Made by a program: the position numbers and the translations under genes
Notes under the pieces: model-generated
Databases searched by the model: none
The model's input: only the letters and a program-made list of their open reading frames with translations
Told to the model about the DNA's origin: nothing
Part shown: piece after piece, positions 1-64,000 of the stretch
Position numbering within the stretch: position 1 is the first letter of the stretch
Layout of the letters: each line of letters begins with the position of its first letter
NCBI GenBank assembly: GCA_026770025.1
Contig: JAMXDE010000012.1
Coordinates: forward strand, 2,108,001 to 2,172,000
Source: Craspedostauros australis
Taxonomy: Eukaryota > Bacillariophyta > Bacillariophyceae > Mastogloiales > Achnanthaceae
DNA: 64,000 nucleotides
Reading direction: 5' to 3'

Positions 1-1291
1 TGGTGCTGGACTCGCGATCGGAAAGGACCTGGTGCAGGACGGTGGGGAAGTGTGGAAGGACGACGGAGATGGGAGGTGCGCCGATCTCGTTGGAGCTGTG
101 GATCTTGGCGGATGCTGGCAATGCCTGGGTGGAGCTGGTGTCGCGGGCGGTCATGGGGGATTCCTTGGAATCGTACGAATGCGTCCTCGAGGCAGAGTGC
201 GGGTGCTGTCTGGCAGGTCGCGAGGGCGTGCTCTCCTCGGTGCTGATGGTTCTGCCGCTGCTGCTGAGGGATGCGTGCGAGACGGGGCTGACATGGCACG
301 GTTCCGAGGATGGCTGTCCCGGTGATTTGGTGGCCGCGGCATCAGCAGGAGTCGTTGTTGCTGTTGCTGTTGTTGCTGATGTTGCTGTTGTGGATTTGGC
401 TGGTGCAGACGATGATGGCGTTGAGGGCGATGAAGACGATGCGGAGGTGGAAGTTGGCGACTGATCCAATGGAGCAGAGGAGGAAGGGGAATCGGCCTCG
501 GCCTGCTCGTTCTCAGAGGAGACCTCCATGCGCATGCGCTTGCGCTTCTTGAGCGGCACAGTGCCAGGAGATGCGGAGGTGCGCCTGGAGGATTCCCGGT
601 CAGGCGTGATCGCAGCACTGACCTCGGCATTGGCAGTGTCATCGTTTCTGGAGGCCAGGGCGACCGTTTCCGGCTTGCTGGTGTGCAGAGCAGCCGAGAC
701 CATGAGGAGTGCCGAAGCTGTCTCCCGCTGGATGTCCTCGCTGTTGGTTCTCTGCGTTGTCATAGTGGCAGCAGTGCCCACAGTGCCCACAGTTCCGACA
801 GTGCCGACAGTGGAGTCATCTCCCTCGTGTCTGCGGCTCTGCTTGGGCATGTGGCTGTGGGCATGGCCGTAGCTGTGGCTGTGAGCATGGCTGCGAGCAT
901 GACCGAGAGGCTGAGAACGAGGGTGGCCATGACTGGCGGTGGATCGATCAGAGCTGTCAGCGCTCTTCATGGGAGATGCAGGAAAGGCAGGCTGGGCGAT
1001 CATGCGGTGGATGCCGGTCATGTTGGCACCAGAGGCGTTGAGCCATGCCTTGTGGGTCGCCATCGGAGTCACTGGGTTGTAGATCCTGCGATGGTGCATC
1101 ATGGGGACCCCAACAGTCTGCAGTGCTGGGTTCTGAGGCAGCTGAGAGGGGTACATGGACTGTGCCATGGACTGTGCCATCGATTGCATAGACTGCATGG
1201 ACGGCATTGCGCTGCTCTGGCTGCTGGAAGCGGTGTTTGGGCCTGCTGGGGAAGCAGCTCCTGCTGCGGTTCCTTCGTTTCTGTGTGGCAT
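1..1291 (-). CDS. Low-complexity nuclear regulator, 5' part; possible HSF-type DNA-binding domain begins at the window edge (partial)
   Basis: Frame open from an ATG at 1291 to the left edge, about 430 codons without a stop. The ATG is the first in a frame that is closed by a stop near 1570. The protein is rich in Ser, Thr, Pro, Ala, Met and His. It has an MQSMQSMAQSMAQSM run, a GTVGTVGTVGT run (bases about 775-815) and a basic KKRKRMRM cluster that fits a nuclear localisation signal. The last visible residues, LPHFPTVLHQVLSD, resemble the start of the heat-shock-factor DNA-binding domain (FPxxLHxxL), which would continue outside the window. The regulator role is inferred from composition plus this short match; that the frame is a real gene is much surer than the family. 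In usual HSFs this domain is close to the N terminus, not after 400 residues. Confidence 0.6.
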   Translation of the reverse strand, partial: MPHRNEGTAAGAASPAGPNTASSSQSSAMPSMQSMQSMAQSMAQSMYPSQLPQNPALQTVGVPMMHHRRIYNPVTPMATHKAWLNASGANMTGIHRMIAQPAFPASPMKSADSSDRSTASHGHPRSQPLGHARSHAHSHSYGHAHSHMPKQSRRHEGDDSTVGTVGTVGTVGTAATMTTQRTNSEDIQRETASALLMVSAALHTSKPETVALASRNDDTANAEVSAAITPDRESSRRTSASPGTVPLKKRKRMRMEVSSENEQAEADSPSSSAPLDQSPTSTSASSSSPSTPSSSAPAKSTTATSATTATATTTPADAAATKSPGQPSSEPCHVSPVSHASLSSSGRTISTEESTPSRPARQHPHSASRTHSYDSKESPMTARDTSSTQALPASAKIHSSNEIGAPPISVVLPHFPTVLHQVLSDRESST

Positions 1292-1297
1292 GTTGTT

Positions 1298-1333
1298 ACT
1301 GTTGCTGATACTGTTGCTGATACTGTTGCTGAT
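1298..1333. repeat. Three tandem copies of a 12-base unit in the 5' leader of the first gene
   Basis: The unit ACTGTTGCTGAT (top strand) occurs three times head to tail, ending seven bases before the ATG on the bottom strand. Read in the gene's sense it gives a CAG/ATC-rich leader. The frame is open through it but holds no ATG, so it is taken as untranslated. Confidence 0.75.
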
Positions 1334-3154
1334 ACTGTGGCGAATGCTGTCAACGTCAGAGGATGGAGCGAGTCGAGGTAGGTCTTGGTGGATTGTGACG
1401 GTGGATTGTGACAGCTGATGATGAGGATGTTGTTGATGAGGATGATGGCGCTCTTTTGTGTGAATTTGGATAACGAAAGCACGGATGCTGAGATGTGGGA
1501 GATTGTTGCGGTGGTCGGATGGAGGAATGGCAGAGCACTCGGAGAGCAGAGAATAGTATCGTAGAATACTATGCTATGGCAGACTATGACACAGAGTAAG
1601 AGCAGTAAATGTGTGTGTGTGACCTGTGTCTTGTGAATGAAGATCGATGCGGACTGTACGAGTGATGCAATGTTGCTGATTGTCTGTTGCCAATTGTCTG
1701 TTGTGGAAGGACGGAGTCTGGAAGAGGCTCCTTCTCGCTGCGATTGACACTGCACGGGCTGATCTTGTCCACTGTCCCACTCCACCAATACCGTCCCCTG
1801 ATCTGATCTTGTCTGCGATCTCCTGCTTTGGTTGGCTTTTGTATCCGGTGGGTTTTGTCTCCCTCCATCCAATTCCTCTTTCCACTCTTCGCACACCAGA
1901 TCAACGTCTCCATTTTTTATTTTTTTTCCTCTTTTCTGCCTCCGCACGCACCCACATCATCACCCAATCGTTTCCTGAATCGTGTGGTGGCCTCACGGCG
2001 CTGGAGGCAAAGCGCACCAGAACGGAAACGCAAACGGCATCAACATCGTCTCAACGGACGCATTTCGTAAGTGTTAACGCGCCGGCATCCATTTACTTAA
2101 CAACGATCGAAACCGTTCAGCCAGTTGCCCAGCAACCAGTCCTGTCGTTGAACGGCTTGGAAGCCCTGTCACACATGCTGTTGAAACAGACTCGATCATT
2201 AAAAAATATTCGCAACCAAGTATCACACATAAGCGCCTACCGATGCTCCCAACAAGATCGTGCCTCCACACCATCTCCAAAGGAGCAACGGCTAGATTTC
2301 CATCAGACTAAAAAACTATCCGTGAGCCGTTGTGCGTTGAAACAAATTTTTGGTGTTCGCGATGCATTGCGCTTGCAACGTTCCACATCACCGTTGTCGT
2401 CACCGTTCGCTGTCGCCGTTCATTGGTCTTCAATCAGAACCCTCTTTGCAAACAAGAGCCGTTGCCACCCTCGACATCACGTCTCGCTGTCTCCCTGCCT
2501 CGCCTCGTGTCCGTGTCATCACTGGGTTGCGCCAACAAAAGGGGAACGGAATAACAGTCTTGTTATCCTTGTGAGAATCGGCGTCCAATGCACGCTCACA
2601 TTCGTGTTGCACGCACGTTCATCTGTCTGTTCAGCCCATCCGTTCCCGCAACCATCATTGCAATCGCATCCACAACGTCGATCACATTCTTCCTCGCAGC
2701 CGCTTTGCATCACTGACCTGCATTCAGCGTCACATGCCAATGCATCGATCACCGCAACAGATCCTCTTTGTGCATCCGTTCAAATTCAAGACAAGACATG
2801 GAGGATGTCTAATCCTTTCTTGTCAACGATCTGGGTGTCCTCGTCTTTGCTCTGGCACAGTCACATCTCTCTGCCCTCTCCTCTCCGGCCATCCCTCATT
2901 CTTTCCTCTCCCAACCGGGAAGTTGATCGTCTGCCTTCCCTCTTCTGCTGATGCTTGCTTCCCTTGCGCGTCACGGACGAAGAATAGTAGTAGTATTTGG
3001 TACCCACGCATACACGTATGGAATGTCTCATTCTTGCACTCCATGCAACATGGCATGATGTCATTATTTGCAGGCGCATACTCGTGGAGTGAGCATTGTG
3101 CTCATGCCGAAAGACTACAGTTCGTTGTGCGATCGTCTCTCATCGTCACCAAAA
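1334..3154. other. Intergenic region, pyrimidine-rich, no supported gene
   Basis: Upstream DNA of the leftmost gene and downstream DNA of the sulfurtransferase gene. A frame of 423 codons is open on the top strand at 1680-2951, but it crosses a T-rich tract near 1914-1935 (TTTTTTATTTTTTTTCC) and its product has no recognisable domain. The top strand here is strongly C+T rich, which by itself removes stop codons. Treated as non-coding. Confidence 0.55.
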
Positions 3155-4698
3155 TTACTTTACGATCGGCGTGTCATCCGTACCACCCCACTCGCTCCAA
3201 CTACCGTCGTAGACGAACACATCGTCGGCATCCATGCCGCATGCCTCCAGGGCCACCACCAATGTGCAGGCCGTGACACCGCTTCCGCATGACGCAACGA
3301 TGCGTGCCGCTTTCTCCGTGTCCACGCCGCCTGCCTGCAGAATCGTCTCCAGCTCCTCCTTGGGCTTCAGCTTGTTCACATTGTCATCTTCCAGCAGATC
3401 TTTGAAGAACACATTCTTCGCACCCGGCATGTGTCCCAAACGCATGCCGGGACGCGGTTCTTCCACCTCACCCAGGAAGCGTTGAGGTGACCGCACATCG
3501 ACGATCGTCATTGTGTCATCGCCGTCAATGATGCGCTTCATCTCCTCCTTGTTCATCACATTGATGGCATCCTGCGCCTTGTACTTCGGTTGTGCCGTCA
3601 AGTCCAGATCTTTTGCATTCACGATGGGGAACGACGGTGCCGTGCCCTCCTTCTCCACCGGTCCGCCGGCATCGATCCAATCCGCGATGGAGCCTTGCAG
3701 CACGGAAATGGAATCGCGGGCGTGGCCCATGTTGCGCATCTGGAACCACGCGCGGTGAAAGAACATCTGCCGAGCGCAATGGCAGAGTTCGTGAGGTGTG
3801 GTGTGGTGTGTGATTACGATTGTTGAATACGTGAGGTAGGACAGGATACCATGTGGTAAAGTATTACCATGTATAATGGAATACCATAGAATGGAGTGTC
3901 GCGTGGATAGTGAAGATCGTATGGTAGAATACATGGAATAGATAAAGTATTCGAGTCAAAAAATGAACGCGTTCATTGGAACCATTCTCAAGTTTGTACT
4001 GTATGAAGCATGGTGCATTGTACTCGACGCATCTCTGGGATGTGAAGAGTGATTGAACGTCAACGCAAAGCGCACTTCGAGCACCCTGGACAGTGTCATA
4101 GCCGCTGTTCAACTACTGGCACCTCTCCCGACGTCATGATAGAAACAGATCGAGGACATCATCCTTTGGTACGTCCGCACAAGCAGAACAAGACAAGAGC
4201 AACCAAACGGGATGGCATCCTTACACAGTCCTTCGTCCCGTACACGACGATGTGATCATCGTTTGCGATCTGCATGGCATCCATCGCGGCAGCGAACAAT
4301 GCCCTGGACGGCATCATGTGCGGCAAATTCGTTCCAGCCGTCGTCGCAATGTCATCAATGTCAAAGAATCGTGCACCGGCGATGCGTGGGCCTTGCTCGA
4401 ATTCCTCTCGGCCGTTGCGAGATGGCGGCAAGAACCAGCTGCCGTCCACGAACTTAATCGATTCGTTGGGAGATGCCGCGATGGCATCCTTGACGGAGAC
4501 CAGCAGTTGTCCTGTCAATCCGGCGGATACAGAATCGGATGCTGACATGAATCGTGTCTGTGTTGCTGATGTTCTGGTTGTGAGCAACGATGATAAGGGC
4601 TTCCAAAGCTGGTTGCCTGCCACCGAGACTTGATGACGGCAGGGACCACTGAGCAATGCAGTCTCAATGAACAGCGCGGTTGTCCGGTAGGGAAGCAT
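3155..4698 (-). CDS. MST: 3-mercaptopyruvate sulfurtransferase (tandem rhodanese), two exons
   Basis: Transfers sulfur from 3-mercaptopyruvate to thiol acceptors or cyanide. Exon 1 is 4698-4225 and exon 2 is 3766-3155. The donor GTAAGG and acceptor CAG join in phase 0 as KDC|MFFHRAWFQMRNMGH, restoring the usual family sequence; the intron is 458 bases and the product 361 residues. The first rhodanese domain starts near residue 65 with VDGSWFLPP. The second carries the catalytic loop CGSGVTAC. The Cys-Gly-Ser-Gly form is typical of mercaptopyruvate sulfurtransferase, whereas thiosulfate sulfurtransferase has CRKGVTAC. The first 50 or so residues are Ser/Thr/Arg-rich with few acidic residues and could be a mitochondrial presequence; a second Met at residue 51 (MSASDSV) could start a cytosolic form. 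Both points are inference. Confidence 0.92.
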
Positions 4699-5038
4699 GG
4701 TTGATGCGTGTTGCTGTTGGTGTTGCTGTTGTTGGTATCAGCTGCCGCTGTTGATGGCTCTTGCACGGTCGTCGGTGGCGTTGATCACAAGGCTGGAGTA
4801 GCTCGTACCTTCTGGAGGGTACGATGGATGTTCTGTGTGGACGATCTCCATTCTGTGGGGATCTCGCGAATGACTTTTTTTCTATTTTTCGAGACTGTTC
4901 TTCGTCAGATCCGCTCAAGAAACGACATGATGATTTGCGTGTTCTGTGGTTCTTGGTGCCACAGTTCGTGGTGTGTGCAACTGTACAGTGAGTTATGGGT
5001 CTAGTATTCGTGACCGGTTCGTGACTAACATAGTCCCG
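4699..5038. other. Intergenic, upstream of the sulfurtransferase gene
   Basis: 340 bases between the end of the DnaJ gene and the start of the sulfurtransferase gene, both on the bottom strand. Contains a CTGTTGTTG-type run near 4710-4735. No RNA gene or open frame of note was seen. Confidence 0.6.
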
Positions 5039-6253
5039 TCAATCACCACATTCGTGACTCAAACTCCAACCTCGCTTTCGTCTGACCCGGATGTGGACCA
5101 CCAGATCGCCATGGTCCATCTCGTCCGCGGTCTGAACTGCCTTTGCATTGCGGATCGGCCATCCCTTTCCTTTGATTCTTAGATCGGTCCCTTGTGAAGG
5201 ATCCTTGATGGAATTGATCCTGATCTTAATCACCTTCGAATCCAGGGTCTTGATGTCGATGTTGCAGCCGTTCTTGGCGTCTTCGGTGGATATCGTGACC
5301 GTGGTGTGCAAGTCGTTGTGAACCCTCTGGTATCTCGGGTGGCGCTTCTCCTGCAACTCGAACACGACCTCGGGCTGATCATACGAATTCGAGGCGTACT
5401 TGAGTTTGGTCTTGCCGCCCTTGTACCCAGGTTGCAAGTTCAGTTGGAATGTAGTTGTTGCCGGTTTCGGCAACGCCCAGTGGAAGATTGCGGAGGCAAC
5501 GACGAGCGCCAAGGTTCTGCTCGTTCGGAGCAGTGGGAGGGAGTAGATGAAGGCCTGGTACAAGTTGATGTAAAAGGCGCCGCCACGGATTGCAGCACAG
5601 TTGCGCGTCCACAGGTTGCTCCGAACCTTGACTTCCACGCCCTGAGAGCCATTGTACAGATCCTCCAACGGCACCTTCACCTTCTGGACGAAGACGGACT
5701 TGAAGGTCCCCAAACCCATGCGCTGGAAGGTGTTGGCGAAGGTGGCTGATGTCGGTATGTTGGTGGAGAAGGTGGTGCCTGAGGATCCATATCTAGGACC
5801 AAAGGCGCCTCCGCCCGCTCTCATGCTGGCCTGGAATGCGCGCAAAAACTCATCGGCGAGCTGATCCGCTCCGCCGCCGTAGCCGGATGATGAAGCAGGG
5901 GCAGAACGACCATGCCCGCTCCATGAATATGGCGTCGGCGTTCCTATCCTGTTGTACCGGCATCGTGACTGTTCGTCGCCGATCAACGAATTGGCTTCCT
6001 GAACCAGTTTGAAGATGGTCTCGCATTTCTTGCGCTCGGCCTCTGGCTTCGATCCGTTCTTGTCGGGATGGTACTTCAAGCACATCTCTCTGTATCTCTT
6101 CTTGATTTCCGCTTGACTTGCGCTGCGTGAGACGCCGAGAATCTTGTAGGCATCGAAGCGCGTCGATGTGGCTGTGCTTGGGCGCACGCAACTAGCCAAG
6201 AGCACGAGGATGCAAGTGGTGATGAACGCAGCGCATTCTGACCGTATCCTCAT
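5039..6253 (-). CDS. DnaJ (Hsp40) co-chaperone with signal peptide and a hydrophobic insertion in its C-terminal domain
   Basis: Single exon, 404 residues, ATG at 6253. Residues 1-28 form a signal peptide (ITTCILVLLASCV). The J domain covers about residues 33-97 with the HPD triad at 62-64 (KYHPDKNG), which stimulates Hsp70 ATPase. A Gly/Ser-rich linker follows. The C-terminal substrate-binding region begins at KVPLEDLYNG and ends with LRIKGKGWP and HGDLVVHIRV, as in DnaJ type II proteins; no zinc finger is present. After RSNLWTRNCAAIRGG a segment of roughly 50-60 residues interrupts the first C-terminal subdomain. It contains INLYQAFIYSLPLL and TLALVVASAIFHWALP, which are hydrophobic enough to be one or two membrane helices. 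The protein is therefore expected in the ER, lumenal or membrane bound. The membrane topology is inference. Confidence 0.88.
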   Translation of the reverse strand: MRIRSECAAFITTCILVLLASCVRPSTATSTRFDAYKILGVSRSASQAEIKKRYREMCLKYHPDKNGSKPEAERKKCETIFKLVQEANSLIGDEQSRCRYNRIGTPTPYSWSGHGRSAPASSSGYGGGADQLADEFLRAFQASMRAGGGAFGPRYGSSGTTFSTNIPTSATFANTFQRMGLGTFKSVFVQKVKVPLEDLYNGSQGVEVKVRSNLWTRNCAAIRGGAFYINLYQAFIYSLPLLRTSRTLALVVASAIFHWALPKPATTTFQLNLQPGYKGGKTKLKYASNSYDQPEVVFELQEKRHPRYQRVHNDLHTTVTISTEDAKNGCNIDIKTLDSKVIKIRINSIKDPSQGTDLRIKGKGWPIRNAKAVQTADEMDHGDLVVHIRVRRKRGWSLSHECGD

Positions 6254-7191
6254 CGTGTTGGCTCTCTTCAGAGAAGTATGATACTGTTATATGTGATATA
6301 TAATATAATATAATATTATATTATGTATTGGTTCTGAAGGATCTCCGTATGATTGCAAGTGCGCCTTTGTCTGGCGTCTTGGGACCCTTGAATGGTTGGC
6401 GGGACGAGTGGTTGTGTGTGCTCGTCGACAGAAGGATGGGTGGATGGGTTGGTGGACAAGTTTGTGTGGGAATTGTGTGGTTCCCATCTCGGCTGTTGAC
6501 ACAAGGTTGGTTTTGGTTGTGTGTGTAGCCGCGACTGTGTTTGTTTTGTTGTGGAACCACCGTGACGGATCGTGTCGAGATAATTTTCTCCTCCGCCAGA
6601 TAGTCGTAGCCTTTCTGTCCAGAATAGTCTGAGATAGGCTACGTTTCCTCTACTCGTGTCGGCGAACAGGCCAACTTCACGTTCCTGTTCATGGTGCTTG
6701 ATCTTCCCGATACTCGTACCATACTATACGACTCAAAGAGAAGCGACGACTTCTGCCGAGCGGCATCAACTCCAGCACAAGATTTCACACAAAAGAAGCA
6801 GAGCTGAATTGAATTGAATTAATGTAGCGTCGGCTATCTTCATTATAATATAGGTCATTTGTTGGCTTGTTGGGTTTGTGTCCTCACTGTACTTCGCTTT
6901 CATTTCGTGAGCTCATCAAGCCGTGCCTGGTGCGAGGTCCATATAATACATAGCAAGTCTGCGACCTTCCATAGAACAGTTGCCAGAGATGGTGCATCTC
7001 CTCTCTTTCCCCAGGGATGCACACGTCGGAGCAACGCGGCTCTCCACTCCTCGCCGAGAACCCAAAACCCAGACGGAATACTCGCAGAGTACTCTCCAGA
7101 GAGAGCTACCTCATTTGTCTGGTGTCTCATCGTCGCATGGGTTTTTGGATAGCGCACATCGCATTCGCGTATGCATAGGCGGGGGAGGGAT
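6254..7191. other. Intergenic, upstream of the DnaJ gene
   Basis: Between the DnaJ start and the end of the next bottom-strand gene. Holds an AT palindrome (6306-6323), G/T-rich DNA at 6400-6550 and a GAGTACTC palindrome at 7087-7094. No supported gene. Confidence 0.6.
6306..6323. repeat. AT palindrome about 55 bases upstream of the DnaJ ATG
   Basis: TAATATAATATTATATTA is a perfect 18-base inverted repeat within a longer TATAAT-rich block (about 6284-6326). Its place just before the DnaJ start makes a TATA-like promoter role possible, but similar AT palindromes occur elsewhere in the intergenic DNA here, for example at 18439-18452. Confidence 0.55.
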
Positions 7192-8976
7192 CTACACCAC
7201 TGCGAGTGATGGACCGGCCGTGGAAGCATCCGCGAAGCTACTGTTGACTGGCGCCCGGGCCTTGACGAAATGCCGAAGAGCGATGGCGACGATCACGGCG
7301 CCTGCAGCTGCAGATACGACGGCGATGACGGCCGAGCTCGATGTCGTGGAACCGTCTGTGGACCGCGTAGCTGTGGCGGGGCCACCCTGGCTTCTTTGCT
7401 GGTAGAATCGAATATCCGTGACCCCAAGAGCTTCAGCCGTTGTGTAAAACTGCGTGTCTGTTTCGGTGACGGTTTCGGTTGCCCCGGTCACCTGGACGGC
7501 ACTGTCGGTGTTGAATGCGCCGTAGACGGCGACGCTTGTCTTGACGACGTCGCACAGAGTAGCAGTGGTCGACTGTGGCGTGCATTGGACTGTGGAACAC
7601 GTACGATAGCATTTACATCGGTGTGTCCGTGGAAGTGCGTGCAAGTGCGTAGAAAAGTGTTCGTACGGCGCGAGCGCACGAAGGCGCAAAGATCGGTAGG
7701 TGCCGACAGATGGATGAAGCAACATATTTGAGACGCGAGCAACATTTGGTGGGCACAGTGGTCAAGGTACTCCAAGCACCATAGTGAAGCACAAGCGCAC
7801 ATACATACGAACGTGTGCGTGTGTATTGGTACTCATCAATCAACAGCTCCCCATCCCCCTGCATACGCATACGTACCGCTTGCATCTCTCTCCATGGAAA
7901 CATCGCCGATCTTAAAGTCGGCATCACCTTGCAACCGTCGGACGGTCGATGTCGATATACCATCGCAGGCTGGCAACTGCTGTGCCAAGGAGTTGCGAAG
8001 GATTGAAGCCAGGGCTTCTGGCTCCCAGTTCGAAACGAATGCATCCACCTCCAGCAGAAGCTCGACGTTTCCGCCAGGCTGCAACGATCCACAGAACGGC
8101 GCCGTCGCATTCGAGTTATCGGTTGGTGGGTTGGTTGGGAATGTGACCAAATCATCAGAGTTGTGGCGGCTGTCTGCATCTGATTCTGTTGGCGTTGAAG
8201 TTGGGGAGTCGGTGGGTATAGAAGTCGGACTAGCCGTAGCATCTGTGGTTGGCGAGAGCGTTGCTGTTGGCATGGAAGTTGGTTGCTCTGTTGCTTCCTC
8301 TGTTGCTTGCGCCGTGGTTGGAGATGCTGTTGTCACTGGTTGGCCTGGGTCCACAGGGTTTGGGAATGACATGCTCATGCTCATTGACATCGATACCATC
8401 TGGAGTTCTCGAATCGCGAAGCTGTGGACCGGTGCAGGGTGCAAGATGGAAAGAGGGGAGCGTAAAAGGCAGAGCGCAGAGCGCCGACCTGTCAAAGTTA
8501 GAAGACATCTGATGGCGGAACGAAAGCATGAAGAGTTCATGGCATGGCGACGGCTTATGTGGAGGCGAGTTGTGTATATCATCGTTCTTTATGCAGCGCT
8601 TCTGCCGATGCTGTTGCCGACGCTGTTGCCGCTGCTGCCACAACCAACGGTTTCTACCTCGTTATTGCTGTCTCAATCATTGAGATCCTCTCGGTCAGTG
8701 GCGCACAATCATCATCATCATCATGCTTATCGTAGTAGTTCTCATCGTGATGCCGTAATGGTCAACTTACAATTCATCTTCTCGAAGCAGGTCGTCGATG
8801 TTGCTGAAGCGACCAAACTCGCTCTGCTGTGTCTCTCTGTGTACAAGCGCGCCATTTCTCTTCTTGCGGGTACTGCTGGATGTGGTTGACGATGTAGCAG
8901 CAGCTATGTTGGAGTGGAGATGAGCTGCCAGCAAAAGCGCGATGCTGGCGTTTTGGATTTTTGAAATGCGTCTCAT
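7192..8976 (-). CDS. Secreted type I membrane protein with MSMSMS and Thr/Pro-rich stalk, three exons
   Basis: Exons 8976-8771, 8421-7877 and 7589-7192; donors GTAAGT and GTACGT, acceptors CACAG and CACAG, introns 349 and 287 bases. The frame stays open throughout and gives 382 residues. The ATG at 8976 starts a signal peptide (SIALLLAAHLHSNIAAA). Exon 2 opens with ELQMVSMSMSMSMSFPNP, then a Thr/Ser/Pro-rich region with PTSxPTxSPT units that would be heavily O-glycosylated, then a possible folded domain containing CGSLQPGGNVELLLEVDAF. Exon 3 has two cysteines (VQCTPQSTTATLCDVV) and ends with a transmembrane helix (AVIAVVSAAAGAVIVAIAL) and a short cytoplasmic tail. MSMSMS runs followed by PTxxP stalks are familiar from diatom surface proteins. 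The function is unknown. Confidence 0.8.
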
Positions 8977-11537
8977 GTTTAGTGGCGGGATGATGGTGCT
9001 GGTGTGGTTGGAGCGCTGTGTTGTGTTGTGTTGTTCCGTGTGACGATGTGTTCGGTGAGTGCTGTGAGTGAGCGTTTGCTCTGTGCCGTAATGTATTATG
9101 TCGTGTTGGTTGTGCGTGTGTATAAGACGGGATTGTGTCTGGAAGCGTTTCGGTGTTGACGGTGTGCGGATGTGAATGTGGATGGGAGTAACCAAGACGG
9201 AAGGCGATTGCGATTTTATGAAGAGAGCTGGAGCTTGGCGGACAAGGCCGATTCTGACGGTGAAAGTGAAGGTGATGGTGATGGTGATGGCGATGACGAT
9301 GACGATACCACTGTTGATGTACGAGCAGAAACTGGACTTGCAAGTGGAAGTGGAAGTGGAGATGCGGTTGTCGAGGCTGGTTGTGATGATCTTGGCATGT
9401 CCACGATGGCTGCATGGTACTGCTCCTACCAAGCGTCTGCGCTCTGGCGTGCATCGGCTTGAACTTTTCAAAGTTCATTTGCTTGAGTGTGGTTCACACG
9501 GGGCACCCTCGCCGTGCCGGCTGACTGTTGCGTTTCGTTTGCCACCGTGCATGTGGGATACGCACTTCTCTTTGATGCCGTCTCCACGTTACTCGAGGAC
9601 AGTATGCCAAACTTTTCGATGTTGTTGACCTCGATCGCCCTTGGCGGAAGTGGCAAGGATCCCGAATTTTTCGTTGGACACAAAACGGTAAGATTGTTGT
9701 CGTTCCCCCCTTCGATCCGCCAAAACGGTGTTTCCGTGGGTAACGGCTCTGTGAGCAAAACAACCTCCTCGGATTCTCGTGTCGCACTCGTGTCGTCCGA
9801 TCCCATGTGTGAAAGAGTCTTGCACAGTGGCACATAGGAGTCACGACTAACGAAGCGACACATTTTCGAGTCGGCACAACACACGTTGCTCACGATTTGG
9901 TCCGTTGTTAACAAATGTCGTTATCGTGGGAGGACTGGCAACGGTCTGCATTGTCGCCACACATGCGAAATCCATGTGTTGCTTCCGTGAAGCATCCTTC
10001 CATCGTTTCGTGTTCGCCGCGACTTCGACTTTGGCTTCATTTCGTGTGCTACTCCCACCATGCACTTATTATTCGCATGCCACAGTTGCGAGCACGAGTG
10101 CAATTGCGATTGGATTGCGATTACTCCACACATGCAGGCATTCGTGCCCGTACGCGCGAAGATGTTATCATTCACACATGAGCAATTCTGTCTCGTGGCA
10201 CTAAATTGTCTGATTTACCATACGATTGGCAAACCGTGGAGACGCCTTCGCCTCGACTCGTGTTCGTACCATACGCATCCCACAAGGGTTGCTCCCGTGG
10301 ACATCATCGTCCCCACCAAAGTACGGGCATCATACGGCGCGCAAGATAACAATGCAAATACAGCAACGAGGGTGAGAGAGACCACGATTATGAGCACCTA
10401 CGATCACGATTTGGGTGTCCGATGATGACCGCAACGACACAAATTCGGGCAACCACCCCAATAGCAACAACAGGCAAATCATTCCCAGGCATCCGAGTTG
10501 CAAAGTTCGTTGATGAGGAGTTGCTTTCGTGGATGTAACATTTCCAACATTCCCAACATGCACGAACAATAGCTCGTACGACACACACAAGACCAACCGG
10601 AGTTAATTTGTATCTTGCTTGAAGTACGAGTACTCGACTCGTACACGTATGGTACACATCATATCTATTACCATACCCGTATCTTGCCGTTCTCACAAGC
10701 TTCGTGATGATTTCTCGGTGGGAGTCAATGAACTACGAGTAGTCACAGAGAGTACACGAATGATCCAACCCCACCACGTTTGATGACTCCCACAATCAGC
10801 AGAAACTCATCATTGGCATCGCTTCGTGGTCCGTGCAGATATTTGTGTGTCTCGTGTGTCTCGTGTGTCTGTGTTGTGGGAACAACAGTGCTTTGGTGGG
10901 ACGGGCTGGACGTGAATTCGTCCTCCAGACTGCACACGAGTAGTACTCGATTGTATGGTACTGTTCGGCCTTTCGTTTACGGGTTTGACGGAGACATCTG
11001 CCATGCATGTACCAGTATGCGCCATACTCGTCCGAGTGTTCGTGGTAGAACGAGTATGATTCCTCTCCTTCCTTCATGTTAGAGCGCAGCATCTTGTCAG
11101 AGTGGGTAGCGGGTTTCTGTCGTTTGTTGTTGTTGTTGGTGGTAGTGGTGTTGTTGTGTTTGATGGATCGGCGCCGATTCTCCCAGCGAAGAACACGGAC
11201 ATTGTGACTATCAGCATTTTGACTCACTCGAGCAAATCGCAGAATCGTCGTGGTTGTCTTTGTGACTTCTTCCGCCATTTCGATGTGCGCAAACAGAATC
11301 GGTGCGTGGCACATTGCGCATGTCTCAAGGAAGGCAGCGACTCTCTGGGAACTGACATGATCATGTGATGACTGACAATCACAAGCGCACTGGTGCGCGT
11401 ACGATCTACTCATACTCGCACCCGTAGTCGTCGTTGAACCTGGACTTGGAGAGGTTGGCGATCCTTCATGTACAGCGCGGCAGAGGAGAGGACGCTGCGA
11501 GTATAATAGGCGTCATCTCATCCCACACTGAACAGGG
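8977..11537. other. Intergenic region, no gene supported
   Basis: 2.6 kb between divergent genes. A bottom-strand frame (9863-9468, first ATG near 9863) gives a protein-like 131 residues starting MCRFVSRDSYVPLC, with no homology recognised and no splice support, so it is not called. Short GTACGAGT/ACTCGTAC-type sequences cluster at 10620-11060, including the palindrome CGAGTACTCG at 10628-10637. (TG)n and TCGTGTG repeats are present at 9010-9060 and 10850-10875. Confidence 0.5.
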
Positions 11538-13118
11538 ATGCGGAAGCATGGAAGCCGACGCCCATGCTCCGTGGTCCGATCCTTCCACCTCTTGGCATTC
11601 ATCGCCTGCATCCTATTCATCTGGCGCAGCTGGCTGACCGCGGCCTACTTGAGCGGCAGCGATCTCATTGGCGACGCTCCCGGCATCAGCCACGATTTCG
11701 GTCGACCAAATCTAGCGAATGAGGCGGCGACTGCCTCTCCGATATCACAGGATGCGTCACCGAACGGCTCAGCCAGAGATCCAGCTGATGATCCGCAGGC
11801 CGGGACACCTCGAAAGCATCCACACCGCGGTGCGAGATCGGCCGATGGATCTTGGGGGTACATCGCGGATGTCTACGGTGTTCGGAATGACTTCGTCCGA
11901 AGGTATCGGGAGCAGCATCCTGATCAACAAGGAGACGAAATTCCGATGAACCATCTACCCTTTCAAGACAGTCATGAATTCGATGTCATCTGCAACACCA
12001 AGCCAAAAGAAGGACCAGAACGCAAGGCCGGTTATCGCCTGCTCTCCAGCAAGGTCATGGTCAATACAATGTCGTCAACAAATCCAAGCCGGCTGGGAGG
12101 GCAGGCAGCAGAACCGATGGTGGAGGTGTCACAAAGCTCAGAACAGCAACAGCAGTCGCAACAGTCGCAACAGTCGCAACAGCCGCAACAGCCGCAACAG
12201 CCGCAACAGCCGCAACAACAAGAATCATCGACTTCACCTCGCATCCGCATTCTGTGCGTCATCTACACTTACGGTGGCGCCCACCATCGCCTGCGAGGCA
12301 TCCGCGAGACATGGGCGTGGCGATGTGATGGATTCTTTGCAGCTTCCACCCAAACGGTCGAACATCCAACGGAGGACGGGTTCGGTGCCGTCGACCTACC
12401 TCACGTTGGCGCGGAAGAATATCAGAACATGTGGCAAAAGGTGCGCTCGATATGGTCATACGTTCACGACAACTACGTCGACGATTTCGATTACTTCTTC
12501 ATTTGCGGCGATGACACGCACGTGATTGTCGAGAACTTGAGGAACTTCCTCACCTTGATGCGCCATCAACAGATGCAGCAAAATGCACAGCAGCAAGATC
12601 CGCATCAAAGCTTTGATGATATCCCATTGTACACGGGGCATTGGATACCGCGCAAGACATCGTACTACGTGGGCGGCGGCCCGGGTTACGTGCTCAATCG
12701 AAAGACGCTCCGAGTTTTGGTGAATCAGGCATTCCCGGTGTGCAACACTCAGGTCATTGCCGCCGCAGAAGATCGGTACATGTCCAACTGCCTGCGCAAT
12801 CAGGGAATCTTTCCGAACTCTTCTATCGATGTCACCGGCGCCCAGCGATTCCATGGCATGGATGCCAACTTCGTGGCGTCTTTCAAGGGTGACCGCGGCT
12901 TCTACAAGGAGGTGTATAGCTTCTGGGCGTCGAAGGCCGGTGGGCGGTCCCTCTCCGGGTTCGACATCGTCTCGGCGCAGAGCGTCTCCTTCCATCTGCT
13001 CAAGACCGTGAAGGCGATGAAACGTCACCACGCCATCTTGTACCGCAGTTGCCCAGCAAGCACTGTACTCGGCAGTGCTTTGATGAAGAGTGATAAGAAT
13101 AGAACTTTCATAGCTTAA
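11538..13118 (+). CDS. Core-1-type beta-1,3-galactosyltransferase (GT31), type II Golgi membrane protein
   Basis: Single exon, 526 residues. The N terminus has a short basic tail and one membrane anchor at about residues 14-37 (SFHLLAFIACILFIWRSW), the layout of Golgi glycosyltransferases. The stem is low complexity, including a Gln-rich run at about residues 202-229 (bases 12143-12225). The catalytic domain starts near residue 234 with RIRILCVIYTYGG and GIRETWAWRCD. It has the DxD-type metal and nucleotide-sugar site ICGDDTHVIVENLR near 322, GGGPGYVLNRKTL near 378, AAEDRYMSNCLR near 408, and a closing SFHLLKTVKAM. These follow the order seen in C1GALT1 and related GT31 enzymes, which add galactose to O-linked GalNAc. 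The acceptor in this organism is unknown; GT31 members with other specificities cannot be excluded. Confidence 0.85.
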   Translation: MRKHGSRRPCSVVRSFHLLAFIACILFIWRSWLTAAYLSGSDLIGDAPGISHDFGRPNLANEAATASPISQDASPNGSARDPADDPQAGTPRKHPHRGARSADGSWGYIADVYGVRNDFVRRYREQHPDQQGDEIPMNHLPFQDSHEFDVICNTKPKEGPERKAGYRLLSSKVMVNTMSSTNPSRLGGQAAEPMVEVSQSSEQQQQSQQSQQSQQPQQPQQPQQPQQQESSTSPRIRILCVIYTYGGAHHRLRGIRETWAWRCDGFFAASTQTVEHPTEDGFGAVDLPHVGAEEYQNMWQKVRSIWSYVHDNYVDDFDYFFICGDDTHVIVENLRNFLTLMRHQQMQQNAQQQDPHQSFDDIPLYTGHWIPRKTSYYVGGGPGYVLNRKTLRVLVNQAFPVCNTQVIAAAEDRYMSNCLRNQGIFPNSSIDVTGAQRFHGMDANFVASFKGDRGFYKEVYSFWASKAGGRSLSGFDIVSAQSVSFHLLKTVKAMKRHHAILYRSCPASTVLGSALMKSDKNRTFIA

Positions 13119-13913
13119 CACACATACGCCTATGTAAGTATGGTCTCTGGTGAACAGTGGCATACAGAATGGCATACAGAATGGCAGGACTGCACACAAG
13201 CCGTGTGCCTGTAGTCTCCGGTCGTGGTCTCCAGTGATCGCAGTGCGAACGCAAAGCACTTGTAGTCCCAATATGCACTCAGGTGCAATGTGCATTCAGC
13301 AGCCAGCGTATGCATGGTTGCTCTGTCCTGTCTTCAAACCATGCAACAGATGAGTGCTGGCACACACTACCATCATATAGTAAGATCGAAACAAGCACAT
13401 CACAATCCACCTCTCCTGCATGGGCAGTGAGCATGAGTATCAGAGGTAGGCGGACATGCACAATCTTGGAGACATTAACAAGAGCACCATAGGTACAGAG
13501 ACAAGCCACTTACCTACCTACTCTGGGGGTACTCCAACATGACCCCAACTGAAGATTGTATGACTCATTCGATTAAACATATCACCATCTCGTCACGGGA
13601 CTCACTGTTGCATGAATGGAATGCCACAAACACCGAGACAAAAATCACAACAGGGACAATGGTGGTGGCGTTTGCCTGATGCGAGCCACTCCACATTGCT
13701 GCGTCCAGAGACCAAGCGAAATCCGATCCGGAGTCATCACCAAGGCGCTGCTTCCCCAAGCACTCACATTCCAGCAGCATAGCATTGCGTAGCAAAGCAA
13801 AGCAGGGTGAAGCATTGTCCACTGCTATCAGAGCGATAAGCAGACAGACACGCAGTCACGTGCAGACACGCAGTCAAACACACGCACAGACAGATCACAA
13901 GGAGAAGGCAAAG
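13119..13913. other. Intergenic and 5' leader of CTR9
   Basis: Between two top-strand genes. The frame of CTR9 is open upstream to 13785 and includes an earlier ATG, but the encoded stretch is rich in Gln, Thr and Arg from the repeat CACGCAGTCA-like sequence at 13845-13890 and looks like untranslated leader. Nothing else seen. Confidence 0.5.
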
Positions 13914-16900
13914 ATGGAGAGTCTGAAGATCCCGATCACATCGACGGGCAAGGCGCAATCCGACGAGTACTGCATCGAGGTGTTCCCCGATGAGGTGCTG
14001 GATGTGCCGTCAGCCCAGCTCCTGGACGTGCTCAACGATGAGTCCGCCGCGCCCTCCATCTGGGCCGACGCGGCGCTGCTGTACATGCAACGCAAGAAGA
14101 AGACGCCCGATGCTGCCAATCTGCTGCAGGTTGCGTGCAAGAGACCTGATCTGAATCGCGATGATCGTCTGCGGTTGCTGGCGTCCGCGGGAATCGCCCA
14201 TTTGACGCAGGCGCAGCAGACCAACAGCAGCGCGTCGGATGGAATCGGCGGCGGCAGCACGGACCCCAAGAGCGAGCTGCGCTCCATGGCGGATGCCCGG
14301 TTCCTGCAGGCCGACAAGGTCGACACCCTCTTTCCCATGACCTGGATGGGACGCGGCATGCTCAACCTGTCCATGGAGCGCTACTCGCAAGCGCGCTTCT
14401 TCTTCGATACCACCCTCACGAAGTGCGGTCAGGTCCTGCCGGCGCTGCTGGGGATGGCCGCTGTGCTCTATGCTGAGAAGAACTACCAAGCGGCGCAGGA
14501 TATGTACGCCAAGGCAATACGATTGCATCCGGAGACCAGCGGCGCGGCCACTCGGGTGGGCTTTGGTTTGGCTTGCTATCAGCTCGGACAGGTGAGTTGC
14601 TGTTGCTGGAGCTGGAGCTGTTGCCATTGGTGCTGGAATGGACTGTCTTTATTTGCTGATTGCGGTACATTCTGTGGGCCTTGGGCGCATGAGTAGGGAG
14701 GCAATTGGTGATGGATGAGGGTCCCTGTGTCGACAACCTCCGATATTCTTGACACCTGCTCGTAGTTGCGTGCCAACGCTCACCCTCTTATGACCATCTG
14801 CACTACTCTACTCTACTCTATCATACTGCCAATACCTTCCCACATGCTCCGACCACAACTCTCAGGTGGATCGTGCCAAGGCAGCATTTGCCAGAGCATT
14901 GGAGATCGACCATGAGAACGTGGATGCGATGGTTGGAGCTGCCGTCTTGGACATGGCAAGCCTCGACGAGACGAGCAAGGCGTTCAGCTCACAGATGGAA
15001 AAGGCTATCAAGATGATGTCCATGGCCAACCTCATCGACGACTCCAACGCGATGGTGCAGAATCATCTGGCCAACCATTACTTCTGGAAGTGGACGTCGG
15101 TGCCAGGGACCGTCACAATGCAGGAGGGGTCCACGCTGGTGCAGTCGTCGGAACCCGTCTCCATCGAACCAGGTGAGAGCATCCGCATTGGCACCTCCTT
15201 CGAAACACAGGTGGCCGATGACGTCATGCCAGACGAAGAGGAGGATGCCACCAAGTTCCGAATGAAGACTCCTTGGAAGACCACGGACATCAAGGGCATC
15301 AAGGTCTGGAGGAAGGACTACGACCGTGTCATCTCGCTGGCCAAGCGCGCCTGCAACAGCACGTCGGTGCAGAGTATCCAGGCCGAATCCCTCTTCTTCT
15401 TGGCACGTGTGCACCACGTGCGGGGAGATTACGACGCAGCGCACAAGCTCTATGAACGCGCCTGCAAGCTCTCTCCGAGCCTCAGTCCTGCCAGATTCGG
15501 ACTCGCGCAGACCCTCATCACTCAGGACAAGTTCAAGCAGGCAGCAGCTCACCTGCAGCTCATCTTGGGCACATTCAACACCGCGACAGACGCGCTCGCA
15601 GCTGTGGGACTGCTCGAGGTCAAGGGCGTTACCAAATACGCCGAAGGTTTGACGTATCTTCGCAAGGCCGTGGATTTGGACCCTCTCAACCCGGATCTCA
15701 TCGTCCTGGAATCGCTCGCGTTGCAGCAACAGGACAGCAATTATCCAAAGGCATTGGAATCGTACAAGAAGGCGATCCGGCTCATGGAACGGCAAAACAA
15801 GTCCATCGATCCAGAAGTCTTCACCAACGTCGGCGTTCTATGTCACGAAACCAAGCAGTACGATGAGTGCCTCCAGATGTACAGGCGGGCACTGGAAGCG
15901 CTGGATGCCACTGGTGCCTTGCAGACAGCAACCATGGAGAATACCGGCATCGAAGGCGGTCGTGTTCGCCATGCGGAGAATCACATGTTTTGGGGGTACT
16001 TGGACACAGGCCTGGAGCTCGATTATCCAGCAGATGCAGGAGATGATGGTGTGAAGGAATGCAAAATCAAGGACTCGCAGGACAAAGACGCATCATCCCT
16101 TGCTGTCAAGGCCGGCGATCACATACAGATCGAGGCTGCCGATAACTTCGAATCGGAGGTCTTAGAAATCAAAGCAGCATCAGACGGAAATGGACTGTCG
16201 ATTGTCTTCGGGGAGCGCTTCAAGATCACGAAGGGCCAAGACAAGGAGAATGAGGGGGAGGAGACTTCTGCCAAAGCGAGCAACGATGCGCCACCCAAGC
16301 TCAAGGTCAAACGCGAAAACGCGTTGCTCACGAATTCAAAGGCGCTTACCATCGCGTTCAATATTGCGAGGCTTCACGAAATCATCGGAAAGACGATGGC
16401 AGCTGTCGAAATTCACAAAGCGATCGCCAAGCGCAACCCGGTGTATGTGAACAGTTATCTGAGATTGGCCTGCATCGCCATCGACTGCGGTGCGCTGAAG
16501 GAATGTGCCGGCTGGTTGAAACTCGCGGCAGAAACCGCGCCCGGAAATCCGGAAGTGCTGACCCTGATTGGCAACCTCCATCTTTCCCTCTGCGATTGGG
16601 CTCCGGCTCAGCAGGTATTCGATGGATTACTGGCCAAGAAGGTTCCGAACGTCGAGGCCTACGCCATGCTCAGCCTGGGCAACATATACTTCGCCAACCT
16701 GAAAGTGTCGCCGAAGCGATATGCCAAGCACTTGCAATACGCGGCCGATTACTACAAGCGCATCCTGACCAAGGACAACTCGAATGCCTACGCGGCGAAT
16801 GGAATCGGCACCGTCCTTGCCGAAAAGGGCGAACTCTTCAAGGCGAAGGAAGTCTTCAACCGCGTGCGCCAAGTGAGCGGTGATACCATCGCGGATGCTC

Positions 16901-18093
16901 ACCTCAATCTGGGACACGTGTACCTGGCGCAGAAGCGACATTCGGAAGCCCTGCAGATGTATCAAAGCTACATGAAACGCACGGAGGATGGCAGCGCCCC
17001 AATCTCCTCGAAAAGCCGTGTCGACGACCTCGTCGATGTCCTGATGTACATTGCATTCGCCTACTTTGATTGGGCCAGACAGACGGAGCTGTTCGACAAC
17101 CCGAAGGCGGCACCGGCCGACGAACGCTACCAGAAGGCGATGCACTACCTCGAGACAGCACTATCCAAGAACACATCCAAGAACGTCATCCTCACATACA
17201 ACCTGTGCATGACGAAGCTTCAAGCCGCGGATTGCGTGCTGCGAAAGATGTCGAGGAACATTCGCCGGACGGCTCAGGAGGTCCGCGATGCCCTGGACAA
17301 CCTCAACGAAAGTCTCGCGACTGTTGAGAACATGATCAAGGGGAAGCAAGACAAATCAATGAAGGTTCCCATCGCGACGTCCATGTTGAATGATTTTGTC
17401 CAGAATTGTCGCAGTAACATCGACAGTGCCAAGTCGCATCTCGAGGACGAGATCAGCCGCGAGGTAGAGGCCAACAAGGAACGGCAGATGAAGCAACAGA
17501 TCGCCGAGGAGCAACGCCAAGAGAAGGAACTCAAGGAGGCCCTGCGCAAGTCGGAATCTGCGAAGCGACAGGAGGAACGAGATCGTCGAGCATACGCAGC
17601 GATGAGGAAGGTAGATGATCTCCGAGCCGGGTGGGAGCAGGCCAGGGCCGCCGAGCAAGCGGCGACAGAAAAGAAGGCCAAGAAGAACGGGCCCGCCCCG
17701 CCGATCGCCGACAGGGATCCGGAGGAGCAGGAGGAGTTCCCGGACGAGGCTCAGAACCAGGATACAGCGGCGCTGTTTGAGGATTCCGACGATGATTCGG
17801 ACGATGACAACGGCGGCGCCAACGCCAATGGGGGCGACAAAGCAGCAGCATCCAGTGGTGACGGGGAGAGCAACAGAAACGGCAACAAAGAAAGCAAGGA
17901 TGACGACGACGAGAAGAAAGAAGAAACCAAGCAAGCGACGCAGGAAGATCTGTTCGGGGACGACAGCAGCGACGACAGCGACGAAGAGCTGGTGCCGTCA
18001 AGCCAAAAACGCGACATTTCCGAAACGAGCAACGGTGATGATGGCGAATCCGCCACCAAGAAGGCAAGAATAACAGGCGAAGACGATGACTGA
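13914..18093 (+). CDS. CTR9: CTR9, TPR scaffold subunit of the Paf1 transcription elongation complex, two exons
   Basis: Nuclear scaffold that binds RNA polymerase II with Paf1, Leo1, Cdc73 and Rtf1 and supports histone modification during elongation. Exon 1 is 13914-14591 and exon 2 is 14866-18093. Donor GTGAGT and acceptor CTCAG join in phase 0 as YQLGQ|VDRAKAAFARAL; the intron is 274 bases and the product 1301 residues. The chosen ATG has a purine at -3 and precedes MESLKIPI. TPR repeats run through most of the protein. A Lys/Glu/Arg coiled coil lies at about 1088-1170, followed by an acidic tail with DLFGDDSSDDSDEE, a hallmark of CTR9. It is longer than the human protein partly because of two beta-rich insertions near residues 320-375 and 641-685 (see findings). 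Confidence 0.95.
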
Positions 18094-18798
18094 GCATAAG
18101 AACGGACGGACGTACGTAGCACACAGTGATGCTCTCTCTGGAGAGAGAGAAAGTATAATAGTTTGCAAGTACCACGGCTGCATGAGAATGGCACATTTCA
18201 CGTGCTGTGCTGTGAGAGGCCTGCTATGTTTCCAGATCATGCGTTGGCAGCCATGCGCAACTTGTCATCGACTCATGCCGGGTATCAAGACCGTGCTGTG
18301 CTTCTTGTTCGTCATGCTCCGAGAGAACGAATTGGTACGTATGGCATTTGCGCCATACTTTCGGGAGATGCCGCCAGATGATTTCCATGATTGACTACTG
18401 TGACGAGTATAAGTTGGCTAAATAATGGCATCCTACGAATATAATATTATATGTACTACGGGTTCTAAGGAAAAAAGAGCGCACATTCACATGCAGTAGC
18501 TATCTCTTGCGATCCTGTTTGCGCTCTCTTGGCATAGCGAAAAATCCAGACCTGCCTCGTTCGTCGCTCCTACAATACTACCAAGCTACTGTCCTTGCAT
18601 CACGCTGCGGGAAATGAGATATGCGCTCGTGGACGGATGAAGGAATGAACGGGCGTGCCGAATGGATGAATGGAGGTGTGATTGATGAGGGGCATCATCG
18701 ATCGCATGTGACATTGTGACATGGTTCATGAAATAGCGAATTGAAGAGAAAACTCGGAAGCGATTGGGGTGAGCATACAAGTATCTTCCACCACCCAT
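18094..18798. other. Convergent intergenic region
   Basis: Between the 3' ends of CTR9 and the cyclase gene. Contains a CTCTCTCTGGAGAGAGAG inverted repeat at about 18132-18149 and the AT palindrome ATATAATATTATAT at 18439-18452. No gene. Confidence 0.6.
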
Positions 18799-21526
18799 TT
18801 ACTTTCCGAGGTTCTTGTGTTCGAACTTCTTCATGACTTCCAAGGCACGGCCCAGCTCTTCTGGGGTGATATCGCTGACGCAGATGCTTTCGCCGATGTC
18901 GGTGATGAGTGGGATGCGCTGTTCGCCATGACGATGCTCCACGGCATCCTTGCAGCTCTGCCACGACAGCTTGCTGTCGAGGTATGGGGAGTCGGTTGGC
19001 AGGCTGAGCTTGGTCATGCAGGCAAAGACACGTTCGACGATCTCCATCTTGATGTATCCGCGAAGGTAGCTGAGGACGCAGCAGAAGAATCCATCGATGT
19101 TGACAGCCTCGCCGTGCATAATGTCGGCGCCTGGCACCATCTCCAGGAGCTTTGAGAACGTGTGTCCTGTTGTGTGTTGGTGGAATGGGATGGTGTGCAT
19201 CGAAATGCGGGAAGTGTAATGGAAATGGGTTAGATGTAATCGACAACTGATGAAATGGAGGGCGACAATTGAAATTGGAGAATATGTGATTCATCCAATG
19301 GCGCGACTTCCGACACACTATGTTCGCAGCGCAGACATGACTCCGAATAATCACATAGTAGAGGAGAGTACAGTGGAGCATTGGAGCTGCCGCACTCACC
19401 ATAATCGACGCATCGCTCCAGCTTCTGCTCCCAAAGGTTCGGTCCGAGTTCTTCGAGCATGATCTGGATGGAAAGATCGATGACGCGCTGGCTGACACCG
19501 TCTGGGACGCCAGAGTCGTCCGCGACGAACTTGGAGCCGATGAGGGCACATCCGTGCGTCTCAAGCAATTCGAAGAGGTCGCTGGATCGCACGAGGGCGA
19601 GCTTCATGATTTCTCCGAATCCATTGGAGATGTTGCGATCATCCTGCGATGCGATGAAGGCGGTGTCGAGAAGGCACGAACTTGGTGCGTAGAAGGATCC
19701 GACGCGGTTCTTGTAGGTCTCATCGGTGACAGCGCAGCAGTAGTCGACGCCATTCTTGACTCCGACGCTGGCGTCGACGATGGAGAGGAGTGTGGTTGGG
19801 ACGCGGACGAATGGGACACCGCGGCGGTACATGCAGGCGGCCATGCCGGCAATGTCGAGCAAAACTCCACCACCGATGGCGAGGAAGGGTTCGCGACGGC
19901 GCAGCTTGTACGCGCACATGACATCGAGGACCTTGTCGACAGCCTGATTGTCGACAACGCGACGGTGGCAATTGTGGTGAACGTGTTGGTAGAATGAAAG
20001 TGTGATGTGACGATTAAAGTGGGAGTAGCAGTGCAATGGTGAGACAACACAAACGTCAGCAAAAAGATAAAACTCGGGCGAACTGGTGATCCGATCTGGC
20101 GAATCGCCAGACTTTCACCGCGCGATCGCGCGCACGCGCGTTTCAACCACGAAAAACTGTCGGCATCGGGGACGATCCAAAGACGATCGGCAGTCGACAG
20201 CAATGCCGAATGCTGCACCGAAAGGCGCAAGCATGGTAAAGCATGGCCAACATGCATTGCCTGAATCTGAATTCTACAGCAACTCACCGCTGGTCTCTTG
20301 TCTGGCTCTCCTCCCTTGAGGATGCAGGTGGATAATTCGATGCCCTTGGCCTTGAAGTAATTTCTGATCTTGTCGCCGTAAATGGCATCGACGGCATCGT
20401 CAATGACGGCAAAGCGTCGGTTGTATCCCTCCACGTGGGCGCCGGTGGCCTCCAGCAATTGAGGGTTCTCTGGATCCAGCAGGGTTCCGTTGGTGACCAT
20501 GTTGACGTCGTAGGAGATTGGCAAGGAGAAGACATTCCTCCATCCCTTGGTGTGAGTCATGATGGTGGTCTTGGTGGTAATGGTCGATGCGGATGTTTTC
20601 CGGGTGGTGGTCTGTTCGCGGGAGCTCGTCTTGCTGATTTCGAAAACGTTGTTCGGTGCTCGTTCCAGCGGCTTCATGACGATCTGCGTGCCCGATTCAG
20701 GGCAGTCCTCGATCATGATGCCCTCCTGCTCCTCTGGTTTGGGATCGTCGGATGTTGTGCTGCTGGAGGTGAAGCTCGAGACGGATGATCCGTTGCGAGT
20801 CTGTGAGAGGGATTCCCCGGAGGGCGTGCTCTTTGTCGTGGGTGCGGCATTGCCGGTTGTATCCGTCTCGGCTGCAACAAGGGCAGCTCTGACCTCGGGA
20901 TCCAAAGACGCCCATACTGCCAGGACCGATTTTGGGAGTCCAGTGGTCGGAGCCTCTGTAGCTACGGTCTTGGCGGTGTCCTCACTGGAAATAGAGCAGG
21001 GCAGAAAATAGTGATGTGCGTGGCATGTCGGGCAATTGGGATTGCGGATCGTATGGCGCAATGGTATACCATCGTACCATGGTGGAGCCGGGTGTTGGTC
21101 GCATGGTGTGCCATTTATCAAAGCGGACGTATGCGCATTGAGACGTCCGGGCCGATCGCGGTGACGATGCCACCACAGAAGTGGTTGTACGAAATGGAAA
21201 GGATTCGAGTGAAAAGATACGGCGTGAGTTGCTTGTCCCAACGGCGGCATTGTTCATTGGATTACACGATAGGCACAACATTCAAAATTGGTATGATTGG
21301 ATCCACCGCATCCATAAACATGCGTTGTGATCAACGGGTACCGATGGGGCAATACCATCAACAAATCTGAAAAAATGGCACCGATGCAGATACTCTCATC
21401 CCAATTCCAATCATATTCGAGGCATGCCATACCACAGCATGGAAAGAGGCGAGAGACAATGACGACGCACCGAATGGAGGCGAGAGCAAGCTCTGATGAC
21501 TTCTTTGTGATGGTCTTGATTGTCAT
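18799..21526 (-). CDS. Sedoheptulose-7-phosphate cyclase family enzyme (EEVS/DDGS-like, DHQ-synthase fold), four exons
   Basis: Exons 21526-21471, 20984-20288, 19943-19400 and 19166-18799; donors GTGCGT, GTGAGT, GTGAGT; acceptors TTCCAG, ATCAG, AACAG; 554 residues. All phases agree, including KRPA|AVDKVL and CVDYG|HTFS. The first coding exon has only 18 full codons and is the least certain. Residues 1 to about 155 are low complexity. The cyclase region covers about 160-545: NAD-binding EPFLAIGGGVLLDIAGMA and YRRGVPFVRVPTTLL near 273, and the three zinc ligands of the fold, Glu in NGFGEIMKLALV (about 363), His in YGHTFS (433) and His in MHGEAVNID (about 445). The RRxEP, NGFGEIMK and HGEAVNID patterns fit sugar-phosphate cyclases such as 2-epi-5-epi-valiolone synthase and desmethyl-4-deoxygadusol synthase rather than true 3-dehydroquinate synthase. 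The second makes the core of mycosporine sunscreens. No partner O-methyltransferase is seen nearby, so the product is not assigned. Confidence 0.87.
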
Positions 21527-22321
21527 ATTGCGTATTCGTCGGGTGCGTGTTGTGATGCTCGGAAGGATCGTCGTTGTCTTTAGCTTTGTCTTAGCTTTGT
21601 CTTTAGCTCTGTGTTTGTTTCCGTCCAGGTATGCGTCTGATGAAAAGGCGCAAGTGTCTGTGTTACTGTTGTCTTTCGTTGGCTGATGTTGCAGATGATC
21701 TTCGATTTCTTTGCTTCCTTGTCAGTTTGGCTTTTGTTCTGGCTGCTTCTGTGATTATGACGGTGCTTATGCTGTTCTGCTCTATTCTGTTTCTTGGCTC
21801 CTCCTCCTCGTTCTTCCAAGAAGAGAGAGAGAGAGAGAGAGGCGATAGGCCACAGCCGAGAGCGACTTTCCATCAATTCGGGAGGGGAGGCCCAGATCAC
21901 CCAGATCGCACAGATCCCTCTCCCCAACAAGTCAAACAGTTTCCCTCCTCTCTGACCACCGTTGTGCATTGCATTGAAGTTGACGGAACCGCCAATGAAA
22001 AGACTCACGGATCGGGAACTTGATGGGAACAGAAAAGAAAAAATGGCCTTGTGCGCATGTCCGCCAACGGTATGTGACGTATCCAAAGTCATCCAATCAC
22101 GAAACAGAATCGTGGCAGAGCGAGATTGATGATTCTGTTTTGTGTGTGACTCTCCACCTCATGACGGAATTTCCAGCTTTCGGATACAGTCGTGGTTGGT
22201 TCATTGGAGGCTCGACGTCACGATGATGACGCAACAGAACTTTTCGAATCGTGTTATCATGTCATCCCTAGCATGCTTCAACACAATGTTAATAATGCAC
22301 AACGAAACAATCGGAGTACGC

Positions 22322-23193
22322 TCAGGATAGGGAGGTGCAGTTGTCGACGTCACCATTGAAAAAGCGAACGTGGTTTGATTCCGAAAAACAATCAAAATTC
22401 TGATTCCACAAAACACGAAACACGAAGCGTTCGGGTTGTGGCGACTTGTTTTGTTCGTGGCGGTACGGTGTGCTTCTCTCCCGCTTTGGTATCCTTGGTT
22501 CCTGTTGCACAACTGCCGAGATGATGAACGCAGCAAATCCAGAAGCCTCCAGACACGCGAATGGCAAGAATCGTGTTTCTGCTCTCTGTCCCAATTCGCA
22601 ACTGTCGACCTCTGTTGATGTCAGCAAAAGGCACAGAGAGATGCCACTGCCCAAATCCGGTGTGCAAATCGTCACGTGGGTCCGTTCCAATGCTCAGAGC
22701 AGGCCAACAAATCGGCCACCCAATGCCGACCTCGTCACCACTCAGGACGGTTGTTTCTCGTGCTCGTCCGATGGCCTGACAATGGCCATCAGCCATCAAC
22801 GGAGCTGCGACGGAACGCCCATGTACGCAGTGAAGAAGGGGGCAATGGGCAATGGGCGATGGGCAGTGATGAGACAGATGAGCCTAACGCAACGCAACGC
22901 AACGCAACGCAAAGAAACCACTCCGATTTATTCTCAATCAGCTTGGGAGGATGAACGGACGAATGAATGGACGGATGGATGAATGAATCGGTGGATGACT
23001 ACCATCATCCAATTGCCACACGACGCGATGTCATGTGGCAGAGCCATGATCGCAGCTTCTGAATCAGGGCACCGCATGGTGATCTTCACCATGATGATCA
23101 AGATGACGAAGAACTCAATTTCGTCGACAATTCGTACTCTCATGATGTTGGTCAGAAGCTCCGCCATCAGCATCAACGACACCAACATCACCA
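22322..23193 (-). CDS. Possible small polytopic membrane protein, exon structure unresolved
   Basis: After a plausible acceptor (CTTCCAG, exon start 23193) the bottom strand is open with LVSLMLMAELLTNIMRV and EIEFFVILIIMVKITMRC, then PDSEAAIMALPHDIASCGNW. This reads like membrane helices with a short polar loop. A donor GTAGTC is possible after NWMM. Further down, two overlapping frames between 22799 and 22322 include LEASGFAAFIISAVVQQE. Neither the start exon nor the joins could be fixed, and no family was recognised. It may be a real multi-exon gene or chance open frames. Confidence 0.28.
22886..22910. repeat. (AACGC)5 microsatellite
   Basis: Five perfect head-to-tail copies of AACGC in intergenic DNA. 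Confidence 0.9.
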
Positions 23194-23810
23194 CTGGAAG
23201 CCAGCGCAAAAGTCAATGTGATGATTGGAGTTATTGTCTTGCTGAGCGTAGCGAAGATTCTGCTTTCGTCCACTTTGTTGGCTGTGCAAAAGCCTCTCCC
23301 CAGAGAGGACACGTTGTTGGAAGCGGGAAGGTACCCGTGTGCTCACATGCAATGCTGCTGCCTGCTTCGGACGTTCGTTTCTATTTTTGCTGAGATCTAT
23401 CTATTGTGATGCATCCTGAGGCAAAGCGTCACAAACTCTGCTCATCCCCCAAAGTTTGTTGGACCTGCGTTGGTTGACATTGTTGCCGCATTCGGTTGGC
23501 GGCATCTACTACATGTTCATTGGAATGCTGCGAGTACGGAGTGTGTGACTGCAGGCAATGAGCAACCATGCTAATACAAACGCGTATGCAGAGCAGGGTA
23601 TAGTTAGAGTGGAGTACTACAGGTTGAGTCTGATTGTTTGAATGCCATCGCCCTGCGTCGATTTTTGTTCTTTGGGAAGAATCTCGACTGCATTCACACC
23701 ATCTTCGTCATCGTCACCACTATCGCTAACGTACTCATCGCACAGTACATGAACATACGAGGACTCGTAGAATATGGTACGGTCGTGTATCCATACTCGT
23801 ACTTTGCTCT

Positions 23811-25464
23811 CTACTCCTTCTTCATCCGGTTCTTCGAGAAATCGCTGGTCGAATCTTTGTGGATCTTTTCAAATACTGCACTGAAGTCCTCATCCGCGAC
23901 ATTGAGATCCATGTCCTCACGTGCTGCACGGAACAATTCCTCCGCCTTCTCCATGACACTGTACTCAGCACCAGCACGTTTGGCCATGTCGCATGCCAAC
24001 GCCATATCCTTGTGCGCGTGCTTCAGCGGGAAGTTGGGAGCGTGGTCTTTGACGATCATCTTGGGTCCCTTCAACCCGTACACGGGGCTCTGGATCGCCC
24101 CCTGCCCGATGACTTCGATCATCTTGGTTGGGTCCAACCCGACGGACTCCGACAGAGCGAGTCCTTCTCCCACGGCTGCCACCATGGTGCCCATTAACGA
24201 ATTGATGACGAGCTTTGCACGGGTGCCGTATCCGACCTCCGTTGAGAAGAAATGGCTTGCCTTGCCCATGGCCTTGAGGCCTGAGTCCACGATTTCATCA
24301 AATAGTTCCTTGGATCCAGCGCAAAGGAAGATGAGTGTCCCGGTTGCAGCTGGGACCTTGGATCCTGATACTGGTGCCTCCAAAAATCGCCTGAGAGTTT
24401 CCCGACAAAAGTTTATCCACCGCCAGTTTCAGCCAAGCCCGCGGGCGACGCGTATGGTATCATTGGTTGCGTGAAAGAGAAAACAGGGTTAGTCGTATTC
24501 ATTGCATCATTCCTGCAGTGTATTCCGCAGTACATTTCGTGTGCAACGCGCTGTGCCTCGTGCAGTGTGTGATGTTTTGCCTCGACTTCCATCTGATGAG
24601 AGTATGGCTGGATAGGTTGAGATTGAATTCCCAAATGATAGAGAGAGATTGTGACAACGGTAGACACTTGGATGCGATGAACGCGAATGCGACGTCGGAA
24701 AGATCGCGGCTCGTCCGTGCATGTTGTCATCGCATCTCGTCGTCATTCATCATTTGCACCTTGTCATCCACAACTCGCCGGTCAATGTTGGCTGCCCAGA
24801 GCCAATCATTCCACGCGCTCTTGTGTACCTGCCCATCCACACACGGTTCCGGCCAAGCTGTCTTTCAACCACACATGCGCGCAATCAATCAATCAATCGA
24901 TCTTCGACACCTGTGATCCTCACGGAAGTGCATCTTGGCACAATGCACCACCATTCGGATGCCAGGTTCGATTCATCTGTGAATATAATAGGACATGCGT
25001 ATACGTGTGCTCGGCACATGCGCGCACGCACGCACGCTCATCACGTCAAGCCAAGCTCCACAGTGCATCATCTTGTTTACTCACCCGCCAGCCTTAACGA
25101 CGGCTTCATTCATTCGTTGCATATCCTCTTCTGCCAGCGTCGCACAATCCACGATGGCCTTGCCTTCTGACACACCCGCCAGGACCCCCTGCTCGCCCTC
25201 AAAGACGGCCTTGCTGGCCTCCGGCGTGGAGAGCATGGAGTATATGATGCTGCAGCTTTCGATGACCTCCTTGGCCGTGTCCATGATGACGATTTGCACG
25301 TTCTTGCCATCGAATCTGGCCTTGAATTGTTCGCATTTTGATTGGGTCCGATTCCACAGAATCAACGGCGTCGCCTCCGTCCCAGCGATGCCCTCATTGA
25401 CGAGGCATGCTGCCATGCCTTCGCCCATGATGCCCAGGCCGATAAAACCGATTGCCGAGTGCAT
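23811..25464 (-). CDS. GLYR: Glyoxylate/succinic semialdehyde reductase (beta-hydroxyacid dehydrogenase family), two exons
   Basis: NADPH-dependent reduction of glyoxylate to glycolate and succinic semialdehyde to 4-hydroxybutyrate. Exon 1 is 25464-25085 and exon 2 is 24390-23811. Donor GTGAGT and acceptor CTCAG rebuild VVKAGG|RFLEAPVSGSK; the intron is 694 bases, the longest here, and the product 319 residues, normal for the family. The Rossmann dinucleotide site is IGFIGLGIMGEGMA at the N terminus. The substrate loop is EAPVSGSK, and the catalytic Lys lies in RAKLVINSLMGTM. QGAIQSPVYGLKGPKMI and FPLKHAHKDMALA match plant-type GLYR better than 3-hydroxyisobutyrate dehydrogenase. There is no obvious targeting peptide, so a cytosolic site is likely. 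It may detoxify glyoxylate from photorespiration, if the host is photosynthetic. Confidence 0.92.
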
Positions 25465-27609
25465 TGTTGCTTGGAGTACTCTATATGCGCGGCAGCGTTT
25501 GGTTTGTTGCTCTGTCTGTTTTTGTGTGTGTGTGTCGGATACAGTATTTTGCGATGGTGGAATGCGTTGGCGTATCGTTGTCGTTGCGGTCGTTGTTGAG
25601 TTTGCGATGGTTGATTCGTTGATTTGTCGATTTGTCGGTTGGTTCGTCAATTGGGAGAGCAGATGGCGGCAATACGAGTGGCGGCAGTAGAGTTGATGGG
25701 GTACATTCGTAGGGACAAGCGCACGAGCATGATAGCCACGGGGCAGAGCCATACGGTCGATCAGTGTAGAGAGCATTCGTGTTGCGGCGACAACGAGAGC
25801 CCAAGAGGGAATGGAATTGTGAGATGACAGCAAGGCGATTGGTCAGCAAGCCACTCCAAAGAGAATGCAAACGTAAACAGGTAATGGAAACTTAATCTGT
25901 CGTTGAATCTGGATCCGGACCTGAATCCGGACGTGGATCTGAAACTGTGCACGAGCAAATCGTGCGGATAGAGAGCAGCACATCGTCTAGCCGAAGTAGA
26001 GAAGAAGTGACTGGTGGATGGATGGATGGAAGGATTGATCGGTTGCCTTGATGCTGGGCCGTGTGGATGGTATGGTGCCGTGCGATATTGTTGGAGATTC
26101 TTGGACTCGTCGCCAGCCGTGGGATCGACCGGCTGGAGCCCTTCAGAAGGGGATCACTGCTGGACCCACCGCAGCAACAAACGAAGCCTGGTCGTCACGA
26201 GCATTGCGAAGGTGACAACCACATGACCATCTCGTGGTTGAAGCGGTGGCCATGCTCCGCCATGTGAAAGAGGACGAATGGAGCAGCACCACAAGCAGGG
26301 CAGCACAAAGCTGACCGTCGCCGAGCTGCACCCACGTCAACCGTCTTTCTCTCCTTGTGTGGGATGAGGCAGCGACCCAGAATGCAAGGCCCAGCAGGCG
26401 CAGTCAACAGACAGATACGAGCGTGCATAGAGCAGTCGCGCGTATCAGCGTACTCAAAGAGCATGGCTGCCTACTCACGTTGTGATGAACAAACTGCTTC
26501 GATCTGGCAGTCTCAGTGTCGGTGGTGCTGCGGCTGCCGTTATCCTTTTGTCAGTGAGTGGACCAGCGTGCGGTTGTCGGTGCCAGTGCAGGTGTTGGCG
26601 TTGCTGGGTGCTCTTGCGCAAGAGGGTGCAAATACGATCTGCTCCCCGTGTAGGTCGTAGTGCCAGTGCGGTCTCCGAGACAGCGATGGCAAAGACAGCA
26701 GCAACACCAACGTCAGGTGTCGGTGTGGTGATGGCAGCAAGATCGCAACGAGAAGGGTGGGACACCAAGAGAGAACTGCGCGCAGCCACCAAGGTCTGCG
26801 CTCTTGCCGAAACCCACAAGCTGCCGCGTTCCCAAAACACAACAAGAATCGCCCAACAAGATCCCAAAAGCAAGGATACGAAAATCAGTTTCGTGTCGTT
26901 GCGACTCATCGGAGTCAATGTCCATTGACATTCTGAGCAGCCCGTTGTGACCATTTTGAGCTGGGACTGTCACCAACACGAAAAACGGGAAGCCTCCAGT
27001 GACCTCTCTTGGCACCAACGACAACACCGACCATGGCACCGATACGGTGCATGCCGGCGGGAGTGGTTGCGCAAACCCAGACACTCAGACTCCACCACGA
27101 GAGAGCCACCACCGACCCACATGACAAAAGGCGAAGGCACCACAAACAGTGAACAGCAGAGGCAACAACAACACCAGCGGCAACACCAGCGGAAACGATT
27201 TGCTCTCTGGTGGAAGAACCCTTCCTCACATTCGTAACTGGTCGAAGCACAAGGAATCACGGTCGATACCGCTGCTCAGCTCGACTCAGTTTGGTTCAGC
27301 TTGTTGGTACTAGTTCAGCTCAACTGAGCCATCCAACGGCCAGAGTTGGACCCTTGACACCGCGAGCACTTCAAGTCTCTGTTCGTGTTTGGGGGAACGC
27401 TGGCGTCAGCCGCACACCGCACCACATCCCACTATACCACACTATACCACACCTTCCCACATTATCCCACGCACTACTCTTATCGTGCTCCGGAACTCGA
27501 GATAACGGCAGTATTAGCAGCGGTAACGATAGCGAGAGCAACAGTCAGCAACAGCAATAGCAACAACCAGCAACAACCAGCAACGGCCATAGCCATAGCC
27601 ACAGCAATC
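25465..27609. other. Divergent intergenic region between GLYR and the cyclic-nucleotide-dependent kinase
   Basis: 2.1 kb with no supported gene. A GAGTACTC palindrome lies at 25474-25481, ten bases upstream of the GLYR ATG. GT-rich DNA occurs near 25520 and CAACACCAGCGG repeats near 27165-27195. The kinase frame is open upstream to 27385, but that stretch is Asn/Gln/Ala repeat and is taken as leader. Confidence 0.5.
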
Positions 27610-30600
27610 ATGGCCTCCGCTGCATCAAAATGGCAGAATGCCCTCAAGATGGCGACGGCCAAAGCGACGGGTGGCAAGTCAAAAGCCAACAGTACAGTGT
27701 CCAACGATAGCAACGCAAGCAACACAGGCAACACAGGCAACACAGGCAACACTAGCAACACTGGCAACAATGACGCTGCCTCACCTTCCCAAGGAAACAG
27801 CGATGCTGGAACTGGAGGTAGGTCTCAACAAGCAGCCTCAGGAACGGACAGCAACACCACCGACACCACTCACAACAACAGCAACAACAGCAACAACAAC
27901 TCAGGCGAACGAAGCGTCAAGATGAAGTGGCAGAACGCATTTAAGAAAGCAAGCTCCAAGGCTTCTGGTGTCATGGCAGCTGCCGCAGCAGCCACTGCCA
28001 CCGCCGCCTCCGCAGCTGCAACATCGGTTACCAGCGTCCACACGAGCAGTGTAGCCAGCGCTGCGAGTCGCAAGGAATCGGTCAGCGACGCCAAGCGTGC
28101 CAAAGCATCGCCATCTACAACCGCGACGGCCACCACTGCATCGGCTGCTCAGCAGACCAGTGCACAACAATCGCGATCACAGGCAGGTACACAGGCACAA
28201 ACAGAACAGACGCCCAAGGCATCAGGGAACAAGAAGCGTCTGTCATCATTATTCCTGCGCAAAAGGATGAGCGTTAGGCGCAGCGGTACTGGCCGAAGCA
28301 GCACTCTCAATCCAAACTCATCATCCGGTCCGGGCGGTGACAATGCCAAGCAGTCGCGCGCTCAGGCCGTCATGGAAAAGATCCTCATGGCCAAGAATGA
28401 ACTGCAAACCAGCGTCGGCGATGCGGCCAACCAGATGATGTCCTCCAAAGGCAATGGAACCGGCCCTATTGGTACGACCACCTCCAAAGAACGCCGCTCC
28501 AAACCGGTGTCAGCCAATTCATTGGACCCCAGCCCCGGCTTTCAGCAATTTCATGGAAAGTGGCAGACCACCAAAAGCACGGAGTCTTCCACGTCTGCGT
28601 CATCACCGTCGAACGCAACGACCAAATCGAGCATCACGAGTCCCGTCAAACAACTCTTTGGGTCGCTATCCTTCGAGAGCAAGGGCGACACTGACGGCGC
28701 GGCGTCGGGCACACCGACCAAAACTGCCGATGGCACCGCTGCCGTTGATACGGACGGTGAATCAACGAAGCCTGAGAAGAAGCTTTCCAACGAGCAGATG
28801 CTCAAAATGAAGGCCAAACAGGCTCTCGTCAGGAAGAAGAAGCGCGACAAAGATGAACCTCCGAGCAAGGAGGGGGCGATCTGGAACAAACTGCTACGCA
28901 CCAGTTTGCGATTAGTCACGGCCAAACGACGCGTCATGGCCAAGCGCGTCAAGCTGCACAATGTGTGGGGCAAGAGTTTGGAGGACGACGAAGCGGAGTT
29001 CACCCCACCCGTCTATCCGAAGTCAAAGGAGGACTGCGACATGATCCGTCACGTCATGACGCAAAATTTCGTCTTCGACAACCTCGTGCCCAAAGAGACC
29101 GAGGCCATGGTCAATGCCTTCGAAATGATTGAGTACCAACCAAAGACCACCATCGTCGAGCAGGGCGAACAGGGATGGTTCTTTTACATCGTCAAGACTG
29201 GTAAGATCGAGCTCGTCATCAATGGCGAGCTGGTCGGCACGGCGACCAACGGCAACTCCTTCGGCGAACTGGCGTTGCTCTACTCCTGTCCTCGTGCTGC
29301 CTCCGTCCGTGTCGCGGACAACCACGATGAGCCCACCGTGCTGTTCCGCGTCTACCAAATGAGCTTCCGCCACTTGCTCCGCGCCCAGCTGAAGCAGTCC
29401 ATGACGGATCGAATGAATATGCTGCGCAGCGTCCATTTCTTCAAGGACTTGCAAGAGGCCGACCTCATGCAGCTTGGTGCCGCCATGTTGCCACATGTGT
29501 TCCGGAAGGGTGATGACATCATGAAGGGCAACGCGACACCATTCTGCCTGATCCAGGAAGGTGAAGTCATCGCTCGCGATATTAAGATCGGTGAACAAGC
29601 CGTCGAGGACGTGCATATTGGACCGGGACAGCATTTCGGAGAAGACTCCTTGTCGAAGATTGGCACATCGGTCAAGGCCAGCACCATGACTGCGTTGTCG
29701 ACAGGTGTGGCATTCACCATCGATCGAGACACATTTGAAAAAGTGTTCGGTGATATCAGCCGTCTGGCCATCAAAACGTTGCACAAGCAAAGGCTGGAGG
29801 AAGTCGCCACAATACGGAATTCCAATCTCACCGAGTCAGAACTCGACACGCTCTCCAGGCAAGTCGAGGACAAGACCTTCGGCGCACGGCGTGTGCTGTT
29901 CACTCGAGGTTCCATCTGCACGCCTGCATTGTATCTAGTCGAGAAGGGCTCCGTCAAGCTCATTCAGAAGGACGGCACGGAAGAGATCGTCAAGGAGGGT
30001 GGTTGCTTCGGCGAAGATTTCTTCTCGATGGATACCAGCAAGCCAATGGTGAAGGCCAAGTTCACCGCGCTGACGTTGGAGCAGACCACGTGCGGGATAC
30101 TGACGATCCGCGAATGTCGGTTGGTTATGGGCGAGCAACGTATGAATGCGATCGCCGGAGCGACAGGAGCATCCATTGCCGGCAGCAGCACAGAGCAGGA
30201 GCACGCACTCTCCATTGACGACTTCGCACGTCATCGCATTTTGGGTACCGGACTGTTTGGCAAAGTTTGGCTGGTATCCAAGAAGAAGAACGACATCGGC
30301 ATCTTGGCACACGCGGAGGGTGATGACGACCAGCTGCAGGAATCCAAGATCGATATCGATATCGAAGATAGATCGTCATCTTCCGCAATCAAGGATGACG
30401 AATTCTACGCCCTCAAGGTCCAATCCACCCAAAAATCCGTCCGACCCAATGCCACCAAGCTTATCCGATGTGAAATCAAGGTCATGAAGAGGTTGCAGCA
30501 CCCCTTCGTGATCCGGTTGCTCCACGTCTTCCCAGAACCTGACGCGATATCCATGCTGATGAGCGTCGCGCCTGGCGGCGAGCTGTTTGATATCATCCAC

Positions 30601-31499
30601 CAGGAAGATGAGAATGGGAATTGGGCGTCGGGCATTGGCGAGATCGGAAAGTTCTACGCCATGGTCATCGCCGATACACTGGCCTTCATGCATCGTCGGC
30701 ACTACGTCTACCGCGATTTGAAGCCTGAGAATGTGCTGATAGACTCTGATGGGTATCCCGTGATTACGGACTTCGGATTCAGTAAGTTGTCACCTGTGCG
30801 CATGCACGGATGCTTGTTGTGCTGTATTCCACGTTCCACATTCCACCAAATGCACACGCTATTGACATGGTCGTGCTGGTGCTGCTGTTGCTATGTTGCT
30901 GCAATGGGCAGTCTCGGTGACATATTGACAACAACAGAGTATTCTCACCTTGTCCTTCTTCATTCTCAATTTGCGTCTTGGTGTGTCCCCCCACCCGTTC
31001 CAAATGCGCTTGCGTAATATTGCCACGGCAATCAATACCCTCGTTGTAATTGTCAACGGCAACGGCAACGGCAACGGCAACGAGAACAGCCAAGAAGGTG
31101 ACCGACAAAACGTACACCTTCTGCGGCACGCCCAACTACTTGCCACCCGAGATCATTCTGAACCGTGGGCATGACGTGACTGCCGACAATTGGTGTTTGG
31201 GTGTTTTGATATACGAATTGATCGAGGGTGAGAATCCGTTCTTCGAGTCCGGCATGAATCAGATGACGTTGTACGAAACGATCTGCAAGGAGCCTCATTA
31301 CCCGTTGCCTGAGGACTCGGTGTCAGAAGATGCGCGCGATTTGGTGAACCGCCTGCTCGAGAAGGATCCCAACATGAGACTGGGCACGTTCCGCGAGAAG
31401 GACATCCTGGAACACACGTGGTTTGCGGAGTACGACCTGAAGAAGCTCCGGACCAAGGAAATTGAATCTCCGTGGGCGCCGGATGCCATCGAGCCGTAG
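27610..31499 (+). CDS. Cyclic-nucleotide-dependent AGC protein kinase with three nucleotide-binding domains (PKG-like), two exons
   Basis: Exon 1 is 27610-30781 and exon 2 is 31090-31499. Donor GTAAGT and acceptor AACAG restore DFGF|TKKVTDKTYTFCGTP across a 308-base intron; the product is 1193 residues. The ATG at 27610 begins MASAASKWQNALKMA, a motif repeated at about residue 103 (KMKWQNAFKKA). The first 430 residues are Ser/Thr/Asn-rich. Cyclic-nucleotide domains lie at about 485-590, 607-725 and 740-840. Only the first has an intact phosphate-binding cassette (FGELALLYSCPRAASV); in the others the key Arg is missing (FGEDSLSKIGTSVKAS and FGEDFFSMDTSK). The kinase domain runs from about 871: GTGLFGKV loop, ALKV lysine, YRDLKPEN, DFG, and PPE in place of APE. 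It ends in an AGC tail with IESPWAP. Likely a cytoplasmic cGMP or cAMP effector; the ligand is not proven by sequence. Confidence 0.92.
27721..27768 (+). repeat. Nine-base coding repeat (Asn-Thr-Gly units) in the kinase gene
   Basis: AACACAGGC and close variants are repeated in tandem and encode NTG/NTS units in the disordered N-terminal part of the kinase. The same type of unit is repeated in the ATP10 gene. Confidence 0.85.
31055..31078 (+). repeat. (AACGGC)4 just before the kinase intron acceptor
   Basis: Four perfect AACGGC units lie 11 bases before the splice acceptor of the kinase intron (exon starts at 31090), where a pyrimidine tract would be expected. Confidence 0.85.
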
Positions 31500-32394
31500 G
31501 TGGGAAAGCAAAGTATCGGTTGCAGCCAGAGCAGAAGCGACAGCAATTGAAAGCGGGCCAGTCCTTCTGCTGGGCAGACATCCAGAGCGCCAAAGAGATT
31601 GAGTTAACCTCCTTTCCTAGCAGAGTGCGCGGTCTGTTGATTTCTTTCCTCTCGAGAGCATGTGCTGATGCCGCAGCAGGGTGTCACGTACACTACTCGC
31701 ACTATGTTGCAGTGCAGGAGTGAACCACTCAAAGTCGTATTAGTTGGTATGATATGTAACTCTGGACATGGAGCAGTTAAGTTTTGAAGGCAATGGCCTT
31801 CCATAGCAGCTACTCTGGGGGGAGGGTATAGGCCTTTTTCTGTTGGACCAAACTTCCGCTTTGGTAGTTTTGAGTCCCGTTCTGTTATCTGTGTCACGCA
31901 CATGAAACACTGGTTTTCGTCATGTCAATCCTCGTTGGCATTTTCTTCTTGTTTCGTGAAAGAACTTCGCATGACCAAAAACATGGGGAAAAAGAACAAA
32001 GGAACCACACGAACGTAGCTGTTCCACATTTGTTGTTGATGCCAAGGCGAGGGAGGTTCGGGCGCATTCGGACGATTGGTCATGTGAATCGAGGTGAAGA
32101 ATGACCGTGTGGGAGGTCGAGGGGCGGGTCCGAGCATGGTGTCGACGAGTGTGTGAGAGCACACGCATCCTCCTCCCGACCCGTTCCAACCTCTCCCAAC
32201 ATCTTCCAATCGTCACAAATTACGCAAAGCAAGAAGAGTAATCACAACCAAGCAAAAGCAAGAATCAATCAAATCACACATCGCAAGAAGGCAAGCAACC
32301 AATCATCCATTCCATACGCCCTGTTCTCCAAGGCGAAAGTAGCTGAGAATATTACTATACGAGCAAAGTACGCACATTCTGCGATACGAGTGCG
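31500..32394. other. Intergenic, 3' of the kinase and 5' of the F-box gene
   Basis: 895 bases between two top-strand genes. A-rich AATCACAACCAAGCAAAAGC-type DNA precedes the F-box start. No other feature seen. Confidence 0.6.
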
Positions 32395-33432
32395 ATGACA
32401 ATGACGATCTCCACAACTGCCAACGACGACGTCTTCCATGCGTTCGGAGTTCTGGAGCACATCTTTTCGTACTCCACGGCGAAAGAGTTGGCGATGGCGA
32501 GCGAGGTGAACAAACGGTGGAAAATCGCTTCGCGCAACGACCTGCTGTGGCTGCCGCATTCTCAGCGGCTGTGGAACAGCAAGGTCGCAATGCAGGACGT
32601 GACGATGTTTTGGAGGACCCTCTTGACCAAGGACGCCATCCATCGGCTTGGTCGAAAGGAGATTCATCAGATCCTGCAACACCCGTTGGTGAAGGCGCAG
32701 CTGTCGTCATCGGGAATTGGTGGCGGGAATCACGATGGTTCCATCGAACACGGCAGATCCTGCAACACGAAGACCCAAGAAACCAGCGTCATTACCACGA
32801 GCAATGGCAGCATTAACAGCCGCAACAGCAACAGCAACAACAACAACAGCAACAGCAAAGCGATGACGGATACCGCCAATGCGACAAAACCGCAACCCGC
32901 CATTGATGAGCTGCGACATCAGTTCCGCGTGCACATGCTGGACGTCGTGGCTAACGGACCCAAATGGAACTGCTTCTTCGATGACATTCGCTTTGGTTCC
33001 TACGCATGTTCTGTGATGGACTCGAGACGAGATTGCATCAGCCTGACCGAGCTGTGCACGCCGCACGGATTCGCCATGTACTTCAAGATCTCCGCGGATG
33101 ATGTGGAGGACGACGACGACCGATCCCTGTTGCTGGCGTACGAGGAATCCGACGAGTACCTGCTGTACCATCACAGCACGTGCTACTTTCATAAGACGAC
33201 GCATCAGTTCTCGTTGATCCTGAATCATCATGCGCAGAGCTACCAGCCCACGCAACTGCTGTGGCGTTGGGTCGACGATGGCAAACGCGTGCAGGTGGGT
33301 CCGTACCCGCCTCTGCGCGTGACTCGGCGGGCCGATTGGGGTTGGAAGCTGGAGAATACGAACGTCGTGCTACTATTCCAAGATGAGAAGATGGCGGTCG
33401 CCAACGAGATCGGCAATGGCCGTGAGGCTTGA
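32395..33432 (+). CDS. F-box protein
   Basis: Single exon, 345 residues, ATG at 32395. An F-box-like motif lies at about residues 17-55 (FGVLEHIFSYSTAKELAMASEVNKRW and then LLWLPH with the usual Trp), the part that binds Skp1 in SCF ubiquitin ligases. A helical stretch and an Asn/Ser-rich spacer follow (NSNSNNNNSNSK). The C-terminal half, from about residue 180, contains FRVHMLDVVANGPKWNCFF, YEESDEYLLYHHSTCYFH and VQVGPYPPLRVTRRADWGW, which suggest a compact beta-rich domain. That domain was not recognised, so the substrate is unknown. Membership of an SCF ligase is inferred from the F-box alone. Confidence 0.8.
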   Translation: MTMTISTTANDDVFHAFGVLEHIFSYSTAKELAMASEVNKRWKIASRNDLLWLPHSQRLWNSKVAMQDVTMFWRTLLTKDAIHRLGRKEIHQILQHPLVKAQLSSSGIGGGNHDGSIEHGRSCNTKTQETSVITTSNGSINSRNSNSNNNNSNSKAMTDTANATKPQPAIDELRHQFRVHMLDVVANGPKWNCFFDDIRFGSYACSVMDSRRDCISLTELCTPHGFAMYFKISADDVEDDDDRSLLLAYEESDEYLLYHHSTCYFHKTTHQFSLILNHHAQSYQPTQLLWRWVDDGKRVQVGPYPPLRVTRRADWGWKLENTNVVLLFQDEKMAVANEIGNGREA

Positions 33433-33835
33433 CTGCCACAAACAATGAAAAAGGAGCATGGATACCGTAATTGTCGTGATCAGCGAGCTTTCAGAATGGC
33501 GAATCGCAATCTGAACGATGATCTTTTCTTCTACCGCTTGTACTCTGGAAGGATCTGCTTGCGCAGTAGAGCGCTCTACTCGTACTACGTTGACTATGTA
33601 TAATATAATAGTATTCAAAAGCAAGAGAGCGCTCCAATTCAGAGTCGTGTGGCATTTGGTTGTATAGTAGAGTACAACAGAAAATACTGGTATGTTCTGT
33701 AAAATGATATTCTACTCGCGCTGCTACTGAGCGCAAATGAATAACACCATGGCTACATGGCTACATGAATATTCTGCGTCGTCCACCGCGCAAATGAACT
33801 CCGAGCGAAGCGCAATAGAGGAGTCAACTGGCTTC
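33433..33835. other. Convergent intergenic region
   Basis: 403 bases between the 3' ends of the F-box gene and the small membrane protein gene. Contains TATAATATAATAG at about 33599-33611. Nothing else seen. Confidence 0.6.
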
Positions 33836-34174
33836 TCAAAGCTCAGGCTCCCCCTTCGGAACCTCCTGCGTCTTAGGCGGCGGAACACCACCCTCCTGGA
33901 GCGGGGCGCGTGATTGCGGCAGCTTGAAGCCTTCTCGCTTGCTCTTGTCATGCGGCGCGTGGTGGAAGACGAGCAAGCTGATGGCGAATATGATGGCGAG
34001 GATCAACGGGAACTTGACAGCGTCCCAAAGCGTGTCCGGCTCCCTCATCTGCAGCCGTTGCACCTCCTCCTTGAGCTCCTTCCGCGTCTTGCGTTTCGGT
34101 TTGGTGGTACTGCCGCTGTTAGTGCCACTGCTACTGGGGGTGGCGGCATTGCTCGTATCTGGCTGATCCGTCAT
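33836..34174 (-). CDS. Small single-pass membrane protein, unknown function
   Basis: 112 residues, ATG at 34174, single exon. The N-terminal half is polar, with a basic stretch KPKRKTRKELKEEVQRLQ that could be a short helix or coiled coil. One membrane helix follows at about residues 57-70 (FPLILAIIFAISLLVF). A Pro/Lys-rich tail ends the protein. There is no signal peptide. The frame uses codons like its neighbours and sits between two clear genes, so a real gene is likely, but no family was recognised. It resembles small organelle or ER assembly proteins only in layout. Confidence 0.6.
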   Translation of the reverse strand: MTDQPDTSNAATPSSSGTNSGSTTKPKRKTRKELKEEVQRLQMREPDTLWDAVKFPLILAIIFAISLLVFHHAPHDKSKREGFKLPQSRAPLQEGGVPPPKTQEVPKGEPEL

Positions 34175-34999
34175 CTTGCTGATTGCCTTCCGGTCTGATT
34201 CTTCGACTGCGGATCCGTTCGCAGTCCTCGTACTCGTGCTCGGGTGTGGTACGATACGTAGTGGTGGGAATTTTCTGGCTGCAGGTCGAACTTGTACTCA
34301 ACGCACTCGAAGAACAGAGCAAGTGTGTGCGTTCTTGCTTGTTGCTGCTTTGGAGGAGAGGTGATGTGACGATTCAGCTTGATCCGATTTGTTTGGAGAT
34401 GTGGCGCTGCTGTGGCCTTGGCGTATTTGGGCGGTGACGAAGCTGAGTGTCGAAATGCTGGGTGCGTGTCAAAACTCCGAAGCGCAGGACAGCACGCAAC
34501 AACACAAGAACGCGGTTGCACTGTTGTCGCTGTCAATGTTTGTGATTTGGCTCCCAAAAATCAAATGAAGATTGATCCAAAGAAGCTACGGCAAATGATG
34601 TACGTTTATATTAAAAACATGGCCGACCTTTGCTAAAGTTGCGGTCATATATTTAATATTTATTTTATACCTTGATCATTGTAGTCGATCTAATCGCATC
34701 AATTTCAAGACAAACAAAATAATAATGTGAGTATTTCAGAGTGCCAGCAACTCCCAAACCCGTGAACCAGCAAACCCAAACACGGACGCGACACCACACA
34801 ACACCAACAACAACCACCACAATCATTACTCACAACACTCACGCACGAGCCGCCGTACTTACCAATGAGGAGGAGAGCAGATTCCATTCCACCGCACCCA
34901 ATCACCCCCACGGCGCAAGTAGTTACTAATATCGTTGCCTTGGTCTCGGATCTCAGAGCAGGCAATCATTGATCTTCGCAACTATCAACGCCAATAAAA
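34175..34999. other. Divergent intergenic region before ATP10
   Basis: 825 bases with AT-rich DNA (ATATTTAATATTTATTTTAT near 34650-34669) and ACAACACCAACAACAACC-type repeats near 34798. No gene. May serve both flanking genes. Confidence 0.55.
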
Positions 35000-36777
35000 A
35001 TGATCTCGACGATCCAAGCCATCCGATCACCATTTTCAATTTCATTGTCATCATCATTGTCGTCGCATTCGAGGGCGGCGTTGACGCAGACACTGCGGAG
35101 GCCGATCAGTGCTGAGACTTTCAGACTGAGAGCGAGCCATTCTTCGGAAACGCAGAGGTTCGGCATCGTACGCCCCAGCGTTTATCGCTGGGATGCTGCG
35201 AGAGGATTTGCCACAGACGGCGGTGACGATGCCAAGACCAAAAGCAATACAGGCAATACAGGCAATACAGGCAATACAGGCAATACAGGCAGCAAAGGCA
35301 ACAGCAGCGATGAGAAGGGCGGCAGCTGGTACCAGAGCGTGAAGAAGCTGGAAGATGCCAACCCCGATCGCATTGCTGGCATTCAGGTCCATCCAGAAAG
35401 CATCGGCAACGATGTCCTCCCAGGCAACCTGGTCTACAAGAAGTACCGCTTCACAGGCAACGTCCGAAAGGTACCTCTGGAGTTCCAGCATGGCTACTTT
35501 TGGATGATGACGGATCTGCGAAAGACGGACAAGAAACCGACGTTGTCCAACGAACGCTTGATCCCCCAGAAAGAGGCCCAGATCTTCCCCGTGCTGCGCA
35601 ATCTCTCTTCTTTGAGCGGCGAATCCGTCGACCTGCCATTCAGCCTCGTCAACACGAAGGGTGCGTCTGATGCGATGTCCAGTTCTTTTTGTTTTTGCAT
35701 GGACGCGTGCGACGCAGCTGAGCGAAACAGGAGTACAGACAAGTTTTTGCATTATCAGCAAGCAGTGCTATACACACTCGTCGTCTGCCATCTACTGGGA
35801 GGTGCGCAACGTCCAGCGTGCTGCACTTCCACGGATCGCCAGCTACAACTATGTTTCCTTCTTCCGATGCCATCGCTTTGAATTGATTTGCTTCCTCTCA
35901 TACACAATGATTCATTTCTCACAGTCATACTTCTACACTTTCCGTACTCTGCACCCTACTGCTGTTCACACTTGCGCGTCCTTGTCCATCCACGTTCGCT
36001 TGGCCACACAATGCAAATCGACCCTTCCGCATTTCGACGACATCACGGTAATACCACCACGACATCGCGCCATCGCCATCGCTATCGCCATCAACACTAT
36101 CAACGCTACTCGTCCTGCTCCTGCTCTCGCTCTTGCTCTGCTTCCAAACTCCAATTATGCTATGACGATGCAATGCTCTGTACACACTGTGCCCCACGCC
36201 TACCCTACCAATACACACCATACTCGTCGTACCCGGGCTTTTTCTAGATTCCTCCGTGACACCGAAATGCACGCTGGTGGCAGTTTCCTTTCGGAATTTC
36301 GGATACCAGCTGTTGGATTCCTGGATCAAACCATTCGAGGATGCCTTTGCTTCCAGCTCCATCTCCCAACCGGGCAACAGCAACGCGCGTGCCATCAGGG
36401 TCTCCATCACGGAACGTTGGACGCTGTATCCCTTGCGCGGCATCCTCAACAACATAATGAAACAAAACACCCCTGCAAGCGATTACGCCAACACCATGAC
36501 CTACTTCGGCACGGACGTGGAAGAATTCCGTGACGTGCTCCGCATGCACAACATCATGACAGGATATGTCTTCCTGCTGGATGACCTGGGTCGCGTCCGA
36601 TTCGCGGGAAGCGGCCCGGCGACCGATGAAGATATCGCCAAGATCATCGGATGTGGCAAGCAGCTGATTGCAGAAAGTGGACGGAGTTCTGGCGGTGGTA
36701 ACAAGCGCATAGGACGCAGGCGTCCAGCACCTGGTGGGGCCACCGGTCGCAAAGTACGCAACAAGCGACCCATGTAG
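35000..36777 (+). CDS. ATP10: ATP10, mitochondrial F1Fo ATP synthase assembly factor, two exons
   Basis: Needed in yeast for the Fo sector, where it handles subunit 6. Exon 1 is 35000-35660 and exon 2 is 36248-36777. Donor GTGCGT and acceptor TCTAG join as NTK|DSSVTPKCTLVAVSFRNFG; the intron is 587 bases and the product 396 residues. The N terminus is rich in Ser, Arg and Ala without acidic residues, as in a mitochondrial presequence, and is followed by an (NTG)5 repeat. The ATP10 core begins around LSGESVDLPFSLVN. Family-typical parts are GYQLLDSWIKPFEDAF, ITERWTLYPL, EFRDVLRMHNIMTGYVFLLD and GRVRFAGSGPATDEDI. The C terminus is basic and glycine-rich. Confidence 0.9.
35246..35290 (+). repeat. 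Five tandem AATACAGGC units coding Asn-Thr-Gly in ATP10
   Basis: Five perfect nine-base copies encode (NTG)5 between the presumed presequence and the ATP10 domain. Confidence 0.9.
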
Positions 36778-37009
36778 CGTTGTGTCGAGCAGAGGACTGT
36801 CATCCATATGCTCTATACTCGTTCGGATAAGCACTGCAGGTATGCATGAAACACAACATTAACGTTATCGATCGAATTCCCAATGGTACTAGAGAGTACG
36901 GTATTGCGCACCATAGGATCCGGCACCTGGATACGAAAATATCTCCGCACTCACATGCACGTCCACATGCATACTCGCAGAGTACCGTCACTTCTTCTCA
37001 CGTCGAGAT
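36778..37009. other. Short convergent intergenic region
   Basis: 232 bases between the ends of ATP10 and the TPR gene, with GGTACTAGAGAGTACGG and CATACTCGCAGAGTACC, related to the recurring GAGTACTC motif. Confidence 0.5.
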
Positions 37010-40000
37010 TCAGACCCACATGGAGGCAGAGCCTTGCAAGCACTTCTCGATCGCTTGGATTGTGTCCCTTGTCATCTTCCGGGATGTGTGGTCCATAGCA
37101 AGGTGCTTCGTTTGCCACTGCTGTACTTTGTTCAAGCACTCCAAGGCCGACTGAAAATTCACGCTCTTGATGTACAGGTACCCGATCATGCCCGTGCTTT
37201 CGGTCACTTCCGGACTGTCGTCGCCGAATCGGGATTGCTGGGATCGCATGATGCCTTGGAACAGCCGGATGGCGTTGTCGTAGTTCTCGTTCTTGGCCTT
37301 GGAGATTGCCAAGTGCATGAGACTTGACAGCACGATGTCGTGGTCCTTGCGGAAAGACGACGTCAGAAGGAGGCATGCCTCTTCGTACACATAGAAGGCA
37401 AGGTCGTAGTCCGCCCTGGCAAGGTACACGATGCCCATGTTCCCGAGCGTCACGGACGAACCAAAGACGATCGATTCTCTTCGTACTGGAGTATCCAACC
37501 ACTGACGTTGTATCTCGAGCGCGAAAGTGAAGGCCCTCAATGCGTCGGGCAGCTTGTTGTTGAAGAAATGCACCACCCCAATGTTGTTCAAGATCTTGGC
37601 CTTCGTGGCGTCGCTGGCGGGCACGAAGCCCAAGGCTCGCTGGAACGAGGCCAGGGCCGATTCGTGCATGAGTAGCGCGAACTCGGCCATGCCTTTGCGC
37701 ATGAGGGAAACCACAATGTCCGGATGACCCGGCGGGAGGCACTGTTCTCGTGTGATGACCGCATCCCGAAAGCTGCTCAGGGCATTCTCGTAATCGCCCT
37801 TGCAGCTATGAACGATCCCGATGTTATGATGGGTGGCACCAACAAGGTGAATGCGCTTGGCGTTGCTTGGCACTCGCAATCCTCCCAACAACTTGTTGAA
37901 GATCTCGAGCACAGTGTCGAACCGCCTCTGCTGCAGTGGCACCGATGCCAAGTCGTGCACTGACCGCAGATGCGTCGGTCCGTCGATGATGAAGGTGTCG
38001 TCGTCAAGATCGATGGGTACGTTGCAGGACGCTGCTAACGCCAAGACCTCATCATATTCTTCTACATCATCGCCACTGGCAGGATCGCTGTCACTGGGGT
38101 TTGTCGCACTCTGACAGCTTTTGGACGGCGACAGGTAGCCTGGGCGAGGCGGTGGTCGGTCCTTCCCCCACATCTGATCCCACAGCGTGTGCAACGGTAT
38201 GGTCGCAGGATCGCCGACATCGATGTACGAAGTGCCGGTGTTGGGGCTTGCACCGTTCCTGCCGGTGTTTTCGCTGATCCCGTCGTCTGTTTGCGAATCA
38301 GATGTCGAATCGGTCGCTGTGGGGCTCGCTTGAGGAGATTTCGTGATGTCCCTGCGCTCCAGTTTCATGCCGTTCGGGCCAGTCTCTCGCTCCCCATCAT
38401 GCACCACGATCAAGTTCGCCGATTTTGCGGATGGTGACTGACCATTTGCGTTCGTTGACGAAGCATCGGCACGAACATCAGCAGTCCGTTGAACAAGCGA
38501 TGGTTTGTGCTTGATGGCCGATGGTTCCAGCCGCACAATCCATCTATCGCCGCCACCAGGCCTGTAACCTTCGAAGACCACCTCTGGCTGATCCTTTCCT
38601 TCCGACGTCCACACCATGTCGTTGACGATGTCCCGGGGAGACATGGCGGTGCGAGCACCGGAGAATGATAACCCCAGGGGGTCCAACGGACCGGTTTTTG
38701 ATGGGCTCTGTGGGATGGCGGCCGAATTGTCAGGCGTCAGTGCTTCTGATTGTCCATCGCTCGTCCCCATCGCAGCTGTCGTGTCGGACGCAGCGATATT
38801 TCTTTTTGTGACGAGGTAACCATCCAATCTGGACCGTGGTTCCGCCATCTTGGGCGGGAACATGACGCGCCTTTGGGATCCCAACGACAATGCATCAACA
38901 CCATCCAACCGACCGCGGATGGCGAGATCGAGCTGTGCCTGCTTCTTGAGCTTGAACACTTCCGCTCGTTGCGGCGACGTTTCGAAGCTTTGCGACCGAG
39001 CGGATCCACGGAAGGGCACAGGTGCCTGTAAGGATGCCGAGCTGGCGCTGAGCCTGGCGTGCGCCTGCATCTTCCTCTGCTGCAAAGTCCAAGTGCGTGC
39101 ATCGTCCTCGCTGAGAACGCGCGTTCTCGCTGGAGTCGCATCGCCCTGTCCAGGGAGGGAGAGCGAGTCGGACGCAGCTGCGGCTCCCAGCGTGACATGT
39201 GCCGATTTTGACATCGGAATCGGGTGCTTTGTGATGGACTGTGAAGAGGACAGGGACTTGGAGTTGTTTGCACTTCCGCTACCGCCACTGCCGGCGTTGC
39301 CATTGCCGTTGGAGCTCCGTGAGACGAGTTGCTTCAATTTCCGTTGCCATCCCTTCTTGGTGCCCTTCGTTTTGGTGGGTGTTTTCGCAACTGCGGCAGC
39401 AGGTGGAGGTGCATTGGGCAAAGGCGCGAGGGCCGGTTTTTGTTTGGACGAGACGGTCAAGTAGTGGCGGTTGGATGCTTTGATCGTCTCGAGTGAGTGC
39501 ACCGTTTCTTCGGCAACCGACTGCTGCTCGTCGGCGTCGACATCGGTGTAAGCATCCGTATCGGAGTCGAGTTCCGCCGCAGTGTTGAAGTGCACACCTG
39601 CTTGTATAGGAATAGCCACGCCCGCGCTCGCACGTCTAGATGCAATGGCCTGTTCGGGAGCAGGCGACCGCATGTTCGGCGCGGCAATGCCCACTGTGGC
39701 GTCCGTTGGTGCGACCGCCGCGCCGTTTCTTGCTGATCCAAGGCCGGGACGCTTGGTCGGGGATGATTTGGTGTCTGATCCCGTGGTGGTTGGCGCATCA
39801 GGGCTTGCATTCACAGTGACAGCGGAAGCAGACCCGTGACGAGCCGAGTGATTTCCTGATCTGGAAAAAATGCCGCTGAGCATCATTCCCAATCGCTTCG
39901 GCGATGCCTTGATGCTGTTCCGCTTCTTGGATGTATTCTGTTGCGAGCCCGACCGTGGCGGGGTGGAGAAAGTGTGGTCAATATCGGTATCGCTATCGTT

Positions 40001-40462
40001 GCTGCTGCTGCTTTTGGCGGTTGCGTGCCTGTTGCCTTTGCTCTGGGAGCTGGCACCCTGGGCTGTGCGAGCGCTGTCGGAACTTCCGCGGCCGCTCCCG
40101 TTCGTCGTGGCAACTGAACGTTCGTGATCGCTGTGGGTGACCTCGATGCCAGGATTGGTGTTGGCGATGGGCGAGGCTGGGAACACCCTGGTGCTTGATC
40201 TCACCTTGGATGCCGCGGTTGATGTGATTGACGCTCCGGCATCTTCCTGTTTCTGTTGTCGCCTTTGTGTCGACTTCGGTGTCGAATTTGACTTCGACAT
40301 TGACTGCAGTGGTTGAGTTGGTTTGAATTCACCAGACGGAGACCTTGACTTGCGCCGTGGCCTTGATGTGCTGGACGCGGCCTCAGCCGCATTCAGAGTC
40401 ACAGCCACATCGGCGGTGCTTGGGACGAACATTGTTGCTGAAGCAGATGGCGACGATGTCAT
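37010..40462 (-). CDS. TPR-repeat protein with long disordered N-terminal region
   Basis: Single exon. The frame is open a little further upstream, but the first ATG is at 40462 (MTSSPSASATMF), giving 1150 residues. About 850 residues are Ser/Thr/Pro/Lys-rich and probably disordered. Two conserved-looking islands stand out: SFSGARTAMSPRDIVNDMVW and GYRPGGGDRWIVRLEPSA. The C-terminal 290 residues hold TPR repeats of the kinesin-light-chain style, each with (N)NIGxVHxxxxxYxxALxxFxxAL: HHNIGIVHSCKGDYENAL, LNNIGVVHFFNNKLPDAL and LGNMGIVYLARADYDLA are clear. TPRs bind protein partners; which ones is unknown. Proteins with this layout are common in diatoms. Confidence 0.85.
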   Translation of the reverse strand: MTSSPSASATMFVPSTADVAVTLNAAEAASSTSRPRRKSRSPSGEFKPTQPLQSMSKSNSTPKSTQRRQQKQEDAGASITSTAASKVRSSTRVFPASPIANTNPGIEVTHSDHERSVATTNGSGRGSSDSARTAQGASSQSKGNRHATAKSSSSNDSDTDIDHTFSTPPRSGSQQNTSKKRNSIKASPKRLGMMLSGIFSRSGNHSARHGSASAVTVNASPDAPTTTGSDTKSSPTKRPGLGSARNGAAVAPTDATVGIAAPNMRSPAPEQAIASRRASAGVAIPIQAGVHFNTAAELDSDTDAYTDVDADEQQSVAEETVHSLETIKASNRHYLTVSSKQKPALAPLPNAPPPAAAVAKTPTKTKGTKKGWQRKLKQLVSRSSNGNGNAGSGGSGSANNSKSLSSSQSITKHPIPMSKSAHVTLGAAAASDSLSLPGQGDATPARTRVLSEDDARTWTLQQRKMQAHARLSASSASLQAPVPFRGSARSQSFETSPQRAEVFKLKKQAQLDLAIRGRLDGVDALSLGSQRRVMFPPKMAEPRSRLDGYLVTKRNIAASDTTAAMGTSDGQSEALTPDNSAAIPQSPSKTGPLDPLGLSFSGARTAMSPRDIVNDMVWTSEGKDQPEVVFEGYRPGGGDRWIVRLEPSAIKHKPSLVQRTADVRADASSTNANGQSPSAKSANLIVVHDGERETGPNGMKLERRDITKSPQASPTATDSTSDSQTDDGISENTGRNGASPNTGTSYIDVGDPATIPLHTLWDQMWGKDRPPPRPGYLSPSKSCQSATNPSDSDPASGDDVEEYDEVLALAASCNVPIDLDDDTFIIDGPTHLRSVHDLASVPLQQRRFDTVLEIFNKLLGGLRVPSNAKRIHLVGATHHNIGIVHSCKGDYENALSSFRDAVITREQCLPPGHPDIVVSLMRKGMAEFALLMHESALASFQRALGFVPASDATKAKILNNIGVVHFFNNKLPDALRAFTFALEIQRQWLDTPVRRESIVFGSSVTLGNMGIVYLARADYDLAFYVYEEACLLLTSSFRKDHDIVLSSLMHLAISKAKNENYDNAIRLFQGIMRSQQSRFGDDSPEVTESTGMIGYLYIKSVNFQSALECLNKVQQWQTKHLAMDHTSRKMTRDTIQAIEKCLQGSASMWV

Positions 40463-42431
40463 ATCTGCTGCTGCAGTTGTTGTTGGTACCACTGCTCTGA
40501 GCACCACTGCTGTTAGTCTTGGGATGTGATGAAGAAAGTGATGAGTCTTTCTCGCAAGTGTCCAACGTCGGTCGTTGGTGGTTCTTGGAACTACGGGTAT
40601 TCTCCTTTGCTGTTGGATGGTGCTATATTGTTGTGGAGTATTATATGCAATAGAATATAATGTGGAATAATATAATAGTATGGTAGTGTGTAATACTATG
40701 CTCTGCCTCTGAGTCGAGTGCGACTCTTCGTGGGTCGTTTGTATTCAAGCGACGACGCGACGATGATCTGCGATTTGGTGGAGCCACTCGCTCACGAGCA
40801 ACGGCACTGTCGCCCAACGGCTGAATGCGGACAATGGCGACAATCCAAGAGGATGCACAGCCCGCAGCCCACAGCACCACGCAGTACTAATGTGGATTAT
40901 ACGTACGTGTAGAGCAACACGCACCACAGCTGAGCTCCTCTCCTTGGTTTTGGAGCTGTTCCTCTTGATTTGTGTTTCTTGGCCCTCCCTTGTTGTTGGT
41001 TGCTGATGAGTGCTGTTAATTGTCGATGGTTGTTGATGGTTGTCAATGGCTGCTGCTGCTATTTGGCAAAAGGTGGCTCTCAGTATTCCATGTATAGAAA
41101 TAGGATGACATGAAGAGACTGCTCTCCTGCAATGTGATCACTTGATCGACCCCCTGCGCAAATGCTCTGCTCGGTTACGCCTCTGTTTCGCAGCTATGAT
41201 ACCATTCTTGTGGCTGTGGCCCCAACAATCGCTGTCTTGGCGACAACAACAGCAACAGCAGCAACAACGATGAGGATGACAATGCCGCTGGTGCTCTCCA
41301 AACACTTTCCCCTTACCCGACTTGCGCAGTTGCTGCGAACCGAAACTCAGGCACAAACAAAGGCAGTCGTTTCGTGGTCTCTTGTCTTGCGCACCACAGC
41401 AACACCACCAAGGGATCATGGCCGAAACACACCCGTCCCCATTCCCATCTTCACAACACTTCTCCACCGCGCACATCCATTTGGACACATGCTCCAATCC
41501 ATGTGTGACATGTCGCTGCGCGACGCTTCTCATACGCCTTGCCCTCGCAAACAAACGCGCTTGTGCGCCATTCATCCACGATCAAACTGAATAAGAGACG
41601 TTATTTCACGTTAACACTCCCTTTCCACTCTGTCATTCGAAACTGTGGGATTCGCCCCATTCGGCCACCGCAAACACACGTGGGCGCAGAATCCGCGATG
41701 CTCGCCCACCGATTTCGGCCAAGCACAGGCCCTCTCAACCAACCCAAGAGGAGAAGGAAATCTCGTGCAACCCTTTCCACCAAGTCGTTGCTTCCGCTCA
41801 CGTGTGACTGATCGCAGGAGTACGTATGGTGTCATAGTACAATACCATAGGGCGTAGAGTATTAGGAGAAACAAAGATGAGTGGAGTAGCTCATACTCGT
41901 TCGGATTATATTGTCATAATAGAATAGAATAATATTATTGTACTACACTCGGAGAGAGCGTGCGAAGGAGAGTACTCGCACGTATTATATTATATTATAT
42001 TATACTACAACGTCGCTCTCTAGTCGTACTATTGTAGACACAGCGAGAGGGGTTACGTGCGAATATGGTACCACACATCCTCACAGAGAGTAGAGCACCA
42101 TACAGGTATACGCTCTCTCAAAAAATCCAGTGCTCCACATACTACTCGTTGAGGTGCACTCTCCTGGGAGGCAACGCGACGCCGAATGGTTCCATCATCA
42201 CACCGGAATGCCATGTTCCACAATTGAACCGGAGTAGAGCAGAGCGTTGCGGAGCATCCTGCTCGTACATGCAATGTAACTCTGCCAAAGAGTATGCAGG
42301 TGACCTTGAATGAATGCAAAAAAAAAAATGCCTGTCCACACAATTGTGGAAAAAGTAATTCGGAATGCAACACTCTACTCGACACATATTAGAGTACTCT
42401 GGCCTATCGCTTCCAACTGCAATCGTTTCCT
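40463..42431. other. Intergenic region, no gene
   Basis: 2 kb between two bottom-strand genes. AT palindromic DNA occurs at 40660-40690 and a TATTA repeat at about 41983-42005. GAGTACTC palindromes lie at 41970-41977 and 42392-42399. A run of about 11 A lies at 42319. Several short frames at 41140-41800 are not convincing. Confidence 0.55.
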
Positions 42432-44180
42432 TCACTGTTCGCGCGATGCCTCTTCGATCATCGGTTCCACTGCCACGCACGTGTCATGACGGGTTCGGAT
42501 GTTCACATGGTGTGCCGCGACGAGTCCGGCAAATCGTGCTGCAACATCCAGAGTCAGACACTCGCCTCGCGAGGCATCATCATCCTTGTCCACCCCGCGA
42601 CGCCGCAGCAACGAGGCCAGCAACAGCGCGGATGTGAACGAATCTCCAGCCCCATTCGAGTTGATCGCAGTGTCCGCTGGCAGCAGGGACGCCGGCATCA
42701 TGGTGCAGCACCCGGCCCAAGTGGTTGGCCTGATCAGCGCGGGGTTCAATTGGAATGGTATGATGCATGGTAAGTACGGACAATGCGAGTAGTAAACCAT
42801 GCAAGAGACAATGGAAGATTTGGTAGATTGGTGGAATACGCGGAATGCGGCAGTCGAAACGATTCAGACCCAGCCGATAGATGTCAAAACGACGGAACTC
42901 ACCAAGTAGAGCAGGTCAAAGAAGTTGGCGTGAGAGGAGAGAAGGGCAAGGGATGGCATTGACGGGCGACTGATACGAACCCTGTCCTTGCGTTCATGCA
43001 TAGTTGGGTGCAGACGGCAAACATGTATACGAGCACAGCATCGTATTGCGTAATATTCTGCAGGCAAAATGCAGCTTTGACGACGATTCAAGTGCGATGA
43101 GCAAACACTGAAGATCCCCAAATGAAGGATCATTCCCGAGCAAAACAATCCCCCAACAACAATCCGATATACTCACAGTGCAGGACTTGCTCCAAGCCGA
43201 GCCGCATCGTTACAGGCAATGTAGCTCCCCTTCTTGCCACGCGTCACGGCGATGACGGCGACGCCGCATTTGAGGAAGAGATTCGAGGCCTTGACGATGA
43301 GCTCTTCATCCTTCGATTCCGCGTCGTCGGTGCCCTGCAGCTTGCACCCAGTGAGGATCTGCAGTTCATCATGATTCATGTGCAACAGATCCGTGTGTTG
43401 CAGTGCCTGCCCGATGATCTTATCCTTCTTGAGACTCTCCACGTTGCGCAAACCATCCTGCATCTGCATTTCTTCCTCCGCCGGAGGAGAAACACCGTTC
43501 AAATCCAGAGCGACCACACCTCCGTCCAGAAGGCGCTTCCTTGCGGCGGTGATGATTTCGACCAACCGCTGTCCTTGCATCATGGGGAGCAGATGCGGGT
43601 ATCCGAATAGGAAGGCCGAATGCCGTTGCTTGTCCGGCAAGGCACCCAGCATCTCGATCATATCCGCTGGCGAGAAAGTCGTATTGGACGCAGCATCGAA
43701 GAAGCAACCCCTCCTGCCATCCCGGTAAATGGGAAGTACGGCCAGAGCGGTGCGAGCATTGGTGTCTATCTCACTCGCCTGCTCCATGATGGAAGTGTCC
43801 ACATTGCCGCAGGCTTGGCCAGATTTTTGAAGCAGAGAAATCAACTTGCTCCCAGTGTCGTCCTTGCCAACCTTGCAGAGCGGTACGATACGATGGACCA
43901 TTGGTGTTGTCACCAATGCAGCCGCGGAAGACTCGAACCCTGGGGCAGACTGTCCGCGACAAAGTTTCGCCAAGGTCTTGCATGCCATGGAGACGCTGCC
44001 CCCGCCGACGCTCGTCTCCCCCTCAAACGTCTCGATGTCTTCTCCACCATCCCCGCCCGTGGCGTTGTTGAGCTGCATGTCAACGCATGCCAATCCAGCG
44101 CAGATGATAGCTGCTTGTTGCGGGATGACCCATACTGGCACGGATGGGTTCACATCCGTCTCCTGTTCTGTTTTTGACAT
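42432..44180 (-). CDS. PfkB-family carbohydrate kinase (ribokinase/ketohexokinase-like), two exons
   Basis: Transfers phosphate from ATP to a sugar or nucleoside. Exon 1 is 44180-43177 and exon 2 is 42729-42432. Donor GTGAGT and acceptor ATCAG join as ASPAL|PTTWAGCC; the intron is 447 bases and the product 433 residues. The N-terminal sugar-binding half has IICAGLACVDMQL and VGGGSVSMACKTLAKL, the usual GGxxxNxA-like signature region, and VGKDDTGSKLISLLQKSG. The ATP side has LLHMNHDELQILTG and the catalytic signature NGAGDSFTSALL, with Asp as the base. The first residue of the usual DTTGAGD is Asn here (NSNGAGD). The substrate cannot be named from sequence. No targeting peptide is obvious. Confidence 0.88.
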
Positions 44181-45958
44181 GATCGTTGTTGTCTTTGGTC
44201 CTTCGTTCGTTGCTTTCCGATCTGGCTTCCTTTCTCCAGAGCCTCCTTCTGCGCGAATTCTGTCAGTGCAGTCTCTGTGGCAACTCGGCGTTTGATCCAG
44301 GGAACTGCGGGATACCGATCAGTGTTGGTTCACTGTCCTGCGCAATCGTGCGTGTGTTCATGTCTTCCGTTTTCTCCTGTTGGTGTGATTTTTGGGCTCC
44401 GCCGGAGCGCGTCACTGTGTGTCTTCGCGTGTCTTGTTGGATCTTGGATACGCTGCGGCGTGTTCTTTTTTCAGTGGAGTTTCGTTCGAGTTTCCTGGTG
44501 CTCCCATACGCGTGGTTCGTAACAGTGTCAATGTGTCGGTACGAGATACGAGTATCGCACGCTTTCTGCGAGCAGAGAGAGAGAGAGAGCTAGAGGGCGG
44601 CACGTATTGACACCTTACCTAGATCGTATCATACATACCACGCGATCACATGCACTCTCCCTCTGGAGAACAGTACACCATACAATAACATGATACAAAT
44701 AATATCGCAATCGTCAAGTACCTGCGCTTAGGTTATCATGCACCAAACTAGAGTACTCTAGTGGAATATGGAGTATACTCTGCGTTGCGATCTCCCTAAC
44801 AATTGTGCACATACAAGATCCACTCTCTACAACTTTGGGTTTCTGTATCAATTCTCTGGGGCGCGTTCCTATCGCGTGTGTTGTCTTGCATAGTGGAGTA
44901 GAATATAATTTATGCGTATTCACGAGCTACTCTATGTAGAAGCGCTGCACGGGTACACGTGGTGTGATACGAGTGCAAGGTGGTGTGTCAGTGTGTAGTT
45001 GTGTGCTCTCTCTCGTTTTCTTCGGAGAGGGAGGGCAGATGCAATACTTCGCTCCGCTTTACTTGACTCTATTCCAATCTACTCCACTTTACTTTACTTT
45101 ATTTTACTTTAGGAGCATTCCATACTCTACTCTAGAGCAACACGAAATGCATAATCAACACACCTACACCCCGTGCTCGCCTGTTGCTCTTCTTGGCACT
45201 CTTGTTGATTTCTCTAGCTCGCACATGTACTCATACTAGTATGGCATGGTATGGTATGGCCTTGTCTGGTGTCGTGCGTCGGTACCTCGAACCAACACAC
45301 TTTGTCATACTTCCTGGGCTGATGATTTGTTCGCCTCTTGTTTTGTGGAAACGATCAACAAGACTTCGATAGTCTCGAATTTAACGTCCTCACGAGTACC
45401 GTTACCGGTTGCTGTTGTCCCAACATCACTTAATGCTTCTCGCGTTGTTTCCGGACAGGTAGGACACACACGGAAATGGCATCCACACGTGCGCTTTGGC
45501 ACGATTGGTCAAAGGGGATCTTGGGGTGTTGCCGGTCACAAACTGTGCCGAAAGGCCAACTTCGGACGAGACTCTGCATTTGCGCCTGAGCAGCAACGCA
45601 GCGAGAGGGGTTACCAGGACGGCCTCGGAGGACAGCAACGAGGGATCTGTGCTGTTGTTGACACAAAACAAAAGTGGGAAATCTGCAACGAGGAGAGACT
45701 GCTGTGTAATAAATATTACGTAATACCCTGCGAGGAGTCAAAGAGGAGAATACGATACTTGCGAGCGCTGGTACACTCGCCAGAGAACATCAGCAAGCAC
45801 AACGACACAAATTCCACAAAGGGCACAGACAGAACCACCAGCATAGGCAGGAGCAACGGCACAGGCGTCATCATCAGTCACACCCAGCAGCAGCCAGGAG
45901 GAACATTTTCAGTGGGAGAAGCCGAAGCCGAAGCAAAAGCAGCAGCAAGTACCATTGC
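44181..45958. other. Divergent intergenic region between the PfkB kinase and the bHLH gene
   Basis: 1.8 kb. Contains a (GA)n run at 44575-44590, the 14-base palindrome CTAGAGTACTCTAG at 44748-44761, and ACTTT repeats at 45085-45111. A top-strand frame at 45246-46001 is open but starts without a good ATG context and has no recognisable domain; it is read as leader of the bHLH gene. Confidence 0.5.
44748..44761. promoter_or_regulatory. Perfect 14-base palindrome CTAGAGTACTCTAG
   Basis: Longest perfect instance of the GAGTACTC palindrome family found in the intergenic DNA. It lies in a divergent promoter region about 570 bases upstream of the PfkB kinase ATG. A protein-binding role is inference. 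Confidence 0.4.
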
Positions 45959-47189
45959 ATGCAAACACCGCGGCGCAGCGAAGAACAGCACCCAGACATG
46001 ACCAGCAATAATCGATCTTCATCTTCCTTGGGGCTACCCGTACCCCAGGACGAACCATGCGACGACACCACATCGCGATCAGAACTCAAGCGGCGCAGGG
46101 AGAAGCAGCGGAGATTGGATGTCCGGATGGCATTCGAGGAGCTATCGACTATCATCTCCCTCATTGATCCTGGCATGGTCAACATCGATGCTGGGCGGAA
46201 ACGACGGAAGAAGACAAGCGATCAGGACAACGCAAATCGTGTTGAAATTATTCATCGAGCTACAAAGATCATGCGGAGGCTGCATCATGAAAATGAAGCA
46301 ACCAAGCAGATGCTCACACAGATGAGGAACACGACGCATCACAGGTATACTGATGAAGGTGTAAGTTCTCCTTTCGCTCTGCGAAATCAAGGTTCTGGCC
46401 TCTCGCCAGGGAGCAATGAGGTTACTCTACCGGAAGCCGGCTTCGTGTCACAATCGTCATGTATCGTCCTATCGTGACAATCTCCACGCACCTGTGCCAT
46501 CCTTCGTGGGCAACGGAAAAATGGGCTGTTTGTTGGGCACCGGCCAGGACATGTAGAAGGCGTGCACCTCATCAGAGCTCGCGGACGCTCCGCCTCTCCA
46601 GAAGGATACCAGGCAGATGGCATGAATGAAGCAAGAGGAGTTTGCTGTCATCTTGCACAGTGTGGTATCCAATGCTCCGCGGTTGTTGCATCGATGGCTT
46701 TTCTCACCATCTCTTTGTTTTCTTCTGAATCGGACTTTGTCTCTCCCTCACAATCCCCTGGGTCCTCGAACACGTTGGTTACCTGATTCACATCATGGAG
46801 CACAGAAGGTTCTAGTAATGGTACCAACTTTGGCTCTGGTAGAGCAGCAGCAACAGCCACCTGTCGCAAAGGCTACGTACCCCACGTACTACCAGAAACA
46901 AATGGTTCACCAGACCATGGTGCCCGACTACCCACAATACATCCACTCCCCAATTCTCGATCAGCACAACGTCTACAGCCCAAACGGAGGTTCTTCCGCA
47001 TGGGGAGAACCGCTGAGATCGCTCCCAGTGTCCATGTCAGCGCCTCACATCAACCTGGACGTTTCGAAGCGCACCAGCCACTCATCGACGAAGCCAGCTG
47101 ATGGCAACAATGCTACGGGCTTGATGGGATTTTTCAACAGTGCTGGCCATTTCGGGGGCGGTAGCGCAGGTGAAGGTGGTCGCTGTTGA
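45959..47189 (+). CDS. bHLH transcription factor, two exons
   Basis: Exon 1 is 45959-46360 and exon 2 is 46806-47189. Donor GTAAGT and acceptor CACAG join in phase 0 as YTDEG|KVLVMVPTLALVEQ; the intron is 445 bases and the product 261 residues. The basic region and helix 1 are SELKRRREKQRRLDVRMAFEELSTII. The loop is long and highly charged (DAGRKRRKKTSDQDNA), and helix 2 is NRVEIIHRATKIMRRLHHE, leading into a short Leu/Met-rich extension. The second exon begins VLVMVP and continues with a Gln, Pro, Tyr and Ser-rich activation-type region. The start could instead be the Met 13 codons later. Likely a nuclear DNA-binding dimer; targets are unknown. Confidence 0.87.
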
Positions 47190-47646
47190 CGCACCACATA
47201 CCACTACATGTAGGAGAGCTTGTTCGGATCTCACTAACCCTAAACTCGTCCAGAACTTGTCTCGAAGTATCATAAATGCAAATTAATTCATCGCCAATGA
47301 ATCTAAGAGCACGAAACGTAGCATGCTCATGCTTTATCGAGTCTTAGCACATGTTGGGCTTCGCTTGCCATTGCAAACTCTGCAGGAGCATGCTCTTGGA
47401 GTATTGGTACAGTGGCTTTGCTTATTCTACTCTTCTCTGCTCTGCTCGTAACATATTATACTTGACTTGACTTTATGTCACCCTCTCGTTCTTTCTTCAC
47501 ATCGTTGGTTCGTTCGAGAGATTAGAGTCTCACTTGGAATCAGTGGACTTATGGCCACCACCCGAGCATCCGTGCCCACCGCAAACCTGATCCGTCGCAA
47601 TTCTCCAAAACCCTTCATGATTCATGTTGATTGTTGTGTACTATTA
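47190..47646. other. Convergent intergenic region
   Basis: 457 bases between the 3' ends of the bHLH and bZIP genes. No feature recognised. Confidence 0.6.
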
Positions 47647-50600
47647 TCATGCTGTATCAAAAGAGAATGTCGAGTCAAGGGTGTCATCTGGCTGAGAAAT
47701 CTGCAACACCTCTTCGAGATGGCGGCTGATTTCGGATAGATCATTTGTGCAGCTGACATCGCGCCGCGTTGTCGCCGATGACTGCGTTGATGCTTCGTCG
47801 GACCTCTTTGCCATCAAGCCACCACCATTCTTCGCATACCAATCATGATATCGTACTGCTTGACGCGGAGTCAGTACCTGGAGGAAGATGTGATCCTGCT
47901 TCAGCGATCCCGTGTAACTCTGGAACAGAATAGCGTGCTTGAGGCAATGGATCATTCTGATGGCTGTCGCGATTTTGGATCGCTGACTTTTGGTGGACGG
48001 TTGCCGCTGGAGCCTTTCGTTGTCATGCCCACAGTCCAATGATTGTATCCGAGATGAACGGAGCGATGGGTGGTAGGAAGGAAATCAAGCACAGTGTGAG
48101 GTAATGTGTGCTCTTGCCCATGGACCACACTCCAATCGCAAGAACATGGAAACACAACACGTGCTGTGCGAGCGTCGGGAATCGCGTAACAGTCAGCAAC
48201 CAAACAGAGTAGAGTATGACACACGACCATGAGCCGATCATCCCACGGAGAGCAACCAAAGCTTGTGATCAACAGACATCGTCGGCTCGAAGCTGGTGGA
48301 CGATGGTCTACGAATCTGGCCGCTCTCCCCAGCTCGGTTTATCAACGTACTTTTCGGTCGTCGATACCATGCGCTCTTCCTGATCCACGCTGATGCTCAA
48401 TTCAAAGCAAGTCATGGGCCACATCTTGGCACTATCGAAAGCGCTTGCTGACTGGATGGCAGGCTTTGACCTGGTTCCAGCAGTCTGCTTCTTTTTCCCG
48501 TTGCTCCGACCGTCGCTCGATGGTTTCGCCTTTCTCTCTGCCTTTGGACCGTTCGCTATTTCGTCCCCTATCTGCTTTGAGCTAACCTTCGTATTGATGG
48601 GATTTAAACCCCCGGACTTGCCCCCAGCAGAACTCCCACCCTCAGTCTTTTGGCGCTCTTCTTCGACATGCGCAAGCTTGCCAGCCACAAAGTAACTTTC
48701 CTGCTGCAACGTAACCCACAGCAAGAATCGTTGATGGGTTTGCAAAACCGCCCGGTTCAATGCATTCCACTGAAAGTCGATAACAGCACGACGCACCGGG
48801 CAGTTAAATCCGTTGTCAACAATCTTCGATGTGAGACTCTGTTGCTCCATTACTGCGGTAGACGGTTGCCCTGGAGCACCAGTGCAGCTATGTGATCGTG
48901 CCTCTGGCTCCGACTCCAACTCAGAGATTTGCGCCCGCTTGCCAAACAAGGCCAGGCGGAGAGCTGTCAGGGATGAATTCATGACTTTGATGCTCTGCCT
49001 TCTTTCCATTTCTAACTCTTGATATAGTGCATCGACTTGCTGCTCAAGCTTGAACAATCGCTCCTTCTTTCTCCGTCGAGACTTTCTTGCTGACTCACGA
49101 TTGCGCTCCAGTCGCTTTGCACGTTTCTCTTCAGATTCAACAGCGTTTGATGATGATGCCGACGCAAGTAAGGATGAAGCAGCCTTATGATTGAGCTGAT
49201 TCAAAGCTGCGGCAGCAGCTGCCGCAGCGGCTGAGTGATGAGTCGGTACAAAGAAGAATGGGTTTTGCACATGCGTCTGTGGAAACGAGGTTGATGTTTT
49301 GCTGACCACATTCGTTGTCTGCCCAATCACACCTGTTAGGTTCGCTTGTGCCATACGTCCTGTCGTGAATGCAGTGCCAGGCATGTGTTGTCCGTTTGTT
49401 GGTGCTGCTGTTGTGATACCTGCCGATGTTTGCGCCGACGTTGACGTTGGCGTTGATGCTGTGGCGGATGAGGTGGCAAATGCGCTCGTCTGTATGTTGG
49501 GCTGATAGGAGGATTGATAGTTACCAATGGTTGGTTGAGAATGGGATGTCGCCGTGGCGTCGTACATCGTTGCAATGGGATGCGTGACCACCGGTGCTGG
49601 TTGTGGTAGTGATGGCGCACGGATACGTTGTGGTTGTATGGTTTCTGCACTAGAGGTTGCATGTAGCAGGGACATGTCCATATGGTTTACAGCGTCCGTT
49701 TTTGAGGAGCTTGGTGCAACGAGCCTTTGATCATCGCCCGCTGATTCTTCCCGGACTGCGTTTGTTTGTGTTTGTGATGCATGCGATGCAAATACTGTTG
49801 GTGGGTGTTTGGCAGGCGGAGAGAAAGAGGACCCACCAGTCATGTGGCCATGTGACCCACCAGACTTCGATGATTGGGTTGGTTGGGACGGAGGCGAAAT
49901 TGGCAACATGAGAGTTTCCTCGACCGGGCCAAGATCAGCTGCAGGTGATATCGGAGTGAGGCCATTGATAGATTGAAACGAATCTCGAGATACCATTTTT
50001 TCATCTTTGTACGGTTGCTGGGTGGTTGTTTGATTTTGAACGAAATTCGTGGATCTTTCCGCTGAAATGGTCCCCAAGAAGGGGATCGAAGACGGGAAAA
50101 TGGGAGCGGTTGAACTGCGACTTGTAAATGTAGAAGTGTTTTGCAATTTGGACGACGAGGGTTGCACCGCCTGTGACATTCGAGCGAGGTGTGGTTGTCG
50201 ATGATATCTAGCTTCTGGATTTGGAGCGTACAGATGATGTAACTTCCCTGTTGCTGATCGATTTTGCAGAGAATCAGAACTCCTCGCTGCTGCCATCGAA
50301 GCAATCGATGATGAGCCGGATGGCATGGCCCGAGCCACGGCCGTAGACGTTGTGTGATAGTATTGGATCGCAGGTGTCGAGGGGGCAATCTTTCCGTTCT
50401 TGCGACCATCTGCATCGTCGTCGCTGTCATCGTCAGCTGAACCACGTGCGTTGAGCACACTGTTTGCATGATACTGGATGAAATTGCCGCTTTCATTCCT
50501 GCCGATGCGTTGCACGTCGCTCCTCGTCGGCCCTGGCCCCAATGCTGTTTCCAATCCTGTCATGGTGCTATGTTGTAGAGCCGATTGTTCATCGATCGAG

Positions 50601-51446
50601 GACACAAGCGGAGTTGCGCGAGATATTCCAAGGTGGCAAGTGAGAGGTTGAGTCTTGCTGACTGCGGGACCGTGCATCAAGGCCGGCGGATGCTGATATT
50701 GAATTGGCCGCATATCGTTTTGATGCTCCGAATGCAATCTCGATGCTTCAGCTGAGTCATTATCATCTGCTCCAAGAAAATAGGAAAGGATCTCGTCATC
50801 CTCTGTCTCAGATTTTTGCGGTGCGTTGCAATGCCGTTTGGTGAGAAGAGCACGTGTGACGGTGCGTTGCGATATGTTCGGCGTACCACGCGTTGTCCGC
50901 AAGGAGGCAACAAAGACATGTGGTGAGGTTGGTAGATTCATGTTGCGCTGTGAGTGTGACACTCTATTGGCCTGAGACTCGCAGTATGTGTACTCTGCTG
51001 CAATTGTACGACTCCATCAAACAATAGTCCATGTCGTCTTCTATACTCGCATGGTGCTGCACAATCATGTACGATATTGTCAATATGGAACTGATACGTT
51101 GATACCAATGAAACACAAACAATGGCAGGGATCATTTCGAAGCATGCTCCTCCCCCTCGTTCAAGTCGGGAAATGCGCACGCATCCACGCATCCACGCAT
51201 TCACATACACTTGCTGTTGCGAAACTCAGGCCAAATTCGATTTCGGAAATGGATTGGATCCCTCACCTGTGGCAAGATCCCACGCCGCAGTCTTTCGAGG
51301 AAGACTTGATTGATGATTTGCACCACCTCTTGATCGCGCATGGCTTGGCAGTTGTGTTCCCATCGCAGCTTCGATTCCAACTTCTGTTGGCGAATCAACG
51401 AGAGATGACGGATTTGTTTGCGCTCGTTCCACAGGCTTCGAGGCAT
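47647..51446 (-). CDS. bZIP transcription factor with conserved C-terminal exon, two or three exons
   Basis: The main exon, 50947-48351, is secure. The bZIP region is at about bases 49135-48950: KRLERNRESARKSRRRKKERLF followed by a leucine-zipper heptad region. A long Ser/Gln/Thr-rich N-terminal region and a poly-Ala run (HHSAAAAAAAAALNQ) precede it. Downstream, TQHRFLLWVTLQQESYF-like sequence and MTCFELSISVDQEERM lead into a last exon (about 47986-47647) with IRMIHCLKHAILFQS and VLTPRQAVRYHDWY, a block found at the end of diatom bZIPs. Its 5' joint is ambiguous: GTACGT at 48350 with acceptor AAAAG at 47987, or GTATCG after ERM with GTCAG. An upstream exon 51446-51267 (MPRSLWNERKQIRHL) joins in phase through GTGAGG and CACAG. 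If it is not used, translation starts at 50941. The full model gives 1038 residues. Confidence 0.85.
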
Positions 51447-52444
51447 TTGGTGGTGTGGGAGTTGCTGGCATGTCTCCACTGTTCATCTCGGACTGCGTGT
51501 CCATCTCTTGGTGTTGCGGCGCGGTGTACCGTAGTTCGGTTCAGCAAAGCAAAGCACCGCGCTGTGCCGCCAAAACTATTGATGCTACTCGTGCCTGTGA
51601 TACTCGTACGCACAATACTTGCAGTTTGGTGCGCCCCGAGAGACGGTGAGAATGGTGATGGTGTTTGGGATGGTAGCTCGTACGAGCACGGTTAATCGTG
51701 TGCTACCTCGCAGTATCGTCTCGTCTCGCTACGGTCAGGTCGTACCCAGACTACTCTCGCCTTTGATCGCAGCAAGATAGAGGTATGGCGCTCCAATTGA
51801 GACCTTGACTTTTACTCTGCGTTTCGTGCCTCCTCGTTATCACACACTGCGCGCATGTAACCCTGAATGCCACGGATGGCACCCGTACTGGTGCTCGCGA
51901 GGGAGCCTTCGGTGTGTCTGTTCTGTGGCTACTTGTACTCGTACATGAATAGAGTATGGTGATTGTGTTTGCGGTTGTGTTTGTACAGGAACGTATGGTT
52001 GTTGTGCATGAGAATCATCTGTGGTTTTGGTTGCCGTCGTTTGCCCTCTCTCTCTCTGTGGTTTGTTGCGCGCTCTGGGGTAGGTTGTGCCAACGGTGTG
52101 TTGCGATTTGTGTCGCAGTGCTGCGATTGTTGTTGCTGAGCAAAGCGTGACTAAGATGGTGTACTCGTGATTCGTCCAGAACACTCACTGGTGCGCCACC
52201 TCCGTTCGTGTGGCCAGGTCGTCCGTACAAATGTGTACCCAGACGCGAAACGCAGACGACACACCGCGAGTATGTGGATTCCGACAGCGCTGCCCAGAGT
52301 AACTTGGCCCGCAATACCAATTCTCTATGTCTCTCGTACTTGGATGGCGGCACACAGTGATTCGGATGGAGAATGAGATACGGAATGCAATGGCGGCGCA
52401 AGCATCTATTCATAAATCACGCATACTATGGCCCGCTTAAGATC
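51447..52444. other. Intergenic region upstream of the bZIP gene
   Basis: About 1 kb, with several ACTCGTAC/GTACGAG sequences (near 51610, 51677 and 51935) and a CTCTCTCTCTC run near 52047. No gene supported. Confidence 0.55.
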
Positions 52445-54052
52445 CTACTTATTCTTTTTTGCTTTGCTGGTCGCAGATTTCTTGGTCACATTCTTCACCT
52501 TTCTCCCGTCGCTCTCCTCCTTCTTCCACTTGCCTTGAACGTACTCGACGAGATACTGCGCTAATGCCAGGACGACAAGGACGGGGACGAAGATACACAC
52601 TTTGTCGAAGTACAGCGGGCCGTTATCTGTCCCAAACGTGGTACAGAACCAGACGAAGAGGGTCGAAATGAATTGTGGAAGTCTTCCACCGCCCAACATT
52701 GCCACAAATGGCAGGACCATTCGTCGTGCTGTGGATATAGGAGTGGCGAAGACGTACTTTCGTGCCACATAGACTGGCTCATCACTGGAGTTGGGCAGCA
52801 TTGCATGGAGAGTGCTGAGATCAACATGCCGGTTGGCGTGGTCATTCGAGTTGTGATGGACAACTGCCATGCCTCTCTGGGGGCTGATTTTGATCGGCTC
52901 CTTGCCCGACGGGTACACAATCGGGCCACCTGCGTCGGATAGGAAGACGGTGATCGTCGCAATGGGCACTGTGGCGGAGCCCGAAGCATCACCACCGAAG
53001 GTGTCGTAGTGCGGCAACCAATGCCCCCCGGGCTCGACGCGGTCAACGACAAAGTCGCTAAAATGGGCCGTAGGGAATCCTGTCACCTGCTCGATCCGTT
53101 CTTCGGATGCTTTCCTCGACTGGCTTTGCAGCATGCCCTCCCACAATATCAAACGGTCGACGCCCTTGCTTTTCTCGGGCTGATCGTAGAGCTGGAGAAG
53201 ATCTATGCCGCCAACACTGCTCGGTATTTTCGGCTGCAAAGCCTCCACCCGGTTTCGCACGTCGCGGACCTCATCGTCCGTCAGGAGGTTGTGGATGAGG
53301 TACAAGGTCGGTTCCGCTGGCTCAACGTCTTCAAAAAACGGCCTGTCCCCTGCTGCGTACAAGCGAACTCGGTCCGGCATCCCGTGGTTGACGATTTCTT
53401 CCTGTGTCATTCCGGCGTCGACCGTCGCGGTCGTTAGGACATTGGCAGAATTCAACGACACCATGATAACCGGAATGTCGATATCCTTGGCCATCTGCAA
53501 CTCTTGCTGGCCTGCGTCCATTCGGAAGATATCGTCAGGGCGTTTGTCATTCACGTTAACGACGAGCAGGGCAGCCGCGCCGCTAATCTTGGCAACTTCC
53601 GCCATCTGCACATACGATAGCACGCCTCCGTTGGTCATGACGACCATGTTCCCCTCCACCTCATCAGCGTTGAGAAGCTTTTGAGGCTCGCCAAGTCTCT
53701 CATCTCGATCTTCAGATCCTCCGTCAGCATCTACGCTTCCAGTGAGAGGTGAGGCCAGAATGGGCTTGCACTCAACCTCCAGAAGCGCTGCCTGATCGGT
53801 CTGCGGTCCAAAATAAGCAACTGACGCATCGAGCGCCGATATCACAGCTGAATTTCCCCACTCGAGCACAGCAGCTTCTACTTGCGTGCGGCGCGGAAAG
53901 TGCAAGTACGGCAGGGATGATAAATTTCCATCAGCAAACCGTTTGCTGCTGTTTGCGTGTTCGTCCTGAGCGGTCACGGCGTGCGGCGCCTGCATCAGCG
54001 ACAAGTTCCATGCAAGGAAAGGGATTCCGAGCATCGGGGAGGAACACTTCAT
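52445..54052 (-). CDS. ER membrane prolyl 4-hydroxylase-like 2OG-Fe(II) oxygenase with a PA domain
   Basis: Single exon, 535 residues from the ATG at 54052, chosen because it begins a signal peptide (MLGIPFLAWNLSLMQAPHAVTA). A protease-associated (PA) domain lies at about 97-205 (NMVVMTNGGVLSYVQMAEVA, GAAALLVVNVNDK, IPVIMVS). The oxygenase domain is at about 250-450, starting LYLIHNLLTDDEVRDVRNRV. It has the iron ligands HxD in LPHYDTFGG (about 346) and a distal His in LHAMLP, and the 2-oxoglutarate-binding basic residue in VARKYVF. A C-terminal membrane helix (VCIFVPVLVVLALAQYLV) and a lysine-rich tail ending KKNK follow; KKxx is an ER retrieval signal. It probably hydroxylates proline in secreted proteins. 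The frame is open 213 codons further upstream to another ATG at 54691, but that stretch is not protein-like. Confidence 0.87.
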   Translation of the reverse strand: MKCSSPMLGIPFLAWNLSLMQAPHAVTAQDEHANSSKRFADGNLSSLPYLHFPRRTQVEAAVLEWGNSAVISALDASVAYFGPQTDQAALLEVECKPILASPLTGSVDADGGSEDRDERLGEPQKLLNADEVEGNMVVMTNGGVLSYVQMAEVAKISGAAALLVVNVNDKRPDDIFRMDAGQQELQMAKDIDIPVIMVSLNSANVLTTATVDAGMTQEEIVNHGMPDRVRLYAAGDRPFFEDVEPAEPTLYLIHNLLTDDEVRDVRNRVEALQPKIPSSVGGIDLLQLYDQPEKSKGVDRLILWEGMLQSQSRKASEERIEQVTGFPTAHFSDFVVDRVEPGGHWLPHYDTFGGDASGSATVPIATITVFLSDAGGPIVYPSGKEPIKISPQRGMAVVHHNSNDHANRHVDLSTLHAMLPNSSDEPVYVARKYVFATPISTARRMVLPFVAMLGGGRLPQFISTLFVWFCTTFGTDNGPLYFDKVCIFVPVLVVLALAQYLVEYVQGKWKKEESDGRKVKNVTKKSATSKAKKNK

Positions 54053-55308
54053 GATGCTCGTCGTCTGTCCTTGTCTGCACTCGTGCCCTCCGTACGTACT
54101 GCGAGTATGCCAGCAGTTCTCACCACCTCCGTCACCGGCTGCGCTGCCCAACTGAGCTGATTGAGATAGAAACGAGGAGGGCAGAGCGGAGCAAGGTATG
54201 GTTGAGTATGGTAGATTGTGCTCTACTTGTGTGGGTATGTCGCGGTACGGATGGGGTGCAGCACAGCAGTTTGTCAGGAATGAGAGCACCTCCGTCGCTC
54301 GTAACGGGCTCAACGTCGCTGGAGACGGGATGGTGTAACCTGCGATGTTGGGACCCTCTCTGGTGGGTCGACCTCGGCTTGGCTTTGGATGACGCCTCGC
54401 GGATGCGACAACTTGTGGTGTGTGCTTCGCGTCATCTGTGCGAATTCTCTGGAAGTCCTGCCTCCACGTGGATTTCACGCATGTGTTGGTCGGGTGACTC
54501 GATCGCGCGATCCTTGATCCACTCACAAACGAAGGCCAGACCAATGTCTGTATGTTCACACAAGAAGTTCGTGACATACGAAAAAGCAGGTATGAAAACA
54601 CAATTCGCACGAGGTTTCGACACAATCTGCGAAAATGGCTCAACCCCCCAAAACGCAAGAAACAGAACACTCTCTTCCAGAATACTACCATAAATTACTA
54701 AATTCATCGTACTACATGCGCTTTTTGGGCGTTCGCGAGTGAAAAATCCACAACGAGTTCGGGTATACGGGACTCAAATCAAAAGTGTTTGACAACAGTA
54801 TATTACCAGTACTCCCGAAAGGCGAGAAGCATGCGTTTCAGCAGATCATCTCCACCAAAGCGTTTGGACATGGGACCCTCCTCCGGGTTGACACTGCCCT
54901 CTGCATTTCTCATCGCGCCATACACACATGCATAGTCGCATGGCACCCCGCCCATTGCATCCGCATGCGTGCTGGAGGCACGAACTCCACACCTCGGACG
55001 AAGTGCGACTTTTCTACTCAACACGGAAATTATGCTAACGCTGAAGAATATGATGGTAACGTGTGAATTACGTGTACTCAAGATCTGATCAAGATGACGC
55101 TGGGCTGTGCGTCATACTATGCTTGTGTTGAAAGGTGTTTTGGGTGTATTCACCTGCGCACGCGTGCAACGAATGGATGGTGTTGTCATGCGTGTGATGG
55201 CGGAACCAGGGTGTCTGCAGAGCTGCTGCTGTCTCCCGAAAGGGATCCTGGACTCCACGGGACTGTTCATCCTGTCGAATTCCAGCCTAAGCTGACGTGC
55301 TCTGCGGC
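54053..55308. other. Intergenic region between the prolyl hydroxylase and the giant adhesin
   Basis: 1.26 kb. Upstream DNA of the hydroxylase and downstream DNA of the giant gene. No RNA gene, repeat or convincing frame beyond the upstream extension mentioned for the hydroxylase. Confidence 0.55.
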
Positions 55309-58300
55309 TTACAGCAAGAGGTTGCCGTTGGTCAACATGTCTTGCAATGTCAAACTTCCAACACCTTCGATGCGTACGAGCAATGAGCTTGCCAGCCCCG
55401 TTCCGTCAGGGTCGATGTAGACTTCGACGTCTCCGGTACCGGTTGGTCTCAGCTCGACGTACTTGTCAATCTCAGTTTCGGCGAACTGAATGTCGAACCC
55501 GTTCAGAAGCTTTCCAAAGTTCAATTGGTCACCTTCGGCCGCATCGAAGTTTCTGATGGTGTCCGTGGCAGTCGGGGCCAACCAGATGAATTCGTCAACG
55601 CCAGGTCCTCCAATCATCGTGTCGCTTGCTGCGCCGCTGATGAATCGGTCATGCCCACCGTTACCGGTGAGGGTACTGCCAGAGGCGCCTGCTCGGAGAA
55701 GATCGTTGGTTGCTGTTCCTACCGTGGTCTCGGCACCGACCTCAGTCGGCACTTCGCTGAGAGTAAGTCGGAAGTCATCCGTGATGGTCTCTCCGATGGA
55801 GATGAATGTCAAATTGCTGTCTGTGGTGAAACCTGAGATCTCAACCTGGTTGGCTCCGTTCGCCTCGTATCCTGGTGCACACACAAGGTACACCTCGTTG
55901 GACTGAGCTTCAGTTCCGGTGAAGGTCCACTCCTCCGTCGTCTCGTCGTAGAACAAGCGTCCTCCAGCCGCGGCGTGCAAGACCACGCCTGCTGGAAGGT
56001 CTGTCAAGGTCAAAGTGATCACTTCTTCTGGGAACTCCCCCAGAGTGGCGCCGCCGCGGGCCCTTGTTCCGATGGTGTCAACCATTCGAATATTCATGTC
56101 CAACTTGTTTATGCACGTGGTGTTTTCGACATTTTCCGTCAAGATGAGGAATTCATCGGCTGAGGGGCAAACTTCAACCTCAAAGCTGAACGCACCTTCC
56201 GTTTCGTCACCATTGAAATCTTCGATGACGAATCCACGGAGCGTCAGATCCAAGACACCAGAATAGTGTTCCGGTGGCTTGTACTCCAGCGTCTCGAGCT
56301 CCTCGACAGGGATAAACCATTGGTTGTTACCAGAGTTGGAACCGGCACTGAAGAAGGAACCCTCTGGGACGCCATCAACGACGACAGACAACAGCTCGGG
56401 ACCGTTCGCGGTCTCATTATCAACGAGCTCGGCGACCAGGCCGTACAGTGGGAAGAAGACATCCTCCTCTCCCTTGTTGTCCATGCCAGAAATCATTGGA
56501 ACATCCGCAACCGCATGCACCGTCACAGTGCTCGATGCTTCTGACCACAGCACATGATCTCCATCGTCATCATCAGATGGCTCCTCGGTGGCGCTGATCA
56601 CACTGATCGTGACAGCGCCATGCCAATGGACTGGTGGATTGATGACGAAAGATTCGGCCTCTGCAAGCGTCATACGGTAGTACCCGTCGACGTTCTGTGT
56701 AATGCCTCTGAAACTTGTGGTTCCAGATACCATAGTGCCTTCGCTGATAGAGAATGGAGTGTTTCCTGGTGTGTCGAGAGCAACACTCACGTAGACGAAC
56801 TCATGAACATCTTCACTCCCGTCCACATCTAGTTCGCTGACGGTGATTCGCGCCGAAATCGGGTTGTCTTCACCCACGTCGGGGGCGTTGATTCTGATCG
56901 ATGGCCCATCAGCAACAGGGTCGACCTCCACGAAGAGGGTTGTTGGTCCTGTTGTAGCTGTGAGGAACGCATCATTCAATGCGAACGCCTCTGCGGTGAA
57001 GTTGAGAGTTCCAGAGAAGTCGCCAATTGGGCAAATCTCCACTTCCCTGATGGCATCGGATGACACAGTGTATGTCTCCTTACCAGTGGCGCGCTCCTGG
57101 ACGAAGTCACGGAAAGCACCCGTGACGGTCGTGCCTTCTGGCAAGTCCGTGATTTGAATGGATAAGATCACATCACCGGTCTCGTTGACGCCACGAAGGA
57201 GCTGAGCATCAATTGGATAACAGTCGTCTTCCGTGGTGTCATTCGAAAACACAATGAGCTGAGGTACTTCTGGAGGGGTGTATCCACAGGATTCGATGGA
57301 ATCGCACGCATCAGGTGGATGGAAGACGGTCATGTTGATCACGGTTTGGTTCTGTGCGACGCTCATTCCATCCAAAGCGATCGCAGTGAAGGTGAAAATG
57401 TTTGTGGAGTTGATGTTGGGCTCGCTCACGATGAACAAGCCTCCATTTCTGGAGGCACTTCGCAACTCTCCTCGTTGGAATAGCCATGTGTCGTTGCTTG
57501 CGCGGAAGCCGACGATGCCTCCTGTGGCGTTCTCCACTCTGAAGCTGAAGTTGAATTCGATTGCCTCCAGAATGTAGTAGATGCTCTCTGATTCATTACG
57601 GTTCAAGTCAATATCGTCTCTGTCGGTAATATTTCCACTGAGTTCAATCGGCAACGGCACGTTCGAAGGTCCAAAGACTTCTGGCGTCGCGAACACGGTT
57701 GGCACATCCGCAACGGGTGCTATTGAGACGCTGAAATTCGCACTCTGGCTGTAGGTGCGAACTTCGAGGTTGCCATTGATTGTCGCTGTGTCCGTAATCT
57801 CTGCCTTGACCGGGAGAGAAAATGGAATATCCGAATCAAGGAAAAGGTCGTAGTCGATCGAAATGCCCGAGATGTTGCCAGGTGTAATGCTGATGATTCC
57901 CGTGGTGTTGTCAAATTCGAAATTTCCATGCAACAGATCAGCAGCAACCAGGTCAACAACAGTTGCATTTTGTTTACCGGTCAGCATATCCAATCTGGAC
58001 TGGATTTGTGCATCTTCGATCAAGTTGCTCAAATCGAAAGTGAAGCCAATCACCTTCTCGGAGTTGTCGTTGTCCTTGTATCCGAAGATGCCGGCATTTG
58101 CAAGAGAAATATCCCCGCCTGCTTCCGTTTTTGCTTCGTCCGTTGAGAATGATGTTCTCCAATTTGCGAGGCCATCGACTGTGCTGTTGTTGATCACAGG
58201 GTAGACATCAATTTCGAGGACCCAGGGATCGGATGGAGTCTGATCTCCGTCAAGTTCCTGGGAGAGCGACGAGATCGTAATATGATCGTACGTCGTCGCC

Positions 58301-61300
58301 TGGCTCGGGTCCGCAGCGTTGATCTCTCCGGAGAAATTAGGAATCGGGGGAAGGTACAGATCTGCGACTTGGTCTGGGAACACCTGGTAACGACCTCCGC
58401 CAAGGTATGCGACCGGGTCGCCGGATGACAGCTTTGGTCTCACGCCATCAGGCAGATTTTCGATGATCAACGAGATCGATTCAGAAGTATCTGTATCGAC
58501 AAGCAAGCCAGTGAGGTTGATGGCCGGGCCCAAGAAGTATCGCTCATCCTCGAAAGCATCGATTGCGATTGAACTTGTTCTTGGCTTGTCGGCAATGCCC
58601 GTGATGTCGACGGTGACGTTGTAGTTGAACGCCTTGATATCAATGCCGCCAGTCGTTTGATCCGTGACTTGGATGTACGTCTCCAATAGGATGGGTCCTT
58701 GAAGAGCTTCAGAATAGTGAAGAGGCGGGAGCACCTCCAAATTCTCGATGGCTTCTGGGGGCAAAACGTAACGACCGTCGACAGGTGTGAGTGTCGTGTC
58801 CGCAAAACGCAGCTCAGTCCCTTCCGGAAGATTCGACGCGACGATGAACGCCACGTAGGTCTCAGAACCGTCAAGATCGCCAAGAGTGATACTGAATGGG
58901 ACGTCGAGAATGGTGTCTTCCACGCCAATTGCATTGCTCTTTACTCTGACTTCGGGAATGTCTACAACGGGCGCGATGGCGATCGAAAAATAGTCAGTGA
59001 CATTTTCAAATTCACTCGTGCCGTCTGCCCCACCGAAACTTGGATTTGCGAACCCAGGAAATTCCTGTGAGATTGTTTGAACTTTGATTCCTTCTGTTCC
59101 GTTCAATCCGGCCGACCAGTTGTCCGCAGCGTCGAATTCGATACCTGAGTTGGCTAGCACAGTGTTGATGGCAGCCACGGCCTCCACGTCGGTTGCGTCG
59201 TCGTCGGCCACATGGATATCATAGACTCCATCGCCGAGGTCGTCAAGTCTTATCAGACCAGTCGACGAAGAGTCAACAATTGTGCCGATTGGCACCAGGC
59301 CATCGCGTGCATGTTCGTAGAGAGGAAGTGTGATCCTGACGAAAGGACGCTCGGACCCGTCAGCATCATTACTGCGATCGATTGTGAAGTTCAGTGGTAT
59401 GTTGGGCCCATCTTCCTGGCCTGAAATCAACTTTTCATTGACAATAATCACAGGTACATCTGCAACACCATCAATGGTGACTCGGTGTTCGTATTCGAAG
59501 TCTCCTTCGTTTGCGACGCCAAGATTGATGTCGACAGTGCTGACTTGAACAGTGAAGGAATCATCAAAAGCTGCATGCATTGGCCCATGATTCATGCTGA
59601 ATGTTCTGATGGTGTCTCGAATTTCACTTTCTGCTTCGGCGAGCTCTTCTCTGGTGAGGTTCAGGAGGCTGTCAGTGTTGGTGATGAGGTCGTGGGTTAC
59701 GATGTAAGTGTCATTGCCACCATCGTACTCCACCTTCGCGCCACCGACTCCATCGATCGTAGATCCTGGAACTGTTGGGACAAAGGTTCCGAACCAGTCG
59801 AAATCAAGCACTCCTACAGTTGGTGTCCTGTGAATAATGATTTGAGTGATGAACTCCGTCTCTGGATTGTTGCCAACGACCACGGTTGTGTTCGTTTCGT
59901 CCGTGGAATTTGTTCCTCCTGTGACGTTCGTTGGATCGGCTGGGGCTGATTCGTTGAATCCAACATCCACCAGCACCATGTTCGCAAGGTCTTCACCCAC
60001 TGATACAAGCTGAATGTCTTCTGTGCCTGACGAAGACGTTGAAACAGGTGGATCAGCCACCGGGAAGATGGTCAAATTGACTCCCTTGGAAGATGTGAAA
60101 GCAGTTGCCGAATTTGTAGCTGATCCATCCACAACGGCACCTCTAACGATCATCGGGAGACGCTCTCCGCTGAAATGATCGCCTCCTTGGAGTTCGATGG
60201 GTTTATTGGGATCAAGTGGGACGCGAATCCAATTCGGATCAGGACCATCGTCAGTCGGAATCTGAACTCCACCAACAAACACCTTGATACCAGGTGGCGC
60301 AGAAAACCGAAGGATCTCGACAAATTGGTTCTCCGAAGCATCTGTGTCAACAATCCCTGTAATGTCCACGGAAGGGAATGGGATGCGCGTGTCTTCCAAA
60401 CCAACCAAGTTCGAGAAATTAAGAACTGCAACGATGGTTTCAGTGATCACAGGGTCCACCGGGATGAGGAATGAATCGACAGCGGTAGCACGAGGGATGG
60501 CGACTTCGCCGTCCTCGGTTGGATTGGACTCAATGGCCGTCACGATGACCGTCACGTTGATGTCCTCTCCATTGAAGAGACCGGGCTTGATCTCCAAATC
60601 GAGCAACGCGGACTCAATGTCATCCGTGGCACCGACGATCACGACGATGCCATCGTCGATGGTGATGTTCACATCTGGGTAGGATGCGTTGCTGGGGAAT
60701 CTCACCACAGGTGCGTTGCCGTTTCCTGGCGTCGTCAGAATGATCGTCACGTTCTCGAACGTCTCCGATCCATCGAAGTCGTTCAGGCTCACGTTGACTG
60801 GGTAGTTCTTCAGCGTCGAGTTCTCGGCGACGGTCACCATGGTCTCATTTCCAGCCTCTACGGATGGCTGATCGACCACGGCGAGCACTGTCACGTAGTA
60901 CTTCAGCGAGAACGAGTCTTCGACTGTCGTCACGCCATTCGAGTCTGTCACCGTTCCGTTCAGCTGGACGACGAAGTTCTTGTCGTCATCGTCGGCCAGG
61001 GTGATGTTGAAGCTCTCCAGCACGGTCAGCACCTCGGTGCTGTTGGCTCCGCTGAGGGTGATTGTGGTTCCAGCTGGTCCCTCGGTCACGTTCACCGTGA
61101 CGCCCGGGATTCCGTTGTGGCTGGTGGTCTGCAGGTTGGGTGGCAGGCCGGACACGAGCAGATCCAAGGATTCGGATCCGTCCGTGTCGTCGAGGGAGTC
61201 GGCAGAGATGTTGAGCAGCTCGCCGAGCTCCACGATCAGGTCTGTGTCGGCGGTCACCGTCATGACGTTCTCGAACACGGTCAGGTTCTGCGGGAACAGG

Positions 61301-64000
61301 TCCGGCAGGTCGGCACTCGGGTTGAGTGTCACTGTGATGAAGTCCACCACAGTCTCTGTCTTGCTGGTTCCGTCCGGTCCTCCCAGCGAACCGTCGGCGA
61401 TCTGATCGCCGGTCTCGCGCTCCGTGGACACGGCCTTGACGATGATCGAGTTGTTGCCCTCGTACACGCCGGAAAGCTGGGGACGGGGGGGTGAACAGGA
61501 TGCCTCTGCCGTTCGTCACGTCCAGGGCATCGTTCAGTGCGTCCTCGCGCGCCTGGGCGCTGTCCTCAAGAGCGGTCAGGTTCGTTGTGTTCATCACGTA
61601 CACGCCGTTGCCGAGCGAGGTGAAGGTCACGCCCGTTGGGAGGTTGGCGTTGCCACCAACCACACTCAGCTCACCGATCGGTCCGAAGTCGTCCGACGGC
61701 ACCTCCCAGACAATCGAAGTCACCTCCGAGTTGTCCGGTCCGTCTGCGCTGTGCGTCACGTTCACATCGATGATCGCTGTGTTGTCTTCCTGGATGCTGA
61801 TGTTGTTGGCGGACACGATCGGTGGGTCCGCGCGGGCCTGGATGATGATCGGATGGACGAAGTCTGTGTCAAACTCGTCCGACTGCCCGATCTCCACGTC
61901 CAGTGTGGTCACTGTCACGTTGATGCTTGTGTCCCTGTCCGTGTGCTCTGGGCCCACGGTGAGGTTGAAGGCGGCCAACGTCTCGCGGATGTGCTGCTCG
62001 GCCTGCTCTCGTGTTGCTTGGTCCAGATCGCCAAGGGTGCCCGCAGAACGGGCATCCTCGATGAGGCTGCTCGTGATGATGTACGACAGCGTGTTATCGC
62101 CGTTGTTGACGTACTCCACCAGACCGCTGTTCGATCCGGTTCCGTTGCTGTCGATGGTGGGGAGCACGTAGGTTCCGCTGAAGGAGAATTCCTCCTGGCT
62201 GTTGTTTGTGGGCACCGTCAGCCGCACTCGGGTGATGGTCTCGGTGTCGGCGTTGTTGCCAACTCCGCTGCCATCGTCGACGACGCGGATTCCGCTCACG
62301 GGATCGGCCAGGTCTTCTCCCACTCGCACGGGTGCGTAGTCCTCGATGCCAAGAGAGGCGGTCGAATTGAGGATCGCTGGATCGGCGACTGGGGCGACAA
62401 ACACTGGGAAGATCTGTGGCGTCGTAACGCCGCTCACCTCCTCTCCGTTGTCTCCTGTGTCTGTGATGTTCATGCGAACGATCAACTCGATCACGCCGCT
62501 GAAGTTGTCAGGTGGCACGATGCTCACTTCCTTGTCGGTTGGCAACACCAGGAAGCCATCGGGTGTGAAGTTGTCCGGGTCGGTGAGGTTGACGGGGACG
62601 CCGTCCACCAGGATCTGGCTTCCATCAGGGATGCTTGTTTCGTTGATTTGGAACGATTCGAATGCCTCGGAACCGTCTGGATCAGACGTAACGTTAATAG
62701 TACCAACCTTCAAGTCAATGCCCGTTACTGGATCCTCGATGTCTGACACGTTCGGAAGGATGACCAGATCGGAAACCACCGGATCCACCGGGATGACGAA
62801 TGAATCGACCGAGGTAGCACGAGGGATGGCGACTTCGCCGTCCTCGGTTGGATTGGACTCAATGGCCGTCACGATGACCGTCACGTTGATGTCCTCTCCA
62901 TTTCCAAACCCTGGTCTGATCTCCAGCTCTTCCATCGCTTCTTCGATCTGGCTGGCGTTGCCTGTCAGCGTCACCACGCCATCGATGATGGTGATGTTCA
63001 CATCTGGGTAGGATGCGTTGCTGGGGAATCTCACCACAGGTGCGTTGCCGTTTCCTGGCGTCGTCAGAATGATCGTCACGTCCTCGAACGTCTCCGATCC
63101 ATCGAAGTCGTTCAGGCTCACGTTGACTGGGTAGTTCTTCAGTGGCGAGTTCTCGGCGACGGTCACCATGGTCTCATTTCCAGCCTCTACGGATGGCTGA
63201 TCGACCACGGCGAGCACTGTCACGTAGTACTTCAGCGAGAACGAGTCTTCGACTGTCGTCACGCCATTCGAGTCTGTCACCGTTCCGTTCAGCTGGACGA
63301 CGAAGTTCTTGTCGTCATCGTCGGCCAGGGTGATGTTGAAGCTCTCCAGCACGGTCAGCACCTCGGTGCTGTTGGCTCCGCTGAGGGTGATTGTGGTTCC
63401 AGCTGGTCCCTCGGTCACGTTCACCGTGACGCCCGGGATTCCGTTGTGGCTGGTGGTCTGCAGGTTGGGTGGCAGGCCGGACACGAGCAGATCCAAGGAT
63501 TCGGATCCGTCCGTGTCGTCGAGGGAGTCGGCAGAGATGTTGAGCAGCTCGCCGAGCTCCACGATCAGGTCTGTGTCGGCGGTCACCGTCATGACGTTCT
63601 CGAACACGGTCAGGTTCTGCGGGAACAGGTCCGGCAGGTCGGCACTCGGGTTGAGTGTCACTGTGATGAGGTCCACCACAGTCTCTGTCTTGCTGGTTCC
63701 GTCCGGTCCTCCCAGCGAACCGTCGGCGATCTGATCGCCGGTCTCGCGCTCCGTGGACACGGCCTTGACGATGATCGAGTTGTTGCCCTCGTACACGCCG
63801 GAAAGCTGGGGACGGGGGGTGAACAGGATGCCTCTGCCGTTCGTCACGTCCAGGGCATCGTTCAGTGCGTCCTCGCGCGCCTGGGCGCTGTCCTCAAGAG
63901 CGGTCAGGTTCGTTGTGTTCATCACGTACACGCCGTTGCCGAGCGAGGTGAAGGTCACGCCCGTTGGGAGGTTGGCGTTGCCACCAACCACACTCAGCTC
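55309..64000 (-). CDS. Giant repeat protein resembling bacterial type I secreted RTX adhesins; partial at its 5' end, one frameshift
   Basis: Almost 2900 codons are visible without an intron, running in from beyond the right edge and ending with a stop at 55309. The protein is a chain of domains of about 110-150 residues. Each starts near a (V/I)AxxADVPxxxxxxxxxxEDxxI-type segment, followed by DxDGSE, GLPEG-type turns and PPxHYSG. This is the pattern of the T1SS-143/cadherin-like repeats of bacterial surface adhesins. The last 120 residues hold a glycine-aspartate-rich module (GNGGHDRF, DTMIGGPGVDEFIWL) and a close (VYIDPDGTG, LQDMLTNGNLLL) like the C-terminal domain of type I secretion substrates. 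Many N-x-S/T sequons occur. The frame breaks near 61486-61492 at a G run (7 G against 6 G in the tandem copy at 63814-63819). Likely a secreted or surface, Ca-binding adhesive protein; function is inferred. Confidence 0.8.
60480..61672 (-). repeat. Tandem coding repeat, downstream copy (period 2328 bases = 776 codons)
   Basis: This stretch matches 62809-64000. The match is close to identical from about 60670 onward, with a diverged patch at about 60565-60655. The offset is 2329 bases left of the G run at 61486 and 2328 right of it, so the period is 776 codons once the extra G is discounted. Confidence 0.9.
61486..61492 (-). other. Homopolymer frameshift site in the giant gene
   Basis: Seven G (top strand) here against six at the same place in the tandem copy (63814-63819). 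The extra base shifts the frame between the two halves of an otherwise open gene. A sequencing or assembly error in a G run is the simplest reading; true inactivation is the alternative. Confidence 0.85.
62809..64000 (-). repeat. Tandem coding repeat, upstream copy, cut by the window edge
   Basis: Partner of 60480-61672. It differs by only scattered bases over most of its length, for example CGTTCTCG against CGTCCTCG and GAAGTCC against GAGGTCC. It continues beyond the window. Confidence 0.9.

Follow-up and report, generated by a model that had tools for sequence, protein, structure and literature searches.

Organization of the locus

The window analysed here is a stretch of 64,000 nucleotides from Craspedostauros australis and lies on a 2.19 Mb contig (C10). 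From 64000 down to 55309 its minus strand is open along the entire length except for one base. An initial annotation of the window had placed a giant adhesin of bacterial type in this region of a eukaryotic chromosome. Both the adhesin-like open reading frame and its setting are upheld, the neighbouring genes on the contig being eukaryotic, and the gene is larger than had been noted, running beyond these coordinates to the end of C10. The features referred to below are as follows.

27385–31017, plus strand: long open frame encoding a protein kinase domain along with three cyclic-nucleotide-binding stretches
52445–54691, minus strand: downstream neighbour, separate from the giant gene, with a PA domain above cut-off and a 2OG-Fe(II) oxygenase match below cut-off
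55309–61491, minus strand: portion of the giant gene lying 3′ of the frame break (∼2059 codons plus stop)
55318–55563, minus strand: type I secretion C-terminal target domain (TIGR03661, VCA0849), covering profile positions 1–90 of 91
55615–55719, minus strand: RTX nonapeptide β-roll stretch (PF00353), with one strict GGxGxD in the C-terminal 141 residues
55756–60456, minus strand: 11 non-identical cadherin-like/Ig-like repeats of 115–199 residues outside the array, with boundaries chosen by eye and similarity to Azospirillum giants
60442–64000, minus strand: 3′ end of a near-identical array with units of 2328 or 2307 bp and ∼5 domains each, continuing to the contig end and recurring on contig C4
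61485–61491, minus strand: C7 homopolymer producing a one-base frame break; the site reads C6 in the other 10 of its 11 C10 copies

An open frame of 2052 residues has its 3′ end at 55309 and overlaps a second frame that leaves the window. Measured from stop to stop on the minus strand, the downstream frame comprises 2068 codons (55312–61515); the upstream frame comprises 8598 codons, from 60989 to the end of C10, and is open throughout. Across the one-base break, the C10 part of the giant gene amounts to 10,491 codons, corresponding to 1,106 kDa (about 1.1 MDa) of protein. The simplest reading of the break is that it is probably a consensus error in a near-identical repeat, the alternative being a real frameshift. 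The DxDGSE- and PPxHYSG-type signatures reported earlier were recovered: the upstream frame has 33 D-x-D-x-S-E motifs and 11 PP-x-[HN]-[FYW]-S-like motifs, the downstream frame eight and two. No Rfam family was matched within the window. Other neighbouring frames encode a bZIP factor and TPR proteins. The product of 52445–54691 (minus strand), which sits beside the gene for the giant, presumably secreted protein, is possibly a prolyl hydroxylase.

The C-terminal module

The end of the protein matches TIGR03661 with a score of 25.4 bits over residues 1969–2050 of 2052, and with 32.9 bits in a scan of the genome, where this was the sole match found (cut-off 17.6). The VCA0849-type C-terminus recognized in the initial annotation is therefore confirmed by profile search, as is its LLxNGxLL-style close, the protein terminating in MLTNGNLLL. 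A check of the RTX assignment was divided, with PF00353 scoring 25.5 bits in the genome scan (cut-off 23, again the sole match found) versus 11.3 bits in the whole-protein scan. A structure model of the C-terminal region displays an RTX-type β-roll with high confidence (pLDDT 92.8), and a fold search with this model returned 31 matches at E ≤ 0.001, namely serralysin-type proteases, alginate epimerase modules (AlgE) and lipases, with the β-rolls of serralysin-type proteins and AlgE ranking highest. Strict GGxGxD motifs number one in the diatom, compared with three to five in 17 of 21 bacterial rows and with 0, 1, 2 and 2 in the other four; judged from this count, calcium binding by the roll may be weakened in the diatom.

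A single peptide pattern was used to search the genomes of bacteria and archaea for relatives of the module; it gave 425 stretches, of which 103 were confirmed and 80 were kept. Going by their titles, we take these 80 loci to be proteobacterial. When 21 loci chosen from the 80 were aligned, the C-terminal 141 residues of the diatom protein were 34–42% identical to 19 of the domains and 49% and 27% identical to the other two. Adhesins of Vibrio and Cupriavidus (loci L053, L056–L061 and L108) have this C-terminal domain in common with the diatom protein and are 24–42% identical to it in the aligned rows. A tree of 56 rows, consisting of the window and the 55 of the 80 loci with a match of at least 330 bases (25 were dropped), leaves the diatom row unplaced on a long branch, no starred set containing it. 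Phages were rejected as a source, with three of 50,697 phage records matched and these by the C-terminal part alone. On viral contigs, 20 relatives of the C-terminal domain were observed.

The repeat domains and their bacterial relatives

The initial annotation had described the chain of repeats as cadherin-like and assigned them to the T1SS-143 type. The latter assignment was rejected: TIGR03660 (cut-off 66.05 bits) found nothing in the genome at E ≤ 10, nor anything in the 11 domains, while two Vibrio relatives serving as positive controls reached 404 and 1087 bits. These two Vibrio adhesins carry true T1SS-143 repeats, whereas the model does not recognize those of the diatom. The cadherin label found no backing in Pfam either, as searches for cadherin families drew a blank in the window frames (E ≤ 1), in the 11 domains (E ≤ 10) and in one frame of C4 (E ≤ 0.1). 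The closest model is tandem-95 (NF012211; cut-off 90 bits), to which three of the 11 domains are weakly similar (best E of 0.0044; one score of 14.1 bits) and which found nothing in the longer frames at E ≤ 1; it is also matched by the two Vibrio proteins and by two Azospirillum giants. None of the repeat domains lies above any family cut-off.

Of 72,556 plasmid records, 21 were matched by a query of 1188 residues. Among these, four from Azospirillum cover 81–92% of the query at 23.9–25.3% identity, and a query from the array matches the same four with E values of 1e-5 to 6e-4. The downstream part of the protein scores 117 bits against an Azospirillum giant, whereas reversing the query gives 21.6–22.7 bits and 30 local shuffles never exceed 24.3 bits. 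The Azospirillum giant Ig-like proteins WP_012977562.1 and WP_111068863.1 resemble the diatom repeats in long alignments of ∼25% identity and are themselves very long, but they are shorter than the diatom protein (5519 and 4620 residues), differ from it at the C-terminal end, have no sequon excess (z of 0.7 and 1.0) and, unlike it, are encoded beside type I secretion genes. The two giant genes that were inspected among the four records adjoin HlyD and ABC genes. In both cases these genes precede the giant gene, and a MarR-family regulator in the opposite orientation comes after it (L051, 23485–23991; L052, 23498–23989). Among the 80 bacterial proteins with the C-terminal domain, ten match the non-array repeats and none matches the array unit at E < 1e-3; the reversed-query control over the same 80 gave three matches, with a best E of 2.3. 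With a best score of 69.7 bits, one Vibrio plasmid protein matches the downstream part; at E ≤ 1e-3 it shows no match to the array.

A profile was built from 11 of the 18 segmented domains (eight of the 11 non-array domains and three array domains; alignment A2) and compared with solved structures. At E ≤ 1 it found two entries, each with a bacterial name, among them the 'Large adhesion protein' 9cse, presumably of bacterial origin, at E = 1e-5 (1.6e-4 for the best single stretch). The model of a single repeat domain is weak, with a pLDDT of 73.9, and at E ≤ 0.001 it found no matching fold; its top, non-significant folds include α-dystroglycan.

The proposed affinity to bacterial type I secreted adhesins is thus supported by the VCA0849 end together with repeats like those of the Azospirillum giants. 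The protein could instead be a eukaryotic one of cadherin or dystroglycan type, its repeats having come to resemble those of bacterial adhesins by convergence and the short C-terminal domain alone having been acquired. The repeat identity to bacteria, weak at ∼25%, leaves room for possible convergence or very old divergence, and such a protein would also agree with the silence of TIGR03660 and with the appearance of α-dystroglycan among the top folds. However, the Azospirillum similarity far exceeds the shuffled and reversed controls, Pfam's cadherin families are unmatched, and both structure matches of the 11-domain profile are bacterial by name. We consider convergence unlikely.

The near-identical array and its apparent continuation on a second contig

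The array units of 2328 and 2307 bp correspond to 776 and 769 residues. Ten full units were compared on C10, six of the longer type and four of the shorter. Units of the same type differ at 0–8 bases (plus the one-base indel), as against 177–185 differences and 53–54 gap columns between the two types. A query of 300 residues from the array gave 21 matches in the genome, 12 on C10 and nine at the left end of C4. A marker site occurs in 11 copies on C10 and in nine on C4, where the spacing is 2328 except for one of 2330; up to two of these 20 copies may be duplicate sightings of one copy. The array on C4 is read in frames of 3937 and 2852 codons, offset by two single-base insertions 172 bases apart, of which 3905 + 2829 = 6,734 codons were counted as coding.

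The orientation is compatible with the left end of C4 lying upstream of the right end of C10, with C4 as the 5′ part, and we infer that a single gene spans the two contigs. An overlap of at most ∼1,480 codons was allowed for, because the penultimate full unit on C10 belongs to the 2307 type, of which the C4 spacing gives no sign. The joined gene would encode at least ∼15,700 residues, the open codons coming to ∼15,700–17,200 by our own sum. Contig C12, having no sequence in common with the C10 array, was ruled out as the 5′ half; C4 fits instead. The Pfam families BON (33.2 bits; cut-off 27) and Plug (26.6 bits; cut-off 23.9) rose above their cut-offs in one C4 array frame, with no single stretch passing. 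They were rejected as domains and are read as weak matches summed over identical repeats.

Upstream of the array, C4 carries a PTS-rich linker together with several short open frames whose phases differ. In a simple GT–AG model, six introns of 69–219 bases link these frames to a start with the signal-peptide-like sequence MKLEMLGRLLLMPLLFGAVGSEQARA. The last candidate intron (GTAAGT to CACGCAG; 80 bases) is the best looking by eye. The splice model is home-made and rival starts score 36.9–38.7 against 38.8 for the chosen start; one modelled exon contains a run of hydrophobic residues, which could belong to an intron or cross a membrane. We regard this multi-exon start with its signal-peptide-like 5′ exon as tentative, the alternatives scoring so closely.

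Glycosylation sequons and export route

In three stretches of the protein, the number of N-x-S/T sequons is 2.3, 2.8 and 3.4 times that expected (z of 6.1, 6.7 and 7.7), and the enrichment persists after shuffling inside 30-residue blocks (z of 6.1 and 6.3). In four neighbouring diatom genes the sequon excess is not significant (z from −0.9 to 1.5). Three bacterial relatives show 1.09, 1.14 and 0.88 times the expected number, and the ratio pooled over the 80 bacterial relatives is 1.16 (1936 observed versus 1666 expected), a small excess. The last 153 residues of the diatom protein contain no sequon.

Neither HlyD (TIGR01843) nor TolC (PF02321) gave a match at E ≤ 0.001 in the one genome searched, which makes type I export of the diatom protein very unlikely. 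Sequon enrichment and the tentative signal-peptide-like exon suggest export through the ER, the sequon pattern being one that selection along an ER/Golgi pathway would be expected to produce. The initial annotation had found the retention of a type I secretion signal without a transporter puzzling. This puzzle dissolves if the route is the ER, as sequons and the candidate 5′ exon would have it: the retained C-terminal tail then need not act as a secretion signal and can persist for its fold.

A further possibility is a transferred gene that is now decaying and functionless. The frame breaks at 61485–61491 and on C4 could be taken in this sense, as could the single strict GGxGxD where most bacterial rows have three to five (17 of 21). 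On the other hand, some 15,700–17,200 codons are otherwise open, each break comes down to single-base differences within a repeat for which polishing is difficult, and the sequon enrichment implies selection within the diatom; decay appears to us decidedly improbable.

Origin of the gene

The GC3 of the non-array part is 0.59, compared with 0.49–0.71 for five neighbours and 0.89–0.90 for two Azospirillum genes. Bacterial contamination or a misjoin, in which an adhesin from a diatom-associated bacterium was wrongly attached to diatom contigs, would explain why the C-terminal domain and the repeats look proteobacterial. However, the array is present on two separate contigs, GC3 is in line with that of the neighbour genes, sequons are enriched unlike in the bacterial relatives, the HlyD and TolC models find nothing and the C4 part opens with a PTS-rich region and candidate introns. 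We regard this explanation as extremely improbable.

Horizontal acquisition, as suggested initially, is the best reading of the VCA0849 end and the Azospirillum-like repeats, although the C-terminal tree does not place the diatom row. Transfer from bacteria is likely, the comparisons having covered bacterial, archaeal, plasmid, phage and viral sequence. Taken together, it is quite probable that the window holds the 3′ terminus of a single giant gene of the diatom, whose product would be secreted, N-glycosylated and rope-like, an adhesion protein probably derived from bacteria.

In such a protein, many near-identical units of ∼776 residues, built from Ig/cadherin-like β-sandwich domains, would form a long extender. 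In RTX adhesins, the linkers between extender β-sandwiches are stiffened by calcium (PMC7493085). By analogy, and given the acidic repeats, the diatom extender would probably be stiffened by calcium between its domains and form a long rod in seawater. The eleven non-identical domains, followed by the RTX-type β-roll with its VCA0849 end, would cap the C-terminus. The eukaryotic 5′ region, with its candidate introns, signal-peptide-like start and PTS-rich linker, would route the protein through the ER, and the exported protein could be a strand of the gliding adhesive. The type I secretion domain would be retained as a folded cap or ligand module and not as a secretion signal.

Relationship to adhesive-trail proteins

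C. australis is a raphid, gliding diatom (PMC11420354; PMC13056149). Two exceptionally large modular proteins, CaTrailin4 (∼900 kDa) and Ca5609 (>1 MDa), are described from its trails in PMC11420354, in which Ca5609 is attributed to Zackova Suchanova et al. (2023) and in which very large trail proteins, ∼2 µm long, are said to be able to bridge a raphe slit of 300–500 nm. The predicted structure of CaTrailin_4 is reported to resemble a bacterial ice-binding protein (PMC10713564). Among the literature found, PMC11420354 alone gives Ca5609 by name, and the titles and abstract openings, the original 2023 paper aside, contain no report of a VCA0849 end or a bacterial origin for Ca5609.

The C10 part alone, at 1,106 kDa and with no PF20597 match, fits Ca5609 (>1 MDa) rather than a Trailin. 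Ca5609 comes from the same species, is compatible in size and is a giant trail protein not called a Trailin; it is known here by its published size, and from this agreement in size the giant gene is likely to be that of Ca5609. The adhesive role put forward initially is plausible. Going by the title of the 2023 paper by Zackova Suchanova et al. (10.1111/nph.19145), trail proteins were reportedly acquired from bacteria. PF20597, which we take to be the CAA domain of Trailins, has eight matches in the genome, none of them on C10 or C4. The Trailins of C. australis are giant adhesive-trail proteins, as the product of the giant gene would be, but they have the CAA domain, which is absent from it. 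Membership of the Trailins was rejected, as C10 and C4 lack PF20597 and the frames on C23 and C12 are unlike these repeats at E ≤ 0.01.

A fuller history is possible and is offered more tentatively: a bacterial RTX adhesin may have been transferred to a gliding diatom and become a megadalton motility tether, with the ER replacing type I export, sequons accumulating in the repeats, the array being amplified to give a protein of perhaps at least 15,700 residues and the secretion domain taking on a new role as a folded cap. Few of the molecules through which raphid diatoms transfer force to a surface are known. If this history is correct, a giant bacterial-type tether would show a eukaryote adopting a bacterial adhesin and a secretion-signal domain outliving its own secretion system, and would offer a defined target for tests of force transmission and biofouling.

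Two further giant frames were observed. The frame at C23:344492–373915 comprises 9808 codons with a PF20597 domain and more than 1,600 PTS triplets; its mass of 894 kDa from the first Met fits the ∼900 kDa of CaTrailin4, which it probably encodes. The frame at C12:2–24082 comprises 8027 codons with a PF20597 domain and leaves the contig end in PTSG repeats, which places a contig break inside a giant adhesin-like gene.
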